Shown: one piece after another, positions 1 to 64,000 of the stretch
Numbering within the stretch: position 1 is the stretch's first letter
Layout: the number at the start of each line of letters is the position of its first letter
Source: Bacteroidetes bacterium HGW-Bacteroidetes-5
Lineage (GTDB): Bacteria; Bacteroidota; Bacteroidia; Bacteroidales; UBA932
Direction of reading: 5' to 3'
Length of the DNA: 64,000 nucleotides
NCBI GenBank assembly: GCA_002842515.1
Contig: PHDC01000001.1
Span: forward strand, 744,001-808,000
Program-made: the position numbers and the translations under genes
The notes under the pieces: model-generated
Database searches by the model: none
What the model was told of the DNA's origin: nothing
The model's input: the letters and a program-made list of their open reading frames with translations, nothing else

Positions 1-833
1 TTATCTCCAATAGCAGGAAACTTGATGTCGTAATCTCTGTATTTGGTTATCTGCTCTGTCTTTTTGCTCTGTGTATCCCAGGAGTATAGATTCATATAAC
101 TATCTCTGTCAGATATATAGTAAACCATCTTGCCATCTTTTGACCACATTGGAAAGATATCCTGGTTAACATTGTCGGTTATTCTCTCAGATATCTTGGT
201 TTCGAAATCAAAAATTCTGATATCATCTGCCATTCCCCCTGAGTATCTTTTCCAGGAGCGAAACTCACGAAATACATAGTTATATGCCAACCTCTTTCCA
301 TCCGGAGAGTAACTTGCAAAACCTCCGTTTTTCAAAGGAATCATTTGCGAAAGTCCGCCCTCAACAGGCACTGTCATCAACTGACCGGTAAAATCGTTAA
401 AGGTGTATCCCCGGGTCCTGTAAAGAATGCTCTTTCCATCCGGTGTCCAGTCTATGACAACATTGTTGGGCCCCATTCTGTCACCTACATCATCTCTTCC
501 CAATGTTGCAGTAAAAGTTAATCTGGTGGGCTCTCCACCCTGAGCAGATATCACAAAAACCTCTGTATTTCCGTCATACTGACCGGTGAATGCAATGTAT
601 TTACCATCCGGGGAGAATTTTGGAAACATCTCGTAACCTATGTGTGAAGTGAGTCGTCTGGCAACTCCCCCCTCAACGGGTACAATATAAATATCTCCTG
701 CATAGGAGAATACAATTTTATCTCCGTGAATATCCGGAAATCTAAGCAGTCTGGCCTCCTCATTGGCAGCCATAAGTTCCAGGCTCCCCATAAAGGTTAG
801 CAGCATAGTGATTATTAAAAGTGATCTCTTCAT
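1..833 (-). CDS. Tricorn-like S41 protease, N-terminal part (cut by window edge)
   Basis: This is the first 277 codons of a large exported protein whose remainder lies to the left of the window. The start at 833 gives a hydrophobic signal peptide of about 22 residues (MKRSLLIITMLLTFMGSLEL). It is followed by repeated beta-propeller (PD40/WD40-like, TolB-type) blades with the recurring FSPDGK pattern (KFSPDGKYIAF, WTPDGKSILY, YSPDGKRLAY, WSKDGKMVYY). In Bacteroidota, such an exported propeller at the N-terminus usually belongs to tricorn-type S41 peptidases that degrade peptides in the periplasm. The catalytic PDZ/S41 part is not in the window, so a TolB-like or other propeller protein cannot be excluded. 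Confidence 0.75.
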   Translation of the reverse strand, partial: MKRSLLIITMLLTFMGSLELMAANEEARLLRFPDIHGDKIVFSYAGDIYIVPVEGGVARRLTSHIGYEMFPKFSPDGKYIAFTGQYDGNTEVFVISAQGGEPTRLTFTATLGRDDVGDRMGPNNVVIDWTPDGKSILYRTRGYTFNDFTGQLMTVPVEGGLSQMIPLKNGGFASYSPDGKRLAYNYVFREFRSWKRYSGGMADDIRIFDFETKISERITDNVNQDIFPMWSKDGKMVYYISDRDSYMNLYSWDTQSKKTEQITKYRDYDIKFPAIGD

Positions 834-934
834 TTGTATAATATTAATTATCTGAAATAAGTTGTTTTTATTTTTCTTAATTTTAAACAAATTTATGAAT
901 AAGGAAGTTTAAATCCAATGGCTGATAAATTTAC

Positions 935-942
935 TATCTTTG
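935..942 (+). promoter_or_regulatory. Candidate -7 box (TATCTTTG) of the cold-shock-domain gene
   Basis: The octamer matches the Bacteroidota -7 consensus TAnnTTTG. It lies 73 bases before the start codon at 1016. No TTTG sits at the usual 19-21 base distance upstream, so only half of the promoter is convincing. If it is used, the mRNA has a leader of about 65 nt, not unusual for a cold-shock gene. The same octamer recurs upstream of two other genes in the window (18525 and 23093). Confidence 0.4.
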
Positions 943-1015
943 CAAAACGGAAATCCCACAAAGACCATCCGGGCTGTTCAAAGCGAGCGGTCCAAAATTT
1001 AATTTATAATAACGA

Positions 1016-1570
1016 ATGGCAAAATCACAAGTAACATTTAACAAAAGAGAAAAAGAGAAAAAAAGGTTAAGCAAAAGAGTAGAAAAACAGCAAAAGAAAG
1101 AGGATCGTAAAGCCAGTGCTCCGGGGGGAGGGCTTGAAAATATGCTCGCATTTGTAGATGAAAACGGAATGATCACAGATACTCCACCGGATCCTTCCAA
1201 AAAAATTAAGATTAAAGCGGAGAATATTGAGGTCTCTATACCGAAAAGAGAGCGAGAGGAGAAGCCTGCACTTCGCAAAGGCAGGGTTGAGTTCTTCAAC
1301 AGTTCGAAAGGTTTTGGTTTTATTAAGGAGCTTGAGACTCAAGAGAAGTTTTTTGTTCACGTACACGGGCTTCTGGAAGATATCGCCGAGAACAACATTG
1401 TCTCATTCGAAATTGAGAGAGGGATTAGAGGGATGAACGCTTTCAATGTAAAAAAATGGGTAGATATGCCTAAACCGGCAATTGTATCTGCTCCGATTCC
1501 CGAAAAAGAGTCGGACTCCGATTCAGAGATGGATTCATCTCCCGAAACACAAGAGGAGTCTGCCGGTTAA
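1016..1570 (+). CDS. Cold-shock-domain RNA-binding protein with basic N-terminal extension
   Basis: A 184-residue protein with three parts. Residues 1-40 are very rich in lysine, arginine and glutamate (likely a basic helix). A linker follows, and residues 88-150 form a cold-shock domain with RNP1 (SKGFGFIKE) and RNP2-like (KFFVHV) motifs. The C-terminal tail is acidic and serine-rich. Cold-shock domains bind single-stranded RNA or DNA and melt structure. The basic N-terminal arm is typical of a Bacteroidota subgroup of these proteins and probably adds RNA affinity. It is longer than the 63-residue CspA encoded at 4606, and the two share the pattern RG-R-G-NA-NVK near the end. The family assignment is firm; the specific role is not known. 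Confidence 0.9.
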   Translation: MAKSQVTFNKREKEKKRLSKRVEKQQKKEDRKASAPGGGLENMLAFVDENGMITDTPPDPSKKIKIKAENIEVSIPKREREEKPALRKGRVEFFNSSKGFGFIKELETQEKFFVHVHGLLEDIAENNIVSFEIERGIRGMNAFNVKKWVDMPKPAIVSAPIPEKESDSDSEMDSSPETQEESAG

Positions 1571-1640
1571 ACACAAGTAGACAGCTTGACAGGCTTCGTT
1601 TAAACATCTTTAGGCTAATTTAAATGAAGGAGATTTTGAG

Positions 1641-2177
1641 ATGATACACATTCGTAACGCCTTTACAGATGATATCCCAATTATTCGGGATATTGCCTAT
1701 AAGACCTGGCCAATTGCATTTAGAGATATCCTTAAACCCGAGCAGATAGATTATATGCTTGAGATGATGTATAGTCCATCGTCTCTCACAGAACAGATCG
1801 ATATTAAGGGCCACAGATTCCTACTCTCTTTTTTTTATGACCTGGAGAGCAATAATAAAGAGAGTGGTCATCGGGAGTGCAGATACATCGGTTATGCATC
1901 CTACGAGTTAAACATCGCAGGATCAGACAAAACTAAAATTCATAAAATATACGTACTACCAAAATACCAAGGCAGCGGCTGTGGTAAGGCTTTGATTAAA
2001 GAGATCGAAAAAATTGCACTATTTAACAACTCCCCTATTCTATCTCTGAATGTCAACAGAAACAACAGGGCTATAACCTTTTATAAAAATTTTGGGTTTA
2101 AAATTGTAAATGAGGAGAACATCGATATTGGTAATGGTTTTCTTATGGAGGACTATGTAATGGAGAAAGTTCTTTAA
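1641..2177 (+). CDS. GNAT-family N-acetyltransferase
   Basis: A 178-residue protein with a full GNAT fold. Motif A, the acetyl-CoA pyrophosphate-binding loop, reads VLPKYQGSGCGKALI, and motif B follows with LNVNRNNRAITFYKNFGFK. The N-terminus (IRNAFTDDIPIIRDIAYKTW) is the usual alpha1 region. GNAT enzymes move an acetyl group from acetyl-CoA to an amine on a small molecule, peptide or protein; the acceptor cannot be told here. It lies 70 bases after the cold-shock gene and 36 bases before the B12-domain gene on the same strand, so it could be cotranscribed with either. Confidence 0.88.
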   Translation: MIHIRNAFTDDIPIIRDIAYKTWPIAFRDILKPEQIDYMLEMMYSPSSLTEQIDIKGHRFLLSFFYDLESNNKESGHRECRYIGYASYELNIAGSDKTKIHKIYVLPKYQGSGCGKALIKEIEKIALFNNSPILSLNVNRNNRAITFYKNFGFKIVNEENIDIGNGFLMEDYVMEKVL

Positions 2178-2213
2178 AAATTACTAACTTAGTGTGGGGT
2201 TTTTTATTTTCTT

Positions 2214-2861
2214 ATGGATTTCACAGCGGTACAGAGAGACTTTCTGGAGGGATTATTGGTTGGCAACCGATTATCCTGTTCGAATATTATCAATGACTTA
2301 GTCAAAGACAAAGTCGGAATTAACGATATTTATGAGAATTTAATTCGGGTTGCCCTCTATGAGGTAGGTGAGCTTTGGGAGAGAGGTGAGATAAGTGTCG
2401 CATCCGAACATATGGCATCTGCAATTGTAGAATCTATTCTAAACGAACTCTATTCAACAATCATCTCCAAATCAAGAATGAACAATACTGTAGTTGCATC
2501 TTCCGTCGAGAATGAGGCACATCAGATTGGTATAAAGATGGTGGCAGATGTCTTTGAAATGCACGGTTGGAATGTCCATTTTCTGGGTGCCAATACACCG
2601 CTAAAAGATTTAATCAGATTCATAGAGATTGTAAACCCAAAAATTGTTGCACTCTCGATGAGTATCTACTTTCATATTCATCTACTTGAAGAGGTAATCA
2701 ATAGAATTAGAGATCTATTCCCCGAAACTCTCATAATTGTTGGTGGTCAAGGACTCCGTCTCCATCAGAAAGAGATAACAGGCAAGTATCCCAATCTCCT
2801 CTACTTTCCAGATCTATTTAAATTGGAAGAGTTTATCAAAAGCATAGAATACAATGGATAA
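2214..2861 (+). CDS. Stand-alone B12-binding photoreceptor-like domain protein
   Basis: A 215-residue soluble protein with two parts. Residues 1-85 form the four-helix cap of the methionine-synthase/CarH type, and residues 90-215 the Rossmann-like cobalamin domain. Seen directly: W55 followed by exactly nine residues and then E65-H66 (the Wx9EH signature), E101-x-H103-x-x-G106 (ExHxxG, where the histidine is the lower cobalt ligand), and a later GGQG turn at 177-180. In the CarH/LitR group of transcriptional photoreceptors, Wx9EH surrounds the adenosyl group of coenzyme B12 and ExHxxG binds the corrin. Those proteins carry an N-terminal MerR DNA-binding domain; this one has none. It overlaps the next gene by 8 bases and is followed by a histidine kinase, which suggests it acts as a separate sensory subunit. 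Light, B12 level or redox could each be the input; the sequence alone does not decide. Confidence 0.88.
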   Translation: MDFTAVQRDFLEGLLVGNRLSCSNIINDLVKDKVGINDIYENLIRVALYEVGELWERGEISVASEHMASAIVESILNELYSTIISKSRMNNTVVASSVENEAHQIGIKMVADVFEMHGWNVHFLGANTPLKDLIRFIEIVNPKIVALSMSIYFHIHLLEEVINRIRDLFPETLIIVGGQGLRLHQKEITGKYPNLLYFPDLFKLEEFIKSIEYNG

Positions 2862-3315
2862 GAAAACACTTATTGAATCGGCAAACAAACTAAAAAGTGT
2901 TAGCCCCAACTCTGTTAAAGAGTATATTGACAAAAGCGACACGCTTGTTGCCGAAATAAACAGATGTATGACATCCAGAGAGGATATAGTTAGCCTCATA
3001 GGTAAAGAGAACATCGCAATGATGAAAGATAATCACTCAAACCACGTTAGATTCATAGCCTCTATCATTGGAAGTCGAAATGATGAAGTATTTGTTGAGA
3101 CTATTCTTTGGGTCTTCCGGGCATACAGAAGTCACAACTTTACAACAACTTACTGGGCAGCTCAGCTTAATGCCTGGATTGACATTATCAAAAAAGAGCT
3201 CTCACCTCAGGCCTATTCAGAGATCTACCCTTACTATGAGTGGATGCAGCTTAATATTCCTCTTTTTGTCTACTTCTCGGATGAGAAACTCGATGCATTG
3301 AAATCTAAACATTGA
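2854..3315 (+). CDS. Unknown helical protein between B12 sensor and kinase
   Basis: A 153-residue protein that I do not recognise. It has no signal peptide or membrane segment and is predicted mostly helical. The first 55 residues are polar, and the rest is rich in aromatic residues and histidine (NHSNHVRFIASIIGS, then ILWVFRAYRSHNF, TTTYWAAQLNAWIDIIKK and YPYYEWMQLNIPLFVYF). The start codon overlaps the B12-domain gene by 8 bases and the stop is 6 bases before the kinase gene, so the three are almost surely translated together. Histidines and aromatics in a helical bundle could bind a cofactor or another protein. The likeliest job is to link the sensor to the kinase, or to be a second sensor, but this is inference from position only. 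Confidence 0.8.
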   Translation: MDKKTLIESANKLKSVSPNSVKEYIDKSDTLVAEINRCMTSREDIVSLIGKENIAMMKDNHSNHVRFIASIIGSRNDEVFVETILWVFRAYRSHNFTTTYWAAQLNAWIDIIKKELSPQAYSEIYPYYEWMQLNIPLFVYFSDEKLDALKSKH

Positions 3316-3321
3316 ACCGTT

Positions 3322-4485
3322 ATGGAGCCGGATACTTTCTCTTTTGAAGCGTGGAGTGAAGAGCTGACCGAGTGCATAATTGGAAACAATACATTTTGCA
3401 TAGCCGTCTTTAAAACCGACGGTGAACTGGAATTTGCAAATAGTGCTATGAGATTGCTTTTGGGAGACGGCATTCCTAAAGAATGTCTGCTTAACCCTAC
3501 CTTTGAAAAGCTCATCAATACAAATACAGATAGTACCCTTATCTATAAAGGATTCATCACTTTCGGAAACTACTCCTCCATTAATAACTCAATAACTGCG
3601 AGCGTCTTTCTTAAAAATGGCAGAATCCTAATCTCCGGTGGAACAGATGCGAACCAGCTTATCCAAAACAACTCATTGCTGCACGAGCTAAACCGGGAGG
3701 TAAATAATCTCCAGAGGCAGCTTATAAAAGAGAAACGCAATCTTGAGGAGACCTTAAGACAGTTAAGCAGTGTAAACAAAGAGCTAAAAGAGGCAAATGC
3801 CACTAAAGATAAGTTCTTCTCAATAATTGCACACGACCTTAAGAATCCGTTTATTGCTCTGATTGGTTTTACAGACTATCTTAAAGAGAATTTTAAAAGT
3901 ATAGACCCCGATGAAGCAGAGCATATGATAGAGCTAATGAATAACTCAAGCCGTTCTACATACTCGCTGCTCGAAGATCTGTTAACCTGGTCTCGCAGCC
4001 AACTTGGAAAGATAACCTACAAGCCGGAGAAGATATCCTTAAATCAGTTGTGGGAAGAGATTGAATTATTGGTTATCAATCAGGCTAAGAATAAAAATAT
4101 AGATATTGTTTTTCACGATCCTCAAAAAGTGATGCTCTTTTGTGACCCAAATATGTTTAAGATAATACTCCGGAATTTAGTTATCAATGCAATCAAATTT
4201 TCATACCCGGGAAGCTCTGTTACTGTCTCTGCTGAACCCGAAAAAATCAATGCATTAATATCTGTAACCGATAAAGGGGTTGGAATTGATCCCGCCAGGT
4301 TTGAAAATCTTTGGCAGATTGGGGCCGGCAGCTCTACAAAAGGGACAAAGGATGAGAGTGGAACAGGGCTGGGGCTGATTCTTTGTAAAGAGTTTGTTGA
4401 GACACACGGTGGCAAGATATGGGTTGAGAGTGAGCTCAATGTTGGAAGCTCATTTAAATTCACTATCCCTCTATTTGTAAATTAG
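3322..4485 (+). CDS. Soluble PAS-type sensor histidine kinase
   Basis: A 387-residue cytoplasmic kinase. Residues 15-105 look like a PAS domain (FCIAVFKTDGELEFANSAM). Residues 112-160 form a coiled coil, and HisKA contains FFSIIAHDLKNPF with the phospho-acceptor H171. The HATPase_c domain has the N box (NLVINAIKFSYPG), the G1 box (DKGVGID) and the G2 box (GTGLGL). It has no transmembrane segment, so it must sense something inside the cell. It closes the operon with the B12-domain protein and the unknown helical protein, 6 bases after the latter. No response regulator gene lies in the window. A strong hairpin terminator follows at 4526. Kinase activity is well supported; control by the B12 protein is inferred from the operon. 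Confidence 0.93.
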   Translation: MEPDTFSFEAWSEELTECIIGNNTFCIAVFKTDGELEFANSAMRLLLGDGIPKECLLNPTFEKLINTNTDSTLIYKGFITFGNYSSINNSITASVFLKNGRILISGGTDANQLIQNNSLLHELNREVNNLQRQLIKEKRNLEETLRQLSSVNKELKEANATKDKFFSIIAHDLKNPFIALIGFTDYLKENFKSIDPDEAEHMIELMNNSSRSTYSLLEDLLTWSRSQLGKITYKPEKISLNQLWEEIELLVINQAKNKNIDIVFHDPQKVMLFCDPNMFKIILRNLVINAIKFSYPGSSVTVSAEPEKINALISVTDKGVGIDPARFENLWQIGAGSSTKGTKDESGTGLGLILCKEFVETHGGKIWVESELNVGSSFKFTIPLFVN

Positions 4486-4525
4486 CCCGATTACTCTCCC
4501 AACATAAATTTTACTCTATAAATAT

Positions 4526-4553
4526 AAAAAGCCCCACGGATGTGGGGCTTTTT
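4526..4553. terminator. Bidirectional intrinsic terminator
   Basis: A perfect 7-bp GC-rich stem (GCCCCAC/GTGGGGC) with the loop GGAT, flanked by five A on the left and five T on the right. It therefore has a U-tract on both strands. It lies between the end of the histidine kinase gene (plus strand) and the end of the cspA gene (minus strand), so it can end both transcripts. Confidence 0.92.
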
Positions 4554-4605
4554 AATGACTTAAAAAAAGAATTATTTATATAAAAACTTTTTAAGTTGTT
4601 TCAAG

Positions 4606-4797
4606 CTACGCTAATTTTACATTTACAGCATTTAAGCCTCTTCTTCCTTGTTCGAGGTCAAATGTAACTTCGTCGTTGTCTCTGATTCTTGATTTCAGTC
4701 CAGATGAATGTACAAAATAATCTGTTCCTGTTTTCTCGTCTTTGATGAATCCAAATCCTTTAGTTTCATCGTAGAATTTTACTGTTCCTTTGTTCAT
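4606..4797 (-). CDS. cspA: CspA-family cold shock protein
   Basis: A 63-residue single-domain cold shock protein with RNP1 (KGFGFIKD) and RNP2 (DYFVHSSG) motifs, the normal length for the family. It binds single-stranded RNA as a chaperone. It is convergent with the kinase gene and shares the terminator at 4526. About 130 bases of very AT-rich sequence separate it from the next minus-strand gene upstream, room for its own promoter and leader. The gene symbol is a family label; which CspA paralogue it corresponds to cannot be said. Confidence 0.93.
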   Translation of the reverse strand: MNKGTVKFYDETKGFGFIKDEKTGTDYFVHSSGLKSRIRDNDEVTFDLEQGRRGLNAVNVKLA

Positions 4798-4929
4798 GTT
4801 GTTAATTTGTGTGGGGGCGAAGATATGAATTTAATTAATAAGTTTTACAAATATTATAAAATATTTTTTCAAATTTTTACTAACGCTATTATAATTAATG
4901 AGTTATTTATATTTATTGGTATAGCATTT

Positions 4930-6012
4930 CTACTTTTTTTGAAGAATTTTTGCTGCCTTCATCTCATCCATCAACGACTTAATGGTCTCCTTCACACTCA
5001 TTATCTTATCTGCCTTAAAGGCATTGCTGCCACAAAAGGCATACCCTTTGTTGAAATTACCTTTAAATGCGTTATATAGAGCAACAATAATACAGTACGG
5101 GCTCTTTGTATAGTCGCAGGTCCTTATGCAGTGAAACGGGCAACTCTTGGGTTTTTCAAGACCCTCTTTAACTCTCCCGAGGAAACTGGAGAAGATTGCT
5201 CTGCCCGGTAAACCCACAGGGCTTCTAATTATCTCTATATCCGATTCAACAGCATTGAGATAACTCTTTTTAAAGGCCATTGATGCGTCACACTCATCTG
5301 TGGTGACGAATCTTGTTCCAATCTGTACAGCTGAGGCACCAAGGTCCAGCACTCTCTTCATATCTGCTCCGCTATAAATTCCGCCACCGGCAATTATCGG
5401 TATCTTACAGTTATTCTCCTTCTCAATAACCTTTATGTTCTTAACAAGATCTGGGAGCAACTCCTCCAGAGAGTACTTCTCATCTGAAATTTGATCCTCC
5501 TTATAGCCAAGATGCCCTCCGGCCTTTGGCCCTTCAAGTACAATTGCATCCGGGACATAGTTGTAGTTCTTTATCCACTTCTCGCAAATGATTAAAGCTG
5601 CTCTTGTAGATGAAACTATTGGAACCAGCTTGGTTGTGCTATCTTTCTGCAGAAAAGAGGGTAAATCCAGAGGCAAACCGGCCCCTGCGAATATAACATC
5701 TGCTTTTGCCGCAATTGAAGTTTTAACCATATCTGCAAAGTTTGTAAGGGCAACCATAATGTTTACACCTATTACACCCTTTGCTTTCTCTTTAGCAAGC
5801 CTTATCTCCTCTTTTAGTCCTATAATTGAGGCTTCCAGATAATCTTTTGATGAATTTTTGTATAGCAGTCCTATACCGGCACACGATATTACTCCTACTC
5901 CGCCTTCATTCGCCACTGCTGATGCTAAGCCCGAAAGTGAAATCCCGACACCCATGCCACCTTGCACAATAGGAACCGACAAGTTAAGGTTCCCGATAGA
6001 AAATTTTCCCAT
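4930..6012 (-). CDS. Nitronate monooxygenase / FabK-like flavoprotein
   Basis: A 360-residue TIM-barrel FMN enzyme. The N-terminus (PIVQGGMGVGISLSGLASA), the segment EGPKAGGHLGY with the conserved histidine, and the phosphate-binding GGGIYSGADMKRVLDLGA all fit the 2-nitropropane dioxygenase/nitronate monooxygenase family, which also contains the enoyl-ACP reductase FabK. The C-terminal 90 residues hold a cysteine cluster (CPFHCIRTC, then C and C further on) that is absent from classical nitronate monooxygenases and might bind a metal or Fe-S cluster. Nitronate detoxification and a redox role in fatty acid metabolism are both possible. The family is certain; the substrate is not. Confidence 0.87.
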   Translation of the reverse strand: MGKFSIGNLNLSVPIVQGGMGVGISLSGLASAVANEGGVGVISCAGIGLLYKNSSKDYLEASIIGLKEEIRLAKEKAKGVIGVNIMVALTNFADMVKTSIAAKADVIFAGAGLPLDLPSFLQKDSTTKLVPIVSSTRAALIICEKWIKNYNYVPDAIVLEGPKAGGHLGYKEDQISDEKYSLEELLPDLVKNIKVIEKENNCKIPIIAGGGIYSGADMKRVLDLGASAVQIGTRFVTTDECDASMAFKKSYLNAVESDIEIIRSPVGLPGRAIFSSFLGRVKEGLEKPKSCPFHCIRTCDYTKSPYCIIVALYNAFKGNFNKGYAFCGSNAFKADKIMSVKETIKSLMDEMKAAKILQKK

Positions 6013-6196
6013 TCAATTTTTTTGGGAAGATAGCTAATAATTGGTGAGGTTGTCACATTATTTGATTATTTAAACTTCTTTAAAGTTCACTCACTAATTT
6101 TCAATTGATTGGAAAAGCAGTATAATTATACTAATTACATATTGTAGTTATAAACAGAGATTTTTTTAGAGAGATCTTACGAATAAAAAGATTCGC

Positions 6197-7978
6197 TTAA
6201 TCAATGTTTAAGGGAAATATTACCGGCTTATATTTTACTGAGAACGAAAAAGTGCTGCCCTCGCCAACCACAGAGTCCAGGACAACCTCTCCTCCAAGCA
6301 TATCTACATAAGCCTTTACAATAGATAGACCCAATCCGGCACCCTCATAAGGACGGTTCATTGTTTGCTCTGCCTGAACAAAACGGTTAAATATCATCTC
6401 TTTTCTGTCCAAAGGAATCCCGATACCGGTATCTTTAACATAAAAAAGAAGTGTATCATCATTAAGCTTATAGCCAAACTCAATTGAACCTTTGTCTGTG
6501 AATTTAAGTGAATTCTTTATTAGGTTGGAAAAGATGGTTACAAGTTTTGGTCTGTCAACTATTATCAAAGCACTCTTATCGTCCATCCCTTTATCGAAGT
6601 TGAGGGCTATACCCTTCGCCTGGGCATCTTTTATGAAAATATTGAAGAGATAATCCATAATTTCGTTGAGGTTAATCTGGGTTTCTGTAAGTTTAGCCTG
6701 CCCTGCCTCAATTTTTGAGATCTCAATTATGTCATTAAGAGTATTTAAAATCCTGTCTGTACTTTTTTTGAGAAGATCTACATAGATTGCCTGATCTTTC
6801 TCTTCGATATCTTTCTGGTTAAGAAGATCCAGAAACCCTGTAATCACATTAATCGGGGTCCGAATCTCGTGACTTAGATTTGCGACAAAAGAGGATTTAA
6901 GCCGGTCACTCTCCTGTGCCCTGCCCTTCTCTATGAGCAGCTCCTGCTCCCTCTCTATCTCAGTTGTTTTATCCCTTATTATAACCAGCTTACTACCGGG
7001 ATAGTTCTTAATCTCCTGTTTAGTAATATTGAAGTGCTTAATCTTTCCCGGGTATTTTACCTGAATCATTTGGTTTGTAAGATCATTTAAAACCGCATCT
7101 GCAATACTCTTTACTCCAGACCCTATTAAACTGAAATCCTCCCCGATAATATTTTTTTTATCTACTTCCAGATACAATACCGCAGAATTATTAATATCCT
7201 GAACTCTGTGGTATCTATCAAGAACCAAGATTCCGTCTTCCAGAGTCTCTAATAGCGTCTCTCGGGCGACAGGTGTTATATCCAACAGTCTATTTTTAAA
7301 TAGAGCTAAAGCCAGTAATGTCCCACTAATAATCATACTTAAAGGGACCAGATCAAAACCCGGAATTGGATTATAGTCAGAAACATATAAAACACTCGCA
7401 AGCCACGGACATAAAAGTGCAACAAATATTGCTCTTGCTTGTGACTTAAAAGGAGATGCTCTGTGTAAAATAAATTTAAAAAGATAAATAGATGAGATAA
7501 TGAGCAATAGATATGCATATCCAAAATACCCAATCCAGAATAATATTCCGTGATAATATGTAGTAAGATTTGTAACTTCGGAAATAGGTGCAAATCCGGT
7601 CCATATCAAGTGATGGAATTCATTTGTGAGTGCAAGAATAAAAACGACTGCAGGAGAGATAAACAGAGACAGAATAGTTTTGGTATTAAGGTATTTATCT
7701 CTGCCGGTAATCTTTAAAACAAACATCAGGAATAGTACAGGTGTCGATAAAGCACCAACATAGGCTGCTTTTGACCAAAATATTTTCCCCTCTAATGTCG
7801 TAGAAGCGGTTTCAAAAATTATAAGAAAAGCCCACAAGCCTGCAGATAGCATTAGCAGTGCAAGTTCAACTGCTCCCCGCTCCCTCTTTCTTTGCCAGGC
7901 TACGAATGAAACAAAAAATGAGACAAGGCTTGAGGCCAGAAACAGCAGTGAAAATAGTGTAAAAATATAGTTATTCAA
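6197..7978 (-). CDS. 7TM-type sensor histidine kinase
   Basis: A 593-residue membrane kinase. Residues 1-230 contain seven hydrophobic helices of the HisKA_7TM type. Residues 240-340 look like a PAS domain (GILVLDRYHRVQDINNSAV). HisKA follows, with FVANLSHEIRTPINV and phospho-acceptor H370, then HATPase_c with the N box (NLIKNSLKFTDKG), G1 (DTGIGIP) and G2 (GAGLGLSI). It probably senses a membrane or extracellular signal. No response regulator is next to it. It is preceded 30 bases upstream by the GH20 hexosaminidase gene on the same strand, so the two could be cotranscribed. The 184-base gap downstream of it shows no strong terminator. Confidence 0.93.
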   Translation of the reverse strand: MNNYIFTLFSLLFLASSLVSFFVSFVAWQRKRERGAVELALLMLSAGLWAFLIIFETASTTLEGKIFWSKAAYVGALSTPVLFLMFVLKITGRDKYLNTKTILSLFISPAVVFILALTNEFHHLIWTGFAPISEVTNLTTYYHGILFWIGYFGYAYLLLIISSIYLFKFILHRASPFKSQARAIFVALLCPWLASVLYVSDYNPIPGFDLVPLSMIISGTLLALALFKNRLLDITPVARETLLETLEDGILVLDRYHRVQDINNSAVLYLEVDKKNIIGEDFSLIGSGVKSIADAVLNDLTNQMIQVKYPGKIKHFNITKQEIKNYPGSKLVIIRDKTTEIEREQELLIEKGRAQESDRLKSSFVANLSHEIRTPINVITGFLDLLNQKDIEEKDQAIYVDLLKKSTDRILNTLNDIIEISKIEAGQAKLTETQINLNEIMDYLFNIFIKDAQAKGIALNFDKGMDDKSALIIVDRPKLVTIFSNLIKNSLKFTDKGSIEFGYKLNDDTLLFYVKDTGIGIPLDRKEMIFNRFVQAEQTMNRPYEGAGLGLSIVKAYVDMLGGEVVLDSVVGEGSTFSFSVKYKPVIFPLNID

Positions 7979-8008
7979 TTTATCGCCTTTTTAAAAATTC
8001 AAAATCTT

Positions 8009-9634
8009 CTATTTATCAATTGCAGCTTTGGAATAGTTTATTCCATATACATCGTATCTTTTAACCTGCTCCCTTAATCTTTTCAAAAACTCATTATAAT
8101 CTCTCTCACCTTTGGCAGACCAAACAACCTCCGAAAGGGCTGCTGCTCTGGGATAGACCATAAACTCAACGTGAGATGTAGTTTTCATATACTCTGTCCA
8201 GACATTGCCCTGAGCTCCCATAATAAAGCGGGCCTCTTCTTGTGTGAGAGTTTCCGGGACAGGCTCGTATGAATATATCTTTTCTAGTGGAGTAAACCCT
8301 CCTATAGCTAGTGGTTGGGTTTGAGGATCTGCCTGATAGTGATCAAAATAGCAGTGGCTTCCGGGAGTCATTACCACATAATGACTCTGCTTTGCGGCAG
8401 CAATTCCACCTTCTACCCCGCGCCAAGACATAACAGCTGCGTTAGGAGCAAGCCCGCCCTCAAGTATCTCATCCCATCCTATAAGCTTACGCCCTTTGGA
8501 ATTAAGGAATCTCTCGGCTCTTTGTATGAAGTAGCTTTGTAGTTCGTGCTCATCCTTTAGTCCCTCCTGCTTTATCCTCTCTTGACAAAGGGGGCACTCA
8601 ATCCATCTCTTTTTAGGGCACTCATCTCCACCAATATGAATATATTGTGAGGGGAATAGAGCCAGAACCTCTTCAAGCACATCTTCAATAAACTCAAAAG
8701 TGCTCTCCTTTCCTGCACACATTACATCGTCGAATACACCCCATCTTGTTGCAACTTTATATGGTCCGGATGTACAACCCAGATGAGGGTAGGAAGCCAG
8801 GGCTGCCAAAGCGTGGCCGGGCATCTCAATTTCCGGGACAACATTAACATATCTTTTAGCAGCATACTCTACAATCTCTTTGATATCTTCCTGGGTATAG
8901 AAACCGGAGTGAGGTATTCCATCATACTGATTTGAACTTCTTCCGCTGCCAATAAGTGTCTCATCTCGTTTTGACCCAACCTCTGTAAGCAGTGGGTATT
9001 TTTTAATCTCTATTCTCCAACCCTGATCTTCGGTAAGATGAAAGTGGAAAGTATTGAGTTTGTGCATAGACATATAGTCTATATACTTTAAAACAAACTC
9101 TTTTGGCATAAAATGACGGCACACATCCAGATGGAGGCCACGCCAGTCAAATCTTGGATAGTCAACGATTTGAGCCATCTGTAACTTAATCTTATTCAAC
9201 TTTTTTGCATCCGGGGGCATCATCTGAATCAGAGTCTGAACCCCGTAAAAGAGCCCATTAGGTGCAGAAGCTTCTATTGTTACCCCTCTGTTTGAAATCT
9301 CAATTCTATAACCCTCTTTTGGCATCTTTAGTGCTGAATCCAATTTTAAAAAAATTGAACCTTTTTTTGCCTCTTTAGAAAAAGAGCCTTTTAGAGGTTC
9401 AAAGGAGTAGAATTTTTTTAGATGATTGTTAAGTGCAGATGCAATATTTTGCGTGTGATTACTCTCAAAATTGTAAAAAATTCTTGTTTTTTGGTCAATT
9501 ACAAATTGACCTTGATCGATTTTTACAGATATCGGCTTTGGAATAATGTTAATTTCAATCTCCTTAGACGAGGTAAATCCAAATATAGAGATAGAGGCTA
9601 ATATTGTCAATGCCATAAATTTAATATAGTTCAT
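8009..9634 (-). CDS. GH20 beta-N-acetylhexosaminidase
   Basis: A 541-residue exported enzyme with a signal peptide in residues 1-23. An N-terminal GH20b domain (about 25-150) is followed by the catalytic TIM barrel starting at DYPRFDWRGLHLDVCRHF. The catalytic Asp-Glu pair is in HIGGDECPK, and the substrate-binding HFHLTEDQGWRIE is present. GH20 enzymes remove terminal N-acetylglucosamine or N-acetylgalactosamine from glycans, chitin fragments or peptidoglycan-derived sugars by substrate-assisted catalysis. The length is normal. A hexosamine-kinase-like gene lies at 10867, which fits amino-sugar salvage. Confidence 0.95.
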   Translation of the reverse strand: MNYIKFMALTILASISIFGFTSSKEIEINIIPKPISVKIDQGQFVIDQKTRIFYNFESNHTQNIASALNNHLKKFYSFEPLKGSFSKEAKKGSIFLKLDSALKMPKEGYRIEISNRGVTIEASAPNGLFYGVQTLIQMMPPDAKKLNKIKLQMAQIVDYPRFDWRGLHLDVCRHFMPKEFVLKYIDYMSMHKLNTFHFHLTEDQGWRIEIKKYPLLTEVGSKRDETLIGSGRSSNQYDGIPHSGFYTQEDIKEIVEYAAKRYVNVVPEIEMPGHALAALASYPHLGCTSGPYKVATRWGVFDDVMCAGKESTFEFIEDVLEEVLALFPSQYIHIGGDECPKKRWIECPLCQERIKQEGLKDEHELQSYFIQRAERFLNSKGRKLIGWDEILEGGLAPNAAVMSWRGVEGGIAAAKQSHYVVMTPGSHCYFDHYQADPQTQPLAIGGFTPLEKIYSYEPVPETLTQEEARFIMGAQGNVWTEYMKTTSHVEFMVYPRAAALSEVVWSAKGERDYNEFLKRLREQVKRYDVYGINYSKAAIDK

Positions 9635-9715
9635 AATTGTAAAAATTTAGCTGCCTGATGGTTTTCGGATGCATAAAAATTGGCCACAATTTAGTAAAAA
9701 AACAGAGAATGAACA

Positions 9716-9730
9716 ATGTGTATAACACAT
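9716..9730. promoter_or_regulatory. Perfect 15-bp inverted repeat, possible operator
   Basis: The sequence ATGTGT-ATA-ACACAT is a perfect 6-bp dyad with a 3-bp spacer. It lies in the 262-bp gap between the divergent hexosaminidase and DUF3575 genes. Its form fits the site of a dimeric regulator such as a Crp/Fnr-type protein, but no second copy was found in the window and it may be chance in AT-rich DNA. The rest of the gap holds the RNA element at 9842 and nothing else I can identify. Confidence 0.3.
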
Positions 9731-9841
9731 TACCATATGAACAGATAAAAAAGAGAAGTGTTCTATCCTGATTAATTTATTATTATATTTACATAGATTT
9801 TACAATGGCTCTTTAATGGTTTTCTTTAATAATTTGATATC

Positions 9842-9880
9842 GGTCAGAAAAGCCGAAAACTGACTTTTAAAAGAGTAGGC
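9842..9880 (+). ncRNA. Candidate cis-acting H-type pseudoknot RNA, copy A
   Basis: Stem P1 is GTCAG (9843-9847) with CTGAC (9860-9864), extended by a G-T pair at 9842/9865. Its 12-nt loop AAAAGCCGAAAA contains GCC (9852-9854 region), which can pair with GGC at 9878-9880, making an H-type pseudoknot. It lies 16 bases upstream of the DUF3575 gene start. A second copy at 63382 has the same loop and the same 3' tail (AAAAGAGTAGGCAA) but a different stem sequence that still pairs; four of five base pairs are changed on both sides. The position just before the start codon suggests control of translation or early transcription. I do not recognise it as a known riboswitch class. Confidence 0.6.
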
Positions 9881-9896
9881 AAAAATAAATTACATT

Positions 9897-10748
9897 ATGA
9901 AAAAGGTATTAATTTTATCTGCACTTATCTTTTTTGCATCAATTTCTGTAAATGCACAATCGTTAACAGAGAGAGAGTCTCCGAATTATTTTTCTAATCA
10001 CCTATCAGTTGTAAGTTCATCTGCAAACTCTTTGGCCGCTGGTGGCGCATATTACGAAGATAGTTACAAACCAAAGAAGAATCTTCTAAAGCTGAATTTG
10101 ACCGCTATCCCACTTAGGAACTACTCTGTTCAATTTGAAAGAGTGCTTGGTAAGAGAGTATCTATAGCTGTAGCCTATCGTAATATGCCTGAAGGCAATC
10201 TTCCGATGAAAGATTTCATTATTAAACAGATAGACAGTGAAGATCAAGAGGCAGTCGATGTCATTAACAGCTTCACTTTGAGCAACTACGCCATAACACC
10301 CGAAATCAGATTTTATATGGGCAAAAAGGGTTATGGAAGGGGTTTCTATATTGCTCCTTTTTTTAGAAATGCAAACTATGCAGGGGGTAATCTACTCTTT
10401 AATTATAACGACGAAAACGATGTTGAGCAAAGCATCACCCTCTCCGGAGACATTAAAGCAAATACAGTAGGTCTTTTACTTGGTGCTCAATGGTCTCTAA
10501 GCAAGTTTTTTGTGCTTGACTGGTGGATAATCGGCCCGCATTACGGCAAAAGCAATGGTGAACTTATAGGCAACTCGAGTAGGACTCTCACCCCGGACGA
10601 GCAAGAAGAGATTCGTCAGAACCTAGAAGATTTTGATATCCCGATGGTTAAAAAGACAGTTACGGTAAGTGCAAACGGAGCAAAGATGGTAGTGGACGGA
10701 CCTTGGACAGGAGTTAGAGCCGGAATATCACTTGGAATAAAGTTCTGA
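9897..10748 (+). CDS. DUF3575-type outer-membrane beta-barrel protein
   Basis: A 283-residue exported protein with a clear signal peptide (MKKVLILSALIFFASISVNA). It is followed by alternating beta-strand segments ending with an aromatic or hydrophobic residue, as in small outer-membrane barrels. The pattern LLKLNLTAIPLRNYSVQFER matches the DUF3575 family start, and the last strand ends in SLGIKF, a typical C-terminal barrel signal. The function of these proteins is not known. The gene is preceded by the pseudoknot-like RNA element at 9842 and is divergent from the hexosaminidase gene. Confidence 0.75.
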   Translation: MKKVLILSALIFFASISVNAQSLTERESPNYFSNHLSVVSSSANSLAAGGAYYEDSYKPKKNLLKLNLTAIPLRNYSVQFERVLGKRVSIAVAYRNMPEGNLPMKDFIIKQIDSEDQEAVDVINSFTLSNYAITPEIRFYMGKKGYGRGFYIAPFFRNANYAGGNLLFNYNDENDVEQSITLSGDIKANTVGLLLGAQWSLSKFFVLDWWIIGPHYGKSNGELIGNSSRTLTPDEQEEIRQNLEDFDIPMVKKTVTVSANGAKMVVDGPWTGVRAGISLGIKF

Positions 10749-10866
10749 TTTTTTGCAGTTCAATTTTTTATCGTTATTTTTATACTTTGGAAAACCGCTT
10801 GTTATTCTAATATGGTAACGGGGTTGTTCGATTATTGTTGTTTACTTAATTATCAAATGCCTCATT

Positions 10867-11991
10867 ATGAATATCATTCCTAAATCTGTAGCTGAAACTA
10901 TTGCGGTGGGATTACTTCCTTTTCCTGTAAAATCCATTGAAGAGCACGGAGATGGCCTTATAAACTACACCTTCAAGGTTATCACTAAAAATCCCGAACA
11001 TCCGAACTTTCTTCTTCAGATGATAAATAGAAGAGTTTTTAAAGATGTAGACGGACTCCAGCGTAATATTCGGCTAATAACCGACCATATCCGCAAGAAA
11101 CTGGAAGAGGAGGGTTATACAGATCTTGAGAGAAGAGTCCTCACTCCTGCAAGTATCCAATGCAACGGTGCCTGCAGCGAGTATTATTGGGACAGTAACG
11201 GAGATTACTGGAGAATGTATGTATTTATTGAGGATGCTCACTCTTACGACAGAATGCAAAATCCTAAAATGGCAGAGCTTGCGGGTAAAGCATTCGGAAA
11301 ATTCCATAAACAGCTCTTAGATTTTAAATCAAATGAATTTCGTGAAGTTCTTCCGAATTTTCATAACACCCCAATGCGAATAGATAGCCTTAAAAAGAGA
11401 GTTACAGAGGATCCTGTGGGAAGAGTTAAAGAGGTTTCGTGGGAAATTGACTTTCTTCTAAGTCGCAGCGAAGAGTATTCAAAGATTGAGGAGATGGGTA
11501 AGAAGGGGACTTTACCAAAAAGGGTAATACACCAAGACCCAAAATTCAACAATGTGCTTTTAGATACTAACGAAGATGTTCTATGTGTTATTGACCTGGA
11601 TACCGTTATGCACGGATATGTATGTTACGACATTGGAGATGCTATTCGCTCCGGAGCCAATACAGGGGCAGAAGATGATGAAAATCTGGATAATGTGAGT
11701 GTAGATTTGAATATCTTTAAAGGATTCCTTACAGGCTACCTCTCACAGACAAAAGATTTTCTCACTCCACAGGAGATTGACTCACTTGCTTTTGGGCCAA
11801 GATTGTTGGCCTACGAACAGGCAGTAAGGTTTCTGGATGACTATATTGACGGAGATAAATATTATAAATACAAAACCGGATATCCTCAGCACAACCTTGT
11901 TCGCGCAAGGGCACAAATAAAGCTCCTCCAAAGTATGGAAGAGCATTATCAGGAGATGGTTGCATTTGTTAAGAGCTTAACAGAAGCCTAA
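10867..11991 (+). CDS. APH-fold sugar kinase, N-acetylhexosamine kinase-like
   Basis: A 374-residue soluble kinase of the aminoglycoside phosphotransferase fold. Motifs seen are the N-terminal GLINYTFKV, the nucleotide-binding FLLQMINRRVFKDV, the catalytic loop VIHQDPKFNNVLLD (HxDxxxxN) and the metal-binding VIDLDTVMHGY. This pattern is that of the NahK-like branch (once named mucin desulfatase), which phosphorylates N-acetylglucosamine or N-acetylgalactosamine at C1. A GH20 hexosaminidase nearby supports an amino-sugar substrate. Homoserine kinase II and choline kinase share the fold and are the alternatives. A 118-base gap separates it from the upstream gene, so it probably has its own promoter. 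Confidence 0.82.
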   Translation: MNIIPKSVAETIAVGLLPFPVKSIEEHGDGLINYTFKVITKNPEHPNFLLQMINRRVFKDVDGLQRNIRLITDHIRKKLEEEGYTDLERRVLTPASIQCNGACSEYYWDSNGDYWRMYVFIEDAHSYDRMQNPKMAELAGKAFGKFHKQLLDFKSNEFREVLPNFHNTPMRIDSLKKRVTEDPVGRVKEVSWEIDFLLSRSEEYSKIEEMGKKGTLPKRVIHQDPKFNNVLLDTNEDVLCVIDLDTVMHGYVCYDIGDAIRSGANTGAEDDENLDNVSVDLNIFKGFLTGYLSQTKDFLTPQEIDSLAFGPRLLAYEQAVRFLDDYIDGDKYYKYKTGYPQHNLVRARAQIKLLQSMEEHYQEMVAFVKSLTEA

Positions 11992-12004
11992 CTAAACAGC
12001 AACA

Positions 12005-13471
12005 TTAAGGGACATAAACAACCTTCTGGTAGGTAGATTTCTCTCTTCCGTTGACTGCTATAACAACATAATTCTTTGTACTCTCCCCGCTGAATGTGGT
12101 ATTGCCGCCTTTATAGCGGATAACTGCATTCCAGTCATTTCCGGTGCCAATGCGCTGTAGCTCATAAACAACATACTCTGTTGCATTATCTACAAAATTC
12201 CAGGTAATTATCTTTTGTGAGAGAGACACCGAAGGTGCCTGTGGAATGGTGGTATTGTATGTGCCTATTTTTGGAACCAGACTAGGAGTTTGATATAGAT
12301 TCTGCTTGATGAAACTGTTCATCGGATCTTTAAGAATGTGCTCTGTCCGGAACCAGACATTTCCATTAATATTCGGTAAAGCACGACATAACGAAACCTG
12401 GTTAAGAAATTCTGTCACAGTAGGGAAACCTGACTCTCCCAGCCTGTAGGCAGCAAGCCCGGGAAATACCGGAACTCCGGCAGAACTCGAACTCCAAAAT
12501 CTGGCCAGTTTGTCAAAATCTGCAGTAGAGTGCCCAATCTGCCAGTAGATCTGAGGAGCCAGATAGTCAATCCATTTATTGTTCATCCAGGTTATTGGGT
12601 TAGCATATAGTGCAAGGGTGTTTGCATATTGGCCGGATGGTGAAATACCAAATACAGCCTTAGCCTTTGCTCCCTTAATTGCCTCGTTGACGGCCTTAAC
12701 CATCATATCAATATTATTTTCCCGCCACTCGTTAAGGGTTTTACCTGCACCGTAAAGTGCATAAGCAGCACTATCGTTCCAGGTATCTGCAGATGATTTA
12801 AGGCCGTCGGGATAGAAGTAGTCATCAAAGTGGATTCCATCTACATTGTAATTATTGACAATCTCCTTAACCGCATCCTGTAAAAAAACCCTCACCTCCG
12901 GCAATCCGGCATTCCAGTAGCGCACCCCTTTATATTCACTGTACCTGTTTGGGTACAAAACAGCCGGGTGTGAAGGCACATTGACCGTTGTTACTGCACC
13001 GACTCTCAAAGGATTGATCCAGGCGTGCAGCTCCATACCCCTTGAGTGGGCAGCCTCAATTGCCACCGCGAGTGGGTCAAACCCGGGATTTTGCCCCTGT
13101 GTGCCTGTAATATAGGAAGACCAAGGAAAAATAGAAGAGGAGTAAAATGCCTCGCAGGATGTCATTGCCTGAAAGTAGATAACATTAATATTGAGACTCT
13201 TAAGGTTATTTATTATTGATATAAGCAGATTTCTTTGATTATCTGCACCGGTAGTTGTGCCCGGCCAGTCCAGTTTCCAGGCTGTTGTAAGCCACGCAGC
13301 CCTTAGCTCGTGCTTAATTATTAAATTATCTGTAGATGTGTTGAACTGCTTGGGTTTTTCTGTAGAAGGGGGTGGAGTTATTGGTGGATTATCCGGCTCC
13401 AGATTCTCTTTGGAGCAGGAATAAATAATAAGTGACATAGTACAAAAAATCAATATTTTTTTGATTCCCAT
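12005..13471 (-). CDS. GH10-like (GHL10/DUF187) glycoside hydrolase lipoprotein
   Basis: The start at 13471 is preferred over the upstream ATG at 13504 because it gives a proper lipoprotein signal (MGIKKILIFCTMSLIIYSCS, lipid-modified Cys at the end). A proline-rich linker follows, then the GHL10 TIM barrel (HELRAAWLTTAWKLDWPG, NVIYFQAM, MELHAWINPLR, VDGIHFDDYFYPDG). The C-terminal 90 residues look like a fibronectin type III domain (PQAPSVSLSQKIITWNFVDNATEYVVYELQR). Members are thought to act on cell-wall or exopolysaccharide glycans; the true substrate is unknown. It is convergent with the sugar kinase gene, only 13 bases away. Confidence 0.9.
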   Translation of the reverse strand: MGIKKILIFCTMSLIIYSCSKENLEPDNPPITPPPSTEKPKQFNTSTDNLIIKHELRAAWLTTAWKLDWPGTTTGADNQRNLLISIINNLKSLNINVIYFQAMTSCEAFYSSSIFPWSSYITGTQGQNPGFDPLAVAIEAAHSRGMELHAWINPLRVGAVTTVNVPSHPAVLYPNRYSEYKGVRYWNAGLPEVRVFLQDAVKEIVNNYNVDGIHFDDYFYPDGLKSSADTWNDSAAYALYGAGKTLNEWRENNIDMMVKAVNEAIKGAKAKAVFGISPSGQYANTLALYANPITWMNNKWIDYLAPQIYWQIGHSTADFDKLARFWSSSSAGVPVFPGLAAYRLGESGFPTVTEFLNQVSLCRALPNINGNVWFRTEHILKDPMNSFIKQNLYQTPSLVPKIGTYNTTIPQAPSVSLSQKIITWNFVDNATEYVVYELQRIGTGNDWNAVIRYKGGNTTFSGESTKNYVVIAVNGREKSTYQKVVYVP

Positions 13472-13611
13472 CTTGTATAGCCCATATAATGAAGCAGTTC
13501 TCATAAGTTATGATTTGTAGTTTAAGTAGACAAATATAGTAATTTGAATTATATTATAATTTATTATTCCAAAGTTGTAAATTCGGCATTTATTAATGAG
13601 AGTATAACAAG

Positions 13612-14466
13612 ATGATTCAGATTGAAAACCTGGAATTTACATATTCCAACAGCAATAAAAAAGCTATCAACAATATGGATTTCAGGATTAAAAAAGGGGA
13701 GATCTTTGGATTTCTCGGCCCGAGCGGAGCAGGGAAAACCACTACTCAAAGGTTGATCATAGGGCTGCTACGCAACTATAAAGGGAGTATAAAAGTTTTT
13801 GGAAAGGAGCGTAAAAGCTGGGGAAAAGAGTTCTATGAAAATATCGGAGTAGCATTTGATTTTCCAAACCTATACCTTAAACTATCTGCAGAGGAGAATT
13901 TAAAACTTATTGGAGCCTACTATAAGAGTGGGAGAAGAGACCCCGCCCCTCTTTTGGAGAGGGTTGGGCTTTTAGCCGAAAAAGATATCAGGACCGAGAA
14001 TTTTTCAAAGGGTATGAAGATGCGGCTCAACTTTATCCGGTCTATAATGCACAACCCGGAACTTATGTTTTTTGATGAGCCCACATCCGGGCTGGATCCG
14101 GTAAACGCTCACATTATTAAAGAGATTATCCTTGAACAAAAATCTGCAGGAAAAACAATTTTTCTTACAACTCACAATATGACTGTTGCCGAACAGTTAT
14201 GTGACAGAGTCGCTTTTATTGTTGATGGAAAAATAGTTGTAACCGGCTCTCCAAAAGATTTGATGCTGGAGCACGGCAAAAAAATCTTAAAAATTGAGTA
14301 CCTCAAAGAGGAGAAGATCATTTCAGAAGAGTTTGAGATGAACTCTATGGGCCGAAACGAAAATTTTCTTGAGCTTCTACGCAACTATGAAATTAAGACA
14401 ATCCACAGTTGTGAAGCAACACTTGAGGAGATCTTTATTAAACTTACCGGAAAGAATCTGCTATGA
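13612..14466 (+). CDS. ABC transporter ATP-binding protein
   Basis: A 284-residue ATPase with Walker A (GPSGAGKTTTQ), Q-loop region, signature (NFSKGMKMRL, a variant of LSGGQ as in CcmA/NatA-type exporters), Walker B (LMFFDEPTSGLDP) and the switch histidine (TTHNM). A C-terminal extension of about 70 residues follows, as is common in drug or lipid exporters. It overlaps the permease gene by 4 bases (ATGA), so the three genes from here to 15864 form one operon. The transported compound is not known. Confidence 0.95.
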   Translation: MIQIENLEFTYSNSNKKAINNMDFRIKKGEIFGFLGPSGAGKTTTQRLIIGLLRNYKGSIKVFGKERKSWGKEFYENIGVAFDFPNLYLKLSAEENLKLIGAYYKSGRRDPAPLLERVGLLAEKDIRTENFSKGMKMRLNFIRSIMHNPELMFFDEPTSGLDPVNAHIIKEIILEQKSAGKTIFLTTHNMTVAEQLCDRVAFIVDGKIVVTGSPKDLMLEHGKKILKIEYLKEEKIISEEFEMNSMGRNENFLELLRNYEIKTIHSCEATLEEIFIKLTGKNLL

Positions 14467-15155
14467 GACTTTTAAATGCAATAATCTCAGATATAAGGTT
14501 TCAGTCTAAACAGGGCTTTTACCTGGTCTATGTCATAATAACCGTAATGTATCTGATTATTCTCTCTCTCTTGCCAGAGAGTTTTTTAAGGATAGCTCTC
14601 CCTCTGGTCGTATTTTCTGACCCCTCTGTACTGGGACTATTTTTTATTGGAGGAATTATAATGCTGGAAAAGGGGCAGGGTGTTATTCAGGTACTGGTTG
14701 TCTCTCCCTTAACAACAGTAGAGTATATTATAGCAAAGGTAATATCTCTCTCTGTAGTTGCAGTCGTAGCTGCCTCAGCTATAACCATACTAAGTTCTTC
14801 AGAAACAATAAACTGGTTTTTGTTTCTAACCTCTGTGGTGTTAACCTCGGGGATATTTACACTATGCGGAGTTGTCATAAATGCGGGATGCAATAATGTA
14901 AATCAATATATTTTAAAAACTATACCATATATGCTCCTGCTGGTATTACCCTGCTTTTCTATTTTAGGGGCTCCTCTTCTCTACCCTTTAACCCTGGTCC
15001 CAAGTGTAGCAGCACTACGGCTTATGCTTGGGGCTTTTACGCAGATAACCTGGTATGAATCTGCCGGCCTTACTCTATATCTGCTTTTGGCAAACTATCT
15101 GTTATTCAGATATGCGGTTAGAATTTTTGAAAACAAAATAGTCTTTCAAGATTAA
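14463..15155 (+). CDS. ABC transporter permease subunit 1
   Basis: A 230-residue protein with six hydrophobic helices and a short cytoplasmic N-terminus (MRLLNAIISDIRFQSKQGFY). The arrangement resembles the permeases of fluoroquinolone/NatB-type exporters. The start overlaps the end of the ATPase gene by 4 bases, and the next permease follows after 4 bases. With two different permeases and one ATPase, the transporter is probably a heterodimer in the membrane driven by two copies of the ATPase. Confidence 0.88.
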   Translation: MRLLNAIISDIRFQSKQGFYLVYVIITVMYLIILSLLPESFLRIALPLVVFSDPSVLGLFFIGGIIMLEKGQGVIQVLVVSPLTTVEYIIAKVISLSVVAVVAASAITILSSSETINWFLFLTSVVLTSGIFTLCGVVINAGCNNVNQYILKTIPYMLLLVLPCFSILGAPLLYPLTLVPSVAALRLMLGAFTQITWYESAGLTLYLLLANYLLFRYAVRIFENKIVFQD

Positions 15156-15159
15156 AATA

Positions 15160-15864
15160 ATGTTTTTTTTTACACACTACAGGAATGATTCCAGACAGGT
15201 CTTTCGGGATCCTGTAATGAGAATTTTAATATTTGCACCGCTGCTGATGATTGGCCTGTTTAAAATCATCTTTATTTTTCTGCCTCCGATTCTAATTTCA
15301 AAGCTGTCGTTTGACATAACCCAATATTACCAGTATATACTCTCCGGTATTGTTGTGATGATTTCTGGAATGATGGGAATTGTAACAGGATTTCTTATGA
15401 TAGACGAAAGAGATGGAAATATTTCGGAACTGATATCAGTAACCCCGCTTGGGCAGAGCGGCTATCTTATAAACAGATTATCATTCGCTGCCTTTCCCGC
15501 ATTTATCTACTCAATTGCAGCTCCTCTTATACTGGATTTAGGCACAGTTCCAATATTGAATATATTTATTATTTCTATACTCACCTCAATATATTCGGCT
15601 ATTATTGGACTTTTAATTTACTCAGGTGCAGATAATAAAGTAAAGGCGCTTACCTATGCGAAAGGGCTAAATTCCTTTGCTCTTTTTGCATTTTCAGATC
15701 TTTTTCTTCTCCGTTGGCTTACAGTCATCTCCTGGGCATTTCCTCCATACTGGATAACTATGGTAGTTAAAAACCCTCAATCTGTTTTCATCATTCTCAT
15801 TGCCTCTGTTGTACACCTTCTTTGGTTTTTGTTTCTGATATTTAGGTATTTAAAATCAAGATAA
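15160..15864 (+). CDS. ABC transporter permease subunit 2
   Basis: A 234-residue protein with six predicted membrane helices. Its N-terminal pattern (HYRNDSRQVFRDPVMRILIFAPLL) is typical of ABC-2-type permeases: a cytoplasmic amphipathic segment before the first helix. It follows the first permease by 4 bases and is the last gene of the exporter operon. The two permeases are similar in size and topology but differ in sequence, which supports a heterodimer. Confidence 0.88.
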   Translation: MFFFTHYRNDSRQVFRDPVMRILIFAPLLMIGLFKIIFIFLPPILISKLSFDITQYYQYILSGIVVMISGMMGIVTGFLMIDERDGNISELISVTPLGQSGYLINRLSFAAFPAFIYSIAAPLILDLGTVPILNIFIISILTSIYSAIIGLLIYSGADNKVKALTYAKGLNSFALFAFSDLFLLRWLTVISWAFPPYWITMVVKNPQSVFIILIASVVHLLWFLFLIFRYLKSR

Positions 15865-15893
15865 CACTTCCCCGCCAAAGAGTTAAAATAGTG

Positions 15894-16391
15894 TCAGAAT
15901 ACTTTAATAGCAATCGCGGCGCAAGCACGGGCGTCACAGAGTGCATTATGGTGGTTTTCAAGTATAAAACCACAATGGGCAGAAACTGTGTGCAGCTGGT
16001 GGTTTGGTAAAGTTTTGCCGAAAGATCTTCGGGAAGCAGATAGTGTACAGTAAAAATCATAGTCCGGATAGTCCATCTGATAGGTTCGAAAAGCCGCTTT
16101 AAGACAGCTTTCGTCAAACTGTTTGTTATGGGCTATCAACGGTAACCCCGCTATTAAAGCTTCTACCTCTTGCCAAACATAAGAAAAGACTCTTGCGTTA
16201 TCTGTATCGTCACTGGTAAGTCCGTGAATACAGCTGTTATGATAGTTGTAATAGTTAGGTTCGGGTTGAATAAGACTATAATACTCGTCGGTTATTACAC
16301 CGTTTCTAACAACTACAATACCAACACTGCACACGCTGCTAAGGTTTTCGTTGGCCGTCTCAAAATCTATTGCTGCAAAACTTTCAATCAT
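15894..16391 (-). CDS. DEDDh-type 3'-5' exonuclease domain protein
   Basis: A 165-residue protein made only of the DnaQ-like exonuclease domain. ExoI motif is AAIDFETAN (Asp and Glu), ExoII is LIAHNKQFDESCLKA, and ExoIII is HHNALCDARACA (the HxxxxD of the DEDDh class). These enzymes remove nucleotides from 3' ends of DNA or RNA with two metal ions. Similar short proteins are used in repair or as proofreading-like subunits, sometimes fused to other domains; here it stands alone. It is convergent with the ABC operon, with 29 bases between. Confidence 0.9.
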   Translation of the reverse strand: MIESFAAIDFETANENLSSVCSVGIVVVRNGVITDEYYSLIQPEPNYYNYHNSCIHGLTSDDTDNARVFSYVWQEVEALIAGLPLIAHNKQFDESCLKAAFRTYQMDYPDYDFYCTLSASRRSFGKTLPNHQLHTVSAHCGFILENHHNALCDARACAAIAIKVF

Positions 16392-16518
16392 TATGGGCTT
16401 TTAAACAGATAATTAATTTATTGGCCAAAATTAACAAAAAAGAGGAGAAAATTTATTAGATTTACTCCCGAAATCCTTTATCGGCTCCATAACCTATCGC
16501 TCCAATAAAACTTAAAAT

Positions 16519-16923
16519 ATGAATAAAAATACTGACCCATCCGGAGTTGTAAGATACACTCTGGGAGTACTGCTCACTTTTGGAGCACTAAACGCATTTG
16601 GTGGAGGCTATTACGGTATGAGCGGAGCAGAGGGGGTCCCCATAGAGTGGCTTGAAGGTACACCATTTAAAAACTATTTTATTCCCAGTCTCATTTTGTT
16701 TTCAGTTGTGGGCGGCTCTTTTTTAACAGCTTCAATTGCCTGCTTTGCAAACCACAAACTCTCCCGTACTTTATCATTTGCCTCTGTGGCTATAGTTTTC
16801 GGATGGCTGACAGTTCAGGTAATTTTAATCGGCTATGTTTCCTGGATGCAGCCTGTTACAGCAATTGCAGGCGTTCTTATGTTTATTTTGACCTGGGTTA
16901 TGCCTGGCAAACAGTCGAAATAA
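16519..16923 (+). CDS. Small four-helix membrane protein, unknown
   Basis: A 134-residue protein with about four hydrophobic segments (near residues 10-25, 50-75, 85-110 and 112-128) and no known domain that I recognise. The loop after the first helix is glycine-rich (GGGYYGMSGAEGVP). It is separated by 1 base from the metallo-beta-lactamase-fold gene and probably forms an operon with it and with the following 160-residue protein. No function can be given. Confidence 0.75.
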   Translation: MNKNTDPSGVVRYTLGVLLTFGALNAFGGGYYGMSGAEGVPIEWLEGTPFKNYFIPSLILFSVVGGSFLTASIACFANHKLSRTLSFASVAIVFGWLTVQVILIGYVSWMQPVTAIAGVLMFILTWVMPGKQSK

Positions 16924-16924
16924 A

Positions 16925-17632
16925 ATGGAGACACATATAACTACCAAAGGGAGCAGAGTTATCCGAATTCTATCAGGAAGAAGCAACTCATATATTGTAA
17001 AATCCGGTCTGGTTAACCTGCTTGTAGACACGGGAGATAAATCTTCCTACAACAAACTCATTAAAGGGCTAACCTCACTTAACTGTTTTACACTGGATTA
17101 TATTGTGCTTACTCACTCCCACTTTGATCATTGTGCAAATACCGCGTTATTGGTACAGAGGTATGGTTGCAAAGTTATTTTGAGCAAAATAGAGAGCCCA
17201 ATGGTATCTGAAGGTATCACCCCTATTCCAAAGGGGACCCTTTCTGTAACAAAGATTTTATCTGCACTTGGGAGAAAGTTTGAGAGCAGTTTCGCCTCAT
17301 ACACCCCCTTTACTCCTGATATTGAGGTTGAAGATTGTTACGATTTGTCCATTCACGGTGTAAACATAAAAATCATCCACACACCCGGGCACTCCGCCGG
17401 ATCTTTAAGCATACTGGTAGATAAAGAGATTGCTCTGGTGGGAGATGCTATGTTCGGCGTTTTTCCCGGATCAATATTACCTCCCTTTGCAGACGACACT
17501 AAACAACTCTTCAAGAGTTGGCAAAAGTTGCTGGATTCCGGCTGCACCTCTTTCCTTCCGGGTCACGGTAAGAGAATTGAGAGAAAATTGTTAAACTCAC
17601 AAATAAAAAAGCAGAGTTATGTCAAAAACTGA
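16925..17632 (+). CDS. Metallo-beta-lactamase-fold hydrolase
   Basis: A 235-residue protein with the metal-binding motif THSHFDH (HxHxDH), a later histidine in THTPGHSAG-type sequence (HTPGHSAGSLSI), Asp in LVGDAMFG and a final GHGK. This is the full zinc/iron ligand set of glyoxalase II-like hydrolases. Likely substrates are thioesters, lactones or phosphoesters. It has no signal peptide, so it acts in the cytoplasm. The end overlaps the next gene by 14 bases, so the two are translationally coupled. Confidence 0.92.
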   Translation: METHITTKGSRVIRILSGRSNSYIVKSGLVNLLVDTGDKSSYNKLIKGLTSLNCFTLDYIVLTHSHFDHCANTALLVQRYGCKVILSKIESPMVSEGITPIPKGTLSVTKILSALGRKFESSFASYTPFTPDIEVEDCYDLSIHGVNIKIIHTPGHSAGSLSILVDKEIALVGDAMFGVFPGSILPPFADDTKQLFKSWQKLLDSGCTSFLPGHGKRIERKLLNSQIKKQSYVKN

Positions 17633-18101
17633 AAAGAGCATCGAATGTTGCCCGCCATTCGATCCTGCTCCCTGGGATGATAAAATTGTTGAGTGGGTCA
17701 ACAAACCTTTTGTCAAGGATAAAGTTTTTACCATTTTCTATATGCCTGTTGGGTTTGGGGCTGCAATCCGGCGTGTAGATAAAAAGGTGACTAAGGCAGA
17801 TGCCAAAATGGTAGAGTGGTTATGCCTTAGCGAACACACCTCTAAATGGAATATGGATATCTATGTTGCAGTAGATAAGGAGATCCCTAACGCAGATAAT
17901 AGACTGCTGAGTGGCAAATTCTACAGCAAGGTGTATGAGGGGAGTTTCAATGATACCGGGAAGTGGTGTCAGGATTACTCAAGCCTGGCCAAAGCCAAAG
18001 GGCTGGAGATAAAAAAAATGTATATGTGGTATACAACTTGCCCCAAGTGTGCAAAAAAATATGGAAAAAACTACGTGGTTATAATCTCGGAGGTGGTTTA
18101 G
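17619..18101 (+). CDS. Cysteine-motif protein of unknown function
   Basis: A 160-residue soluble protein with two notable cysteine groups: CCPPFDPAPWD at residues 10-20 and CPKCAKKYGKNYVV near the C-terminus. The middle (WLCLSEHTSKWNMDIYVAVDK, then SGKFYSKVYEGSFNDTGKW) has the look of a GyrI-like or SOUL-type beta barrel, but that is a weak impression. Close relatives in Bacteroidota are, as I recall, often labelled just hydrolase. The CxxC could bind zinc or act as a redox pair. It is coupled by a 14-base overlap to the MBL-fold hydrolase gene, which suggests a shared pathway. Confidence 0.7.
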   Translation: MSKTEKSIECCPPFDPAPWDDKIVEWVNKPFVKDKVFTIFYMPVGFGAAIRRVDKKVTKADAKMVEWLCLSEHTSKWNMDIYVAVDKEIPNADNRLLSGKFYSKVYEGSFNDTGKWCQDYSSLAKAKGLEIKKMYMWYTTCPKCAKKYGKNYVVIISEVV

Positions 18102-18108
18102 TCTAAAA

Positions 18109-18480
18109 CTAATCTCTGAATATAAAGAATACAGCCAGAACCAAAAAGATAAACGCAATAAAGTGGTTTAATTTGAAACTCTCCTGTTTAAAAAATATCA
18201 GAGAGAATACAACAAATATGAGCAGGGTTATAACCTCCTGTATTACCTTTAGCTGAACCAGAGAGAAAGGCCCGCCAAACTCTTTGTATCCGATTCTGTT
18301 TGCCGGAACCTGGAATATATATTCAAAGAGTGCCACACCCCAACTTAGAAGAATAATAGCAAAGAGCCCCCATTTGCCAAGTTTGCTCTCTATGTTGAAT
18401 CTCAGGTGACCATACCAGGCCAGTGTCATAAAACTATTTGATACTACAAGCAGTAAAATGCTTAGTAAACCTCTGTTCAT
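18109..18480 (-). CDS. DMT-superfamily small membrane protein (DUF486)
   Basis: The start at 18480 (MNRGLLSILLLVVSNSFMTL) is preferred over the upstream one at 18507 because it begins directly with the first membrane helix. The protein has about 123 residues and four membrane segments. The block YIFQVPANRIGY and FSLVQLKVIQEVI are hallmarks of DUF486 (PF04342), a branch of the drug/metabolite transporter superfamily. Such four-helix proteins probably work as dimers; the substrate is not known. It is convergent with the unknown cysteine-motif gene and divergent from the holin-like gene. Confidence 0.87.
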   Translation of the reverse strand: MNRGLLSILLLVVSNSFMTLAWYGHLRFNIESKLGKWGLFAIILLSWGVALFEYIFQVPANRIGYKEFGGPFSLVQLKVIQEVITLLIFVVFSLIFFKQESFKLNHFIAFIFLVLAVFFIFRD

Positions 18481-18524
18481 ATACCTTTTAGATAAAACTG
18501 AGGGCAAAAGTAGTCAAAAAAGCA

Positions 18525-18532
18525 TATCTTTG
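18525..18532 (+). promoter_or_regulatory. Candidate -7 box (TATCTTTG) of the holin-like operon
   Basis: This TAnnTTTG octamer lies 16 bases before the start codon at 18549. That would give a very short leader of about 10 nt. No good TTTG lies 19-21 bases upstream, so this is only half a promoter. Confidence 0.35.
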
Positions 18533-18548
18533 ATCTAAAATTATACCT

Positions 18549-18941
18549 ATGGCAACAAGTAAAGAAGAGACAGGTCCGGTTGGAAAGCTTGAGAATCTGG
18601 CAGATTCTGCAAAGGAGTACCTGGATATGCGCCTGGATGCAATTAAGTTAAAGATGGTTGAGAGTCTATCCGTTCTTTTCTCAAAGATTGTATATGCTGC
18701 TCTGCTTATAATCTCCCTTGGAATTGCGTTAGCCTTTATGGCTTCTGCCTTCAGCTGGTGGCTTGGAGATTTACTGGAATCTAAAGCTGCAGGGACTCTA
18801 ATTACCGGAGGAGTGTTTCTGCTCATCGCCTTTATTCTTTACCTAAGGAGGAACAGACTATTTATAAACTCCCTGGTAACAATGTTTTCAAAAATGTTCT
18901 TTGAACCGGGAGAGACAACTTCAAAGGAGGATAATCTATGA
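18549..18941 (+). CDS. Phage-holin-family (PF07332-like) membrane protein
   Basis: A 130-residue protein. It has an N-terminal amphipathic helix (ENLADSAKEYLDMRLDAIKLK), two membrane helices at about 48-70 and 78-98, and a charged C-terminal tail. This layout fits the putative actinobacterial holin-X/phage-holin family, which is common in non-phage bacterial operons and likely acts in envelope stress or membrane shape rather than lysis. The gene overlaps the next one by 4 bases. Nothing else in the area looks like phage. Confidence 0.8.
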   Translation: MATSKEETGPVGKLENLADSAKEYLDMRLDAIKLKMVESLSVLFSKIVYAALLIISLGIALAFMASAFSWWLGDLLESKAAGTLITGGVFLLIAFILYLRRNRLFINSLVTMFSKMFFEPGETTSKEDNL

Positions 18942-19228
18942 AAAGATCACATAAGTATGCAACAATTGACTCCCTTTCCAAATTGAGGGAGGAGCGGTAT
19001 AAGCTTAAAAGTGAAATAGCCAACAGAGAGTTAATGCTTAGTCTAAACTACTCAGAGTTAAAGGAGAGTTTGAGTTTAACCAGGTTTTTAACCAATCTCA
19101 TCACCAAAATCTCTGTAATAATGCCAATGTTTCAAATGGCAAAAAAACTTTACAGATCTGTAATTGAAATATTTAGCAGAGAAGCGGAGGAGACAGAAGA
19201 GATCAAAGAGAGTGACATCAAAACATAA
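18938..19228 (+). CDS. Small helical partner of the holin-family protein
   Basis: A 96-residue protein that is highly charged, mostly helical and without a clear membrane segment. The region LTRFLTNLITKISVIMPMF is amphipathic and could lie on a membrane surface. It is translated by 4-base overlap with the holin-family gene. In Bacteroidota such pairs are often part of a three-gene set with a YtxH-like gene, which is not present here. The function is unknown. Confidence 0.72.
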   Translation: MKRSHKYATIDSLSKLREERYKLKSEIANRELMLSLNYSELKESLSLTRFLTNLITKISVIMPMFQMAKKLYRSVIEIFSREAEETEEIKESDIKT

Positions 19229-19258
19229 ACATTCAATAATTGTTTAATCACATTAATA

Positions 19259-21256
19259 ATGAAACATTTTAAAATTATGCTGTTTGCTATGGCAGTTGGG
19301 CTGTTTACGGGCTCGTGTCAAACCGGTACAAAAGAGACAAAAGAGGAGAAGTTCAGGTATCTTGCAGATGAGTTCGCAGATATTCGTGTCATCAGGTACA
19401 GGATTCCGGGTTGGGATTCGCTCACCTTTAACCAGAAAGAGTACATATACCATCTTAGCGAAGCGGCTAAAAGCGGTCGTGATATATTTTGGGATCAGAA
19501 TTTTAAATATGGATTGAAGATTCGCAAAGTGCTCGAGACTATTTTCGAAAATTACAAAGGCGAGAGAAGTGGTGCAGATTACGATAATTTTGTAATCTAT
19601 GCCAAGAGAGTCTTTTTTAGTAACGGAATTCACCACCACTATGCCGAAGACAAATTTATTCCGGGCTGCAGTGAAGACTATTTCCGCTCACTGTTAACCG
19701 AAAGCGGCCAGGCAGATGTTGCAGATGAGATTATCCCGATGTTGTACGACCCCACTCTCTACCCTCAGAGAAAAAACATCTCGGGTAAAGGAGATCTTCT
19801 TTTAGAGAGCTCGGTAAACTTCTATGATGGTGTCAGCAGGGCCGAAGCCGAAGCTTTCTATGCAAAAATGGAGAATCCGAAAGATCCCCGTCCTGTTTCG
19901 TACGGGCTTAACTCCAAGCTTGTAAAAAGAGAGGGGCAGATATTTGAAGATGTATATAAGGTTGGCGGATTATACGGGCCAACCATCGAAAAGATAATAT
20001 CTCATCTTGAAAAAGCATCTGCAGTTGCCGAAAATGACACTCAAAGAGAGTATATCTCACTTCTGATTAGCTACTACAAGAGCGGTGACCTTCGCACCTG
20101 GGATGAATACAATGTTGCGTGGGTTAAAGACACACAAAGTCAGGTAGATTTTATTAACGGATTTATTGAGAATTACAACGATCCATTGGGAATGAAGGCA
20201 ACCTGGGAAGCTGTTGTTAACTTTAAAGATATTGAGGCTTCCAAGCGTACAGATATAATCAGCAAAAATGCCCAATGGTTTGAAGATAACTCTCCTGTAG
20301 ACCAAAAATTTAAGAAAAAAGAGGTAAAAGGGGTATCTGCAAAGGTAATTACCGTTGCTCAGCTGGGAGGAGATTGCCATCCTGCAGCACCGCTTGGAAT
20401 CAATCTTCCTAATGCAGATTGGATTCGTAAAGAGTATGGTTCTAAGTCTGTTACAATTGCAAATATTGGCGAGGCCTACAATATGGCGGCAGAAGAGGCT
20501 CCAAAAAGCATAACCACCGAGTTCTCCTGGGACGAAGCAGAGATTGCCCTGGTTAAACAGTTCGGAGCTGTCACAAATGATATCCATACAGATCTTCACG
20601 AGTGTCTCGGCCACGGGTCGGGTCAACTACTGGAGGGGGTATCTTCAAATGCGCTTAAAGAGTTTAGCTCTCCTCTGGAAGAGGCCCGGGCAGATATTTT
20701 TGCACTCTATTATATGGCAGATCCTAAGCTTGTTGAGCTGGGAGTGCTTCCAAATGAGGAGGCCTACAAAGCAGCCTATATAAACTATATCCGCAACGGA
20801 ATTTTCACTCAGTTTGTAAGAATTGACCTTGGCAAAAGTGTAACTCAGGCCCATATGCAGGGGCGTAAGCTTATTGCAGAGTGGTGCTTCGAAAACGGAA
20901 AGGGAGAAAATGTTATTGAGAAGAGAGTCCGTGACAACAAAACATACTTTGTTATAAATGACTTCCTCAAACTTCGTGATCTTTTTGGAACACTTCTCAA
21001 AGAGCTCCAAAGAGTAAAATCTGAGGGAGACTACCAGGCCGGTAAAGATCTTATCACAAAATATAGTATAGAGATAGACCCAACCCTCCACAAGGAGCTT
21101 AAAGAGCGCTATGCTACGCTAAACCTCAAGCCATACGGCGGGTTCATTAACCCGGACATTACCCCGGTAGAGAAAGAGGGTAAAGTGGTAGATTACAAAG
21201 TAGAATACCCGAAAGATTTCCTAAAACAGATGCTGGATTACGGCAAAAAATATTAA
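19259..21256 (+). CDS. Dipeptidyl peptidase III (M49) lipoprotein
   Basis: A 665-residue zinc peptidase. The lipoprotein signal MKHFKIMLFAMAVGLFTGSC places it in the cell envelope. The zinc site is the M49 form of HExxxH: HECLGH at H447-H452, with the second motif EEARAD at about 474-479 giving the third ligand. M49 enzymes remove dipeptides from the N-terminus of short peptides. The length is close to that of other bacterial DPP III proteins. The TAA stop codon is the first base triplet of the 442-bp palindrome that follows. The neighbour across the palindrome is an amino-acid symporter, which would suit peptide use. Confidence 0.94.
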   Translation: MKHFKIMLFAMAVGLFTGSCQTGTKETKEEKFRYLADEFADIRVIRYRIPGWDSLTFNQKEYIYHLSEAAKSGRDIFWDQNFKYGLKIRKVLETIFENYKGERSGADYDNFVIYAKRVFFSNGIHHHYAEDKFIPGCSEDYFRSLLTESGQADVADEIIPMLYDPTLYPQRKNISGKGDLLLESSVNFYDGVSRAEAEAFYAKMENPKDPRPVSYGLNSKLVKREGQIFEDVYKVGGLYGPTIEKIISHLEKASAVAENDTQREYISLLISYYKSGDLRTWDEYNVAWVKDTQSQVDFINGFIENYNDPLGMKATWEAVVNFKDIEASKRTDIISKNAQWFEDNSPVDQKFKKKEVKGVSAKVITVAQLGGDCHPAAPLGINLPNADWIRKEYGSKSVTIANIGEAYNMAAEEAPKSITTEFSWDEAEIALVKQFGAVTNDIHTDLHECLGHGSGQLLEGVSSNALKEFSSPLEEARADIFALYYMADPKLVELGVLPNEEAYKAAYINYIRNGIFTQFVRIDLGKSVTQAHMQGRKLIAEWCFENGKGENVIEKRVRDNKTYFVINDFLKLRDLFGTLLKELQRVKSEGDYQAGKDLITKYSIEIDPTLHKELKERYATLNLKPYGGFINPDITPVEKEGKVVDYKVEYPKDFLKQMLDYGKKY

Positions 21257-21331
21257 CCTTGCCAAGCATCGTGGGGTGAGGGAAACTTTGCCAGTATTTG
21301 ATAAAATTGGTTGTTAATCATATAATTATAA

Positions 21332-21365
21332 AGAGGCTGTCTAATAGTAGGCAGCCTCTGTTTTT
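21332..21365 (+). terminator. Intrinsic terminator of the M49 peptidase gene
   Basis: Stem AGAGGCTG (21332-21339) pairs with CAGCCTCT (21352-21359), with a 12-nt loop, followed by GTTTTTATTTA. It lies in the left arm of the palindrome, 76 bases after the stop codon. Confidence 0.8.
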
Positions 21366-21584
21366 ATTTACTGTCGCCACTTATGCGTGGTAAACTCACC
21401 GTCAGCAACGCAGTTTTTTCAAACGCTTTTTTCTTTGTGTTTTTCAGGGCCTCCGGAACGCCTCCCTACGGTCGTTGAACGGTCCTCGGCCTTTTTCCGA
21501 AAAACCCTTCAGAAAATAAGCTAAAAAACAGATGTTGCTGACGGTGAGCTTACCACTTCATAAAATTGTAGCGACAGATTACAT

Positions 21585-21622
21585 AAAAACAGAGGGGCCA
21601 AAATTGCTTTTGGACACCCTCT
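21585..21622 (-). terminator. Intrinsic terminator of the alanine symporter gene
   Basis: This is the mirror image of the previous hairpin in the right arm. Read on the minus strand, AGAGGG pairs with CCCTCT and inside it CCAAAA pairs with TTTTGG, followed by GTTTTTATG. The loops of the two terminators differ although the outer stem and T-run are shared. Confidence 0.78.
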
Positions 21623-21692
21623 TTATAAATATTTATATATCATTAATTTACATCAAATACTGGCAAAGTTTTACCCACAATGCTTGGCAAGG

Positions 21693-23060
21693 TTATTTTT
21701 GCACACATTCGGGATCTTCCATATCAATATTGCCGGACCAGAGGTATTTGTTGGTCTCTTTTATGACCACTCCGGAGAGGAGCAGTATTGCAATTAGATT
21801 GGGTATTGCCATCAGGGCGTTCATACTATCTGCAATGCCCCAAACCAGGTGAAGGTTTAGGATGGCACCTCCGAAAACGGCGGCTATCCAGAATAGTCTG
21901 TAGTATAAGATCAATCTTTTTCCTCCAAGATATTCAACTGCCTTCTCTCCGTAGTATGACCAACCGAGTATAGTGGAGAAGGCAAATGTTATGATCCCGA
22001 CGGTGAGTATAATAGAACCCACATAAGGGATTTTTGAAAAGGCGGCTTGTGTGAGTGCCCCACCCTGCGTATGGTCAATATCCGGATGTGCAATTATTGA
22101 GCTTACCAGAACAAGACCTGTTAATGCGCACACAACAACAGTATCCCAGAAAGTGCCGGTAGAGGATACCAGGGCCTGACGAACCGGGTTGCTGGTCTTT
22201 GCTGCAGCGGCAACAATTGGTGCAGAACCCAGACCGGATTCGTTTGAGAAGAGCCCGCGCGCAATACCAAACCTTGCTGCCATCATTACTGTCGTTCCCA
22301 CAAAACCTCCCGCTGCTGCTTTTGAAGAGAATGCAGATTCAAATATCAGAGAGAAGGTCTCCTTTAGGAATGGAGCATTAACATAGAGGATAAACAGGCA
22401 ACCCAAAATATAAAAGAATGCCATAAAAGGGACCAATGTTCCGCAAACTTTTGCAATACCCTTCACCCCGAAAAGAATTACAAGGGCAGTTGCCGCACTC
22501 ATAACCAAGCCGCTTATGTAGGGAGATATTGAGTAACTCTCTTTAAGCAAAAGGGAGATTGAGTTTGCCTGAACAGTATTACCTATTCCAAATGCGGCAA
22601 CGGCAGTGAAAATACAAAACAGAACAGCCATCCACTTCATATTGAGTCCTTTCTCCAGGGCATACATTGGACCTCCCAGCATAGTTCCATCTGCAGTCTT
22701 AACTCTGTATTTTATTGCGAGTAACCCCTCTGAATATTTGGTTGCAATACCCAAAACCCCGGTAATCCAGCACCAGAACACGGCACCGGGCCCTCCAAGG
22801 GCCACAGCCGTGGCTACACCCACGATGTTTCCGGTCCCGATTGTTGCAGCCAGAGATGTGGCTAAAGCGCCAAACTGACTCACATCTCCACTTCCGGATT
22901 TATCTTTTGTAACCGATAATTTTATTGCCTGAAATATTCTCCTTTGAGGGAATTTCAGAATAATTGTGAGGTAAAGGTGAGTTCCAAGAAGCAGAGCAAT
23001 CATTGGCCAGCCCCATAAAAACGAACTTACCTTCTCGACGATGGCAGAGAAGTTTTCCAT
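21693..23060 (-). CDS. Alanine/glycine:cation symporter (AGCS family)
   Basis: A 455-residue inner-membrane transporter with about 11 helices. AGCS hallmarks are GALATSLAATIGTGNIVGVATA and the block GPGAVFWCWITGVLGIATKYSE. These proteins import alanine or glycine with sodium or protons. The neighbour across the palindrome is an M49 peptidase that releases dipeptides, so amino-acid use is a plausible theme. The stop codon lies inside the palindromic element. The gene is divergent from the DUF454 gene, with 53 bases between. Confidence 0.95.
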   Translation of the reverse strand: MENFSAIVEKVSSFLWGWPMIALLLGTHLYLTIILKFPQRRIFQAIKLSVTKDKSGSGDVSQFGALATSLAATIGTGNIVGVATAVALGGPGAVFWCWITGVLGIATKYSEGLLAIKYRVKTADGTMLGGPMYALEKGLNMKWMAVLFCIFTAVAAFGIGNTVQANSISLLLKESYSISPYISGLVMSAATALVILFGVKGIAKVCGTLVPFMAFFYILGCLFILYVNAPFLKETFSLIFESAFSSKAAAGGFVGTTVMMAARFGIARGLFSNESGLGSAPIVAAAAKTSNPVRQALVSSTGTFWDTVVVCALTGLVLVSSIIAHPDIDHTQGGALTQAAFSKIPYVGSIILTVGIITFAFSTILGWSYYGEKAVEYLGGKRLILYYRLFWIAAVFGGAILNLHLVWGIADSMNALMAIPNLIAILLLSGVVIKETNKYLWSGNIDMEDPECVQK

Positions 23061-23092
23061 AATTTAAGATTAAAGTTTCCGTATAAGTTAAG

Positions 23093-23100
23093 TATCTTTG
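23093..23100 (+). promoter_or_regulatory. Candidate -7 box (TATCTTTG) of the DUF454 gene
   Basis: This TAnnTTTG octamer lies 13 bases before the start codon at 23114, in the short gap between the divergent symporter and DUF454 genes. No TTTG is at the expected distance upstream. Confidence 0.4.
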
Positions 23101-23113
23101 CAAAGTTAGAAAA

Positions 23114-23503
23114 ATGGAGAGACCACACAAGAGTTTGAAGAGACAACTTTATATAATACTTGCATCAATATTTGTCGGTTTAGGGGCACTGGGTATATTT
23201 ATTCCACTCTTACCAACCACACCATTCCTGCTTTTGGCCACATACTTCTATATGAACTCCTCCAAACAGAGGCTCAGATGGCTACTGTCCAACAGATATC
23301 TTGGCCCCTATATCAGATCATATCTATCCAAAGAGGGAATACCACTACGGCTTAAGATTCGCACACTCACACTTTTATGGGTAACAATACTCTACGCCAC
23401 ATTTTTTGCAACAGATAAATTACACGTGCAGATAATACTAATTATCATTGCCATAAGTGTATCTACTCACCTTATTCTCAAAAAGACGAGAAAGAAAAAT
23501 TAA
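23114..23503 (+). CDS. DUF454 (YbaN-like) membrane protein
   Basis: A 129-residue membrane protein with about three or four helices. The segment GIFIPLLPTTPFLLLATYFY, followed by SSKQRLRWLLSNRYLGPYI, is the hallmark of the YbaN/DUF454 family. The family's role is unknown, though members often sit next to respiration or heme genes. It stands alone, with divergent and convergent neighbours on either side. Confidence 0.9.
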   Translation: MERPHKSLKRQLYIILASIFVGLGALGIFIPLLPTTPFLLLATYFYMNSSKQRLRWLLSNRYLGPYIRSYLSKEGIPLRLKIRTLTLLWVTILYATFFATDKLHVQIILIIIAISVSTHLILKKTRKKN

Positions 23504-23531
23504 TCTCTTTTGAAGGCTCCATAAGCCGGAT

Positions 23532-23559
23532 AAAAAAAGGGAGAGCTTTATGCCCTCCC
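23532..23559 (-). terminator. Intrinsic terminator of the tpx gene
   Basis: On the minus strand an 8-bp stem GGGAGGGC/GCTCTCCC (one G-T pair) with loop ATAAA is followed by seven T. It is 60 bases beyond the stop of the thiol peroxidase gene. Confidence 0.82.
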
Positions 23560-23619
23560 CCACCTTACAGGTGCCAACATATAGATTATGCCAAATCTCT
23601 TTTTAGCCTAAATTTTTGT

Positions 23620-24153
23620 TTAGCCTAAGATCTCTTTCACAACAGCTACTGCCTTATCGTAATTTGGCTCCTCTATAATATCTTTTGTAATCTCTACATA
23701 TTTAACTATACCGGCTTTGTCAATAATTACAACACCTCTGGCAAGCAGCATATTCTCCTTTACAAGAAAGCCGTATTCCAGACCAAATTTTGAAAATTTA
23801 AAGTCAGATAAGGTGTGTATGTTGTTTATACCCTCTGCGGCACAAAAGCGACCAAGAGCGAAAGGGAGGTCTTTAGAGATTGTCAGAATAACTACCTCGT
23901 CGGAAAGTTCTGTCGCTCTCTTGTTGAATGCTCTTGTTTGGTTTGCGCACACAGCGGTATCAATTGAAGGAAAGACGCTCACAACTACTACCTTGCCCTT
24001 AAAATCTGACAGTTTTACATCTTGAAGAGCACTACCGGATGCAACTATCTCCGGAGCAACATCTCCAACTTTTATAGGATTTCCAAGCAGAGTAACAGGG
24101 TTACCTTTAACTGCAAATATGTTCTTTCTTTCGGTGGTGTTAATGTCAATCAT
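23620..24153 (-). CDS. tpx: Thiol peroxidase
   Basis: A 177-residue atypical 2-Cys peroxiredoxin of the Tpx subfamily. The peroxidatic Cys is C69 in FPSIDTAVCANQTR and the resolving Cys is C104 in GRFCAAEGIN, a spacing close to that of the E. coli enzyme. The N-terminal TLLGNPIKVGDVAPE is also typical. It reduces hydrogen peroxide and lipid hydroperoxides using thioredoxin in the cytoplasm or periplasm. It stands alone between two plus-strand genes and has its own terminator. Confidence 0.95.
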   Translation of the reverse strand: MIDINTTERKNIFAVKGNPVTLLGNPIKVGDVAPEIVASGSALQDVKLSDFKGKVVVVSVFPSIDTAVCANQTRAFNKRATELSDEVVILTISKDLPFALGRFCAAEGINNIHTLSDFKFSKFGLEYGFLVKENMLLARGVVIIDKAGIVKYVEITKDIIEEPNYDKAVAVVKEILG

Positions 24154-24292
24154 TTCAATCTAATATTAAATTATTTTATTCTTTAATTATTTTATTCTTT
24201 GTGGTTTATAGAAATAGCTTTCTCTCTCTAATTGTACCTATATAACATATTATCTAAAAAAATGTTTAATTTTGACCAAAATTGCCATAATA

Positions 24293-25672
24293 ATGATTAG
24301 CAAAATTAGAAAACAGCTCCTCCCGCTCCTCTTCCTTATGGCTGTGGTGCTTTACATTGCACCCTCTTGCCAAAAGGAGAACCCGGATCCTAACGGCAAC
24401 GAGACAGATCCTCTGGCAGCACTTAAGAGCTACACCTATGCAATAATGAATGACATCTACTACTGGTACAAAGGTGTCCCAAAGAATATTGATGCAAAGC
24501 CAATTAAAACCATCCAGGCCTACTTTGACACTCTTGTAGTTCCGGAAGACAGATGGTCGTGGATGATGACAGGAGCCCAGTATCTCAGTTCCGAAACAGG
24601 TATTGTGGAGACATACGGGATAAGTATCGGGCAACCTATAGAGTACTACAAAGACTACACCCTAAGGGTGAGGTATGTACACCCAAACTCACCGATGTCA
24701 GATAACAATGTTAAAAGGGGTTATCAGCTTTCTCACATTAACGGAATTCCGGTGAGCACATTAATCAGCAACGGAACATACTACACTATTTATGCTCAAA
24801 AAACCAACTCCTTCACATTTATAGATCATAGTAATAAATCGTACACTTTTACGGCAACAGCGCGTGAAGTGAGTACCCGATCATATCTTAAAACAATGGT
24901 AATCACCCCTGCAGAGTACTCCGGGCTACCCTATAATGTAGGTTATTACCACTATCTCTCCTTTAAGGCAGGTATGCTGGACGACATTAACAACGCTATG
25001 TCTACATTCAAGAGCGCAGGAATCAAAGAGCTCATTCTGGACCTTCGTTACAACGGCGGAGGTGACAGCAGGGCAACAACTCTGCTGGCAAACTATATCG
25101 CTCCCGCATCTGCAGATAAAAAACTTCTTGCAAGAAGAGAGCACAACGACAAATACAGCTCCTGGGACAGCGATGTTCAAACCCAGACAATTATTGAGAG
25201 AATAAACGGATCGCTGGATCTAAATAGGCTGTTTATCCTTACTACAAAAGGAACAGCATCTGCCTCTGAGGTGATTCTTAACGGGCTAAAACCCCTTATG
25301 ACTGTTGTCCACATTGGCAGCACAACTTACGGCAAACCTAACGGGATGTATGTCCTTCCATATCCGGATGGCAACTACGACTCGCCTCAGTTTGTCTTTC
25401 TGCCAATCTGCTTCTTTAGTGTAAATAGTACCGGTTACGGCCACTATGTAGATGGTATTGTTCCGGATCACTACCGTCCGGATGACCTCTATCACGACTT
25501 TGGCCTTCAGGAAGATTGGGTAAAATCTGTACTTCAGTATATCGCTATAGGCTCCTTCCCTCCACTTCCTCCACTTGGTCAGGGGGCACCATCTGCAGCA
25601 CCTGCAAACAGGCTTACCGCTCCCGAAGATGCTCCCGATTACGGAGTTTACAAAACGCGCCTGCCAAAGTAG
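24293..25672 (+). CDS. S41-family C-terminal processing peptidase, lipoprotein
   Basis: The start at 24293 (MISKIRKQLLPLLFLMAVVL) is preferred over the ATG at 24272, since it begins at the basic part of the signal peptide; the lipobox cysteine is in APSCQ. The protein has about 459 residues. A PDZ-like segment (YTLRVRYVHPNSPMSDNNVKR) precedes the S41 core (IKELILDLRYNGGGDSRAT). The catalytic serine is in TKGTASASEVI. It is anchored in the envelope and probably cleaves exported proteins or peptides. It ends 15 bases before the stop of the convergent transporter gene. Confidence 0.92.
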   Translation: MISKIRKQLLPLLFLMAVVLYIAPSCQKENPDPNGNETDPLAALKSYTYAIMNDIYYWYKGVPKNIDAKPIKTIQAYFDTLVVPEDRWSWMMTGAQYLSSETGIVETYGISIGQPIEYYKDYTLRVRYVHPNSPMSDNNVKRGYQLSHINGIPVSTLISNGTYYTIYAQKTNSFTFIDHSNKSYTFTATAREVSTRSYLKTMVITPAEYSGLPYNVGYYHYLSFKAGMLDDINNAMSTFKSAGIKELILDLRYNGGGDSRATTLLANYIAPASADKKLLARREHNDKYSSWDSDVQTQTIIERINGSLDLNRLFILTTKGTASASEVILNGLKPLMTVVHIGSTTYGKPNGMYVLPYPDGNYDSPQFVFLPICFFSVNSTGYGHYVDGIVPDHYRPDDLYHDFGLQEDWVKSVLQYIAIGSFPPLPPLGQGAPSAAPANRLTAPEDAPDYGVYKTRLPK

Positions 25673-25687
25673 AGCAGGTTCACAGCT

Positions 25688-27262
25688 CTAAAACCCGTTC
25701 AAATCAAGATATATTGTTGGCAACAGCAGCAGGAATCCTATTACTATCAACAAGATTATAAAGGGAAGAATAAGCTTGAACCATTTACTGTATGGTACTC
25801 TGGCTATAGATAAAACTGCAATGAGGATTCCCGATGTAGGGGTTATCATATTTGTAAAGCCATCTCCAAACTGAAAAGCAAGAACCGTAGCCTGCCTGGA
25901 AACACCAATCAGGTCCGAAAACGGTGCCATTATGGGCATTGTGATTGCTGCCTTTGCGCTTGCACTTGGTATTACAATATTGATAAATGTCTGAATCATA
26001 TACATAACCCCAAGTGAGGCAGCTTTGCCCGTCTCTGCCATTGCCATAGACATACTGTGCAGAATTGTATCCACCACCTTTGCATCCTCCAGAATTACAA
26101 TAATCCCGGCAGCCAGCCCCACAACCAGTGCAGCCGAAAGGATATCCTTTGCCCCTTCTGTGAGTTTGGCAACAATCTTGTTGGCAGAGTAGTTAGCAGC
26201 GATACCACTCAATATTCCCAGTGCGAGAAAGAGTGCAGATATCTCTCCTATATACCATCCGTAACCCATAACCCCCACAATCAGGAATATAATTGTAAAG
26301 AAGAGGAGATAGAGAACAAAAAAGTGGACAGATTTTCTTAGCCCCCTATAACCGAACCAGGCAAAGAGCAGAGAAATAACAGGCACCAGAAACGGTATGT
26401 CAAATATGCTGCCACCTATCTTAATTGATGTGTGGGGATAGAAAATTGAGAAGAGGGATAACACTACCATAGTAATAAAATATGCTACCCAGGCAGATTT
26501 TGGAGTATGGTACTCAATTGCCTCCCCCTTTTGCATCTCCAGCTTATCTCTCCAGTATTTATCCTCCAGGTAAAGCGGAGATTTGTGCGGGTTTTTATGA
26601 ACCCGGTTGGCATACCATAAAACCACGGCTATAGTTATAACATTGAGAACAATCCAGCAGAAAAACCTATATTCAATCCCGGAGAATATTGGGAGTCCTG
26701 CAATATCCTGAGCTATCCCTATTGTGAAGGGGTTTAGAATTGCTCCGGAGAATCCCACGTGAGCAGCTACATAGACCATAGCTATCCCTACGATAGAGTC
26801 ATAGCCCATTGAGACGGCAAGAGGAATGATAATTATTGTAAAAGCAATTGTCTCTTCACTCATCCCGAAAATTGCCCCAAAGAGGCTGAACATAAGCATT
26901 ATTAGAACTATAACAATATTATTTATACCTACCTTCCGAAGAGAAGAGTGCCTCTCCAACCCTTTTGTGAATGAGAGAAATGAGTAGATGCCCGCATCAA
27001 TGGCTTTGCAGGAGTTCACAACCCAAAAAGCTGCCCCGATAACCAAAATAAACACAATAATACCCGCCTGCCTGGTGAACCCCTTATAAAAAGCTGTCAA
27101 TATCTGCCAGCTTTGAGGTTGACTATCTACATAACTGAACTCCAGAGTCTCTTTATTGTACTCTCCCCCGGGTACAAGAAATGTTACCAGAGCGCTCAAA
27201 ACAATAAGAGCAAAAATTATTACAAAGGTGTGAGGAATACGGAATCTCTTTTTCTCGTCCAT
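25688..27262 (-). CDS. YfcC-family (DcuC superfamily) membrane transporter
   Basis: A 524-residue protein with about 12 helices. The opening RIPHTFVIIFALIVLSALVT and LVPGGEY, and the block LMFSLFGAIFGMSEETIAF, are typical of the YfcC / C4-dicarboxylate anaerobic carrier-like family (PF03606). Members are thought to exchange amino acids, ornithine or short peptides-derived compounds; the substrate here is unknown. It lies between two peptidase genes (S41 and M28), which would fit uptake of degradation products. No operon partner is on the same strand. Confidence 0.9.
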   Translation of the reverse strand: MDEKKRFRIPHTFVIIFALIVLSALVTFLVPGGEYNKETLEFSYVDSQPQSWQILTAFYKGFTRQAGIIVFILVIGAAFWVVNSCKAIDAGIYSFLSFTKGLERHSSLRKVGINNIVIVLIMLMFSLFGAIFGMSEETIAFTIIIIPLAVSMGYDSIVGIAMVYVAAHVGFSGAILNPFTIGIAQDIAGLPIFSGIEYRFFCWIVLNVITIAVVLWYANRVHKNPHKSPLYLEDKYWRDKLEMQKGEAIEYHTPKSAWVAYFITMVVLSLFSIFYPHTSIKIGGSIFDIPFLVPVISLLFAWFGYRGLRKSVHFFVLYLLFFTIIFLIVGVMGYGWYIGEISALFLALGILSGIAANYSANKIVAKLTEGAKDILSAALVVGLAAGIIVILEDAKVVDTILHSMSMAMAETGKAASLGVMYMIQTFINIVIPSASAKAAITMPIMAPFSDLIGVSRQATVLAFQFGDGFTNMITPTSGILIAVLSIARVPYSKWFKLILPFIILLIVIGFLLLLPTIYLDLNGF

Positions 27263-27366
27263 CTTTTTGAAGTTTAGATTATAGTTCCGGACAAAAATGG
27301 GAAAAAAATTTCACAATCGTCAATTCCGAATTTTTTAATATTAAATTTGTTTTAAAATGTAAAACA

Positions 27367-29013
27367 ATGAAACGAAAATCTCTTTTAATCTCTCTATTGG
27401 GCATATTGCTCATATACTCCGCTTCTCTATTCTCACAAAACAGTTTAAATTCACAAAACACCCCTCTCACAGAGCAGGAGAGTAAAAAGGTTGTAGACAA
27501 AATCATTGAACTTGGCACCAAAGAGAACCAAACAATGCACCATCTGGATATCCTTACAAACAGGATTGGCGGAAGGCTCATTGGTTCTGATGCTTACGAA
27601 AATGCCACCTACTGGGCAGCAGGTCTGTTCAGGAAATGGGGGCTCGAGGTTCAGGTGATTGAGGTTGGTGAGCTGCCTGTGGGTTTCAATAGAGGCCCCT
27701 GGTTTGGAAAGATGCTCTCACCGGATGGAATGACTCTCCATTTTGCAACCCCCTCCTACACATCCGGCACAAAAGGTGTTCAAAGGGGTCACGTGGTTAT
27801 GGAGCCTAAAAGCAGAGCAGATTTCGAGAGGATGAAGGGAAAACTCAAAGGGGCGTGGGTACTCATATCGGGAGAGAGTGACGGGTTTCCGGTTGACATT
27901 TCTGAATATGCAGATACTCTCCGCTCAATTATAATTAAAGAGAACGACAAAATTGGCAGATACAACGACTCTGTAACCCGAGTGAACAGAGCCAATCCGG
28001 ACAAACCAAAAGTTGCCCTCAAAGAGTACAAAGACTCCCCTGCCCTCTTTTACAAAGAGATGAGAGATGCAGGAATCCTGGGAATAATCCAATCCTCCAC
28101 AGTTCCGATAAGAGCACTCTACGACAGAAAGAACTTAAAGTATATGGATTTTGAAAATCTCCCTACCTGCCCAGACATTAAACTGAATGAGCATCAGTAT
28201 CGCATTATTGCTCAAAAGGTTAAAGAGAGAGAGTACTTTTTGTTAGAGTTTGATATTCGCAACCACTTTAAACCCGGGCCTGTAAAATACCATAATGTGA
28301 TTGGCATTATTCGCGGAACAGAGTTTCCGGACGAGTATGTTATGTCCGGAGGCCATCTGGATGCATTTGATGTAGCCACGGGAGGTGTAGATTGCGGTAC
28401 CGGAGTTGCTCCAAACCTGGAGGCTGCCCGTTTAATTATGGCAGCCGGCGGGAAACCCAGGAGGTCTATCGCGTTTTGCCTTTGGGCCGGGGAGGAGTTT
28501 GGCCTTTTAGGATCCAAACACTGGGTAGAGAGCAATATCTCTAATCTGAACAAAATCTCAAACTACTTTAACAGAGACGGCGGACCGACTATTGCCAACT
28601 CAATTACAGTTCCGGCGGCTATGTATGAAGATTTTAAAAAAGCCACTGAAGATCTCAACAGAATTAACCCCGAATTTCCGTTTAAACTCAACCTCAGGAG
28701 CGGCGAGGCAAGGCCCAAACCAACTACAGCGGGAGGTTCCGACCACGCATATTTTGCAATAAACGGAGTACCTACAATAAGTTTTGGCACGGCAGACCCT
28801 AAGGGATATGACTTTAATTATCAAGAGATTTGGCACACAGAGAGAGATACATACAATATGAGTATCCCCGAATATATGGACCACACATCTGCAGTAATGG
28901 CAATAGTCTATTACAATCTTGCCAATACGGACAAGTTACTCTCCAGAGAGGATCTTTACAAGGAGGAGCAGCCTGCTCCAAAAACAGAGACTAAGCGAAG
29001 AAAGCGACAATAA
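27367..29013 (+). CDS. Exported M28-family zinc aminopeptidase
   Basis: A 548-residue exported protein with a signal peptide in residues 1-23. A PA-like domain is inserted in the middle (FNRGPWFGKML region onwards). The M28 metal ligands appear in SGGHLDAFDVATGG (His, Asp), CLWAGEEFGLLGS (Glu-Glu) and GGSDHAYF (His). M28 enzymes remove N-terminal amino acids from peptides. The C-terminus is basic (TKRRKRQ). No gene follows in the same operon: the next 218 bases hold the promoter and attenuator of the lysine operon. Confidence 0.93.
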   Translation: MKRKSLLISLLGILLIYSASLFSQNSLNSQNTPLTEQESKKVVDKIIELGTKENQTMHHLDILTNRIGGRLIGSDAYENATYWAAGLFRKWGLEVQVIEVGELPVGFNRGPWFGKMLSPDGMTLHFATPSYTSGTKGVQRGHVVMEPKSRADFERMKGKLKGAWVLISGESDGFPVDISEYADTLRSIIIKENDKIGRYNDSVTRVNRANPDKPKVALKEYKDSPALFYKEMRDAGILGIIQSSTVPIRALYDRKNLKYMDFENLPTCPDIKLNEHQYRIIAQKVKEREYFLLEFDIRNHFKPGPVKYHNVIGIIRGTEFPDEYVMSGGHLDAFDVATGGVDCGTGVAPNLEAARLIMAAGGKPRRSIAFCLWAGEEFGLLGSKHWVESNISNLNKISNYFNRDGGPTIANSITVPAAMYEDFKKATEDLNRINPEFPFKLNLRSGEARPKPTTAGGSDHAYFAINGVPTISFGTADPKGYDFNYQEIWHTERDTYNMSIPEYMDHTSAVMAIVYYNLANTDKLLSREDLYKEEQPAPKTETKRRKRQ

Positions 29014-29025
29014 TTTTTAATTTTA

Positions 29026-29056
29026 TTTGGAGAAAAAGATATTTCTACTACATTTG
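29026..29056 (+). promoter_or_regulatory. Consensus Bacteroidota promoter of the lysine operon
   Basis: The -33 element TTTG (29026-29029) and -7 element TACATTTG (29049-29056) are separated by 19 bases, an exact match to the primary-sigma consensus of this phylum (TTTG-N19-21-TAnnTTTG). Transcription would start near 29063, about 23 bases before the leader ORF. Confidence 0.8.
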
Positions 29057-29085
29057 CACACAGTTTAGTAAAAAACTACAAAACA

Positions 29086-29148
29086 ATGAACAGCACATAC
29101 TGCACAAAATCTATAAAACCAGCCGGTAAGAAACCACATCTGCGATGA
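29086..29148 (+). CDS. Leader peptide with four lysine codons
   Basis: A 20-codon ORF (starting MNSTYCTKS, ending KKPHLR) lies between the promoter and the terminator hairpin of the lysine biosynthesis operon. Lysine codons are at 29107, 29116, 29128 and 29131, so 4 of 20 residues. The first part of the ORF (29101-29111) forms one arm of a hairpin with 29152-29162. This is the layout of a ribosome-controlled attenuator: a ribosome slowed at lysine codons would cover that arm. It has no Shine-Dalgarno sequence, which is normal here. Translation has not been shown, and a 20-codon ORF can occur by chance. Confidence 0.55.
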   Translation: MNSTYCTKSIKPAGKKPHLR

Positions 29149-29202
29149 GGGGATTTTGTGTATTAATAATAGGCACGAATCTCCGATTCGTGCTTTTTTT
29201 TT
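29101..29202 (+). promoter_or_regulatory. Candidate transcription attenuator of the lysine operon
   Basis: Three segments can pair in two exclusive ways. TGCACAAAATC (29101-29111, inside the leader ORF) pairs with GATTTTGTGTA (29152-29162). If that pairing is blocked, GATTT-GTG from the second segment can pair with CACGAATC (29174-29181) with one bulged T. CACGAATC is also the 5' arm of the terminator. So free RNA favours the terminator, and a ribosome held on the leader lysine codons favours an antiterminator. This is the logic of the trp and his attenuators. The pairing was worked out by eye, not by a folding program. Confidence 0.55.
29173..29202 (+). terminator. Intrinsic terminator ahead of the lysine operon
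   Basis: A perfect 9-bp stem GCACGAATC/GATTCGTGC with a 3-nt loop is followed by nine T. It lies 30 bases before the first structural gene and downstream of the consensus promoter at 29026, so it would stop that promoter's transcripts unless relieved. It could also end transcripts of the upstream M28 gene. Confidence 0.9.
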
Positions 29203-29231
29203 GTTGAAAAAATAACCGAAAATTAAATACT

Positions 29232-30230
29232 ATGAACACCGAAGAACTTGTACAAATTATGAAAATCGACTCCACCTCGGGCAAAGAGGTTGAGTTGGCA
29301 AACTACATTGCCCGAACATTTAAAACCCCCGGGTCTACACTCGAGATTCAGGAGGTGGGAGACGGAAGCGTAAATCTCTTCTTCAAATGGGGCACTCCAA
29401 AGATTGTATTTTGTACACACCTGGACACTGTTCCTCCATATATTGAGCCCTGGGCAGATAACGGAAAAGTTTTTGGCAGAGGTGCGTGTGATGCCAAAGG
29501 TCAGATTATTGCTGCCTATAACGCCTGTAAAGAACTTGAAAGTGAGGGTGAAACAGACTTCGGTCTGCTTCTTGTTGCCGGAGAGGAGATTGGTTCTAAA
29601 GGGGCTAAGGTTGCAAATAACCTTATAAAAGATTGCCAGTATGTTATAGTGGGAGAGCCTACCGAAAATAAACTCATTCGGGCAGGGAAGGGCATTCAGC
29701 TGTATGAAGTTAGTATTAAAGGCATTAGCGCACACTCGGGATACCCCCAATTTGGCGACGATGCCATTGAGAGGATGAGAGTATTTCTAAACAAGCTCTC
29801 AGAGGTGAAATTCCCTGTAGACAATCTTCTGGGCACAACCACATACAACATTGGTATGCTAGCCTCAAACAACGCACATAATGTTCTGCCAAACCTGGTA
29901 ACATTCAGAATATATTTCAGAACCACCTTCTCTTCACATCTGCTCATAGAGAACAGGCTCAAAGGTATCTCCGATGATAAGATTTCGGTTACAAAAATCC
30001 GCGAAGATAAGCCGTTTAGATTCCACTATATTGATGGTTATCACAGCGATATCGTTGCATTTGCCAGCGACGGCCCCTGCCTTGCCAATCTCGGAAAATG
30101 CCTTCTTTACGGACCCGGGAGCATAAAGGTTGCACACACAGATAAAGAGTTTATAGACTTTGCAGATATTGAGAGAGCTGTGACTGACCTAAAAAACATT
30201 TTCAAAACATTAACTCAGGAGATAGCGTAG
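29232..30230 (+). CDS. dapE: M20-family deacylase, probable succinyl-diaminopimelate desuccinylase
   Basis: A 332-residue soluble zinc peptidase of the M20 family. Metal ligands are in FCTHLDTVPPY, GRGACDAKGQI and AGEEIGSKGA. The dimerisation domain is in the middle (SAHSGYPQFGDDAIERM). It sits first in the operon with lysC, dapB, dapA, dapD and an aminotransferase, and the stop is directly followed by the lysC start. Since dapD makes a succinylated intermediate, a desuccinylase (DapE role) is the missing step and this enzyme is the clear candidate. M20 enzymes also include acetylornithine deacetylase (ArgE), so the symbol rests on the operon. Confidence 0.82.
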   Translation: MNTEELVQIMKIDSTSGKEVELANYIARTFKTPGSTLEIQEVGDGSVNLFFKWGTPKIVFCTHLDTVPPYIEPWADNGKVFGRGACDAKGQIIAAYNACKELESEGETDFGLLLVAGEEIGSKGAKVANNLIKDCQYVIVGEPTENKLIRAGKGIQLYEVSIKGISAHSGYPQFGDDAIERMRVFLNKLSEVKFPVDNLLGTTTYNIGMLASNNAHNVLPNLVTFRIYFRTTFSSHLLIENRLKGISDDKISVTKIREDKPFRFHYIDGYHSDIVAFASDGPCLANLGKCLLYGPGSIKVAHTDKEFIDFADIERAVTDLKNIFKTLTQEIA

Positions 30231-31586
30231 ATGATAGTGATGAAATTCGGAGGGACCTCTGTGCAGGACTCCGCCGCGATTGAGAGATTGATAGAGATTG
30301 TACAAAGAAAAATTGAGCTACGCCCTGTTATTGTAGTATCTGCCCTATCCAAAGTGACCGATTCCCTTCAAAATATAGCGAACCTATCATTTAGAGGAGA
30401 TCTTAAATCTGCTCTGGCCCTTACAGAGAGCCTGCAAAAGAGGCATATAGAGATGACATCAGAGTTATTAAGCCAGAACCAGGCCTATCTGGCAAAGAGC
30501 CTCTCTCAGATAGATGACTATTTCGTTAAACTAAGAGAGATTGTAGGGGTGGTAAATATTCTGGAAGAGCTCTCAAACAAGAGTATGGCAAAAATTCTCT
30601 CCTTCGGGGAGCTTCTCTCTTCATATATAATCTACCGTGCTCTAAATAACTCCGGCGTTAAGTGCGCAATTGCAGATGCCAGAGGCTTCATTATAACCGA
30701 CGATGAGTTTCTCAAAGGGGAACCAGACTATAACTCCATCCGGGAGCTTACTCCAAAGGCACTAAATAGTGCACTGGAGGGAAACGATGTTGTGATTACC
30801 CAGGGATTTATCTCCGGAACAAAGGATGGACTCAACACCGTTTTGGGTAGAGGCGGATCTGACTACACTGCCGCCCTAATCGGGATGGCAATGGGTGCCA
30901 CCGAGATTGAGATCTGGACAGATGTAGATGGAGTTCATACGACAGATCCCAGAAGGGTGGGAAACACCAGAAGCATCTCTACAATGTCGTTTAGCGAAGC
31001 AGCAGAGCTCTCATTCTTCGGGGCAAAAGTACTTCACCCTGCAACCATACAACCTGCAATAGAAAAGAGCATCCCCGTAAGAGTGCTCAACTCAACTGAG
31101 CCCCAAAACAGAGGAACCCTCATCCTAAGAGACGACAAGATTACAAGCAGCGGAGTGAGAGCTATCTCCTTCAAAGAGAACATAATAGTAATCAACATCT
31201 TCTCTATGAAGATGCTAAACACATTTGGATTTCTTACCAAACTTTTTGAGGTTTTCGGTAAATATGGGGTTTCGGTAGATCTTATCAGCACCTCGGAGGT
31301 GAGCGTGTCGTTAACGGTAGATAACGACCACAACCTGGATAAACTGACACAGGAGATCTCCGGTTTTGCAAATGTTACAGTTAAATACGACAAATCCCAG
31401 GTCTCCGTTGTGGGTAAAAACCTCAAAGAGACCAAAGGGCTGGCAAAGAGAATTTTCGGGGCAATCTGCGAACACAACATAACAATGATAAGCCAGGGTG
31501 CCTCCGATATTAATGTAAGTTTTGTAGTAAACAAAGAGGATCTGGATTGTGTAATAACAGCTCTTCACAAAGAATTTTTTGAATAA
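30231..31586 (+). CDS. lysC: Aspartate kinase
   Basis: A 451-residue monofunctional aspartokinase. The nucleotide-binding start is VMKFGGTSV, the catalytic block is TVLGRGGSDYTAALIG and ATEIEIWTDVDGVHTTDPR. Residues 300-451 form the tandem ACT domains that usually bind lysine or threonine for feedback inhibition. It catalyses the first step from aspartate to lysine, methionine and threonine. It begins one base after the M20 gene ends, and its stop overlaps the dapB start (TAATG). Being in this operon suggests that it is the lysine-dedicated isoenzyme. Confidence 0.96.
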   Translation: MIVMKFGGTSVQDSAAIERLIEIVQRKIELRPVIVVSALSKVTDSLQNIANLSFRGDLKSALALTESLQKRHIEMTSELLSQNQAYLAKSLSQIDDYFVKLREIVGVVNILEELSNKSMAKILSFGELLSSYIIYRALNNSGVKCAIADARGFIITDDEFLKGEPDYNSIRELTPKALNSALEGNDVVITQGFISGTKDGLNTVLGRGGSDYTAALIGMAMGATEIEIWTDVDGVHTTDPRRVGNTRSISTMSFSEAAELSFFGAKVLHPATIQPAIEKSIPVRVLNSTEPQNRGTLILRDDKITSSGVRAISFKENIIVINIFSMKMLNTFGFLTKLFEVFGKYGVSVDLISTSEVSVSLTVDNDHNLDKLTQEISGFANVTVKYDKSQVSVVGKNLKETKGLAKRIFGAICEHNITMISQGASDINVSFVVNKEDLDCVITALHKEFFE

Positions 31587-32287
31587 TGAATATAGTACTA
31601 TCTGGATACGGAAAGATGGGTCAGGAGATTGACTCTGTTTTAAAGGGAACGACTCATAATGTTGTTGCCAGATCCCAGGATATACAGGGCATAGATAAGA
31701 GACTGGCAGAGGAGAGCGTATGTATAGATTTTTCGGAACCGGCGGCATTCCGTAAGAACTACAGGTTTATTGCAGAGAATTTTAAAGCAGCAGTTGTTGG
31801 AACAACCGGCTGGAACGATATAAAAGATGAGGTTACAGCCTGTTTTAGAGAGTGCGGGACCACTATGATATATGCCAGCAACTTCTCAATTGGGGTGAGT
31901 ATACTCTTTAAGTTGTGCGAGATAGCATCAAAGCTGTGCAACTCAATGGGAGAGTACGACCCGTATATTCTGGAGATGCACCACAAGTTCAAACTGGATG
32001 CACCATCGGGCACTGCCAAGACCATAAAGGAGATTGTATCCAAAGAGTACGGGCGCGATGTGGCCATAGAGAGTATCAGGAGCGGATATATTCCCGGAAT
32101 ACACCGCCTGGCATTTGAATCTGTACAGGATAGAGTTGTTCTCGAACACGAAGCTTTCTCAAGAGGCGGGTTTGCACTTGGAGCAGTCACTGCCGCCGGG
32201 TGGGCTACACAGCTCAAGGGAGTGTTTGACTTCCGTGATATAATTGAAGATAAATTTATTACAATATTAAACAATGAAAGAGATTAG
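31586..32287 (+). CDS. dapB: 4-hydroxy-tetrahydrodipicolinate reductase
   Basis: A 233-residue enzyme with the nucleotide-binding GYGKMGQEI at the N-terminus, the segment VVGTTGW and the conserved substrate-binding block MHHKFKLDAPSGTAKT. It reduces the product of DapA with NAD(P)H. It is slightly shorter than the E. coli enzyme (273), as is usual in Bacteroidota. The start overlaps the lysC stop, and its last 14 bases overlap the dapA gene, so it is translationally coupled on both sides. Confidence 0.96.
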   Translation: MNIVLSGYGKMGQEIDSVLKGTTHNVVARSQDIQGIDKRLAEESVCIDFSEPAAFRKNYRFIAENFKAAVVGTTGWNDIKDEVTACFRECGTTMIYASNFSIGVSILFKLCEIASKLCNSMGEYDPYILEMHHKFKLDAPSGTAKTIKEIVSKEYGRDVAIESIRSGYIPGIHRLAFESVQDRVVLEHEAFSRGGFALGAVTAAGWATQLKGVFDFRDIIEDKFITILNNERD

Positions 32288-33155
32288 CGGGTGCGGTACG
32301 GCACTTATAACGCCATTCACCTCAACATTTGAGGTTGACTACCCGGCTTTTAGGGTACTGGTTCAAAGACAATTAGATGCAGGCATCAACTTTCTGGTGC
32401 CGTTGGGAACAACAGGCGAGACCCCCTGTCTGGAAGATTACGAAAAGCACAAGATACTTGAGATAACACAGGATGTGAACAACGGTAAGGTAGCTGTGGT
32501 AGCAGGTGTGGGCTCCAACTACACAAAAAAAGTTATTGAGAACATTAAGAGCTTCTCAAAATTTAATGCAGATGCCTTTCTAGTTGTGGTACCATACTAC
32601 AACAAACCAACCCAGCAGGGGATATTCGAGCACTTCCGCGCAGTATCTGAATCTACCTCCACTCCAATTATACTCTACAATGTGCCCGGCAGGACCGGCA
32701 CAAATATGAGCAGTGAGACCACCCTCAGGTTGGCAGAGTTAAAAAACATTGTGGCTGTAAAAGAGGCATCCGGAATATACTCCCAAATAAGCGAGATCAT
32801 AAAATTCTCCCCAAAGGGCTTCTCGGTCCTCAGTGGAAATGACGATGAGACCCTCCCTCTAATGAGCACCGGGGCAAAAGGGATCATAAGTGTAGCCTCA
32901 AATATTGCTCCGAAACATATGGTTCAACTTGCACAGAGCCTCAAAGAGAGAGACACAGAGAGAGCACAGGCATTGCACCATAAACTTATGCCACTATTTA
33001 AAGCCTGTTTCGTTGAGAGTAACCCAATCCCCACTAAAGCGGCACTTAGCCTGATGAAATTAACAGAGAATGTTTTAAGACTACCTTTGGTTAGCTCTTC
33101 TTCAAAAACTGACCAACTGATGAGTGAGGTATTAAAAGAGCTTAAACTACTGTAA
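32274..33155 (+). CDS. dapA: 4-hydroxy-tetrahydrodipicolinate synthase
   Basis: A 293-residue class I aldolase with TIM barrel. Landmarks are GTALITPFTSTFEVDY, PLGTTGETPCL, the tyrosine in VVPYYNKPTQQG, the substrate-binding YNVPGRTGTNM and the Schiff-base lysine in VAVKEASGI. It condenses pyruvate with aspartate semialdehyde, the first step dedicated to lysine. The gene overlaps dapB by 14 bases and the stop overlaps the dapD start by one base. Confidence 0.97.
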   Translation: MKEISGCGTALITPFTSTFEVDYPAFRVLVQRQLDAGINFLVPLGTTGETPCLEDYEKHKILEITQDVNNGKVAVVAGVGSNYTKKVIENIKSFSKFNADAFLVVVPYYNKPTQQGIFEHFRAVSESTSTPIILYNVPGRTGTNMSSETTLRLAELKNIVAVKEASGIYSQISEIIKFSPKGFSVLSGNDDETLPLMSTGAKGIISVASNIAPKHMVQLAQSLKERDTERAQALHHKLMPLFKACFVESNPIPTKAALSLMKLTENVLRLPLVSSSSKTDQLMSEVLKELKLL

Positions 33156-33979
33156 TGATGACAAATTTAGAGAGAGAGTTCAATCACATATCGCTCAACA
33201 ACAACAGTGAAGAGGCATTAGCCCTCTTTTACAAAGTAAGGGATCTCCTGGAGAGCGGGGAGCTTAGGGTGGCCCAAATTAGACATAGCAACTGGAGTAT
33301 CAACTCCTGGGTTAAACAGGTTATTTTGTGGGGGTTTCGTTACGGTAAAATTAGAGAGTACCAGGGCAGCCCGCTCTCCTATTACGACAAAGATACATAC
33401 CCTGCCCAATCCTTTAGGGCAGATCAAAATATCCGGCTTGTACCCGGCGGCTCATCGGTACGCAGTGGAGCATATGTTGCAGATGGAACTGTTATTATGC
33501 CACCCTCATATATCAATGTTGGAGCCTATATAGACTCCGGCTGTATGATAGACTCCCACGCACTTGTGGGCTCCTGTGCCCAGATTGGAAAGGGGGTTCA
33601 TATATCTGCAGCTTCGCAGATAGGGGGAGTGCTGGAGCCCATAAATGCAATGCCTGTGATTATTGAAGATGATGTCTTTGTGGGAGGAAACTGCGGAATA
33701 TACGAAGGGACAATTGTGAAAAAGGGGGCAGTAATTGCTACCGGAGTTATCTTAAATGCATCTACACCCATCTTTGACAACACCACCGGAAAGTATATCC
33801 GCAAAAGCGACACAACCCCTTTGACAATTCCCGAAAACGCAGTTGTAGTTGCCGGCAGCCGCCCCATAAGCAGCGGTTTTGGCAGAGAGTTCTCAATTCA
33901 CCTCTACTGTCCGGTGATAATCAAATACAGGGATAGCAAGACAGATAACGCAATAGAGTTGGAAGATCTACTGAGATGA
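33155..33979 (+). CDS. dapD: Tetrahydrodipicolinate N-succinyltransferase
   Basis: A 274-residue enzyme. The N-terminal helical part (GELRVAQ to SWVKQVILWGFR) is followed by a left-handed beta-helix of hexapeptide repeats (IMPPSYINVGAYIDSGCMID, then SHALVGSCAQIGKGVHIS). The DapD-specific WVKQ region and IVEDDVFVGGN-type loop (IIEDDVFVGGNCGIYEG) are present. It succinylates tetrahydrodipicolinate using succinyl-CoA and so opens the acylated branch of lysine synthesis. Its presence shows that this organism uses the succinylase route rather than, or besides, the DapL route known from Bacteroides. The last 4 bases overlap the aminotransferase gene. Confidence 0.95.
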   Translation: MMTNLEREFNHISLNNNSEEALALFYKVRDLLESGELRVAQIRHSNWSINSWVKQVILWGFRYGKIREYQGSPLSYYDKDTYPAQSFRADQNIRLVPGGSSVRSGAYVADGTVIMPPSYINVGAYIDSGCMIDSHALVGSCAQIGKGVHISAASQIGGVLEPINAMPVIIEDDVFVGGNCGIYEGTIVKKGAVIATGVILNASTPIFDNTTGKYIRKSDTTPLTIPENAVVVAGSRPISSGFGREFSIHLYCPVIIKYRDSKTDNAIELEDLLR

Positions 33980-35184
33980 GTAAAATAGATTTAGAGTCAA
34001 TACTATCCGAAAATGCCTCAAAAATGAGACCCTCTCCTGCCAGAAACATTCTTGCCGGGCTAAACAGAGAGGAGCTTATCTCGTTCGGGGGCGGCTACCC
34101 CAACCCGGAGACATTTCCGGTTGATGACCTTAAGAGGATTGTAGAGACCCTGTTGCGGGAGAGCCCCTCAAGCTCTCTGCAGTACGGCCCTACCGAGGGA
34201 GACCCCAAACTTCGCCGGGAGCTTGCCAACAGGTACCGCTCCCAAGGAGTAGATATCACCAAAGATGATATTGTAATCACTACATCTTCTCAACAGGCCA
34301 TTGACCTCTGCTCCAAGATATTTCTAAACAGAGAAGATACTCTTGTGTGCAGCCTCCCCACCTATTTTGGAGCTCTTCAATCTTTTTGGTTTTGGGGCGG
34401 GGCTCCGGTTGGAGTTGCAGATGAAAACAATTTGGAGTCTACTGTTATAAAGCTCATTGAAGAGGGTCGCAAGCCAAAATTCATCTACTCAATCCCCGAT
34501 TTCCAGAACCCCTCGGGAGTAACACTCTCATTAGCCCAGAGAGAGAACATCATAAGAGTTGCCCGGCTTTACGATTTAACCATTATTGAAGATAGCCCAT
34601 ACAGAGAGCTCAGGTATAGCGGAGAGGAGCTGCCAACCCTATTATCTATGGACAAAGAGCGGGTCATACTTTTAGGAACTTTCTCCAAGACACTCACCCC
34701 CGGGTTTAGGCTTGGCTGGATTGTTGCCAACCCCCAAATTCTGGACAAAATAGTTGTTGCAAAACAGAGCGCAGACCTCTGTGCGTCGGTCTTTGACCAA
34801 GCTATTGCGGCGCGCTACCTGGGTGATGGACTCTTTGATAGTAATCTTATTAAGACAATTGAGCTCTACCGAGGGAAAAGAGAGTTGATGCTGGAGTGTT
34901 TCAAGAGGTATATGCCCAAGAGTGTGAGCTGGACCGTTCCCGAAGGGGGGCTCTTTCTCTTTTTAACACTTCCATTTGGTTATAAAAGTGCAGATGTTCT
35001 CAAGCTGACACTTATTGAGAACTTAGCCTTTATCCCGGGAGAGATTTTTTTCTGTAACGGTGAGGGTAAGAACACAATGAGAATCAACTTCTCCTATGCC
35101 CCAAACGAAAAGATTGAAAAAGGGGTTAAAATTCTTGCCACAGCAATTGAGAGTGTTATCTCAACTACGCCAGATTACCGCTAA
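33976..35184 (+). CDS. Class I aminotransferase in the lysine operon, candidate DapC role
   Basis: A 402-residue PLP enzyme of fold type I. Landmarks are QYGPTEGDPKLRRELANRY, the PLP-binding Asn/Asp/Tyr region (IPDFQNPSG and IIEDSPY) and the PLP lysine in GTFSKTLTPGFRLGWI. It resembles the LysN/2-aminoadipate and MocR-type branch and not ArgD/DapC of E. coli. It overlaps dapD by 4 bases and is last in the lysine operon, where the only pathway step without an assigned gene is the N-succinyl-diaminopimelate aminotransferase. That role is therefore likely but inferred. An aromatic or aminoadipate aminotransferase is the alternative. Confidence 0.85.
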   Translation: MSKIDLESILSENASKMRPSPARNILAGLNREELISFGGGYPNPETFPVDDLKRIVETLLRESPSSSLQYGPTEGDPKLRRELANRYRSQGVDITKDDIVITTSSQQAIDLCSKIFLNREDTLVCSLPTYFGALQSFWFWGGAPVGVADENNLESTVIKLIEEGRKPKFIYSIPDFQNPSGVTLSLAQRENIIRVARLYDLTIIEDSPYRELRYSGEELPTLLSMDKERVILLGTFSKTLTPGFRLGWIVANPQILDKIVVAKQSADLCASVFDQAIAARYLGDGLFDSNLIKTIELYRGKRELMLECFKRYMPKSVSWTVPEGGLFLFLTLPFGYKSADVLKLTLIENLAFIPGEIFFCNGEGKNTMRINFSYAPNEKIEKGVKILATAIESVISTTPDYR

Positions 35185-35214
35185 ATCACATCCGGATCAC
35201 CGCTGAATACCTCT

Positions 35215-35988
35215 CTAGATTACCTCCAGATCTCCCGCCGGAATCCAGCCCTGGCGGCCATCTGCAAGTTCAATTCTCTTCCAGCTGCCCAATTGCTCAA
35301 TCATCTCTACTTTAGTCCCTTCGTGAAGGATAAAGAGAGTATTCCCGGATCCGTCCGGAGAGCTCCTCACAGTACTAACAGGCATCATTACAATTGCCGT
35401 ATCCCTTCTGTTGTATGAGCTTCTCTGGCTCCAGGCAAACAGGGTTAAGATTATACCTACCAGAAGAGAGAACATAGATGCAAAGAAGGAGATCTTTCTC
35501 ACGGCAGAGCTTGGTCCGTAACGGAAATTGAGCAACAGCAGTGCAGTGAGGGCAAAAAAGAGCAGCGATATATATGTCCACTCATTGGAAGATAACATAT
35601 AGTTTACATCTCTTATCCAGGTGCGCAGGATAAACTCCGGAAGCTCCTCAATCTTATCTATGGCAAACTCCTTGGCGAGCTTAAGGTTATTTTGAGTATC
35701 GTTACTGCCGGGATTTAGCTTGAGCGCTCTCTCATAATAGAGGATAGATTTACCCCACTGTTTCTCTTTAAAATAGCAGTTCGCGATGTTATATAAAAGG
35801 GGCTCCGAGGTGTGTCCGCTCTTCTCAATCTCCTGATATTGAGCCAGCGCTTCGCTAAAATTGCCCTTAGAGTAAAGCTCCCCAGCACTTTCCCATAAAT
35901 CTGAAACTTTGGGTGAAGCAGCCTGGGAGAAAGCGATAAAAGGTAACAACACAAGCAAAGCTCCAATAATTGCCTTTTTCATATCCAT
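35215..35988 (-). CDS. batE: BatE: TPR and SH3-domain protein of the aerotolerance cluster
   Basis: The likely start is 35988 or 35982 (MDMKKAIIGALLVLL), because the upstream ATG at 36042 would place 20 charged residues before the signal peptide. Two TPR units (SEALAQYQEIEKSGHTSEPL and YFKEKQWGKSILYYERALKL) come first, then two membrane helices (about 155-190), and finally a bacterial SH3 domain (TVRSSPDGSGNTLFILHEGT, ending GRQGWIPAGDLEVI). This order is that of BatE, the last gene of the Bat cluster. Bat proteins are linked to oxygen and stress tolerance in Bacteroides and Leptospira. It is convergent with the lysine operon, 31 bases away. Confidence 0.88.
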   Translation of the reverse strand: MDMKKAIIGALLVLLPFIAFSQAASPKVSDLWESAGELYSKGNFSEALAQYQEIEKSGHTSEPLLYNIANCYFKEKQWGKSILYYERALKLNPGSNDTQNNLKLAKEFAIDKIEELPEFILRTWIRDVNYMLSSNEWTYISLLFFALTALLLLNFRYGPSSAVRKISFFASMFSLLVGIILTLFAWSQRSSYNRRDTAIVMMPVSTVRSSPDGSGNTLFILHEGTKVEMIEQLGSWKRIELADGRQGWIPAGDLEVI

Positions 35989-36041
35989 ATAATTAACTCT
36001 AAACATATCGTTACTAAACTTACTGAAAAATACACTGCTCA

Positions 36042-37874
36042 TTATAACTCCATCTCAGAGATGAGGCTTATTGCCTTTGTATAGTTTTTATCCATCTCTC
36101 CTCCACCCGGGTCCGGTGCATATCTGGCATACTCACACTGCTCCAGTAAATAGAGCAACTCCTCAATCTGTCCAAAATCGACCTTTTTAAAAACCAGCTC
36201 CTCCCGAATTTTATCACGGGAAAGATCTGCAAGTGAAAGATTTAATTTATCTGACACATACCCGAGAAGGGCCCTGTGCAGCTCTTCATAGAATCCCATA
36301 TAGATGCCCTGCTTTAGAAGGGTCTCGGCATTTTTAAGACGGGCGCGGGCAACCTTATTGGCTCTTCTGTTTTTAACACCGGCAATATCTCTGTTTCTCT
36401 CTACCCTTTTTGAGAGAATCTTCTCAGTAAATATATACAGAGATATAATCATCAGAATTGCAAAAAAGTAAAAGAGAGAGGCAAAGAAGAATAGGTTACC
36501 CTTTTTAAGCCGTGATGCTCCGGAGTGAATGTATCTAATATCTTCGGTAATGCTCCTCACTGCCTGTCTGTTAACCCCAAGAGAGAGTCCCGGTTGTGAA
36601 ACAGAACCGCCGCCGGCATCTCTTCCCACTTTTAAATTAAGATCGTCTGAGAAGAGGGTTATATATCTCTTTTTGGCAATATCATAGAAGCTGAACTCAA
36701 CCTTTGGAATGGTGTACTCACCCGGCCCTCGTGGGATAATCGGGTACTCAAACTGTTTACTCCCGGTAGCTCCTCTTGACCCTTTGCTGCTGTTATCAGA
36801 AATCTTTGTATCGTAGACCTCAAACCCTGCAGGAAAGGCAATCTTTGGAGCCTCAATGAGATTAATGTTTCCTGTACCGCTAATATTTACAATAAGAGAT
36901 AGGGCCTCATTTGCATTGATAGAGTCTCTGGAAAGTTTTGCGTTCATTGTAAACTCACCCACACCACCCTGGAAAGATGCCGGAGCTCCCTGTGGAAGAG
37001 GATCTACTACAACTCTTACTGCTGTAGATGATACTCTTTTACGAACTGTAGAGTAGGAGTCAAAGAAGTCATCGAAGAGACTTCTGGAGGCTCCCCCGGC
37101 TGAGCGTATCTGAACCTGGCAAATCATCTCGGCAGCATCTATTGTGAGGGTGCCGCTCTGCTGTGGCAAAAGCATATATCTTCTTAACAGTGCAGAGTTA
37201 TATATCTTTCCGTCAATACTCTCTCTTACAAACTCTATGTTTTGCGGAGTATCTATCTCCTGGCTCCAGAAGCCGTTGAAAGAGGGAAAACGAACATCCT
37301 CAAACCCTGCGATTGGCACCTTTGTGTAGAGTTTCACAGTTGCAATGAGGTGCTCACCCTTCACAACCCTCCCTTTACTGAGTGATATCTTTAAAAAAAG
37401 ATCGTCGCTGCTTACAGTTGTGGCCGTTTGGGCAGATTCACTGCTCTTAGCCGAACCATCTCCCTTAACCACCTCTATAGTTACGGGTGAAGATGAGTAA
37501 CTCTTGCCATCCACCACAACTGTGGCAGAGGGGATGGTAAACTTACCCTCAGAACGAGGCGCAAGCACATAGGTATAGCTTATCGAAATACTCTCGCTCC
37601 GTTTGCCGTTAATGATTTGCGTACTACTCATACGCGACTGGGAAGGGCCCGCAAGCAGGTCAAAGTCAGTTATAGACGGGAGGTTAAAGGAAGATGGTTC
37701 TGCATTAACGCTAAATACCACCTGAAAACTCTCCCCCGACTCCACCACTCTGGGAGCGTCAACTTTAAGAGAGGTCTGCGCAGAGAGAGAGACCCCTGCA
37801 ATAAAAGAGCCCAATATCAAAAAGAGCCTGCGCGTCACTCCCGAATTTTTGATTTTATCTAAATAGTTTATCAT
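36042..37874 (-). CDS. batD: BatD: membrane protein with BatD/DUF11-like domains
   Basis: A protein of about 610 residues; starting at 37874 (MINYLDKIKNSGVTRRLFLI) gives a signal peptide close to the first residues, while an upstream ATG at 37892 adds six. The exported part has repeated immunoglobulin-like beta domains (VESGESFQVVFSVNAEPSSF, NEALSLIVNISGTGNINL), followed by one membrane helix (LFFFASLFYFFAILMIISLY) and a cytoplasmic helical tail. This is the BatD family pattern. It probably forms a membrane complex with the two von Willebrand proteins BatA and BatB encoded upstream. The stop codon abuts the upstream in-frame region of batE. Confidence 0.9.
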   Translation of the reverse strand: MINYLDKIKNSGVTRRLFLILGSFIAGVSLSAQTSLKVDAPRVVESGESFQVVFSVNAEPSSFNLPSITDFDLLAGPSQSRMSSTQIINGKRSESISISYTYVLAPRSEGKFTIPSATVVVDGKSYSSSPVTIEVVKGDGSAKSSESAQTATTVSSDDLFLKISLSKGRVVKGEHLIATVKLYTKVPIAGFEDVRFPSFNGFWSQEIDTPQNIEFVRESIDGKIYNSALLRRYMLLPQQSGTLTIDAAEMICQVQIRSAGGASRSLFDDFFDSYSTVRKRVSSTAVRVVVDPLPQGAPASFQGGVGEFTMNAKLSRDSINANEALSLIVNISGTGNINLIEAPKIAFPAGFEVYDTKISDNSSKGSRGATGSKQFEYPIIPRGPGEYTIPKVEFSFYDIAKKRYITLFSDDLNLKVGRDAGGGSVSQPGLSLGVNRQAVRSITEDIRYIHSGASRLKKGNLFFFASLFYFFAILMIISLYIFTEKILSKRVERNRDIAGVKNRRANKVARARLKNAETLLKQGIYMGFYEELHRALLGYVSDKLNLSLADLSRDKIREELVFKKVDFGQIEELLYLLEQCEYARYAPDPGGGEMDKNYTKAISLISEMEL

Positions 37875-37894
37875 ATATATGATTATTGCCAATT

Positions 37895-38593
37895 CTACCA
37901 GTTCTTCTCTTTTTGCCTGCTTTCCATAACCTTTGCCTTCTCTTTATCTACCTTCTCCTGAGTCTCTTTCTCTTTATTCTGTATTGCCTGAAGCATCTGC
38001 TGGGCAGCCTGAGGAGTTATTTTGGGAGGGGGCTGGTTCTGCTCGTTCTCTTTGTTTGGATCCTGTTTATCTTTATTAGGATCCTGTTTGTCATCTTTTG
38101 GATCCTCTTTTTTATCTTTATTGTCTTTGTTGTCTTTATTTTGATCTTTGTTCTTATCCTTATCCTGCTCATCTTTAAGCATTTTCTGGGCGTATGCCAG
38201 ATTTGCCTTAGTCTCCATATCGTTCGGGTTATCTCTAAGAGAGCTCTTATAGTGCTCTACCGCTTCGCTGTATTTTTTCTGATCCAACGAGTAGTTACCT
38301 AAATTGTGAAACACCTTGGACTTTGCACCATCTATAACCATAGAGTCTTTAAGAGGTGACACAACCTTCTCTGCCTCCTGTGCATTACCCCTCTTATATA
38401 GTGCATTACCCAAATTATACCTTGCAAAAACAGACTCCGGGCTCTGCTCCAGTGCCCGTCTGTACTCCAGCTCTGCCCTCTCAATATCTCCCTTTTCGTA
38501 GGCCTTGTTCCCGGAACGCACCTCCCCCTTCTCCTTTTGTGCACTGCACACAGAGAAGACAAAGGTAAAAAGCATTATTAAAACTATCCTCAT
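37895..38593 (-). CDS. batC: BatC: TPR protein with Lys/Asp-rich linker
   Basis: The start at 38593 (MRIVLIMLFTFVFSVCSA) gives a signal peptide; an ATG 18 bases upstream is the alternative. Three TPR units (GNKAYEKGDIERAELEYRRA, ARYNLGNALYKRGNAQEAEK, FHNLGNYSLDQKKYSEAVEH) are followed by about 60 residues of low complexity made of Lys, Asp, Asn, Gln and Pro. A conserved C-terminal helix follows (QAAQQMLQAIQNKEKETQEK). The low-complexity DNA is built of short imperfect repeats and may change length by slippage. BatC is thought to hold the Bat complex together in the periplasm. Confidence 0.9.
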   Translation of the reverse strand: MRIVLIMLFTFVFSVCSAQKEKGEVRSGNKAYEKGDIERAELEYRRALEQSPESVFARYNLGNALYKRGNAQEAEKVVSPLKDSMVIDGAKSKVFHNLGNYSLDQKKYSEAVEHYKSSLRDNPNDMETKANLAYAQKMLKDEQDKDKNKDQNKDNKDNKDKKEDPKDDKQDPNKDKQDPNKENEQNQPPPKITPQAAQQMLQAIQNKEKETQEKVDKEKAKVMESRQKEKNW

Positions 38594-38616
38594 ATTAACA
38601 TCCTCCTTCATAAAAT

Positions 38617-39621
38617 CTACCTAAAGAAGTTACGGCCTCTTCTATCTGTTATTAAAAACTCCAGAATAAAGAAGAAGAGTGCAATTCCAAAAAAATACAT
38701 ATACTGTTCGTTGAAATCTTCAAAGACAACAGATTTAAACTCCTGTTTGTCCAGACTCCTAATTTGTGTCACTATCGCCTCAAGACCAAAATCACTGTTA
38801 CCGGCCCTCACATATTTTCCACCCCCCGCTTCGGCAACTTTCATAAGAGTAGGCTCGTCCAGGCGAGTTACAACAATATTACCATCCTTATCTTTGAGAA
38901 GCTCTCCGCTCTCCAACGGGATGGGCTTTCCTGTTTCAGAACCAATACCGAGAGTATATACAAAAACTCCCAACTCTTTTGCAGTCTTTGCTGCATCTAC
39001 AGGGTCATCTTCGTGATCTTCCCCGTCTGTGAGCAGTATTACAGCCCTGCTGCTGTTTGCGCTCTCTGCGCTGAAGCTCTTGATTGCAAGATTTATGGCA
39101 TCTGAGAGTGAGGTCCCCTGTACCGGAACAGAGCCGGTGTTGATACTGTTGAGGAACATCTTGGCAGAGACATAGTCCGTGGTTATTGGAAGCTGAACAA
39201 ATGCCTGGCCTGCAAAGACAATAAGACCGACTCTATCCTCCTTAAGATTATCTGTCAGGCGGCTGATTGCCAACTTAGCCCTCTCCAGGCGGTTAGGCGA
39301 ATAATCCTGAGCAAGCATAGAGTTTGAGACATCCAACGCAATCATAATCTCAATTCCTTTGCCCTCTACCTCCTTTAACCTTGCACCAAGCTGAGGGCGA
39401 GATATTCCGATGGCAAAAAAGAAGAGCGCAATGCTCAGGATAATGAGCTTTATCCACCCTCTTGCCCTGGATGCCCCCTGCATAAGCGGTTCCAGTATTG
39501 ATAAATCACCGATTTTCTCAATTTTCTTGCGTCTCAACCTTCTGTTAATACCGTGAAATATAAAGAGAAACGGTATTATCAAGATTAGAAGCAAATATTC
39601 TGATTGTGCAAACTGAATCAT
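38617..39621 (-). CDS. batB: BatB: von Willebrand factor A membrane protein
   Basis: A 334-residue protein with two N-terminal membrane helices, a von Willebrand type A domain with the metal-ion motif ALDVSNSMLAQD (DxSxS), TSLSDA (the Thr of the MIDAS) and LTDGEDHED, and a C-terminal helix. It overlaps in design with BatA but differs in sequence. VWA domains bind proteins through a divalent metal. It is cotranscribed with batA (15-base gap) and batC. Confidence 0.92.
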   Translation of the reverse strand: MIQFAQSEYLLLILIIPFLFIFHGINRRLRRKKIEKIGDLSILEPLMQGASRARGWIKLIILSIALFFFAIGISRPQLGARLKEVEGKGIEIMIALDVSNSMLAQDYSPNRLERAKLAISRLTDNLKEDRVGLIVFAGQAFVQLPITTDYVSAKMFLNSINTGSVPVQGTSLSDAINLAIKSFSAESANSSRAVILLTDGEDHEDDPVDAAKTAKELGVFVYTLGIGSETGKPIPLESGELLKDKDGNIVVTRLDEPTLMKVAEAGGGKYVRAGNSDFGLEAIVTQIRSLDKQEFKSVVFEDFNEQYMYFFGIALFFFILEFLITDRRGRNFFR

Positions 39622-39636
39622 ATTAATGAAATATCT

Positions 39637-40623
39637 TTAAGGTAATCTCTTTAAAACAAAGACTCTCAACAAAAGCTCCAGAAGAAGTGCCGCAAGCGCA
39701 ATGAGGGCATACTTCATAAAGAGCTCTTTATATATAGGGAATGAGTCCACAACTGTCCGGCTGGTCTCCATCTTATTAATCTCGCTGTAAATCTCAAGCA
39801 TCTTGGTGTTGTCGGTTGCCCGGAAGTACTTTCCGCCGGTCTCCTGAGCAATCTGCTTAAGCAGAGGTTCATCAATCTCTACCTTAACCTGCTGTATCTC
39901 TACCCCATAGGGTGTCATAACCGGATATGGCGCAACACCCATAGCTCCAACACCTATGGTATAAACCCTCACACCATAAGTCTTGGCTATCTCGGTTGCC
40001 ATAAGCGGTGCAATCTCGCCTCTGTTGTTTACCCCATCTGTGAGCAGAATTATTACCCTGCTCTTTGCCTGCGAATCTTTTAGCCTTGCAATACCGGTTG
40101 CCAAACCATTTCCAATTGCAGTTCCATCCTCAATAAGCCCTGTCTCCACCTCTTTCATCAAATTGATGAGGGTAGCCCTGTCGGTAGTGAGCGGGCACTG
40201 GGTAAAGCTCTCTCCGGCAAAAACCACCACACCCATTCTGTCACGAGGACGCTGGGCTATAAACTCAATTGCAATATCCTTTGCAGCACTTATCCTGTCC
40301 GGTTTAAAATCTCTCGCCAGCATACTGGTAGAGACATCAAGAGCAAAGATTATATCAATCCCCTCTGTATCTATTCTCTCAAAATCCTGGGAAGAGCGAG
40401 GCCTGGCCAGCGCCACAATAATGGAAGCCAGTGCAATAAACCTTAAAATATAGGGCAGATGTCTCGCTATCTTTTTAAATCTTCCACCTGCTCCACCCCA
40501 GGGAGAGAGTGACGACACCAAAAGTGAGGGCGACTGACCCCGAATCTCTCTCCAAATATAGAGCGCAACTATTGGGATAAGAAGCAGCTCCAAAAAAAGT
40601 AGTTTTGGGTATTCAAAAAACAT
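39637..40623 (-). CDS. batA: BatA: von Willebrand factor A membrane protein
   Basis: A 328-residue protein with two N-terminal membrane helices, a VWA domain with ALDVSTSMLARD (DxSxS), GTAIGNGL (MIDAS Thr) and LTDGVNNRGE, and a final membrane helix (YALIALAALLLELLLRVFVL). This layout is the BatA type. It begins 2 bases before the end of the upstream membrane protein gene, so they are coupled. BatA and BatB probably form a heteromeric complex. Confidence 0.92.
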   Translation of the reverse strand: MFFEYPKLLFLELLLIPIVALYIWREIRGQSPSLLVSSLSPWGGAGGRFKKIARHLPYILRFIALASIIVALARPRSSQDFERIDTEGIDIIFALDVSTSMLARDFKPDRISAAKDIAIEFIAQRPRDRMGVVVFAGESFTQCPLTTDRATLINLMKEVETGLIEDGTAIGNGLATGIARLKDSQAKSRVIILLTDGVNNRGEIAPLMATEIAKTYGVRVYTIGVGAMGVAPYPVMTPYGVEIQQVKVEIDEPLLKQIAQETGGKYFRATDNTKMLEIYSEINKMETSRTVVDSFPIYKELFMKYALIALAALLLELLLRVFVLKRLP

Positions 40624-40625
40624 AA

Positions 40626-41522
40626 CTATTTGCCTCCATCATTTATATTTTTCGCTTTGGGAGCATCTCTCTCCTCTATCTGTTCAAGAAATGTGGCGTT
40701 CACAAACCTCACTGCAGCAGGGATGGAGCTTTCGCACTCCTGGTCCGGTGCTGTGTATTTGGCAAACTTTACAAGATCGGAGAGGTTTAGAAGATTTGAC
40801 AATTCAGTGTAAACTTTGGGCTCCATCTTCTGTTTTGCAAGATCTTTAAGAATCTCGTTTGAAGTCTGCTCCATTGCCTGAATTCCGTACCTCTTCTCTA
40901 TATAGCCACGCAGAGCATCGGTAAGCCGGGTGTAGTACTCTTTCTGATTTTTGAGCCACATCTTTTCGTTGCGAATCTTCTCAAGCTCCCTTAAGGCAAC
41001 TATATGAGCAGGATCTTCAACGATAGGCTTTCCAAAGATGCTCTTCTTATCTCTTATGTTTTTAATTGCTCTGCGGATTAGGTATCCTGCAGCAATTATC
41101 AAAAGCAACAGCCCCACCCAGGGTAGCGCCTCCTTTATGGTATAGGGGTAGTTCATCTGACCCTTTACATCAAAAGGCTTAAACGAGGTGGTATCTATCT
41201 GAATTGTGGTAAACTCAAGAGTTCCTCCGTCAAATGATAGGGTATCTGTTGTTCCGTCACTCTTTACACGATATGCAGTAAACCCGGGAAGAGAGTATGA
41301 GCCACTGTCAAACGAAGTGACCGTTATCCTGCTCTCCAGCTCTACCACCCCATCTTTATTACTCAGTGTATCTGTCACGGGAGCCCCGATAACCTCAAGC
41401 CCTTTCATTATGGGGTTCTGTGGTGCAGGAAATATAAACCTCTCACCCTGCGATATTTGCGTTTTGAACCGCAGAGTCGTCTGGTCGCCTATTAAAAGGG
41501 TATCTTTTATTGCGTAACTCAT
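40626..41522 (-). CDS. Bat-cluster membrane protein without signal peptide
   Basis: A 298-residue protein with an N-terminal beta-sandwich domain (LLIGDQTTLRFKTQISQGER and RITVTSFDSGSYSLPGFTAY). One membrane helix lies near residues 133-152 (LPWVGLLLLIIAAGYLI), and a cytoplasmic helical domain with EKRYGIQAMEQTSNEIL ends the protein. Relatives in this cluster normally have a signal peptide so that the beta domain is outside. Here the ORF opens directly with MSYAIKDTLLIGDQ and an in-frame TAA stands five codons upstream, so it has none. Either the start region was lost in this strain or the topology differs. It sits between the DUF58 gene and batA in the usual cluster order. Confidence 0.85.
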   Translation of the reverse strand: MSYAIKDTLLIGDQTTLRFKTQISQGERFIFPAPQNPIMKGLEVIGAPVTDTLSNKDGVVELESRITVTSFDSGSYSLPGFTAYRVKSDGTTDTLSFDGGTLEFTTIQIDTTSFKPFDVKGQMNYPYTIKEALPWVGLLLLIIAAGYLIRRAIKNIRDKKSIFGKPIVEDPAHIVALRELEKIRNEKMWLKNQKEYYTRLTDALRGYIEKRYGIQAMEQTSNEILKDLAKQKMEPKVYTELSNLLNLSDLVKFAKYTAPDQECESSIPAAVRFVNATFLEQIEERDAPKAKNINDGGK

Positions 41523-41525
41523 TTT

Positions 41526-42404
41526 TTAACGGGTTTTAAAAAGGGTTATAAGACCTTTTACATAGTCCTGATTTGTGCCGATAGAGACAGAGTCTATCTT
41601 GTACCTGCGAAATAGCTGGGAGGTTTGCTCCAGAACACTTTTGTTCCACTTTGCAAAATGGGCCCTCACGCTCTTATCCGAAGTATCTACCCACTGCTCA
41701 CGCGAACTCTCACTATCTGCAACCCGAAGCAGCCCGACATCCGGCAGCTCTCTCTCACGCGGGTCATATACCGAAATCACACACAGGTCGTGGCGGCCGG
41801 CAGCAATCTTAATGGCATCTTCGTATCTCGGTTTTAGATCTTCTCCCACATCTATCATATCTGACAGAAGAAATGCGGTGCACCTCTTCTTTATGGCGTT
41901 GGTAAGAAACCTGAGTGCCTCCGAGATATCTGTACCCTTCTCTGTAGGCTCCAGCTCTATGAGCTCTCGTATTATGCGCAACAGGTGGCTCCTCCCCTTT
42001 TTGGGCGGAATGAACTTCTCTATCTTTGAACTGAAAAAGAGTGCCCCAACTTTGTCGTTGTTTACAGATGCCGAAAATGAGAGTACAGCTGCGATCTCTG
42101 TCATAAGCTCCTTCTTTGTCTTTGATGTGGAGCCAAACCATCTGGAGCCGCTCACATCAATCATCAACACCACGGTGAGCTCTCTCTCCTCCTCAAAAAC
42201 CTTGATATATGGAGCGTTGAGCCTTGCCGTAACATTCCAGTCCATACTTCTCACATCATCTCCAAACTGGTACTCGCGAACCTCGCTAAAGGCCATACCT
42301 CTCCCTTTAAAAGCAGAGTGGTACTCTCCGGCAAAAATCTGCCTCGAAAGACCCCTGGTCTTTATCTCTATCTTACGGACCTTTTTTAGTAACTCTTTAG
42401 ACAT
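41526..42404 (-). CDS. DUF58-domain protein of the Bat cluster
   Basis: A 292-residue cytoplasmic protein of the DUF58 family, with a degenerate VWA fold. Landmarks are GRGMAFSEVREYQFGDDVRS, DWNVTARLNAPYIKVFEEER and VLMIDVSGSRWFG. DUF58 proteins are partners of MoxR AAA ATPases and are thought to present substrates to them. It follows the moxR gene with 14 bases between and precedes the membrane protein gene by 3 bases. Confidence 0.93.
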   Translation of the reverse strand: MSKELLKKVRKIEIKTRGLSRQIFAGEYHSAFKGRGMAFSEVREYQFGDDVRSMDWNVTARLNAPYIKVFEEERELTVVLMIDVSGSRWFGSTSKTKKELMTEIAAVLSFSASVNNDKVGALFFSSKIEKFIPPKKGRSHLLRIIRELIELEPTEKGTDISEALRFLTNAIKKRCTAFLLSDMIDVGEDLKPRYEDAIKIAAGRHDLCVISVYDPRERELPDVGLLRVADSESSREQWVDTSDKSVRAHFAKWNKSVLEQTSQLFRRYKIDSVSIGTNQDYVKGLITLFKTR

Positions 42405-42418
42405 ATAGGTGAGTTTTA

Positions 42419-43411
42419 CTATGGAACTTCAATGGCATTCATTATCTCTGTAATGATACTCTCTGTTGTAACATTTTCTGCCTCTGCCTCATAGGTGAGA
42501 CCAATACGGTGCCTGAGCACCTCGTAACACACTGCGCGCACATCTTCCGGAATAACATACCCCCTGCGCTTAATAAATGCATATGCTTTGGCAGCCATCG
42601 CAAGGTTTATACTTGCTCTCGGAGATGAACCATAAGAGATTAACTCTTTAAGCTTACCCAGGTTATAATCTTCCGGGGTACGAGTGGCATATACAATATC
42701 TACAATATATTTTTCAATCTTCTCATCCATATATACTTCGCGCACAACCTCCCTGGCCCTTAGAATATCTTCCGGCTTGAGAACCTTGTTTGCAACCGGG
42801 AACTTACCGCTGTTGTTCATACGAATGATAAGCTTCTCCTCCTCTTTTTTTGGATAACTCACCACAACCTTTAGCATAAAACGGTCTACCTGAGCCTCCG
42901 GAAGCGGATATGTTCCCTCCTGCTCAATAGGGTTTTGGGTTGCCATTACCAAAAACGGCTCGGGAAGTTTAAAGCTAGTGTCGCCAATAGTTACCTGGCG
43001 CTCCTGCATCGCCTCCAGCAGTGCACTCTGCACCTTTGCCGGAGAGCGGTTGATCTCGTCTGCCAATACAAAATTCGCAAATATAGGGCCCTTTCTTATC
43101 TGAAACTGTTCGCTCTTCTGGCTGTAGATTAGTGTACCAATTAGGTCGGCCGGAAGCAGATCCGGAGTAAACTGAATTCTGCTGAATTTGGCATCTACAA
43201 TTGAGGCAAGCGTGTTTATTGCCAAAGTTTTTGCCAGACCCGGAACACCCTCCAGAAGTATGTGACCATTTGCCAAAAGTCCAATCATAAGGTTCTCTAC
43301 CAGATGCTTTTGACCCACAATCACCTTGTTCATCTCCATCGTAATCATATCCACAAAGGCACTCTCCTTTTGGATTCTTTCGTTTAGCTCTTTGATATTT
43401 ACGGTTTCCAT
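42419..43411 (-). CDS. MoxR-family AAA ATPase
   Basis: The start at 43411 (METVNIKELNERIQKES) is preferred. The upstream ATG at 43525 would overlap the divergent truA start and add basic residues not seen in the family. The protein has about 330 residues. Walker A is LLEGVPGLAKTLAINTLA, Walker B is FVLADEINRSPAKVQSALLE, sensor 1 is MATQNPIEQEGTYPLPEAQ and the arginine finger region is EAQVDRF. MoxR proteins are ATP-driven chaperones that work with VWA proteins. It is the first gene of the eight-gene Bat operon (43411 down to 35215). Confidence 0.94.
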   Translation of the reverse strand: METVNIKELNERIQKESAFVDMITMEMNKVIVGQKHLVENLMIGLLANGHILLEGVPGLAKTLAINTLASIVDAKFSRIQFTPDLLPADLIGTLIYSQKSEQFQIRKGPIFANFVLADEINRSPAKVQSALLEAMQERQVTIGDTSFKLPEPFLVMATQNPIEQEGTYPLPEAQVDRFMLKVVVSYPKKEEEKLIIRMNNSGKFPVANKVLKPEDILRAREVVREVYMDEKIEKYIVDIVYATRTPEDYNLGKLKELISYGSSPRASINLAMAAKAYAFIKRRGYVIPEDVRAVCYEVLRHRIGLTYEAEAENVTTESIITEIMNAIEVP

Positions 43412-43485
43412 ATCGAATGATTTAGTATTTTTGTATTTACGCTTAAAGTTTCTACAACCTGCAAATTTAAGATATTTAGTTAATA

Positions 43486-44292
43486 ATGCGATTCTTTCTT
43501 TTACTATCCTACAACGGCTCTGCATTCAACGGGTGGCAGAGGCAGATAAACGGTCCGTCTGTGCAGGAGCACCTGGAGTTTGCCTTCTCGGCCTATCTTC
43601 GGGAGAAGATTGAGATAACCGGAGCAGGCAGGACAGATACAGGTGTTCACGCCATAAATTATGTTGCCCACCTGGACTCTTGCAACGACAGTCTGATAAA
43701 AGAACAGCAACTTCTACTTTACAAAATAAATGCCATTCTTCCATCCGGCATTGTAGTAAATAATATTTGTCAGGTTTCTGACAGTTGTCACGCCAGGTTC
43801 GATGCGGTGAGCCGTACCTACAAATATTTTGTACACACAAAGAAGGAGCCATTTTTGAATGAGTACTCCTGCTTCTACCCTTATGAGTTGGATATAGATG
43901 CAATGAACCGAGCCGCAGCAATGTTGCTTGGAGAGAGAGATTTCACATCTATGGCCAAACTTCACACAGATGTTAAACACCATATCTGCACAGTAACCCG
44001 GGCAGAGTGGCAGCCACTCTCACCACTAAACATTACAGGCCCTGACAGGCACAACTCCCCCGGCGATTTTGAACACCCAAACACATTTTGCTTTACAATA
44101 AGTGCCAACCGTTTTTTGCGCAATATGGTAAGGGCAATTGTGGGCTCCCTGCTGGAGATTGGCAGGGGAAGAGAGAGGCCGGAGTGGATTCTTGAGGTGC
44201 TGGACAAAAAGGATAGAGGTGCCGCCGGCAGCTCGGTATCCTCACACGCCCTATTCCTAAATAGTATAGAGTATCCCTACAAAATTTTTTAA
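43486..44292 (+). CDS. truA: tRNA pseudouridine synthase A
   Basis: A 268-residue enzyme with the N-terminal SYNGSAFNGWQRQ, the catalytic block GAGRTDTGVHA (the Asp of RTD is catalytic), YKYFVHT and RFLRNMVRAIVGSLLEIG. It turns uridines 38-40 of the tRNA anticodon stem into pseudouridine. The length is normal. It is divergent from moxR, with 74 bases between that hold both promoters. Confidence 0.96.
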   Translation: MRFFLLLSYNGSAFNGWQRQINGPSVQEHLEFAFSAYLREKIEITGAGRTDTGVHAINYVAHLDSCNDSLIKEQQLLLYKINAILPSGIVVNNICQVSDSCHARFDAVSRTYKYFVHTKKEPFLNEYSCFYPYELDIDAMNRAAAMLLGERDFTSMAKLHTDVKHHICTVTRAEWQPLSPLNITGPDRHNSPGDFEHPNTFCFTISANRFLRNMVRAIVGSLLEIGRGRERPEWILEVLDKKDRGAAGSSVSSHALFLNSIEYPYKIF

Positions 44293-44314
44293 ATAAACTT
44301 AAAACCATCGCATT

Positions 44315-44497
44315 ATGAAAAACGAAATCCAACAAGGAGCACCGGCAGGGGCAGTTTACGGACTTGGCTTCATAGGGGCAGCAATCTATTTTATTATTCA
44401 GGCAACCAGCTTCTGGACAGGAGTCCTTGGAGTTTTAAAGGCAATAGTATGGCCTGCAATTATGGTTTACGAACTATTTAAACATATAGGGGTATAA
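44315..44497 (+). CDS. Small membrane protein (60 residues)
   Basis: A 60-residue protein with two hydrophobic helices (GLGFIGAAIYFIIQATSFW and GVLGVLKAIVWPAIMVYELF). It lies in the same direction 22 bases after truA and 80 bases before the PEGA lipoprotein gene. The sequence is not low complexity and similar tiny proteins are common in this phylum (conserved hypotheticals). Its function is unknown. Confidence 0.65.
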   Translation: MKNEIQQGAPAGAVYGLGFIGAAIYFIIQATSFWTGVLGVLKAIVWPAIMVYELFKHIGV

Positions 44498-44577
44498 TTT
44501 TTCTCTCTGAGTAAATTGTTGCAACATTTTCTTCACTCTCTTCGTCTAAGAGTTCAGAATTCTAAATTTTTTATTTT

Positions 44578-45093
44578 ATGTTAAAACCATCACCACTTTT
44601 AAGAATTGTATCATCTGCTCTTATCTGCGCTATTTTGGCAAGCAGTTGTGCCAGTTCAACAATGATTTATGCTTCACCCGAAGATGCAAAAATTTATATA
44701 GACGGAGAGCCTGTCGGGAAGACTCCCTATCTGCACACCGACACCAAAATTGTTGGAAGCGTTACTAATGTGAGGCTGGAAAAAGAGGGCTATGAGCCTT
44801 TTTACACCTCATTTGCAAGAAACGAGGCTGCAGATGTTGGAGCTATTATCGGGGGATTGTTCGTTTGGGTTCCATTCCTGTGGACTATGAAGTACAAACC
44901 AACCCACACCTACGAGATGATTCCGCTTGCTCCCGGGAACTCCGCTCCAACCGAAAAACAGAGTATGGAGAGTAGCTCGAAAACCAAAGTTCAAAAACTA
45001 ATGGAACTGAAAGAGCTTCTTGACAAAAAACTCATCACAAAAGAGGAGTACGAAAAACAGAAAGAGAAAATCCTTGAACAGGATATTAACTAG
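44578..45093 (+). CDS. PEGA-domain lipoprotein with SHOCT-like C-terminus
   Basis: A 171-residue protein. The lipobox is in ILASSCASS (Cys about 24). The PEGA domain is in PEDAKIYIDGEPVGKTPYLH to LEKEGYEPFYTSF. A hydrophobic segment (GAIIGGLFVWVPFLWTMKY) follows. The last 35 residues (KLMELKELLDKKLITKEEYE) are a SHOCT-type helical hairpin. PEGA domains bind cell-wall or S-layer surfaces. The function is not known. It ends 11 bases before the convergent HD-domain gene. Confidence 0.87.
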   Translation: MLKPSPLLRIVSSALICAILASSCASSTMIYASPEDAKIYIDGEPVGKTPYLHTDTKIVGSVTNVRLEKEGYEPFYTSFARNEAADVGAIIGGLFVWVPFLWTMKYKPTHTYEMIPLAPGNSAPTEKQSMESSSKTKVQKLMELKELLDKKLITKEEYEKQKEKILEQDIN

Positions 45094-45104
45094 TTCCGGG
45101 TTGG

Positions 45105-45662
45105 TTACATTCCCAACTCCGGCGCTGCCGGTAGCAGGGCATTAATTGAGAGTGCGACAAATTCGTCCAGAGGGATTCCGATTTTTTCGCACTCCATTAT
45201 TGTTTCGCGGTTTACAGAGGCTGCAAAAAGCTTCTCCTTCATTCTCTTAACTACAGATTTTACCTTTACACTGGATATTTTCTTATCCGGTTGCACCAGA
45301 GCCGTGGCAAATATAAGCCCGGTAACTGTCTCTCCGGCAGCAAGTGCATATTGAAAACGGGTAGATCGCTCCAGCCCGGTTGACATCTCATTGTGCATCT
45401 TTACGGCATCTACAAGCTCCTGCGGTAACCCCTCCTCCTGAAGCATTGCGGCCCCAACCAAAGAGTGCTCTTTAGAGTTAGAACTTGTAATCTCAACATC
45501 AATATCGTGCAACAGCCCTGCAATGCCCCACAAATTCTCATCCTCTCCCAGCCTTACCGCCAGTGCCCTCAACACAGCCTCCGATGCCAGCGAGTGGGCA
45601 ATCATCTTCGGGTTCTTAACATACCTGTTTAGTAATTCAAAATAGTACTCTCTGGTTTTCAT
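45105..45662 (-). CDS. HD-domain phosphohydrolase
   Basis: The start at 45662 (MKTREYYFELLNRYVKNP) overlaps the stop of the upstream methyltransferase gene by 4 bases (ATGA) and removes 30 unrelated residues from an ORF that reads into that gene. The protein has 185 residues with the HD motif in GIAGLLHDIDVE and metal-binding histidines in HSLVGAAML and KMHNEM. HD enzymes of this size (HDIG type) hydrolyse phosphates from nucleotides or cyclic nucleotides. The substrate cannot be told. Confidence 0.85.
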   Translation of the reverse strand: MKTREYYFELLNRYVKNPKMIAHSLASEAVLRALAVRLGEDENLWGIAGLLHDIDVEITSSNSKEHSLVGAAMLQEEGLPQELVDAVKMHNEMSTGLERSTRFQYALAAGETVTGLIFATALVQPDKKISSVKVKSVVKRMKEKLFAASVNRETIMECEKIGIPLDEFVALSINALLPAAPELGM

Positions 45663-46429
45663 TGCGTATTTGTTTGATGCAAATTTAGTGTTAATTTGGG
45701 AAAGCGAAGCACATAAATTACCCACGGAGCGATCTCTTTCTCGCTGATCCACTCAAAAGGTTCGTTGCTATAGCCCAATGGCCTGTAGATCTCTTCAACC
45801 TCCAATCCCGCCAGTGTGAATAGTTTATGGTAATCTTCATTGGTCCAATAGATATCCTCACAAGGGGTTTTATCCTCAACATCCAGTACTATATCACAAA
45901 CAATATCGCCGGTTTTTGCAAATGCATTCTCAGGGAAAGGTTTTGTTGTAAATGATGCCCACTCATTAACATATAATTCAGGTGTAGAATCCAGGCAAAT
46001 GATTCTGCCATCAATAGAGAGCAGATCACTTAATGCAACCAAAATATTGGTTCTTTTTTCCCATCCGGGGATATTATCGAAAGTGAATATTGAGGTGATT
46101 AAATTGAACTCTCCTTTGCCTAAGTGGCTGTAATTTGCATCGCTAACCAGCTGATATTCACCTTTAGGATCTACGGCTTTGGCAACTTGAATCATATTTG
46201 GAGAGATATCGATACCAATAGTTTTAAACCCTAATTTTGAAACAAACCTGGTAGAGCGACCAACACCACAACCAAAATCTATTGCGCGGCCAATCTTTGT
46301 GTGCTTTAAAATGATATCGGATAAATCCCGATAAGCCAAGTAGTAGGTGTTGGGAAATTCGAGCTTGGAGTAGGATAATGCCGCGGATTGAGTATCCCAG
46401 GTGTTCTTAAATTCTGATTTAGTTTCCAT
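45659..46429 (-). CDS. SAM-dependent methyltransferase
   Basis: A 256-residue class I methyltransferase. Motif I is AIDFGCGVGRSTRF, motif II contains TIGIDISPNMIQVAK, and the acidic residue after it is present. It has no signal peptide. It lies 9 bases after the GNAT gene and overlaps the HD gene by 4 bases, so the three genes form an operon divergent from the MocR regulator at 47053. Its substrate is not known. Confidence 0.9.
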   Translation of the reverse strand: METKSEFKNTWDTQSAALSYSKLEFPNTYYLAYRDLSDIILKHTKIGRAIDFGCGVGRSTRFVSKLGFKTIGIDISPNMIQVAKAVDPKGEYQLVSDANYSHLGKGEFNLITSIFTFDNIPGWEKRTNILVALSDLLSIDGRIICLDSTPELYVNEWASFTTKPFPENAFAKTGDIVCDIVLDVEDKTPCEDIYWTNEDYHKLFTLAGLEVEEIYRPLGYSNEPFEWISEKEIAPWVIYVLRFPKLTLNLHQTNTQ

Positions 46430-46438
46430 AAGATTACT

Positions 46439-46936
46439 CTAGTTAATACTTTTTTGCATCCAAATAATATCAAAGTACTCTCCTCTTTTTTTACCTGTGT
46501 TGATAAATCTGCCACACTCTTTAAACCCGTTTTTAATGTGAAAATTGAGGCTCTGTTCGTTTTTTGAAGAGATACTTGCAAGTATCTGCTTAACTCCCAT
46601 CTCCCGGCCCTTATCTTCAAGAAGAGTAAGAGCTAATTTACCAATCCCTTTACCAACATCTGTAGGATCAATGAAATAGGTTATCTCTGCGGTCTCTTTA
46701 AAAACTGTAAAAGGGTGATACATTTTAAGAAAGCAGAAACCAACAACTCTATTTATATCGGCATCTACTATGGCAAAGGCCGGATATCCCTTCACTTTAT
46801 CCAGCATCGGGACAAAAAATTCGTATGGAACTCTTTGCTCCGGGTAGGCGCTAAAACTATTTTCAATATAATGGTTATATATATCAATAACCGGTTCTCT
46901 ATGCCTTTCGCATAACTCTTCAAAAATGTAGTTCAT
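46439..46936 (-). CDS. GNAT-family N-acetyltransferase, phosphinothricin-type
   Basis: A 165-residue enzyme with IDIYNHYIENSFSAYPEQRV near the N-terminus and motif A IDPTDVGKGIGKLALTLLED. The match to the phosphinothricin/methionine sulfone acetyltransferase branch is good: the N-terminal NHYI and the C-terminal NFHIKNGFKECGRF. These enzymes acetylate amino-acid-like inhibitors. It is the first gene after the shared gap with the divergent MocR gene, so it is the best candidate for control by that regulator. Confidence 0.88.
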   Translation of the reverse strand: MNYIFEELCERHREPVIDIYNHYIENSFSAYPEQRVPYEFFVPMLDKVKGYPAFAIVDADINRVVGFCFLKMYHPFTVFKETAEITYFIDPTDVGKGIGKLALTLLEDKGREMGVKQILASISSKNEQSLNFHIKNGFKECGRFINTGKKRGEYFDIIWMQKSIN

Positions 46937-47009
46937 AATATGTTAAATTAAAATGTTTTTGAAATCTCTTTTTTTTGACAAAAATAGGGAGCAATTGAGT
47001 GAGCTAAAA

Positions 47010-47042
47010 CATCCAATTTATTACTATATTTACCCATCCAAT
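47010..47042. promoter_or_regulatory. Pair of direct repeats CATCCAAT, probable MocR operator
   Basis: CATCCAATTTA starts at 47010 and CATCCAATATA at 47035, giving a 25-bp period and direct orientation. They lie 11-43 bases before the mocR-type gene and about 75-105 bases from the divergent GNAT gene. MocR/PdxR regulators often bind direct repeats spaced by about two to two-and-a-half helical turns in the shared promoter region. Only two copies are seen, in AT-rich DNA. Confidence 0.5.
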
Positions 47043-47052
47043 ATAGATAACA

Positions 47053-48516
47053 ATGCTACTACATTTAGATAAGAGTAAGAGTGAAACTATTTTTGATCAG
47101 ATTGTAAATCAAATTAGGAATCTAATTGATAGTGGAGATTTAGCTCCCGGTTTTCTGATGCCTTCTACCCGACAACTGGCCTCATCGTTAGGAGTAAATC
47201 GCTCTACAGTGGTTAGAGCCTACGAGGAGCTATGGTCGCTGGGATACTTTGAGAGCACTCCGGGTTCATACACAAAAGTGCGTAAGCGCAAATCAATTAA
47301 ACATATAAACTCCGAAAAGAGTGAAAGGGATGATTTTTGGAGTAACCACTTTATTGGCGATAACAACTTATTTATAGAGAATCTAAACAGCTATAGAAAA
47401 AATACTAAGACAGATGTAGATGTTATTAGTTTTCAACGGCTGGAACCTGACCCAAGACTCATCAATAAAAAAATAATTGCATCTTGCTTCCGCGATGCCC
47501 TCAACGATACAGAACAAAACATTTTTGGCTATTGCCATTCAATGGGATTTAAGCCGTTAAGAGAGGCCATCGCTTCACATATGCGTTTGCACAGCGTGAA
47601 TGTAGAGGCAGATAATGTTCTAATTACTAATGGATCACAAAATTCTCTAGAGTTAATTTTTCAATCTTTAGTTGGCAAAGAGGACTCTATTGCAGTTGAA
47701 ACACCAACCTACTCTATGCTTATCCCATTGGTCAAATACTACGGCTGTAAAGTGTATGAGATTCCAATGCATTCAGATGGATTGGATTTGAAAGTTTTGA
47801 AAAAAATCACATCCCAAACCAAACTAAAATTATTAATTACAACGCCTACTTTTCAAAACCCAACCGGCATAACTATGTCGCAGGCAAAGAGAGAGGAGTT
47901 AATTAATATCTGCGAGGATAACAATATTTTGATTATTGAAGATAGTATAGAAGAGGAGCTGAAATATTTTGGTAAGGTTCATTTACCGGTAAAGTCAATA
48001 GATACAAACGGTATTGTAATCTATCTTGGTACTTTTTCAAAGATTTTAGCCCCGGGGCTAAGGTTAGGGTGGATTATTGCAGATGTCGAGTGTATTAATC
48101 GACTTACTGCCCTAAAAACCATTTTTGATTTATCTACAAGCACATTCAGCCAACTTTTAATGTATAAGTATTGCAAATCCGGTCAATACGAACTACATAT
48201 CCGAAAATGTATGCGCGCATTTCGCAAACGAATGAAAGTAGCTTTAAAATCACTTAAAATGTACATCCCTAAAGATAGAGCCTCCTGGGACGAACCCCTT
48301 GGTGGTTTTTTAATATGGATTAAGTTGAATATAAAGCCCGACGTTAATATAGAAGAGCACTTTCTAAAATACAGGGTTAAGGTTATAGATGGCAAAAACT
48401 TCTTTTTTAGCGCCCCAAAAGATAGGTACATCCGCCTTTCTATAGCAAAAAGTAACGAAGCCGAAATTGAAGAGGGGATAAAAAGGCTTGGGAGAGCTTT
48501 GGAGTCGATAGAATAA
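47053..48516 (+). CDS. MocR-type GntR/aminotransferase transcription factor
   Basis: A 487-residue regulator. Residues 5-80 form a GntR-type winged helix (FDQIVNQIRNLIDSGDLAPG and LASSLGVNRSTVVRAYEELW). Residues 115-487 form a fold-I aminotransferase-like domain with the PLP lysine in YLGTFSKILAPGLRLGWI and QNPTGITM. Such proteins sense PLP or an amino compound and often act on the divergent neighbour, here the GNAT/methyltransferase/HD operon. PdxR-like control of vitamin B6 genes is less likely, since none is nearby. Confidence 0.93.
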   Translation: MLLHLDKSKSETIFDQIVNQIRNLIDSGDLAPGFLMPSTRQLASSLGVNRSTVVRAYEELWSLGYFESTPGSYTKVRKRKSIKHINSEKSERDDFWSNHFIGDNNLFIENLNSYRKNTKTDVDVISFQRLEPDPRLINKKIIASCFRDALNDTEQNIFGYCHSMGFKPLREAIASHMRLHSVNVEADNVLITNGSQNSLELIFQSLVGKEDSIAVETPTYSMLIPLVKYYGCKVYEIPMHSDGLDLKVLKKITSQTKLKLLITTPTFQNPTGITMSQAKREELINICEDNNILIIEDSIEEELKYFGKVHLPVKSIDTNGIVIYLGTFSKILAPGLRLGWIIADVECINRLTALKTIFDLSTSTFSQLLMYKYCKSGQYELHIRKCMRAFRKRMKVALKSLKMYIPKDRASWDEPLGGFLIWIKLNIKPDVNIEEHFLKYRVKVIDGKNFFFSAPKDRYIRLSIAKSNEAEIEEGIKRLGRALESIE

Positions 48517-48621
48517 TAACCAGATAATACAGTTCAAGGCCCCTTTTTGACAATTCACGCTATTATTCTACAGCTGGTAGCAATTAGCTTTTCACAGACT
48601 ATTTGGGTTGCTGGGTCATAG

Positions 48622-48789
48622 AACATTGTCTCTCTCATTATTACAAGAGAGAGCAAAGAATATTATAAAGAGAACAAAAAAATTCTCTCTAACATAAATG
48701 TTAAATATATATTAAAGCTATATGAGTCAACGGGAGTCAGCCCACCCATCATATTGGATGATTTTTCACCAACAAATGTAAAAAAATAG
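48622..48789 (+). pseudogene. Possible C-terminal remnant of a gene
   Basis: An open stretch of 55 codons, bounded by an in-frame TAG at 48619 and ending with TAG at 48787, reads as ordinary protein (ILSNINVKYILKLYESTGVS, PPIILDDFSPTNVKK). It has no start codon and is not part of a neighbouring gene. It may be the tail of a lost gene. It fills about half of the 329-bp gap between the MocR and FecR genes; nothing else is recognisable in that gap. The evidence is weak, because short open stretches occur by chance. Confidence 0.3.
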
Positions 48790-48845
48790 TATATTATTTA
48801 GGGTATAGAAGCCGGCTAATCGTTATTAATTTAAATACACTAAAA

Positions 48846-50012
48846 ATGGATCAGATAATTATCAGATTTCTGACAAATGAAAGCACTCAGCAAGAGAGCG
48901 AGTCTCTATTAAACTGGATTGAACAATCGGAAGAAAACAGACTATATTTCATTAATATACAGAAGATTTTCGTTGCTGCAAAAGTAAATGCCGCACTTTC
49001 ACGCCAGGAGAAAAGAGAGGCCGAGATAATGTGGATGAATATAGTAAACAAAGCCGACATCGGAGTATCGGCACTCAACAGAGAGAGAAGAGTGAAACGC
49101 TTTTACCTGAGCAGTGCAGCTGCTGCAATTTTAATTTTATTTGCCCTTGCAATCAATAATTATCTGGGTGATGACTATTTTACAGATAAAAGCAATACTG
49201 CAGATGTCGCCGTAATCAAGCCGAGCGACCCCACTCTCATTCTCTCGGATGGTAGAGAAATTCCTGTCTCTAAGTTGACTGCAGAGATTAGTGATGCAGG
49301 AGCCAGGATTTCAAAAGATGTCACAAACGGACTTGAATATCAGGCAGCAGCAGTAAAAGCAGATGCAGCATACAACACAATTAAGATTCCGACTGCAACA
49401 ACCTATATGCTAAAACTGAGTGACGGGACCAAAGTTTGGCTAAACTCGGAGAGTGAACTTACCTACCCGGTAACATTCACGCAGAAGGAGAGAAGAGTTA
49501 TCCTCAAAGGTGAGGCCTATTTTGAGGTTTCAAAAATGGCAAACAAAACTCCATTCATTGTAGAGACGGGCAATTTCGAAACTCAGGTTTTGGGAACACG
49601 CTTTAATATTAATTGTTATTCCGACAATACAAATCAGCACGTTACTCTCACCGAAGGAAGCGTAAGAGTTGGAATTAAAGAGAATCTGATGCTCCTAGAA
49701 GTCGGTGACCAACTGCGCTTCAACCAGCAAAACGGATCAATCCTTAAAGAGCAGGTTAATACCGGCGAGTTCACATCCTGGATTGATGGCCAGACCTGGT
49801 TCAACAACACCCCATTGAATGAGCTCATAATTATGATTAAGCGATTTTACGGGATAAAAGTAATGCTTTCACACGAAAGCCTATCTGCATTAAGGTTTTC
49901 AGGAAAACTTACAAAAAGTTACGATGTCAAAAAGATTATTGATCTCATCTCTGAAAGTGCAAGTCTTAAATGGATTGTTGAAGGAGATACAATAATTCTA
50001 TTTAAACCATAG
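48846..50012 (+). CDS. FecR-type anti-sigma factor
   Basis: A 388-residue membrane protein. The N-terminal 85 residues face the cytoplasm and bind the sigma factor. One membrane helix follows (LSSAAAAILILFALAINNYL, about residues 91-110). The periplasmic FecR domain (TYMLKLSDGTKVWLNSESEL, then GEAYFEVSKMANKTPFIVET) and the C-terminal DUF4974 domain (WIDGQTWFNNTPLNELIIMI) follow. It relays a signal from the SusC-type receptor to the sigma factor. The only ECF sigma gene in the window is on the opposite strand at 60302, at the far end of the locus, whereas usually it lies directly upstream of fecR. Confidence 0.94.
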   Translation: MDQIIIRFLTNESTQQESESLLNWIEQSEENRLYFINIQKIFVAAKVNAALSRQEKREAEIMWMNIVNKADIGVSALNRERRVKRFYLSSAAAAILILFALAINNYLGDDYFTDKSNTADVAVIKPSDPTLILSDGREIPVSKLTAEISDAGARISKDVTNGLEYQAAAVKADAAYNTIKIPTATTYMLKLSDGTKVWLNSESELTYPVTFTQKERRVILKGEAYFEVSKMANKTPFIVETGNFETQVLGTRFNINCYSDNTNQHVTLTEGSVRVGIKENLMLLEVGDQLRFNQQNGSILKEQVNTGEFTSWIDGQTWFNNTPLNELIIMIKRFYGIKVMLSHESLSALRFSGKLTKSYDVKKIIDLISESASLKWIVEGDTIILFKP

Positions 50013-50051
50013 AAATAAACATAAAACTAAATCATTTATAATTAATAATCT

Positions 50052-53000
50052 ATGAATAAACTTTATTTGTCCAGGAGCAGAATAGCACAATCATTAAGAG
50101 GTTTGCTACTGCTCTCTATTACTATGATTGCTGTTATCCAAGCTTTTGCAGCTAATTCAATTCAGGTACTGGTTACATTTGAAGCGGCAAATATGCCAAT
50201 AACCGCTGTTTTGGATAAAATTTCAAAACAGACCAATGTTGCCATATTTCAGAACAATAACCAGACCGATCTTGCAAAAAAAGTTACAGTAAACTTTAAA
50301 AATGAGAAACTTGAAAATGTTCTGGAAAATTTATTAAGTTCAACTAACTTAACTTACAGAATTGAAAATGATCTGATTGTTATTATTCCGACAAAGGAAA
50401 AAGAGAGTGTGAACGAGAATCAGCTCCAACAAACTCCAAAAGAGATTGAAATTGAGGGGTTGGTTGTAGATGTTAAAGGAGAACCACTCATTGCAGTTAA
50501 TATACTGGTAGTGGGAACAACAAAAGGGACATCAACAGATCTTGAAGGAAAATTCAAATTAAAAGTACCGGTTGGTACAACTAAAATTAAGTTTTCTTAT
50601 ATAGGGTTTGACGATCTTATTATGGATTTTAACCCTTCAAACACCGCTTCATTTGCAAAGGTTGTAATGAACGAGGCTGCATACAGCATTGATAATGTAG
50701 TTGTAACCGGATATTTTGACAGAACCAAATCCAGCTTTACAGGCTCACAGGTTACTGTAAAGGGAGATGAACTGAGAAAGGTTGGCTCGCTTAACTTTAT
50801 GCAGGCAATATCAGCTTTTGACCCCTCAATCCGTATAGTTCCCAACACTGAATTCGGATCTGACCCAAACAGAGTTCCGGAGATAACTATCCGGGGTGAG
50901 AATGGATTTGACCTCCGCTCCAGTGCCGATGATGCCAGATCAAATCCGAATGCTCCACTTTACCTCTTGGATGGTATCGAGGTATCTCCAACAAGAGTTT
51001 ATGACCTAGATATGAACCGCATAGACTCATTTGTCATTTTAAAAGATGCTTCTGCCACCTCGCTTTACGGATCAAGGGGTGCCAACGGAGTGATTCTTAT
51101 TACAACAATACCTCCGAAAGAGGGCGTTATAAGGGTATCTGCAAACGCAAATTTTACTGTCTCAATTCCAGATTTAAGAGACTATAACCTTATGAATGCG
51201 ACTGAAAAACTTGAATATGAAAAATTAGCAGGAGTATTTAAAAGTCGTACAAACAACCGTGAAGAGCAGATTGCCCTCGATATTAAATATAACGATCGCC
51301 TGGCCGAGGTTGTGCGCGGTGTAGATACATACTGGCTTTCCAAGCCCTTACGAACCAGTATAAATCAGAGATACAATGCATTTGTCGAAGGAGGAGACAG
51401 GAGTTTTAAATATGGTATTACACTTAATTATGATAGCGACAAGGGGGTAATGAAGGGCTCCGGTCGTGAAAGGTATGGAATCAATGTAAGTTTTAACTAT
51501 AACATAGGAACAAACTTCCTTATCAGAAACGATCTTACCATAAATAACGTTGAGGGATCTAATTCACCTTACGGTTCATTTTCCACTTATGCACTTCAAA
51601 ACCCTATTGAAAGAGCTTATGACAAGACCACCGGTAATATTATACGAACTTTTGCTTTTAACAATGCAGTAAACCCGTTGGTAAATGCCAACCTTCCAAA
51701 TACTGACATTAATAAATATACCGAATTCCAGGACAACTTCAATATGGACTGGAGGATTAATAAAAACTTCAGAGTTACGGGAAGAGCATCAATCAGTAAG
51801 AACCTTTCCAAAACCGAGAAATATCTCTCTCCACTATCTTCGGCCTTTGATAAGGAGACCGATGCCAATAAGAGAGGGAGTTACACCACATCAAACAGAA
51901 CCGATATTAATTTTGACGGAAACATAACTGCCTCATATAATAATACTTTTGCCGATAAGATAACTGCAAATGTTGGAGTAGGTTCAAATGCAGCAACAAC
52001 AGATGCGATTGGTGACGGATACACTGCTACAGGATTTCTAAGTGATAATATGAGATTCGTACAATATGCCCAGCAGTTTAAAGAAAATTCCAAGCCTTCA
52101 GGCTCATTTGATAAATCAAGGCTTATCGGATTCTTTGCCAATGTTAACCTCGGCTATGACAGCAGGTACTATATTGACGTCTCTTTCAGAACAGATGGTT
52201 CAAGCCGTTTTGGAAAGGAGTCACGTTTTGCCCCTTTCTGGTCATTCGGAGCAGCCTGGAACATTGACAGGGAAAAGTGGTGGAACAGCGACGCAACTCT
52301 TAAAGTGAGAGCTTCAATTGGTAGTACAGGCTCAGTAAATTTCTCTGCAGACCAGGCAATTACAAAATACCAGTACAACTCATCTTATGAATATAACGGG
52401 GTATATGGCGCCCAACTTCTCGGCTACGGAAACCCTGCTCTCAGATGGCAAAATACAATTCAAAACAATATTGGATTTGATCTAAATATGTGGAAGAACA
52501 TAGTTGTTCTAAATATGGATGCCTATATTAAGCAAACTCAGAATCTTTTACTTCCAATTGATGTGGCACCTTCAACAGGTTTCAGCAGTTACACCGAAAA
52601 CCTTGGATCTATGGAGAATAAAGGATTGGATATGAGACTAAGGTTTAACATTATCCGCAATTACAACGATGGACTGAATTGGAATGTAACAATTGGAGCC
52701 TCTTCAAATAAAAATAAGATAAAGAATCTCTCTAACGCTCTCGAGGCGATGAATCAGGAGGCGAATTCTCAACAGAATGTTACCGGCCCTAAACCATTGA
52801 GAACATATCAGGCCGGCCGTTCACAAAGTGCACTGATGGTTGTTGAATCTCTTGGAATAGACCCTGCAACAGGTAATGAGATATTCAGAAAACTAAACGG
52901 CGATCTCACATTCGTCTATGATCCAAAAGACAAAATTTTAGTTGGAGATGTCAACCCATCTCTGCTTGGAACAATTCAGTCGAACCTCATTTATAAGGGG

Positions 53001-53405
53001 TTTAACCTATATGTTGTGATGGCTTATGAATATGGTGCGAAAATTTACAACTCAACTCTCGCTCAGAAAGTTGAGGGCTCATCACCATATTACAATGCAG
53101 ATAAACGCGTGCTTTATGACAGATGGAAGAGTCCCGGAGATGTTGCTCTTTTTAAAAGAATTGATGACACATCTGCTCCATACCAGACAACCAGACTTGT
53201 TCAGAAAAACAACTTCCTTAGGCTGCAGACACTCTCTTTATCTTATGAACTTCCTAAGAAATATCTTGAGAAAGCCAATATTGAAAGGGCAAAACTAGTC
53301 CTCTCTACAAGTGATCTGTTCAGATTGTCAACTGTAAAGATTGAAAGAGGAACGTCATATCCTTTCGCTCAAACATTCTCTCTTTCACTTAATTTAACCT
53401 TCTAA
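50052..53405 (+). CDS. SusC/RagA-type TonB-dependent receptor with STN signalling domain
   Basis: A 1117-residue outer-membrane protein. In order: signal peptide (1-34), STN domain (about 36-115, ending LVIIPTKEKES), CarboxypepD_reg-like domain (about 135-215), plug (about 235-360, with the SusC hallmark RGANGVILITT) and beta barrel to the end (SLSLNLTF). The STN domain is the contact for the FecR protein encoded 39 bases upstream, so this is a transducing receptor. It imports a substrate together with the SusD protein using energy from TonB. The substrate is not known. Confidence 0.96.
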   Translation: MNKLYLSRSRIAQSLRGLLLLSITMIAVIQAFAANSIQVLVTFEAANMPITAVLDKISKQTNVAIFQNNNQTDLAKKVTVNFKNEKLENVLENLLSSTNLTYRIENDLIVIIPTKEKESVNENQLQQTPKEIEIEGLVVDVKGEPLIAVNILVVGTTKGTSTDLEGKFKLKVPVGTTKIKFSYIGFDDLIMDFNPSNTASFAKVVMNEAAYSIDNVVVTGYFDRTKSSFTGSQVTVKGDELRKVGSLNFMQAISAFDPSIRIVPNTEFGSDPNRVPEITIRGENGFDLRSSADDARSNPNAPLYLLDGIEVSPTRVYDLDMNRIDSFVILKDASATSLYGSRGANGVILITTIPPKEGVIRVSANANFTVSIPDLRDYNLMNATEKLEYEKLAGVFKSRTNNREEQIALDIKYNDRLAEVVRGVDTYWLSKPLRTSINQRYNAFVEGGDRSFKYGITLNYDSDKGVMKGSGRERYGINVSFNYNIGTNFLIRNDLTINNVEGSNSPYGSFSTYALQNPIERAYDKTTGNIIRTFAFNNAVNPLVNANLPNTDINKYTEFQDNFNMDWRINKNFRVTGRASISKNLSKTEKYLSPLSSAFDKETDANKRGSYTTSNRTDINFDGNITASYNNTFADKITANVGVGSNAATTDAIGDGYTATGFLSDNMRFVQYAQQFKENSKPSGSFDKSRLIGFFANVNLGYDSRYYIDVSFRTDGSSRFGKESRFAPFWSFGAAWNIDREKWWNSDATLKVRASIGSTGSVNFSADQAITKYQYNSSYEYNGVYGAQLLGYGNPALRWQNTIQNNIGFDLNMWKNIVVLNMDAYIKQTQNLLLPIDVAPSTGFSSYTENLGSMENKGLDMRLRFNIIRNYNDGLNWNVTIGASSNKNKIKNLSNALEAMNQEANSQQNVTGPKPLRTYQAGRSQSALMVVESLGIDPATGNEIFRKLNGDLTFVYDPKDKILVGDVNPSLLGTIQSNLIYKGFNLYVVMAYEYGAKIYNSTLAQKVEGSSPYYNADKRVLYDRWKSPGDVALFKRIDDTSAPYQTTRLVQKNNFLRLQTLSLSYELPKKYLEKANIERAKLVLSTSDLFRLSTVKIERGTSYPFAQTFSLSLNLTF

Positions 53406-53415
53406 TATTAAAGCT

Positions 53416-54825
53416 ATGAAATTCAAAGCATTTACAATAATATGTCTTACTGCAACTCTCTTCTCCTGCAATAAGTGGCTGGATATTGATCTTGCCGATA
53501 AGGTTACAGAAGAGAAACTGTTCAGCACACCACAAGGATACACAGAGGCTTTGGCAGGAGTTTACAGTTCAATGGCCTCATCATCTCTGTACGGGATGAA
53601 ACTGACAATGCAGAATCTTGATCTGCTGGCTCAGTATTACAGCTACGACGGAATTGCCACCTCTTATGAAAAAATGAGAAATTATGATTATGAAGATGCT
53701 TCATCCCAGACCACTATTTTGGGAATCTGGAGAGATCTCTATTCGGCAATAGGCGGGGCCAATAATATAATTAAATGGGCAGGGAAAGATGCAACCGTAC
53801 TGACGCCGGAGATGAGAAATCAGGTTCTTGGAGAGGCACTTGCACTAAGAGCTTACCTACATTTAGATTTGATAAGGATGTTCTGTCCGGATGTTAAAAA
53901 TTCACCTAAAGCACAAGGAATTCCATATAATACGGAGTTCGGAGTTTCCCTTCCTCCGATGTATACTGTTGAAGAGGCGGTTCAATTGGTTGTTAATGAT
54001 CTTAAAGAGGCCGAAAAAATGTTAAGTAATGACCCGGTAACAACAGTGAAGCCATTTGAACTGACCAATAAAAATGATGCAGATAAATACGTCGCAAGAA
54101 TAAATCTCTATGGAGTAAAAGCGCTACTGGCAAGAGTAAGTCTCATAAGAGGCGATAAAACAAATGCCATTAAATATGCTCAGGAGGTTGTTGAGTCAGG
54201 GAAATTCAAACTCCTCGATTTTGCAAGTACCGATAAATCGGATAAAGAGATTGATATTCTCTTCTCCGATGAACACATCTTCTCTCTACGCAACAAGAAC
54301 ATGTCCGATTACACCATCAGTCTTCACTACCCGGAAATCACGGCAACATCAACTCGCTTTGCATATCTTCCATTTGCTAATATATCTACACTTTATGAAG
54401 GTAATAATGACGATGTAAGAAATATTAAGTGGTTCTCTGTGGCAACCGGATATTTTACCAAATTCAATGTAGATAATAAAGAGAAATTCTTCCCGAAGAT
54501 GCCAATGATAAAGCTATCAGAGATGTATCTGATTCTTGCAGAGTGTTTCCTGGGAAAAGATGACCTGCAGGCTCTCTCATATATTAACACCTTAAGAGAC
54601 CACAGAATCAGAAATAACTCACATTGGGGATATCTTACAATGGAATATATCATTCAAGAGATAAAAAGAGAATTTATCGGTGAGGGACAGCTGTGGTATG
54701 CATTTAAAAGGCTTAACACCGGAATACCAACAAGCAGCGGAGTAATCGGGGTAGTTCCCCCAAGCGATAAGGTATTTGTCTTCCCGATTCCATTGAAAGA
54801 GATAGAAACCGGCAACAGAAATTAA
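53416..54825 (+). CDS. SusD/RagB-type substrate-binding lipoprotein
   Basis: A 469-residue lipoprotein. The lipobox is in TATLFSCNKW (Cys about 19), followed by LDIDLADKVTEEKLFSTPQG as in RagB. The helical TPR-like core contains LGEALALRAYLHLDLIRMF. It is shorter than classical SusD proteins of sugar loci, as often seen in loci for peptides or other substrates. It forms a lid over the SusC barrel. It lies 10 bases after the SusC gene. Confidence 0.95.
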   Translation: MKFKAFTIICLTATLFSCNKWLDIDLADKVTEEKLFSTPQGYTEALAGVYSSMASSSLYGMKLTMQNLDLLAQYYSYDGIATSYEKMRNYDYEDASSQTTILGIWRDLYSAIGGANNIIKWAGKDATVLTPEMRNQVLGEALALRAYLHLDLIRMFCPDVKNSPKAQGIPYNTEFGVSLPPMYTVEEAVQLVVNDLKEAEKMLSNDPVTTVKPFELTNKNDADKYVARINLYGVKALLARVSLIRGDKTNAIKYAQEVVESGKFKLLDFASTDKSDKEIDILFSDEHIFSLRNKNMSDYTISLHYPEITATSTRFAYLPFANISTLYEGNNDDVRNIKWFSVATGYFTKFNVDNKEKFFPKMPMIKLSEMYLILAECFLGKDDLQALSYINTLRDHRIRNNSHWGYLTMEYIIQEIKREFIGEGQLWYAFKRLNTGIPTSSGVIGVVPPSDKVFVFPIPLKEIETGNRN

Positions 54826-54840
54826 AATCTAGTAAATATT

Positions 54841-55602
54841 ATGAAAATGAAAACAATACTGGCATATCTTACAATTTTGGCAACAATCTTTATCTCGGTT
54901 TCCTGCGATCAGAGTATCGATAACCTCTATAGAGATAAGGCCAGAATCCAGTTCAAATATTATACACTGGATTATAATAAAAAGATGATCTTCAACAACA
55001 GAACAACCTTCTCTTTTGGAATGAAAGGAGATGGAGTGGTTACAGATACAGCAAAAATAGTTGTAGAGTTTCTGGGAACCCCTTCTGATGTTAGCCGTAC
55101 CTATAAGGTTAAAATAGCTGCCGACTCTACAACAGCAGTAGCCGGCACACACTATAAAGCACTCTCCAATACTCAGACATTCGGTGCAGGTAAATTCACC
55201 GATACACTAAGAATTGTCGTTTACAGAGGAAGTCTGAGTACAAGTTTTACAAATCCGGAAGATAAGCGCCTTGCTCTGGAGATGGAGCCAAGTGACGATT
55301 TTGACCTTGGAATGAAAGATGGCCTGAGGAGTTACCTCTATATAAACAACTATCTTTCTAAACCTGTATGGTGGGATACCCCTTTAAGATATGACTATAT
55401 AGGCTTCTATCACCCTAAAAAGTGGAAAATCCTCATCTCATTTAACAGCAGATTCTCCAATGCCGAGACCTGCCCGTTTGATATCAACAACGAAGGCAGA
55501 CAATATTTTCAGGGGCTTGCCAACTATCTGAATGCTATTCCGACTTTCGACGATGAGACCGGATACAGAATCTATATAGACAGAATGGTCCCTCAGAATT
55601 AA
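54841..55602 (+). CDS. DUF4843-domain lipoprotein
   Basis: A 253-residue lipoprotein (lipobox in ATIFISVSCDQ, Cys about 23). The segment FSFGMKGDGVVTDTAKIVVE and VAGTHYKALSNTQTFGAGKF fit DUF4843, found next to many SusCD pairs in Bacteroidota and usually a surface protein with an immunoglobulin-like fold. It probably helps bind the substrate at the cell surface. It is 15 bases after the SusD gene. Confidence 0.85.
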   Translation: MKMKTILAYLTILATIFISVSCDQSIDNLYRDKARIQFKYYTLDYNKKMIFNNRTTFSFGMKGDGVVTDTAKIVVEFLGTPSDVSRTYKVKIAADSTTAVAGTHYKALSNTQTFGAGKFTDTLRIVVYRGSLSTSFTNPEDKRLALEMEPSDDFDLGMKDGLRSYLYINNYLSKPVWWDTPLRYDYIGFYHPKKWKILISFNSRFSNAETCPFDINNEGRQYFQGLANYLNAIPTFDDETGYRIYIDRMVPQN

Positions 55603-55623
55603 TTCAATTTAAAAGAACAGAAT

Positions 55624-57276
55624 ATGAAACAAAAAAATATAATTTTATTAATTCTCGCTCTCTTTATTATGAATTCATGTTATAAAGATCTTGGGACAAG
55701 CGAGAAAGATTACAGAGAGATCAATGAGTTGGCTATTGAGGGAATTGACGAACAGTACTCAAAGGATGTCGATGACAGTTTAAAGATAAACCCTAAGCTG
55801 ACCGGTACTCTTTACAGCGACACCAGTAAATTCAAATATGCCTGGGAGATTGACAATAAAATCGTATCTACAAAACTTAATCTGCAAATTAAAGTAGACT
55901 TTCTACCGGGAAACAAGATATCCAGATTTATCGTTGAAGATAAAGAGACCACCATTAAGAAATATTACCGTTTTAACCTTAATGTCTCCTCATCTACCGC
56001 AGGAAATCTTATTATGGTTCTGAGTAAATCGAAAGGGAAAGCAGAACTATCCTACTTAAGGCTTGACAAACCTGCAAACTGGGCCATCAACTACTTTGAG
56101 TCCAGATACGGAAAACCACTTGGAACAAACCCACAAAAGCTTGGATTTGTTATGGTTGAGGCAACCAAAATTCAGAACTATCCATTTGTAAACGGATTTG
56201 GCAGGATAATGGTTCTGGCCGATGATCAAATCGCGCTGCTGGATAAGAGAACACTCGACCCTGATCCAACTCCATATCTTACAGGAGAGGCATTTACCGG
56301 AATTTCTTCTTACCCGCCACCCGATGTGTCCGGATATAAACCTGAGTTTTTCCACGAAGGAATAAATGTGTGGAGAAGTAATGCATATGGTACAGGTTTC
56401 CAACAAATGACCCAATTCAACCTGATCTCCGGAGGAGCTCTCTATTTTGCATCACTTGCTCCTTCTGTTTGGTCGCCAAGTTTCTATTTCAACAAGAAGA
56501 GTGTTTATGGCTCAAATGGTTATTTTTCATCATTCGGATATTATGACGATATGATTCCTACTGCCAACAACAACCTTTTCCAGCACGGGTATACACTTGG
56601 ATATTTCGTTGTGTTTGATAAGGTTTACGGAAGGTTTGCATACTCTAGTTATGCTAGCAGCTATAGCATCCCAACAACAGATGTAAAAGCTTTTCCGGGA
56701 CACGATCTCATTTACGGATCTGCTACAAGCCAGTCAGGGACATCGTTTGCAGTACTGAAAGCTACCGATAATACACTAAGATTTCTTCTTCTTGGAAAAA
56801 CAGGAACTAAATACTCTCTTGCCGGAGAGGTAGGTGGAGGCACAGCAACTGCTGAGTCCAGATTCTATAATATGAAGACATCACCATACCTCTTTTTCAC
56901 TTCAGGTAATAAACTTTACAAGTATAACATTCTTGATATAAAATCGAACAGCACCCCATCTGAGAATAACGCTGTATTATCACTAACCTCTCTTGGCTAC
57001 ACTGCCGATGCAGTAATCACCAGCATTTTCGTTTCGCGTACCGAAATGACAATGATTCTGGGTGTTTCACGCTATGGAAGCGATAAAAACGGAAATGGTG
57101 ACGAGAACAAAGGTGACATTCTTGTATTCGATCTTGATAAAGTAAGCCTTGGATTGACTCTGAATAAGAAACATACAGGAGTTGCCGGAATACCTGTTGA
57201 TGTACAGATAAAATATCAGACACACTGGAGGGATGGAAGATCTAACGGTGGCGTTAATCTGATGGACAACATTTAA
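55624..57276 (+). CDS. PKD-like family surface lipoprotein
   Basis: A 550-residue lipoprotein with the lipobox in LFIMNSCYKD (Cys about 19). The N-terminal region (INELAIEGIDEQYSKDVDDS) and the WEIDNKIVSTKLNLQIKVDF pattern fit the PKD-like domain found as the fourth gene after SusCD and DUF4843. The rest looks like a propeller-like beta domain with repeating FVVFDKVYGRF and LRFLLLG. It probably binds a surface polymer or protein. No catalytic motif is seen. Confidence 0.8.
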   Translation: MKQKNIILLILALFIMNSCYKDLGTSEKDYREINELAIEGIDEQYSKDVDDSLKINPKLTGTLYSDTSKFKYAWEIDNKIVSTKLNLQIKVDFLPGNKISRFIVEDKETTIKKYYRFNLNVSSSTAGNLIMVLSKSKGKAELSYLRLDKPANWAINYFESRYGKPLGTNPQKLGFVMVEATKIQNYPFVNGFGRIMVLADDQIALLDKRTLDPDPTPYLTGEAFTGISSYPPPDVSGYKPEFFHEGINVWRSNAYGTGFQQMTQFNLISGGALYFASLAPSVWSPSFYFNKKSVYGSNGYFSSFGYYDDMIPTANNNLFQHGYTLGYFVVFDKVYGRFAYSSYASSYSIPTTDVKAFPGHDLIYGSATSQSGTSFAVLKATDNTLRFLLLGKTGTKYSLAGEVGGGTATAESRFYNMKTSPYLFFTSGNKLYKYNILDIKSNSTPSENNAVLSLTSLGYTADAVITSIFVSRTEMTMILGVSRYGSDKNGNGDENKGDILVFDLDKVSLGLTLNKKHTGVAGIPVDVQIKYQTHWRDGRSNGGVNLMDNI

Positions 57277-57304
57277 CCGGCATATAGCAATAAATCAAAG
57301 AATT

Positions 57305-59098
57305 ATGAAGAAATATTATATACTGTTATTTATTCCGCTTTTCTTTCTTTCATCATGTATGAAGGACACAAGCGCTTACCTGCCTCAATCCAAAAAAGAG
57401 GTAAATGTAGATAAGTTTAACCCAGATAATACTAATCCGGAAATCCCGGCAGGCTCCCTCTCTCCCGGTATCCACCAGGTTAGAATAAATGTGACATATA
57501 ACGGAACACAAAGCGAAAGGAGATTCAAGTACTTTATGCCGGTTTCAATCGATAAATCAAAACAGATCTCTCTTATCTTTAACTTCCACGGAAGTTACAA
57601 CACAGGAGTCGATCCGCTTGAAGGTGTCTCAATGAGTAATCCAATATCACAACTTGCTATTAAAGAGAACTGTATTATTGTATTCCCTGCAGGCGAAGAT
57701 ACCGGATCGGCCGTTAACTGGCAGAACACAGATTATCACCTGCCGTTTGTGGACTCAATGGTTACATACTTCAAAGAACACACCCCTGTTCCAGATCAGA
57801 ACAGAATCTACACCTGCGGACACTCAAGTGGAGCAATATTCTCTTTTGCCCTGGCATTTAAGCGATCAGATATCTTTGCTGCTGCTGTTCCTGTATCGGG
57901 ACAAATGAAACTCACAACAGGAGAGGTCCCTCCAAGAGCTGTGCCTGTAAGGGCATTTAACGGTAAGGACGATAATACTGTTCTATACAGTGCGGCTCTG
58001 GATAATATCAACATCTGGGCAGCAACCGTGGGCGGATATTTTGCATCCGATGCTATTGTTAGTGACACTCTCAAAATTGACAACTATAAACAATATCTTA
58101 CAAAAGTGTGGAGAGGGGCAAATGCAGATATTGAGTTCTTTACAATTGTCGGAGAAGGTCACGGGATTAACTGGTACTATATAATGCCTTTAATGTGGAA
58201 TTTTATGAACACCCATCCGAAAGGTGTTGTTTCAACATCTCTGTATGTATCATCTGAGCTTAAATCAATAGATGCTATGGAGGGACAAACATTTACATCT
58301 GCAATAAAATGTTCCGACGGTGCAACTATAACTCTTTTATCTTCTCCATCTGACTGGACAGTTACATATGCAAACAAAGTTCTTACAGTTAAGGCCCCGG
58401 ATGATTTTTTCGCACCTACAACATTAAACAGAAAAGGTGAGATTAAAATCAAAGCCGAACTAAACGGTGCGTCTGTAACTATCTCAATTCCGATATCTTT
58501 AAAAGCTCCAAAAACCTATTTTGAAGTTGGCGATTTGGTTTACGACAGCAACTACAAACCAACAGGTGTGGTTTTCTGGGTAAATCCGGCAAATGTTAAA
58601 GAGGCTAAGATAATTGCCCTCGAACACGTCACAAGAAAATTCGGACCGGTTGGCAGCACCTTCTTTACCCCAAGTTTTGAAGATGGATACGGGAATACTC
58701 TCGCTCTGATTGACAGAGTAAGACAGGCTAATCTCAATCTGAATGCATCAACCAGTGCATTTATATATGCCTACGAATACAAAGCCTCACCCGGAAACAC
58801 AATCGGATGGTATCTGCCTGCTGTAGATGAGCTTAAAGCACTTGATGCAAATCTGGCAACTGTGAATGCTGCACTACTTATGTATGGGACTGCTCTTCCG
58901 ATAAGCTCTTCGGCCACCTCCTATCATTTATCATCTACCTCAATAAACGCAGGAACACCCACAGCTCCAAGTAAAAGGTTTTACACATTTGACTTCCATT
59001 CAAATCCAAGTTATCACGGGTACTATATTTTAACAAATAGTGCCGATAATACTGCAGGATTTGTCTCAACCCGACCTGTAAAGAGGGTAACAAAGTAA
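57305..59098 (+). CDS. Surface esterase lipoprotein with BACON-like and Lcl-like C-terminal domains
   Basis: A 597-residue lipoprotein (lipobox FFLSSCMKD, Cys about 18). Residues 55-310 are an alpha/beta hydrolase of the PHB depolymerase/feruloyl esterase type: oxyanion region NFHGSYNTGVD, nucleophile in CGHSSGAIFS and catalytic histidine in GEGHGINWYY. Residues 315-400 look like a BACON-type beta domain. The last 200 residues resemble the DUF1566/Lcl C-terminal domain (TIGWYLPAVDELKAL). This combination is unusual. It likely cleaves ester bonds in the substrate taken up by the SusCD pair. Confidence 0.85.
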   Translation: MKKYYILLFIPLFFLSSCMKDTSAYLPQSKKEVNVDKFNPDNTNPEIPAGSLSPGIHQVRINVTYNGTQSERRFKYFMPVSIDKSKQISLIFNFHGSYNTGVDPLEGVSMSNPISQLAIKENCIIVFPAGEDTGSAVNWQNTDYHLPFVDSMVTYFKEHTPVPDQNRIYTCGHSSGAIFSFALAFKRSDIFAAAVPVSGQMKLTTGEVPPRAVPVRAFNGKDDNTVLYSAALDNINIWAATVGGYFASDAIVSDTLKIDNYKQYLTKVWRGANADIEFFTIVGEGHGINWYYIMPLMWNFMNTHPKGVVSTSLYVSSELKSIDAMEGQTFTSAIKCSDGATITLLSSPSDWTVTYANKVLTVKAPDDFFAPTTLNRKGEIKIKAELNGASVTISIPISLKAPKTYFEVGDLVYDSNYKPTGVVFWVNPANVKEAKIIALEHVTRKFGPVGSTFFTPSFEDGYGNTLALIDRVRQANLNLNASTSAFIYAYEYKASPGNTIGWYLPAVDELKALDANLATVNAALLMYGTALPISSSATSYHLSSTSINAGTPTAPSKRFYTFDFHSNPSYHGYYILTNSADNTAGFVSTRPVKRVTK

Positions 59099-59125
59099 TT
59101 GATAAATTTTACAATGCTCATAAAT

Positions 59126-60301
59126 ATGTTTAATCGAATAATACTATCGCTTCTATTTATACTATTTATTTCTGAAGCCACGGCTCAGGAGAAGGGAATC
59201 TCCTTTTTTCACGGCGCCTGGGAGGAGGCAATAACCAAGGCAAAGAGTGAGAAAAAACTAGTTTTCATTGATTTCTATACCAAGTGGTGCGGTCCCTGCA
59301 AATCTATGTCCGATGAAATTTTTGTTATAAAACAGATTGGCGATTTTTATAATCAGAACTTTATAAGCATAAAAATTGACGCAGAGACTGCGACTGGCGC
59401 TCCAATTGCTAAAAACTATAATGTGGCTGTATTCCCCACCTATGCATTTGTAGATCCGCAATCACTTGAGCTGGTTCACTATTCAACCGGAAGGCAGGAA
59501 GAGGAGATCTTCCTGCTAACCGGAGAATCTGCCCTAAAAAATGAGAGACGCTCATCATATCTCGAAAAGCTTGCAAAAGAGGGCTCAAAAGATCTCTCAT
59601 TTATGTTTGAGTTCGCGGTTTACAACGCCTCAAAGTGGAACAGGGAGCTGGCAGATAAATATATTTCAATGTACATCAGAGAAAGTGGTTATAATCTCCT
59701 GAATCCCGGTTTGTGGTGGTATTTCAACACCTTTGTCAAGGATAAGAGAAACATTCTGGCTGTTGAGTTTCTCAATAACAGAGATAAATACAGCACAGCT
59801 TATGGCGTAAAGAAAACAGATGAAATATTATTTTCTCTGTTCCGTTCAGTAAATGAAGCCGTGGAACTTGAGACAGCCCCCGAATTTCCTGGTAAAGAGT
59901 ATCTAAAAAAGAGACTAGCTCTTAATCAGGCCATCCGTAATAAAGATTATGCATTAGCAAAGGAAAAGCTGGATGATATTATCCGTAATCCGGAGGGACG
60001 CACAGCAGATTTTTGCCGTGATATCAATTTTATGATCCGAATTCCGGGAGGAAAGTACGAAGATGAGGTTCTGGCACCGGAACTTCTGGAGATCTATTTT
60101 ATTTTAACCAGATACGCTGCATATAACAATCCGGACAGAAATGAGGGCTCAGTTCATTATAACTATGCTCTTTTACTTGAATATATGATAAAAAAGAGCA
60201 GAACTGAAGAGGCTTTGAAGTTGCTGAATTCGCCCGATAAAGGAGTTGGAGAGTACTCAATGAGGCCTCCCGGTCTGGAGAAAAAGCCGGTAAAAAGATA
60301 G
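59126..60301 (+). CDS. Exported thioredoxin-fold protein of the Sus locus
   Basis: Starting at 59126 gives the signal peptide MFNRIILSLLFILFISEATA; an ATG at 59114 and a TTG at 59099 are alternatives. The protein has about 391 residues. Residues 25-145 form a thioredoxin domain with the active site FYTKWCGPCKSM. The remaining 250 residues are helical and of unknown fold. It acts in the periplasm, probably as a disulfide reductase or isomerase. It is the last gene of the Sus-type locus and abuts the convergent sigma factor gene, with no base between the two stop codons. Confidence 0.87.
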   Translation: MFNRIILSLLFILFISEATAQEKGISFFHGAWEEAITKAKSEKKLVFIDFYTKWCGPCKSMSDEIFVIKQIGDFYNQNFISIKIDAETATGAPIAKNYNVAVFPTYAFVDPQSLELVHYSTGRQEEEIFLLTGESALKNERRSSYLEKLAKEGSKDLSFMFEFAVYNASKWNRELADKYISMYIRESGYNLLNPGLWWYFNTFVKDKRNILAVEFLNNRDKYSTAYGVKKTDEILFSLFRSVNEAVELETAPEFPGKEYLKKRLALNQAIRNKDYALAKEKLDDIIRNPEGRTADFCRDINFMIRIPGGKYEDEVLAPELLEIYFILTRYAAYNNPDRNEGSVHYNYALLLEYMIKKSRTEEALKLLNSPDKGVGEYSMRPPGLEKKPVKR

Positions 60302-60931
60302 CTACAGGGTCTCTTTAATACTTTTAACTACATTTTCAGATAGTATTACAAGTAGCATATAGTTGTATGGAGAAAGCTTTGAACGGAGATCCTTCAAAGC
60401 TCGCGAGATTCTGTACTCGACCGTCTTCTCCGAAATGGATAAATGAACGGCAATCTCTTTATAGGTCATCTGATTATACCTGTTCAACATAAATGTCTCC
60501 CGGATTGAATCCGGGAGCTCTTTTATTGCCTTGTTTATAGCATTTTCAATATCCTTTGAAATTATGAATTCCAGCGAGTTATCATCGTTAAGAGCGTGTT
60601 CGGAAATTGCATAACTCAAATACTCTTCACGCTTTGTCTCGTTGTATTTTAGCTCTACCTTTTTATGCCTGAGAGAATCAAGGCATTTATTTCTTGTAAT
60701 TGTAAAAAGCAGTGAGTCAATCTCCGACTTTTTGTGTAAATCTTCAATATTGTAATCCCCCTCCCACAATTTTAGAAACACATCCTGAACAATCTCTCTT
60801 GACTCCTCTCTGTCCCTTAGATAATAAAAACAGAAATTGGTAAGTTTTCCGTGTAACCTTGTAAAAGTTTCGTGAAACAGTACCAACTCGCTTTTTTTCT
60901 CTTTCGAGAATGGTTTTTTTCTTTCATCCAT
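60302..60931 (-). CDS. ECF RNA polymerase sigma factor
   Basis: A 209-residue sigma-70 family protein of the ECF class. Region 2 is LTNFCFYYLRDREESREIVQ, followed by DVFLKLWE. Region 4 is NQMTYKEIAVHLSISEKTVE, then YRISRALKDLRSKL. The C-terminal helix (YNYMLLVILSENVVKSIKET) is unusual for this class. Such sigma factors are held by FecR and start transcription of SusCD operons. It is on the opposite strand from the fecR gene and 10 kb away, at the end of the same locus. It abuts the thioredoxin-like gene tail to tail. Confidence 0.94.
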   Translation of the reverse strand: MDERKKPFSKEKKSELVLFHETFTRLHGKLTNFCFYYLRDREESREIVQDVFLKLWEGDYNIEDLHKKSEIDSLLFTITRNKCLDSLRHKKVELKYNETKREEYLSYAISEHALNDDNSLEFIISKDIENAINKAIKELPDSIRETFMLNRYNQMTYKEIAVHLSISEKTVEYRISRALKDLRSKLSPYNYMLLVILSENVVKSIKETL

Positions 60932-61219
60932 ACCTTTTACAAATATATTAAAAATATTTGCAAAAGTAAAGTGAAATTCCCTTTTGCTCAGTTATCCGTA
61001 ATCAATGTGATAACCAGCTCTCTGTAACATAAATCTTCTTGTTTGGATAATTAAAATAATAGTTGAATATATAAGAATTTGATTCAGTTATTTTTTAATT
61101 CATCAAGCTCTTCCATCATATATTTTCATTAAATCTATGTTACCGCCGGTCAGTTTTGCTGAACAAACTTATGTTTTTGATGTTTAAAGAGCGGGTTCCG
61201 GCACAAAAAAAATGGACTA
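60932..61219. other. Intergenic gap between sigma factor and selO genes
   Basis: 288 bases of AT-rich DNA between the divergent genes. On the minus strand a TATATTTG (60940-60947 on the plus strand as CAAATATA) fits a -7 box but lies only about 9 bases from the sigma gene start, giving an almost leaderless message. Nothing else is recognisable. Confidence 0.4.
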
Positions 61220-62698
61220 ATGGTAGATAAGCTTTTAAATTTCGATAACACTTACCTCTCTCTTCCTCAGATGTTTTATAGTATGGTTCAACCTTCTGTC
61301 GTACCAAAACCGGAGATTGTAATATTTAACGAGGAGTTGGGTCAAAATCTATTCGAGGGCTCAACAAACCCACAAGAGTGGGGTGAGTTGTTATCCGGAA
61401 ACCGGGTACCGGAGAAGACGGCACCCTTTGCTCAAGCCTATGCCGGACACCAGTTTGGCCATTTTACAATGTTGGGAGATGGTCGCGCTATAGTAATTGG
61501 AGAGCACATTAACCCATTCGGGGAGCGCTATGATATACAGTTAAAAGGGTGTGGAAGAACACCATACTCCCGCAGAGGAGATGGCAAAGCTACCCTGGGT
61601 GCTATGCTTCGGGAGTATCTAATGAGCGAGTCTATGTTTTATCTGCGAATACCAACATCAAGAAGTTTAGCTGTTACAAAAACCGGAGAAAAAGTTTACC
61701 GTGATAAAGCCTTTGATGGAGCTGTTTTTACCCGGCTTATGTCGAGTCATATTCGGGTGGGAACTTTTGAATATGCCCGGTATTATGGCTCCCCAAATGA
61801 TTTGGAATCACTTTTAGACTATACGATTAAGCGTCATTTTCCATCTCTTTTGCAGAGCAAAAACCCCGCTGCCGGTTTGCTTGAATATGTAATGAACCGT
61901 CAAATTGAACTTATAATAAACTGGATGAGGGTAGGTTTCATTCACGGGGTTATGAATACAGACAACACCTCAATCTCCGGTGAGACCTTCGATTACGGAC
62001 CGTGTAGTTTTATGAACGCTTTTGACCTCAATACGGTTTTTAGCTCAATAGATACCGGCGGGCGCTATGCTTTCGGTAACCAACCCGCTATAATTAAATG
62101 GAACATCGCGAAACTTGCAGAGGCACTCCTACCCCTGCTTCATCCTCAACAAGACAGAGCCATTGAGATTGCAAATGAGATAATTGACAAATTTGATAAT
62201 CAATTTACGGACAAGTGGTATGCTATGATGTTTTCAAAAATAGGTTTGGTAAACCCCGCAACAGAGGATAGAGCTTTAGTAGATGAACTGCTAACAACAA
62301 TGAAGAGCTCCGGACTCGACTACACAAATACATTCTCTGCACTTAAAAAAAGCATCCCCACCAAAGAGAGCCAATCCAAGCAATCCAGTCAATCCCATCA
62401 ATCCCATCAATTGGATCCCCTCAACTCCTGGATTACAAACTGGACCCGGCGGCTGGAGGAGAGCGAAAGGGGACTCTTAGCGGCTGTAGGTTTAATGGAA
62501 AAAACGAACCCACTCTTTATCCCCCGGAACTACTTTGTAGAGAAGGCATTGGCCGGTGCAGATGAGAATGACTACACCCTCTTTAACCAACTTCTATCAC
62601 TGGTAAAACAACCCTATTCGCTGGTAGATGATATTGAGAAATACTCTTCTGTACCCAATAATTACGACAAAAATTACAAAACCTATTGCGGGACTTAG
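61220..62698 (+). CDS. selO: SelO-family protein adenylyltransferase (YdiU)
   Basis: A 492-residue pseudokinase-fold enzyme. Hallmarks are FAQAYAGHQFGHFTMLGDGR, QLKGCGRTPYSRRGDGKATL, REYLMSESMFYLRIPTSRSL and the metal-binding MNTDNTSISGETFDYGPCSF. SelO transfers AMP to serine, threonine or tyrosine of other proteins. A linker near residues 385-400 (SKQSSQSHQSHQLD) is encoded by a 9-base repeat and differs from the normal family sequence. The C-terminus ends YCGT, without the classical CxxU or CxxC. The function in this group is stress related, by analogy with E. coli. Confidence 0.94.
   Translation: MVDKLLNFDNTYLSLPQMFYSMVQPSVVPKPEIVIFNEELGQNLFEGSTNPQEWGELLSGNRVPEKTAPFAQAYAGHQFGHFTMLGDGRAIVIGEHINPFGERYDIQLKGCGRTPYSRRGDGKATLGAMLREYLMSESMFYLRIPTSRSLAVTKTGEKVYRDKAFDGAVFTRLMSSHIRVGTFEYARYYGSPNDLESLLDYTIKRHFPSLLQSKNPAAGLLEYVMNRQIELIINWMRVGFIHGVMNTDNTSISGETFDYGPCSFMNAFDLNTVFSSIDTGGRYAFGNQPAIIKWNIAKLAEALLPLLHPQQDRAIEIANEIIDKFDNQFTDKWYAMMFSKIGLVNPATEDRALVDELLTTMKSSGLDYTNTFSALKKSIPTKESQSKQSSQSHQSHQLDPLNSWITNWTRRLEESERGLLAAVGLMEKTNPLFIPRNYFVEKALAGADENDYTLFNQLLSLVKQPYSLVDDIEKYSSVPNNYDKNYKTYCGT
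62372..62416 (+). repeat. 9-bp tandem repeat in the selO gene
   Basis: Five consecutive units of nine bases: CAATCCAAG, CAATCCAGT, CAATCCCAT, CAATCCCAT and a partial CAATTGGAT. Being a multiple of three, it keeps the frame and adds Gln-Ser-X units to a surface linker of SelO. It looks like a recent expansion by slippage and may differ in copy number between strains. Confidence 0.85.
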
Positions 62699-62832
62699 TG
62701 TATCCCCGGGAGTTTTTTGTATTTTGAGCATATTGTGATATATAGCTCTAGTCAACTACATACAAAACGCTAAATCTTAGGAATTACATCTTTGAACTAC
62801 AACTAATTACAAAAAACTCCCAGGAATGACAT

Positions 62833-63279
62833 ATGGTGACAATAGAAAAAATTAACGAAAATAAGAAGCACTTTCTTGATCTATTATTGCTGGCAGATGA
62901 GCAGGAGAGTATGATTGACAAATATTTGCCGAGTGGAGATTTGTTTGCCCTATATGATAACGAATTGAAAAGTGTTTGCGTTGTTGCGCAGGTAGATAGT
63001 GAGACCTGTGAGTTAAAAAATATTGCGACATACCAGAAGTATCAGGGTAAAGGATATGGAAGAGCCTTGATAAGTTTCATCTCCAATTTCTATAAAAATG
63101 AGTACAAAACAATGCTTGTGGGGACGGGTGAGACACCTGCAATATTGTCGTTTTATGAAAGTTGTGGGTTTGTAAAGTCATATCGGGTAAAGAACTTTTT
63201 CACCGATAATTACGACCACCCTATTTTTGAGGGCGACATACAACTGGTAGATATGATCTATCTTAAAAAAGATCTTTAG
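62833..63279 (+). CDS. GNAT-family N-acetyltransferase
   Basis: A 148-residue enzyme. Motif A is [17 protein letters not shown] and motif B contains [12 protein letters not shown]. The N-terminus is short, as in the YdhR-like or ElaA-like groups. The acceptor is unknown. It lies 134 bases after selO and 161 bases before the SUMF1-like gene, so it probably has its own promoter. Confidence 0.87.
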
Positions 63280-63381
63280 CTGCATCTAGAAATAAGCATA
63301 GATTTTAAATATTTATTTGTAAATTTATAGGCCCTTGAAACTTAATCCTAAAATAGGATCTCATAATTTAAAAGTTATATA

Positions 63382-63417
63382 AAGGGAAAAGCCGAAAACC
63401 CTTCAAAAAGAGTAGGC
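63382..63417 (+). ncRNA. Candidate cis-acting H-type pseudoknot RNA, copy B
   Basis: Stem P1 is AAGGG (63382-63386) with CCCTT (63399-63403). The 12-nt loop AAAAGCCGAAAA is identical to copy A at 9848. GCC in the loop can pair with GGC at 63415-63417, and the 3' tail AAAAGAGTAGGCAA is also identical. Compared with copy A, four of the five P1 pairs are changed on both sides and still pair. It lies 23 bases before the start of the SUMF1-like gene. Confidence 0.6.
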
Positions 63418-63440
63418 AAGGTTCAATAAATTTTATAATA

Positions 63441-64000
63441 ATGAAAAGAGTTATTGTGCTTTCTGTATTATTTGTGTCAATAAACTTATTTGCACAAACC
63501 AGGCCCACTATTGAATGGGTTTCTATCCCGGCCGGCTCATTTTATATGGGAAACCCCGGAATAAAAGGGGATAGTTATAAAGATGCCCCCAGGCATCAGG
63601 TAACACTTAGCGCATTTAAAATGAGCAAGTATGAAGTAACTTTTAACCAGTACGACCTGTTTTGTGACGCAACCGGCAGGAAAAAGCCTAATGATCACGG
63701 TTGGGGTCGAGGCAATCGTCCGGTAATATTCATCACCTGGGATGATGCTGTTGCATTTGCAAGATGGGTAGGAGCACGGCTACCAACCGAAGCAGAGTGG
63801 GAATATGCCTGCAAAGCAGGAACCAGCACTCCTTTCAATACAGGTAGCAATTTGACCACAGAACAAGCCAATTACAACGGGACCCTACCATATAAAGAAA
63901 ATGCCGCCGGAGAAAACCGAAAAAAAACATTACCGGTTGGCAGTTTTGAGCCAAACGCCTGGGGTTTGTACGATATGCACGGTAATGTAAGAGAGTATTG
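63441..64000 (+). CDS. SUMF1/formylglycine-generating-enzyme-like protein, N-terminal part (cut by window edge)
   Basis: The first 186 codons of an exported protein. A signal peptide (MKRVIVLSVLFVSINLFA) is followed by the SUMF1 domain start: EWVSIPAGSFYMGNP, then KMSKYEVTFNQYDLFC, WDDAVAFARWVGARLPTEAE and WGLYDMHGNVREY. These match the FGE/EgtB-type fold. True formylglycine-generating enzymes and many unrelated lipid or stress proteins share it; the catalytic cysteines would be beyond the window edge. The RNA element at 63382 lies just upstream. Confidence 0.85.
   Translation, partial: MKRVIVLSVLFVSINLFAQTRPTIEWVSIPAGSFYMGNPGIKGDSYKDAPRHQVTLSAFKMSKYEVTFNQYDLFCDATGRKKPNDHGWGRGNRPVIFITWDDAVAFARWVGARLPTEAEWEYACKAGTSTPFNTGSNLTTEQANYNGTLPYKENAAGENRKKTLPVGSFEPNAWGLYDMHGNVREY

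Follow-up and report, generated by a model that had tools for sequence, protein, structure and literature searches.

A putative leader-peptide attenuator preceding the lysine biosynthesis operon in a Bacteroidales family

Results

Organization of the lysine operon and its leader region

In the window (the entire 64,000-nucleotide stretch analyzed here, from the genome designated G000), a leader region with the elements of a transcription attenuator lies between an M28 peptidase gene and an operon for lysine biosynthesis (Table 1). The operon predicted downstream by the initial annotation is real, and comprises the genes for a deacylase, LysC, DapB, DapA, DapD, and an aminotransferase. The deacylase scores below the profile cut-offs set for named enzymes; judging from the operon context, which suggests its substrate, this protein probably fills the DapE step. 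Similarly, the class I/II aminotransferase, assigned from the same context, probably performs the DapC step. The lysine-sensitive type of aspartate kinase encoded by lysC was detected in 4 of the 393 genomes of the order at E 1e-90, all of them within the family. The lysA gene is located apart from the operon, at C1:273721-274821, and its own upstream region contains no ORF with a terminator. The M28 peptidase gene also adjoins the operon in three relatives (G016, G008, and G009).

Table 1. Positions of the leader elements and the neighboring genes in the window
Feature	Positions	Strand	Description
M28 peptidase gene	27367-29013	+	directly upstream of the leader
Promoter, Bacteroidota type	29026-29056	+	TTTG-N19-TACATTTG (TTTG 29026-29029, TACATTTG 29049-29056)
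Leader ORF	29086-29148	+	MNSTYCTKSIKPAGKKPHLR*; ATG 29086-29088, TGA 29146-29148; 20 codons; Lys codons 8, 11, 15, 16
Segment 1	29101-29112	+	pairs with segment 2 at 29151-29162 when free (12 bp); in the minimum-energy fold
Lys-Lys codon pair AAG AAA	29128-29133	+	proposed control codons (masked folding)
Segment 2, antiterminator 5′ strand	29149-29161	+	immediately past the stop codon (duplex folding)
Segment 3, antiterminator 3′ strand	29173-29184	+	overlaps the terminator 5′ arm and loop
Intrinsic terminator	29173-29202	+	perfect 9-bp stem 29173-29181 x 29185-29193, loop TCC, nine T 29194-29202
ArgE/DapE-like M20 deacylase, operon head	29232-30230	+	profile score below the cut-offs of named enzymes
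lysC, aspartate kinase, lysine-sensitive type	30231-31586	+	NF006570, 471.2 bits (cut-off 455)
dapB	31586-32287	+	
dapA	32274-33155	+	
dapD	33155-33979	+	
Class I/II aminotransferase	33976-35184	+	role from operon context

The promoter, the 20-codon ORF with four Lys codons, and the 9-bp terminator were placed by the initial annotation correctly at the base level. The assignment of TTTG-N19-TACATTTG as a promoter follows the Bacteroidota consensus. The motif TTTG-N19-TAnnTTTG has no other exact match on either strand of the window. Shuffled windows contained 0.41 matches on average, and the match is weak when taken alone, because a third of the shuffled windows (33 of 100) carry at least one such motif. 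The same motif with the same spacing precedes the corresponding leaders of G016 and G076, while the leader of G004 has TTTG-N18-TAATTTCG. In G033, only the -7 part is present, and in G017, the -7 motif has TTTT replacing TTTG, with the start codon 5 nt past it. By thresholds that we set ourselves, the two strands of the window contain 18 strong terminators, and a short ATG ORF precedes eight of them. In this group of eight, a TAnnTTTG motif upstream of the ORF occurs solely at the terminator 29173-29202.

Alternative base pairings in the leader RNA

The initial annotation proposed that the stretch 29152-29160 can pair with either of two partners, and both duplexes are indeed present in the sequence. 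This stretch, GATTTTGTG, matches the reverse complement of 29103-29111 at every position. Duplex folding extends both pairings beyond the lengths first described, to 12 bp each. The pairing of segments 1 and 2 (29101-29112 x 29151-29162; -15.0 kcal/mol) has a p value of 0.0445 against shuffled sequences, and that of segments 2 and 3 (29149-29161 x 29173-29184; one bulge, -14.5 kcal/mol), which forms the antiterminator, has a p value of 0.0095.

Recurrence of the leader in related genomes

In order to locate homologous operons, we searched 199 genomes of the family with the operon head, and 26 of them matched at E 1e-50. An intact Lys-containing leader ORF, together with a terminator and an antiterminator, precedes 6 of these 26 operon heads. 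Four of the intact leaders belong to the window's genus (G000, G016, G017, and G004), and two belong to a second genus (G033 and G076), which has two genomes in the collection, both with the leader. The leader peptides are MNSTYCTKSIKPAGKKPHLR, MNRTICTKSIKQASKKPHLR, MNTISVNNNQFKNSSKKP, MNKSIKKYLFSSKKPKL, MMNSMAMMSKKSYKRGKQVSNLLRDSLV, and MALKSKHNPKQNKRKNCLPWNFIA, and an intrinsic terminator with a T-run is present in all six leaders. The loci were picked by the homology of the operon head; the leader ORFs were first chosen by eye, and therefore with some choice of reading frame, and were later recovered by our leader detector. Three named near relatives are metagenome-assembled genomes, and one of them, HGW-Bacteroidetes-8 (PHCZ01000001.1), is placed by NCBI to the phylum only. 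According to the longest-ORF call, the upstream neighbor is the M28 peptidase gene on the same strand in G000 and G016, a different same-strand gene in G004, and an opposite-strand gene in G017, G033, and G076.

Two further relatives have only part of the region or none of it. G008 (L005) keeps the terminator half and lacks 51 nt corresponding to 29049-29099 of the window, so that neither the -7 motif nor the start codon remains; this gap is either a real loss or an assembly error in a fragmented genome. In G009 (L004), a close relative, the entire regulatory region is absent and the operon head begins 5 nt past the M28 peptidase stop codon, which suggests the loss of control. The other 18 of the 26 operon heads, in three other genera, are preceded by no Lys leader. 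The ORF-plus-terminator matches among these 18 were a Lys-free ORF in G098, and those in G186 and G205. We rejected the latter two, in which a 32-residue ORF with a few Lys residues lies before a terminator: the open frame extends a further 418 and 420 codons, respectively, upstream of the ATG, and the ORF is therefore the end of the upstream gene.

How well are the two pairings preserved in these relatives? Against dinucleotide shuffles of the segment-2 region, the antiterminator duplex has p values of 0.0095 in G000, 0.0195 in G016, 0.014 in G017, 0.004 in G004, and 0.0225 in G076, while that in G033 is not significant by itself (p 0.099). The combined p value, calculated with G016 left out, is 1.1e-5. 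Segment 2 starts at or directly past the stop codon in G000, G016, and G004, and 11 nt from the first base of the stop codon in G017. In the second genus (G033 and G076), it starts 17-19 nt before the stop codon, within the ORF. Segments 1 and 2 pair strongly in G000 and G016 (p about 0.04), and the sequence of the truncated G008 also contains this pairing. In G017, it is partial, with a 7-bp exact stretch (p 0.19), and it is not significant against shuffles in G004 (0.67), G033 (0.47), and G076 (0.15). Thus, of the two pairings expected to be kept in relatives, the antiterminator recurs in all six leaders, whereas the protector pairing, limited to the closest relatives and one analogue, is a local addition. 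The more general device is probably the ribosome at the stop codon itself, covering segment 2. In G017, a ribosome at the stop codon barely covers this segment.

We also built a covariance model, R1, from five leaders of the window's genus. Under the stricter filters, R1 matched 13 of 239 family genomes, and five of these matches are its own source leaders. The eight weaker matches (E 0.0009-0.033) looked like ordinary terminators and were set aside. Four weak matches (L159, L160, L162, and L166) precede one conserved gene, presumably that of a tryptophanase-type lyase. The R1 search gave no match in the leaders of the second genus (L008 and L039).

Folding of the leader with a held ribosome

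The effect of a ribosome on the leader RNA was modeled by keeping unpaired all of the nucleotides up to 12 past the A-site codon. In G000, the probability of the terminator is 1.00 in the free RNA, and becomes 0.71 with the ribosome at K8, 0.90 at K11, 0.23 at G14, 0.01 at K15, and 0.03 at K16. It then rises again, to 0.77 one codon further on and to 1.00 at the stop codon. The minimum thus coincides with the Lys-Lys codon pair, and a ribosome at the earlier Lys codons, K8 and K11, has little effect. When the front edge of the ribosome is placed at +9 or +15, the low zone is displaced by a single codon, and one or both codons of the pair remain within it. The terminator probability is also lowered in G017 (0.00, 0.04, and 0.11 at K12, K16, and K17; 1.00 at the next codon) and in G076 (0.00, 0.27, and 0.20 at K10, K13, and K15; 0.96 at the next codon). 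In both cases the low zone includes non-Lys codons (N7 to K17 in G017, H7 to K15 in G076), and Lys coincides with its right-hand edge.

The window leader therefore switches in masked folding as the initial annotation had predicted, and the equilibrium drop is found in three of the six leaders. The other three (G016, G004, and G033) show no equilibrium switch, with terminator probabilities of 0.94-1.00 for a ribosome at any codon, so that either the co-transcriptional order is needed or the model is too crude. In the nascent RNA of these three leaders, in which the 3′ arm of the terminator is not yet made, the probability of the antiterminator is 0.97-1.00 at the Lys codons. With the ribosome at the stop codon, it is 0.10 in G016, 0.53 in G004, and 0.26 in G033, as compared to 1.00 in G017. 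The nascent antiterminator is close to 1.00 at most codons, Lys or not, and it is also high without a ribosome (0.98 in G033, 0.71 in G017, and 0.57 in G004), so this measure indicates permission rather than Lys specificity.

Finally, the ribosome was held at the late Lys codon and the stretch from it to the terminator was shuffled 400 times for each leader. An equally strong nascent antiterminator was obtained in 0 (G000), 6 (G016), 2 (G017), 5 (G004), 47 (G033), and 4 (G076) of the 400 shuffles. An equally low terminator probability was obtained in 0, 14, 41, 23, 41, and 10 shuffles, in the same order, and only G000 thus stands out strongly on the latter measure.

Lysine codons in the leader ORFs

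Lys codons in the leaders of relatives had been proposed as a check of the initial annotation, and Lys-containing ORFs are found in all six intact leaders, from two genera. In a pooled test over five leaders, with G016 left out as near-identical, Lys accounts for 22 of 102 residues, as compared to a shuffle mean of 12.9 (z 4.44, p 0.0003). Lys is the most enriched residue, followed by Ser (z 2.17), Met (1.83), and Asn (1.74). Taken singly, the p values for Lys enrichment are 0.031 in G000, 0.020 in G004, and 0.024 in G076, while the enrichment is not significant in G016 (0.40), G017 (0.56), or G033 (0.055); in the G017 leader, Asn outnumbers Lys. G000 and G016 share the four Lys residues; codon 15 differs synonymously (AAG in G000, AAA in G016), and the ORF has no indel.

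Searches for RNA families and further leaders

At the gathering score, the only Rfam match in the entire window is a DUF805b RNA element (63382-63418, +, 48.5 bits). The 15 Rfam matches up to E 10 within 28950-29300 include no T-box and no lysine riboswitch (L-box, RF00168). The leader weakly matches Thr_leader RF00506 (22.7 bits, E 0.039), which has the same layout and is the closest functional kind among the weak Rfam matches. However, this score is far below the gathering score of 55, the ORF contains four Lys codons as against two Thr codons, and the genes downstream are for lysine.

The leader detector recovers all six known leaders. Among the matches listed, it found no terminator-linked ORF with Lys as the top residue in 44 upstream regions of single-domain aspartate kinase genes (40 chosen from that list, plus 4 from 30 listed loci). 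The same was true of the regions upstream of 29 of the 30 dapA loci listed, with the window's own copy left out; one of the 29 had only 208 nt upstream, and the dapA search matched 141 of 148 genomes. One region, in G605, has an ORF with 4 Lys in 25 residues, where Arg is more common. This survey is keyed on aspartate kinase and dapA, and would miss operons with other first genes.

Moreover, Thr-rich leader ORFs with terminators precede thrA in four genomes of the window's genus (G006, G010, G017, and G004; L055, L056, L073, and L075), for example MTIQHTTSIIMGSTSMSTITTTALYD. These ORFs have 18-27 codons, and the terminators end 34-36 nt before the matched gene. They differ from the window leader of the same lineage in their Thr codons and in the thrA gene downstream, and are likely to be threonine attenuators in Bacteroidales. 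The lineage thus seems to use leader-peptide attenuation. In other Bacteroidota, Thr-rich leader ORFs with terminators also lie before aspartate kinase genes, in G672 (L095; MISTIKNMTTTTTMHLPFRLPGK) and G710 (L096; MTQTTTITTTTLTTPRVRALSCV).

Discussion

What does the leader do? Most probably, it is a transcription attenuator that works through the ribosome and senses how much charged lysine tRNA is available. This reading, put forward by the initial annotation, is supported by the real lysine operon, the six recurrent leaders, and the masked folding of the window leader; translation of the ORF, stalling at its Lys codons, and the response to lysine are inferred. Other explanations must be weighed against it. 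The hairpin might be an ordinary intrinsic terminator, with the ORF as a chance frame. It would then belong either to the M28 peptidase gene, whose end at 29013 lies about 160 nt upstream, or to a short leader RNA. Short ORFs also stand ahead of 7 more of the window's 18 strong terminators, and A-rich DNA readily yields Lys codons, with 1.8-3.4 expected per leader in the shuffles. Nevertheless, a promoter motif lies between the peptidase gene and the hairpin, and the same operon is preceded by this unit in genomes with differing genes upstream, three of which lie on the opposite strand. Since, in addition, the antiterminator exceeds the shuffles and the pooled Lys content exceeds the dinucleotide shuffles, we consider an ordinary terminator quite unlikely.

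The leader could also be a ribosome-mediated attenuator that responds to a general slowing of translation or to another residue, through pausing at Lys-Lys-Pro or at Ser or Asn codons. The KKP motif common to the four intact leaders of the window's genus, the Ser and Asn contents above the shuffles, and the permissive zones that extend past the Lys codons fit such a signal. It is nonetheless very unlikely, since both leaders of the second genus lack KKP yet keep their Lys codons, Lys is enriched above every other residue, and the controlled genes make lysine. The least plausible explanation, which we regard as highly improbable, is a metabolite-binding riboswitch for lysine (an L-box or a new class) with an incidental ORF. 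In other bacteria, lysine genes are under L-box riboswitches, according to the available text of PMC1262725. However, no L-box was found at the gathering score in the window, nor up to E 10 within 28950-29300, and R1 has no match in the second genus, even though the layout of ORF and terminator is kept there.

How would a lysine attenuator work at this locus? RNA polymerase would start just past 29056, at a start site deduced from the promoter motif, and a ribosome would initiate the translation of the 20-codon leader. When lysine is plentiful, the ribosome would reach the stop codon and cover segment 2; alternatively, it would leave, and segment 1 would capture segment 2. With segment 2 occupied in either way, segment 3 would fold into the terminator and the operon would be off. 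Under a shortage of Lys-tRNA, the ribosome would wait at the Lys-Lys codon pair, where it would cover segment 1 and halt just before segment 2. Segment 2 would then pair with segment 3, the terminator would not form, and lysC-dapB-dapA-dapD and their partners would be transcribed.

Such an arrangement shares its main parts with the trp-, his-, and thr-type attenuators, namely a short ORF with codons for the product, an alternative antiterminator with an intrinsic terminator, and an amino acid operon downstream. It differs from the attenuators of Escherichia coli and Salmonella in the amino acid, lysine, in the phylum, and in the position of segment 2, at or behind the stop codon or inside the ORF. 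The available part of one survey lists leader-peptide attenuators for the trp, his, thr, leu, ilv, and phe operons (PMC1183508). The corresponding part of another gives candidate leaders for trp, leu, ilv, and cys in Actinobacteria, and names L-box riboswitches for lysine (PMC1262725). To the extent that their available text covers the subject, these surveys thus name few amino acids, and lysine is absent from them and ascribed to riboswitches (PMC1183508, PMC1262725). The L-box and the window leader would both control lysine genes at the RNA level, but the L-box senses lysine by its aptamer.

Two other systems resemble the window leader in part, as described in the available excerpts of the respective papers. 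The SEP5 sORF of Sinorhizobium meliloti, which contains six Thr and three Lys codons, has been proposed to encode a leader peptide upstream of an aspartate-pathway gene; unlike the window leader, its codons are mixed Thr and Lys, it precedes a single aspartate dehydrogenase gene, and it belongs to an alphaproteobacterium (PMC10117765). In the Salmonella speF leader, two identical basic-residue codons, paired in ORF34, sense arginine, and replacing the pair with Lys codons abolished the arginine regulation; in contrast to the window leader, it responds to arginine, precedes a polyamine gene, and also involves mRNA decay (PMC6386406). In Bacteroidota, the transcriptome of Flavobacterium psychrophilum provided strong clues that leader peptides attenuate amino acid operons, as stated in the available part of PMC9723704. 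Only such clues are reported for the phylum in the accessible text of PMC9723704 and PMC7366714. We found no lysine leader peptide or attenuator in the open-licence literature searched, a scope that falls short of a proof of absence.

The attenuator mechanism is already known for other amino acids, and the lysine version would be what is new. On balance, we favor the view that this is the first lysine-sensing leader-peptide attenuator, in which charged Lys-tRNA controls the pathway to lysine and cell-wall diaminopimelate in a Bacteroidales family. The same logic would have two designs, with segment 2 past the stop codon in one genus and within the ORF in the other. If true, the lysine version would add an amino acid to the list of attenuators. 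Moreover, because the operon also supplies diaminopimelate, such control would tie the supply of a cell wall precursor to tRNA charging.
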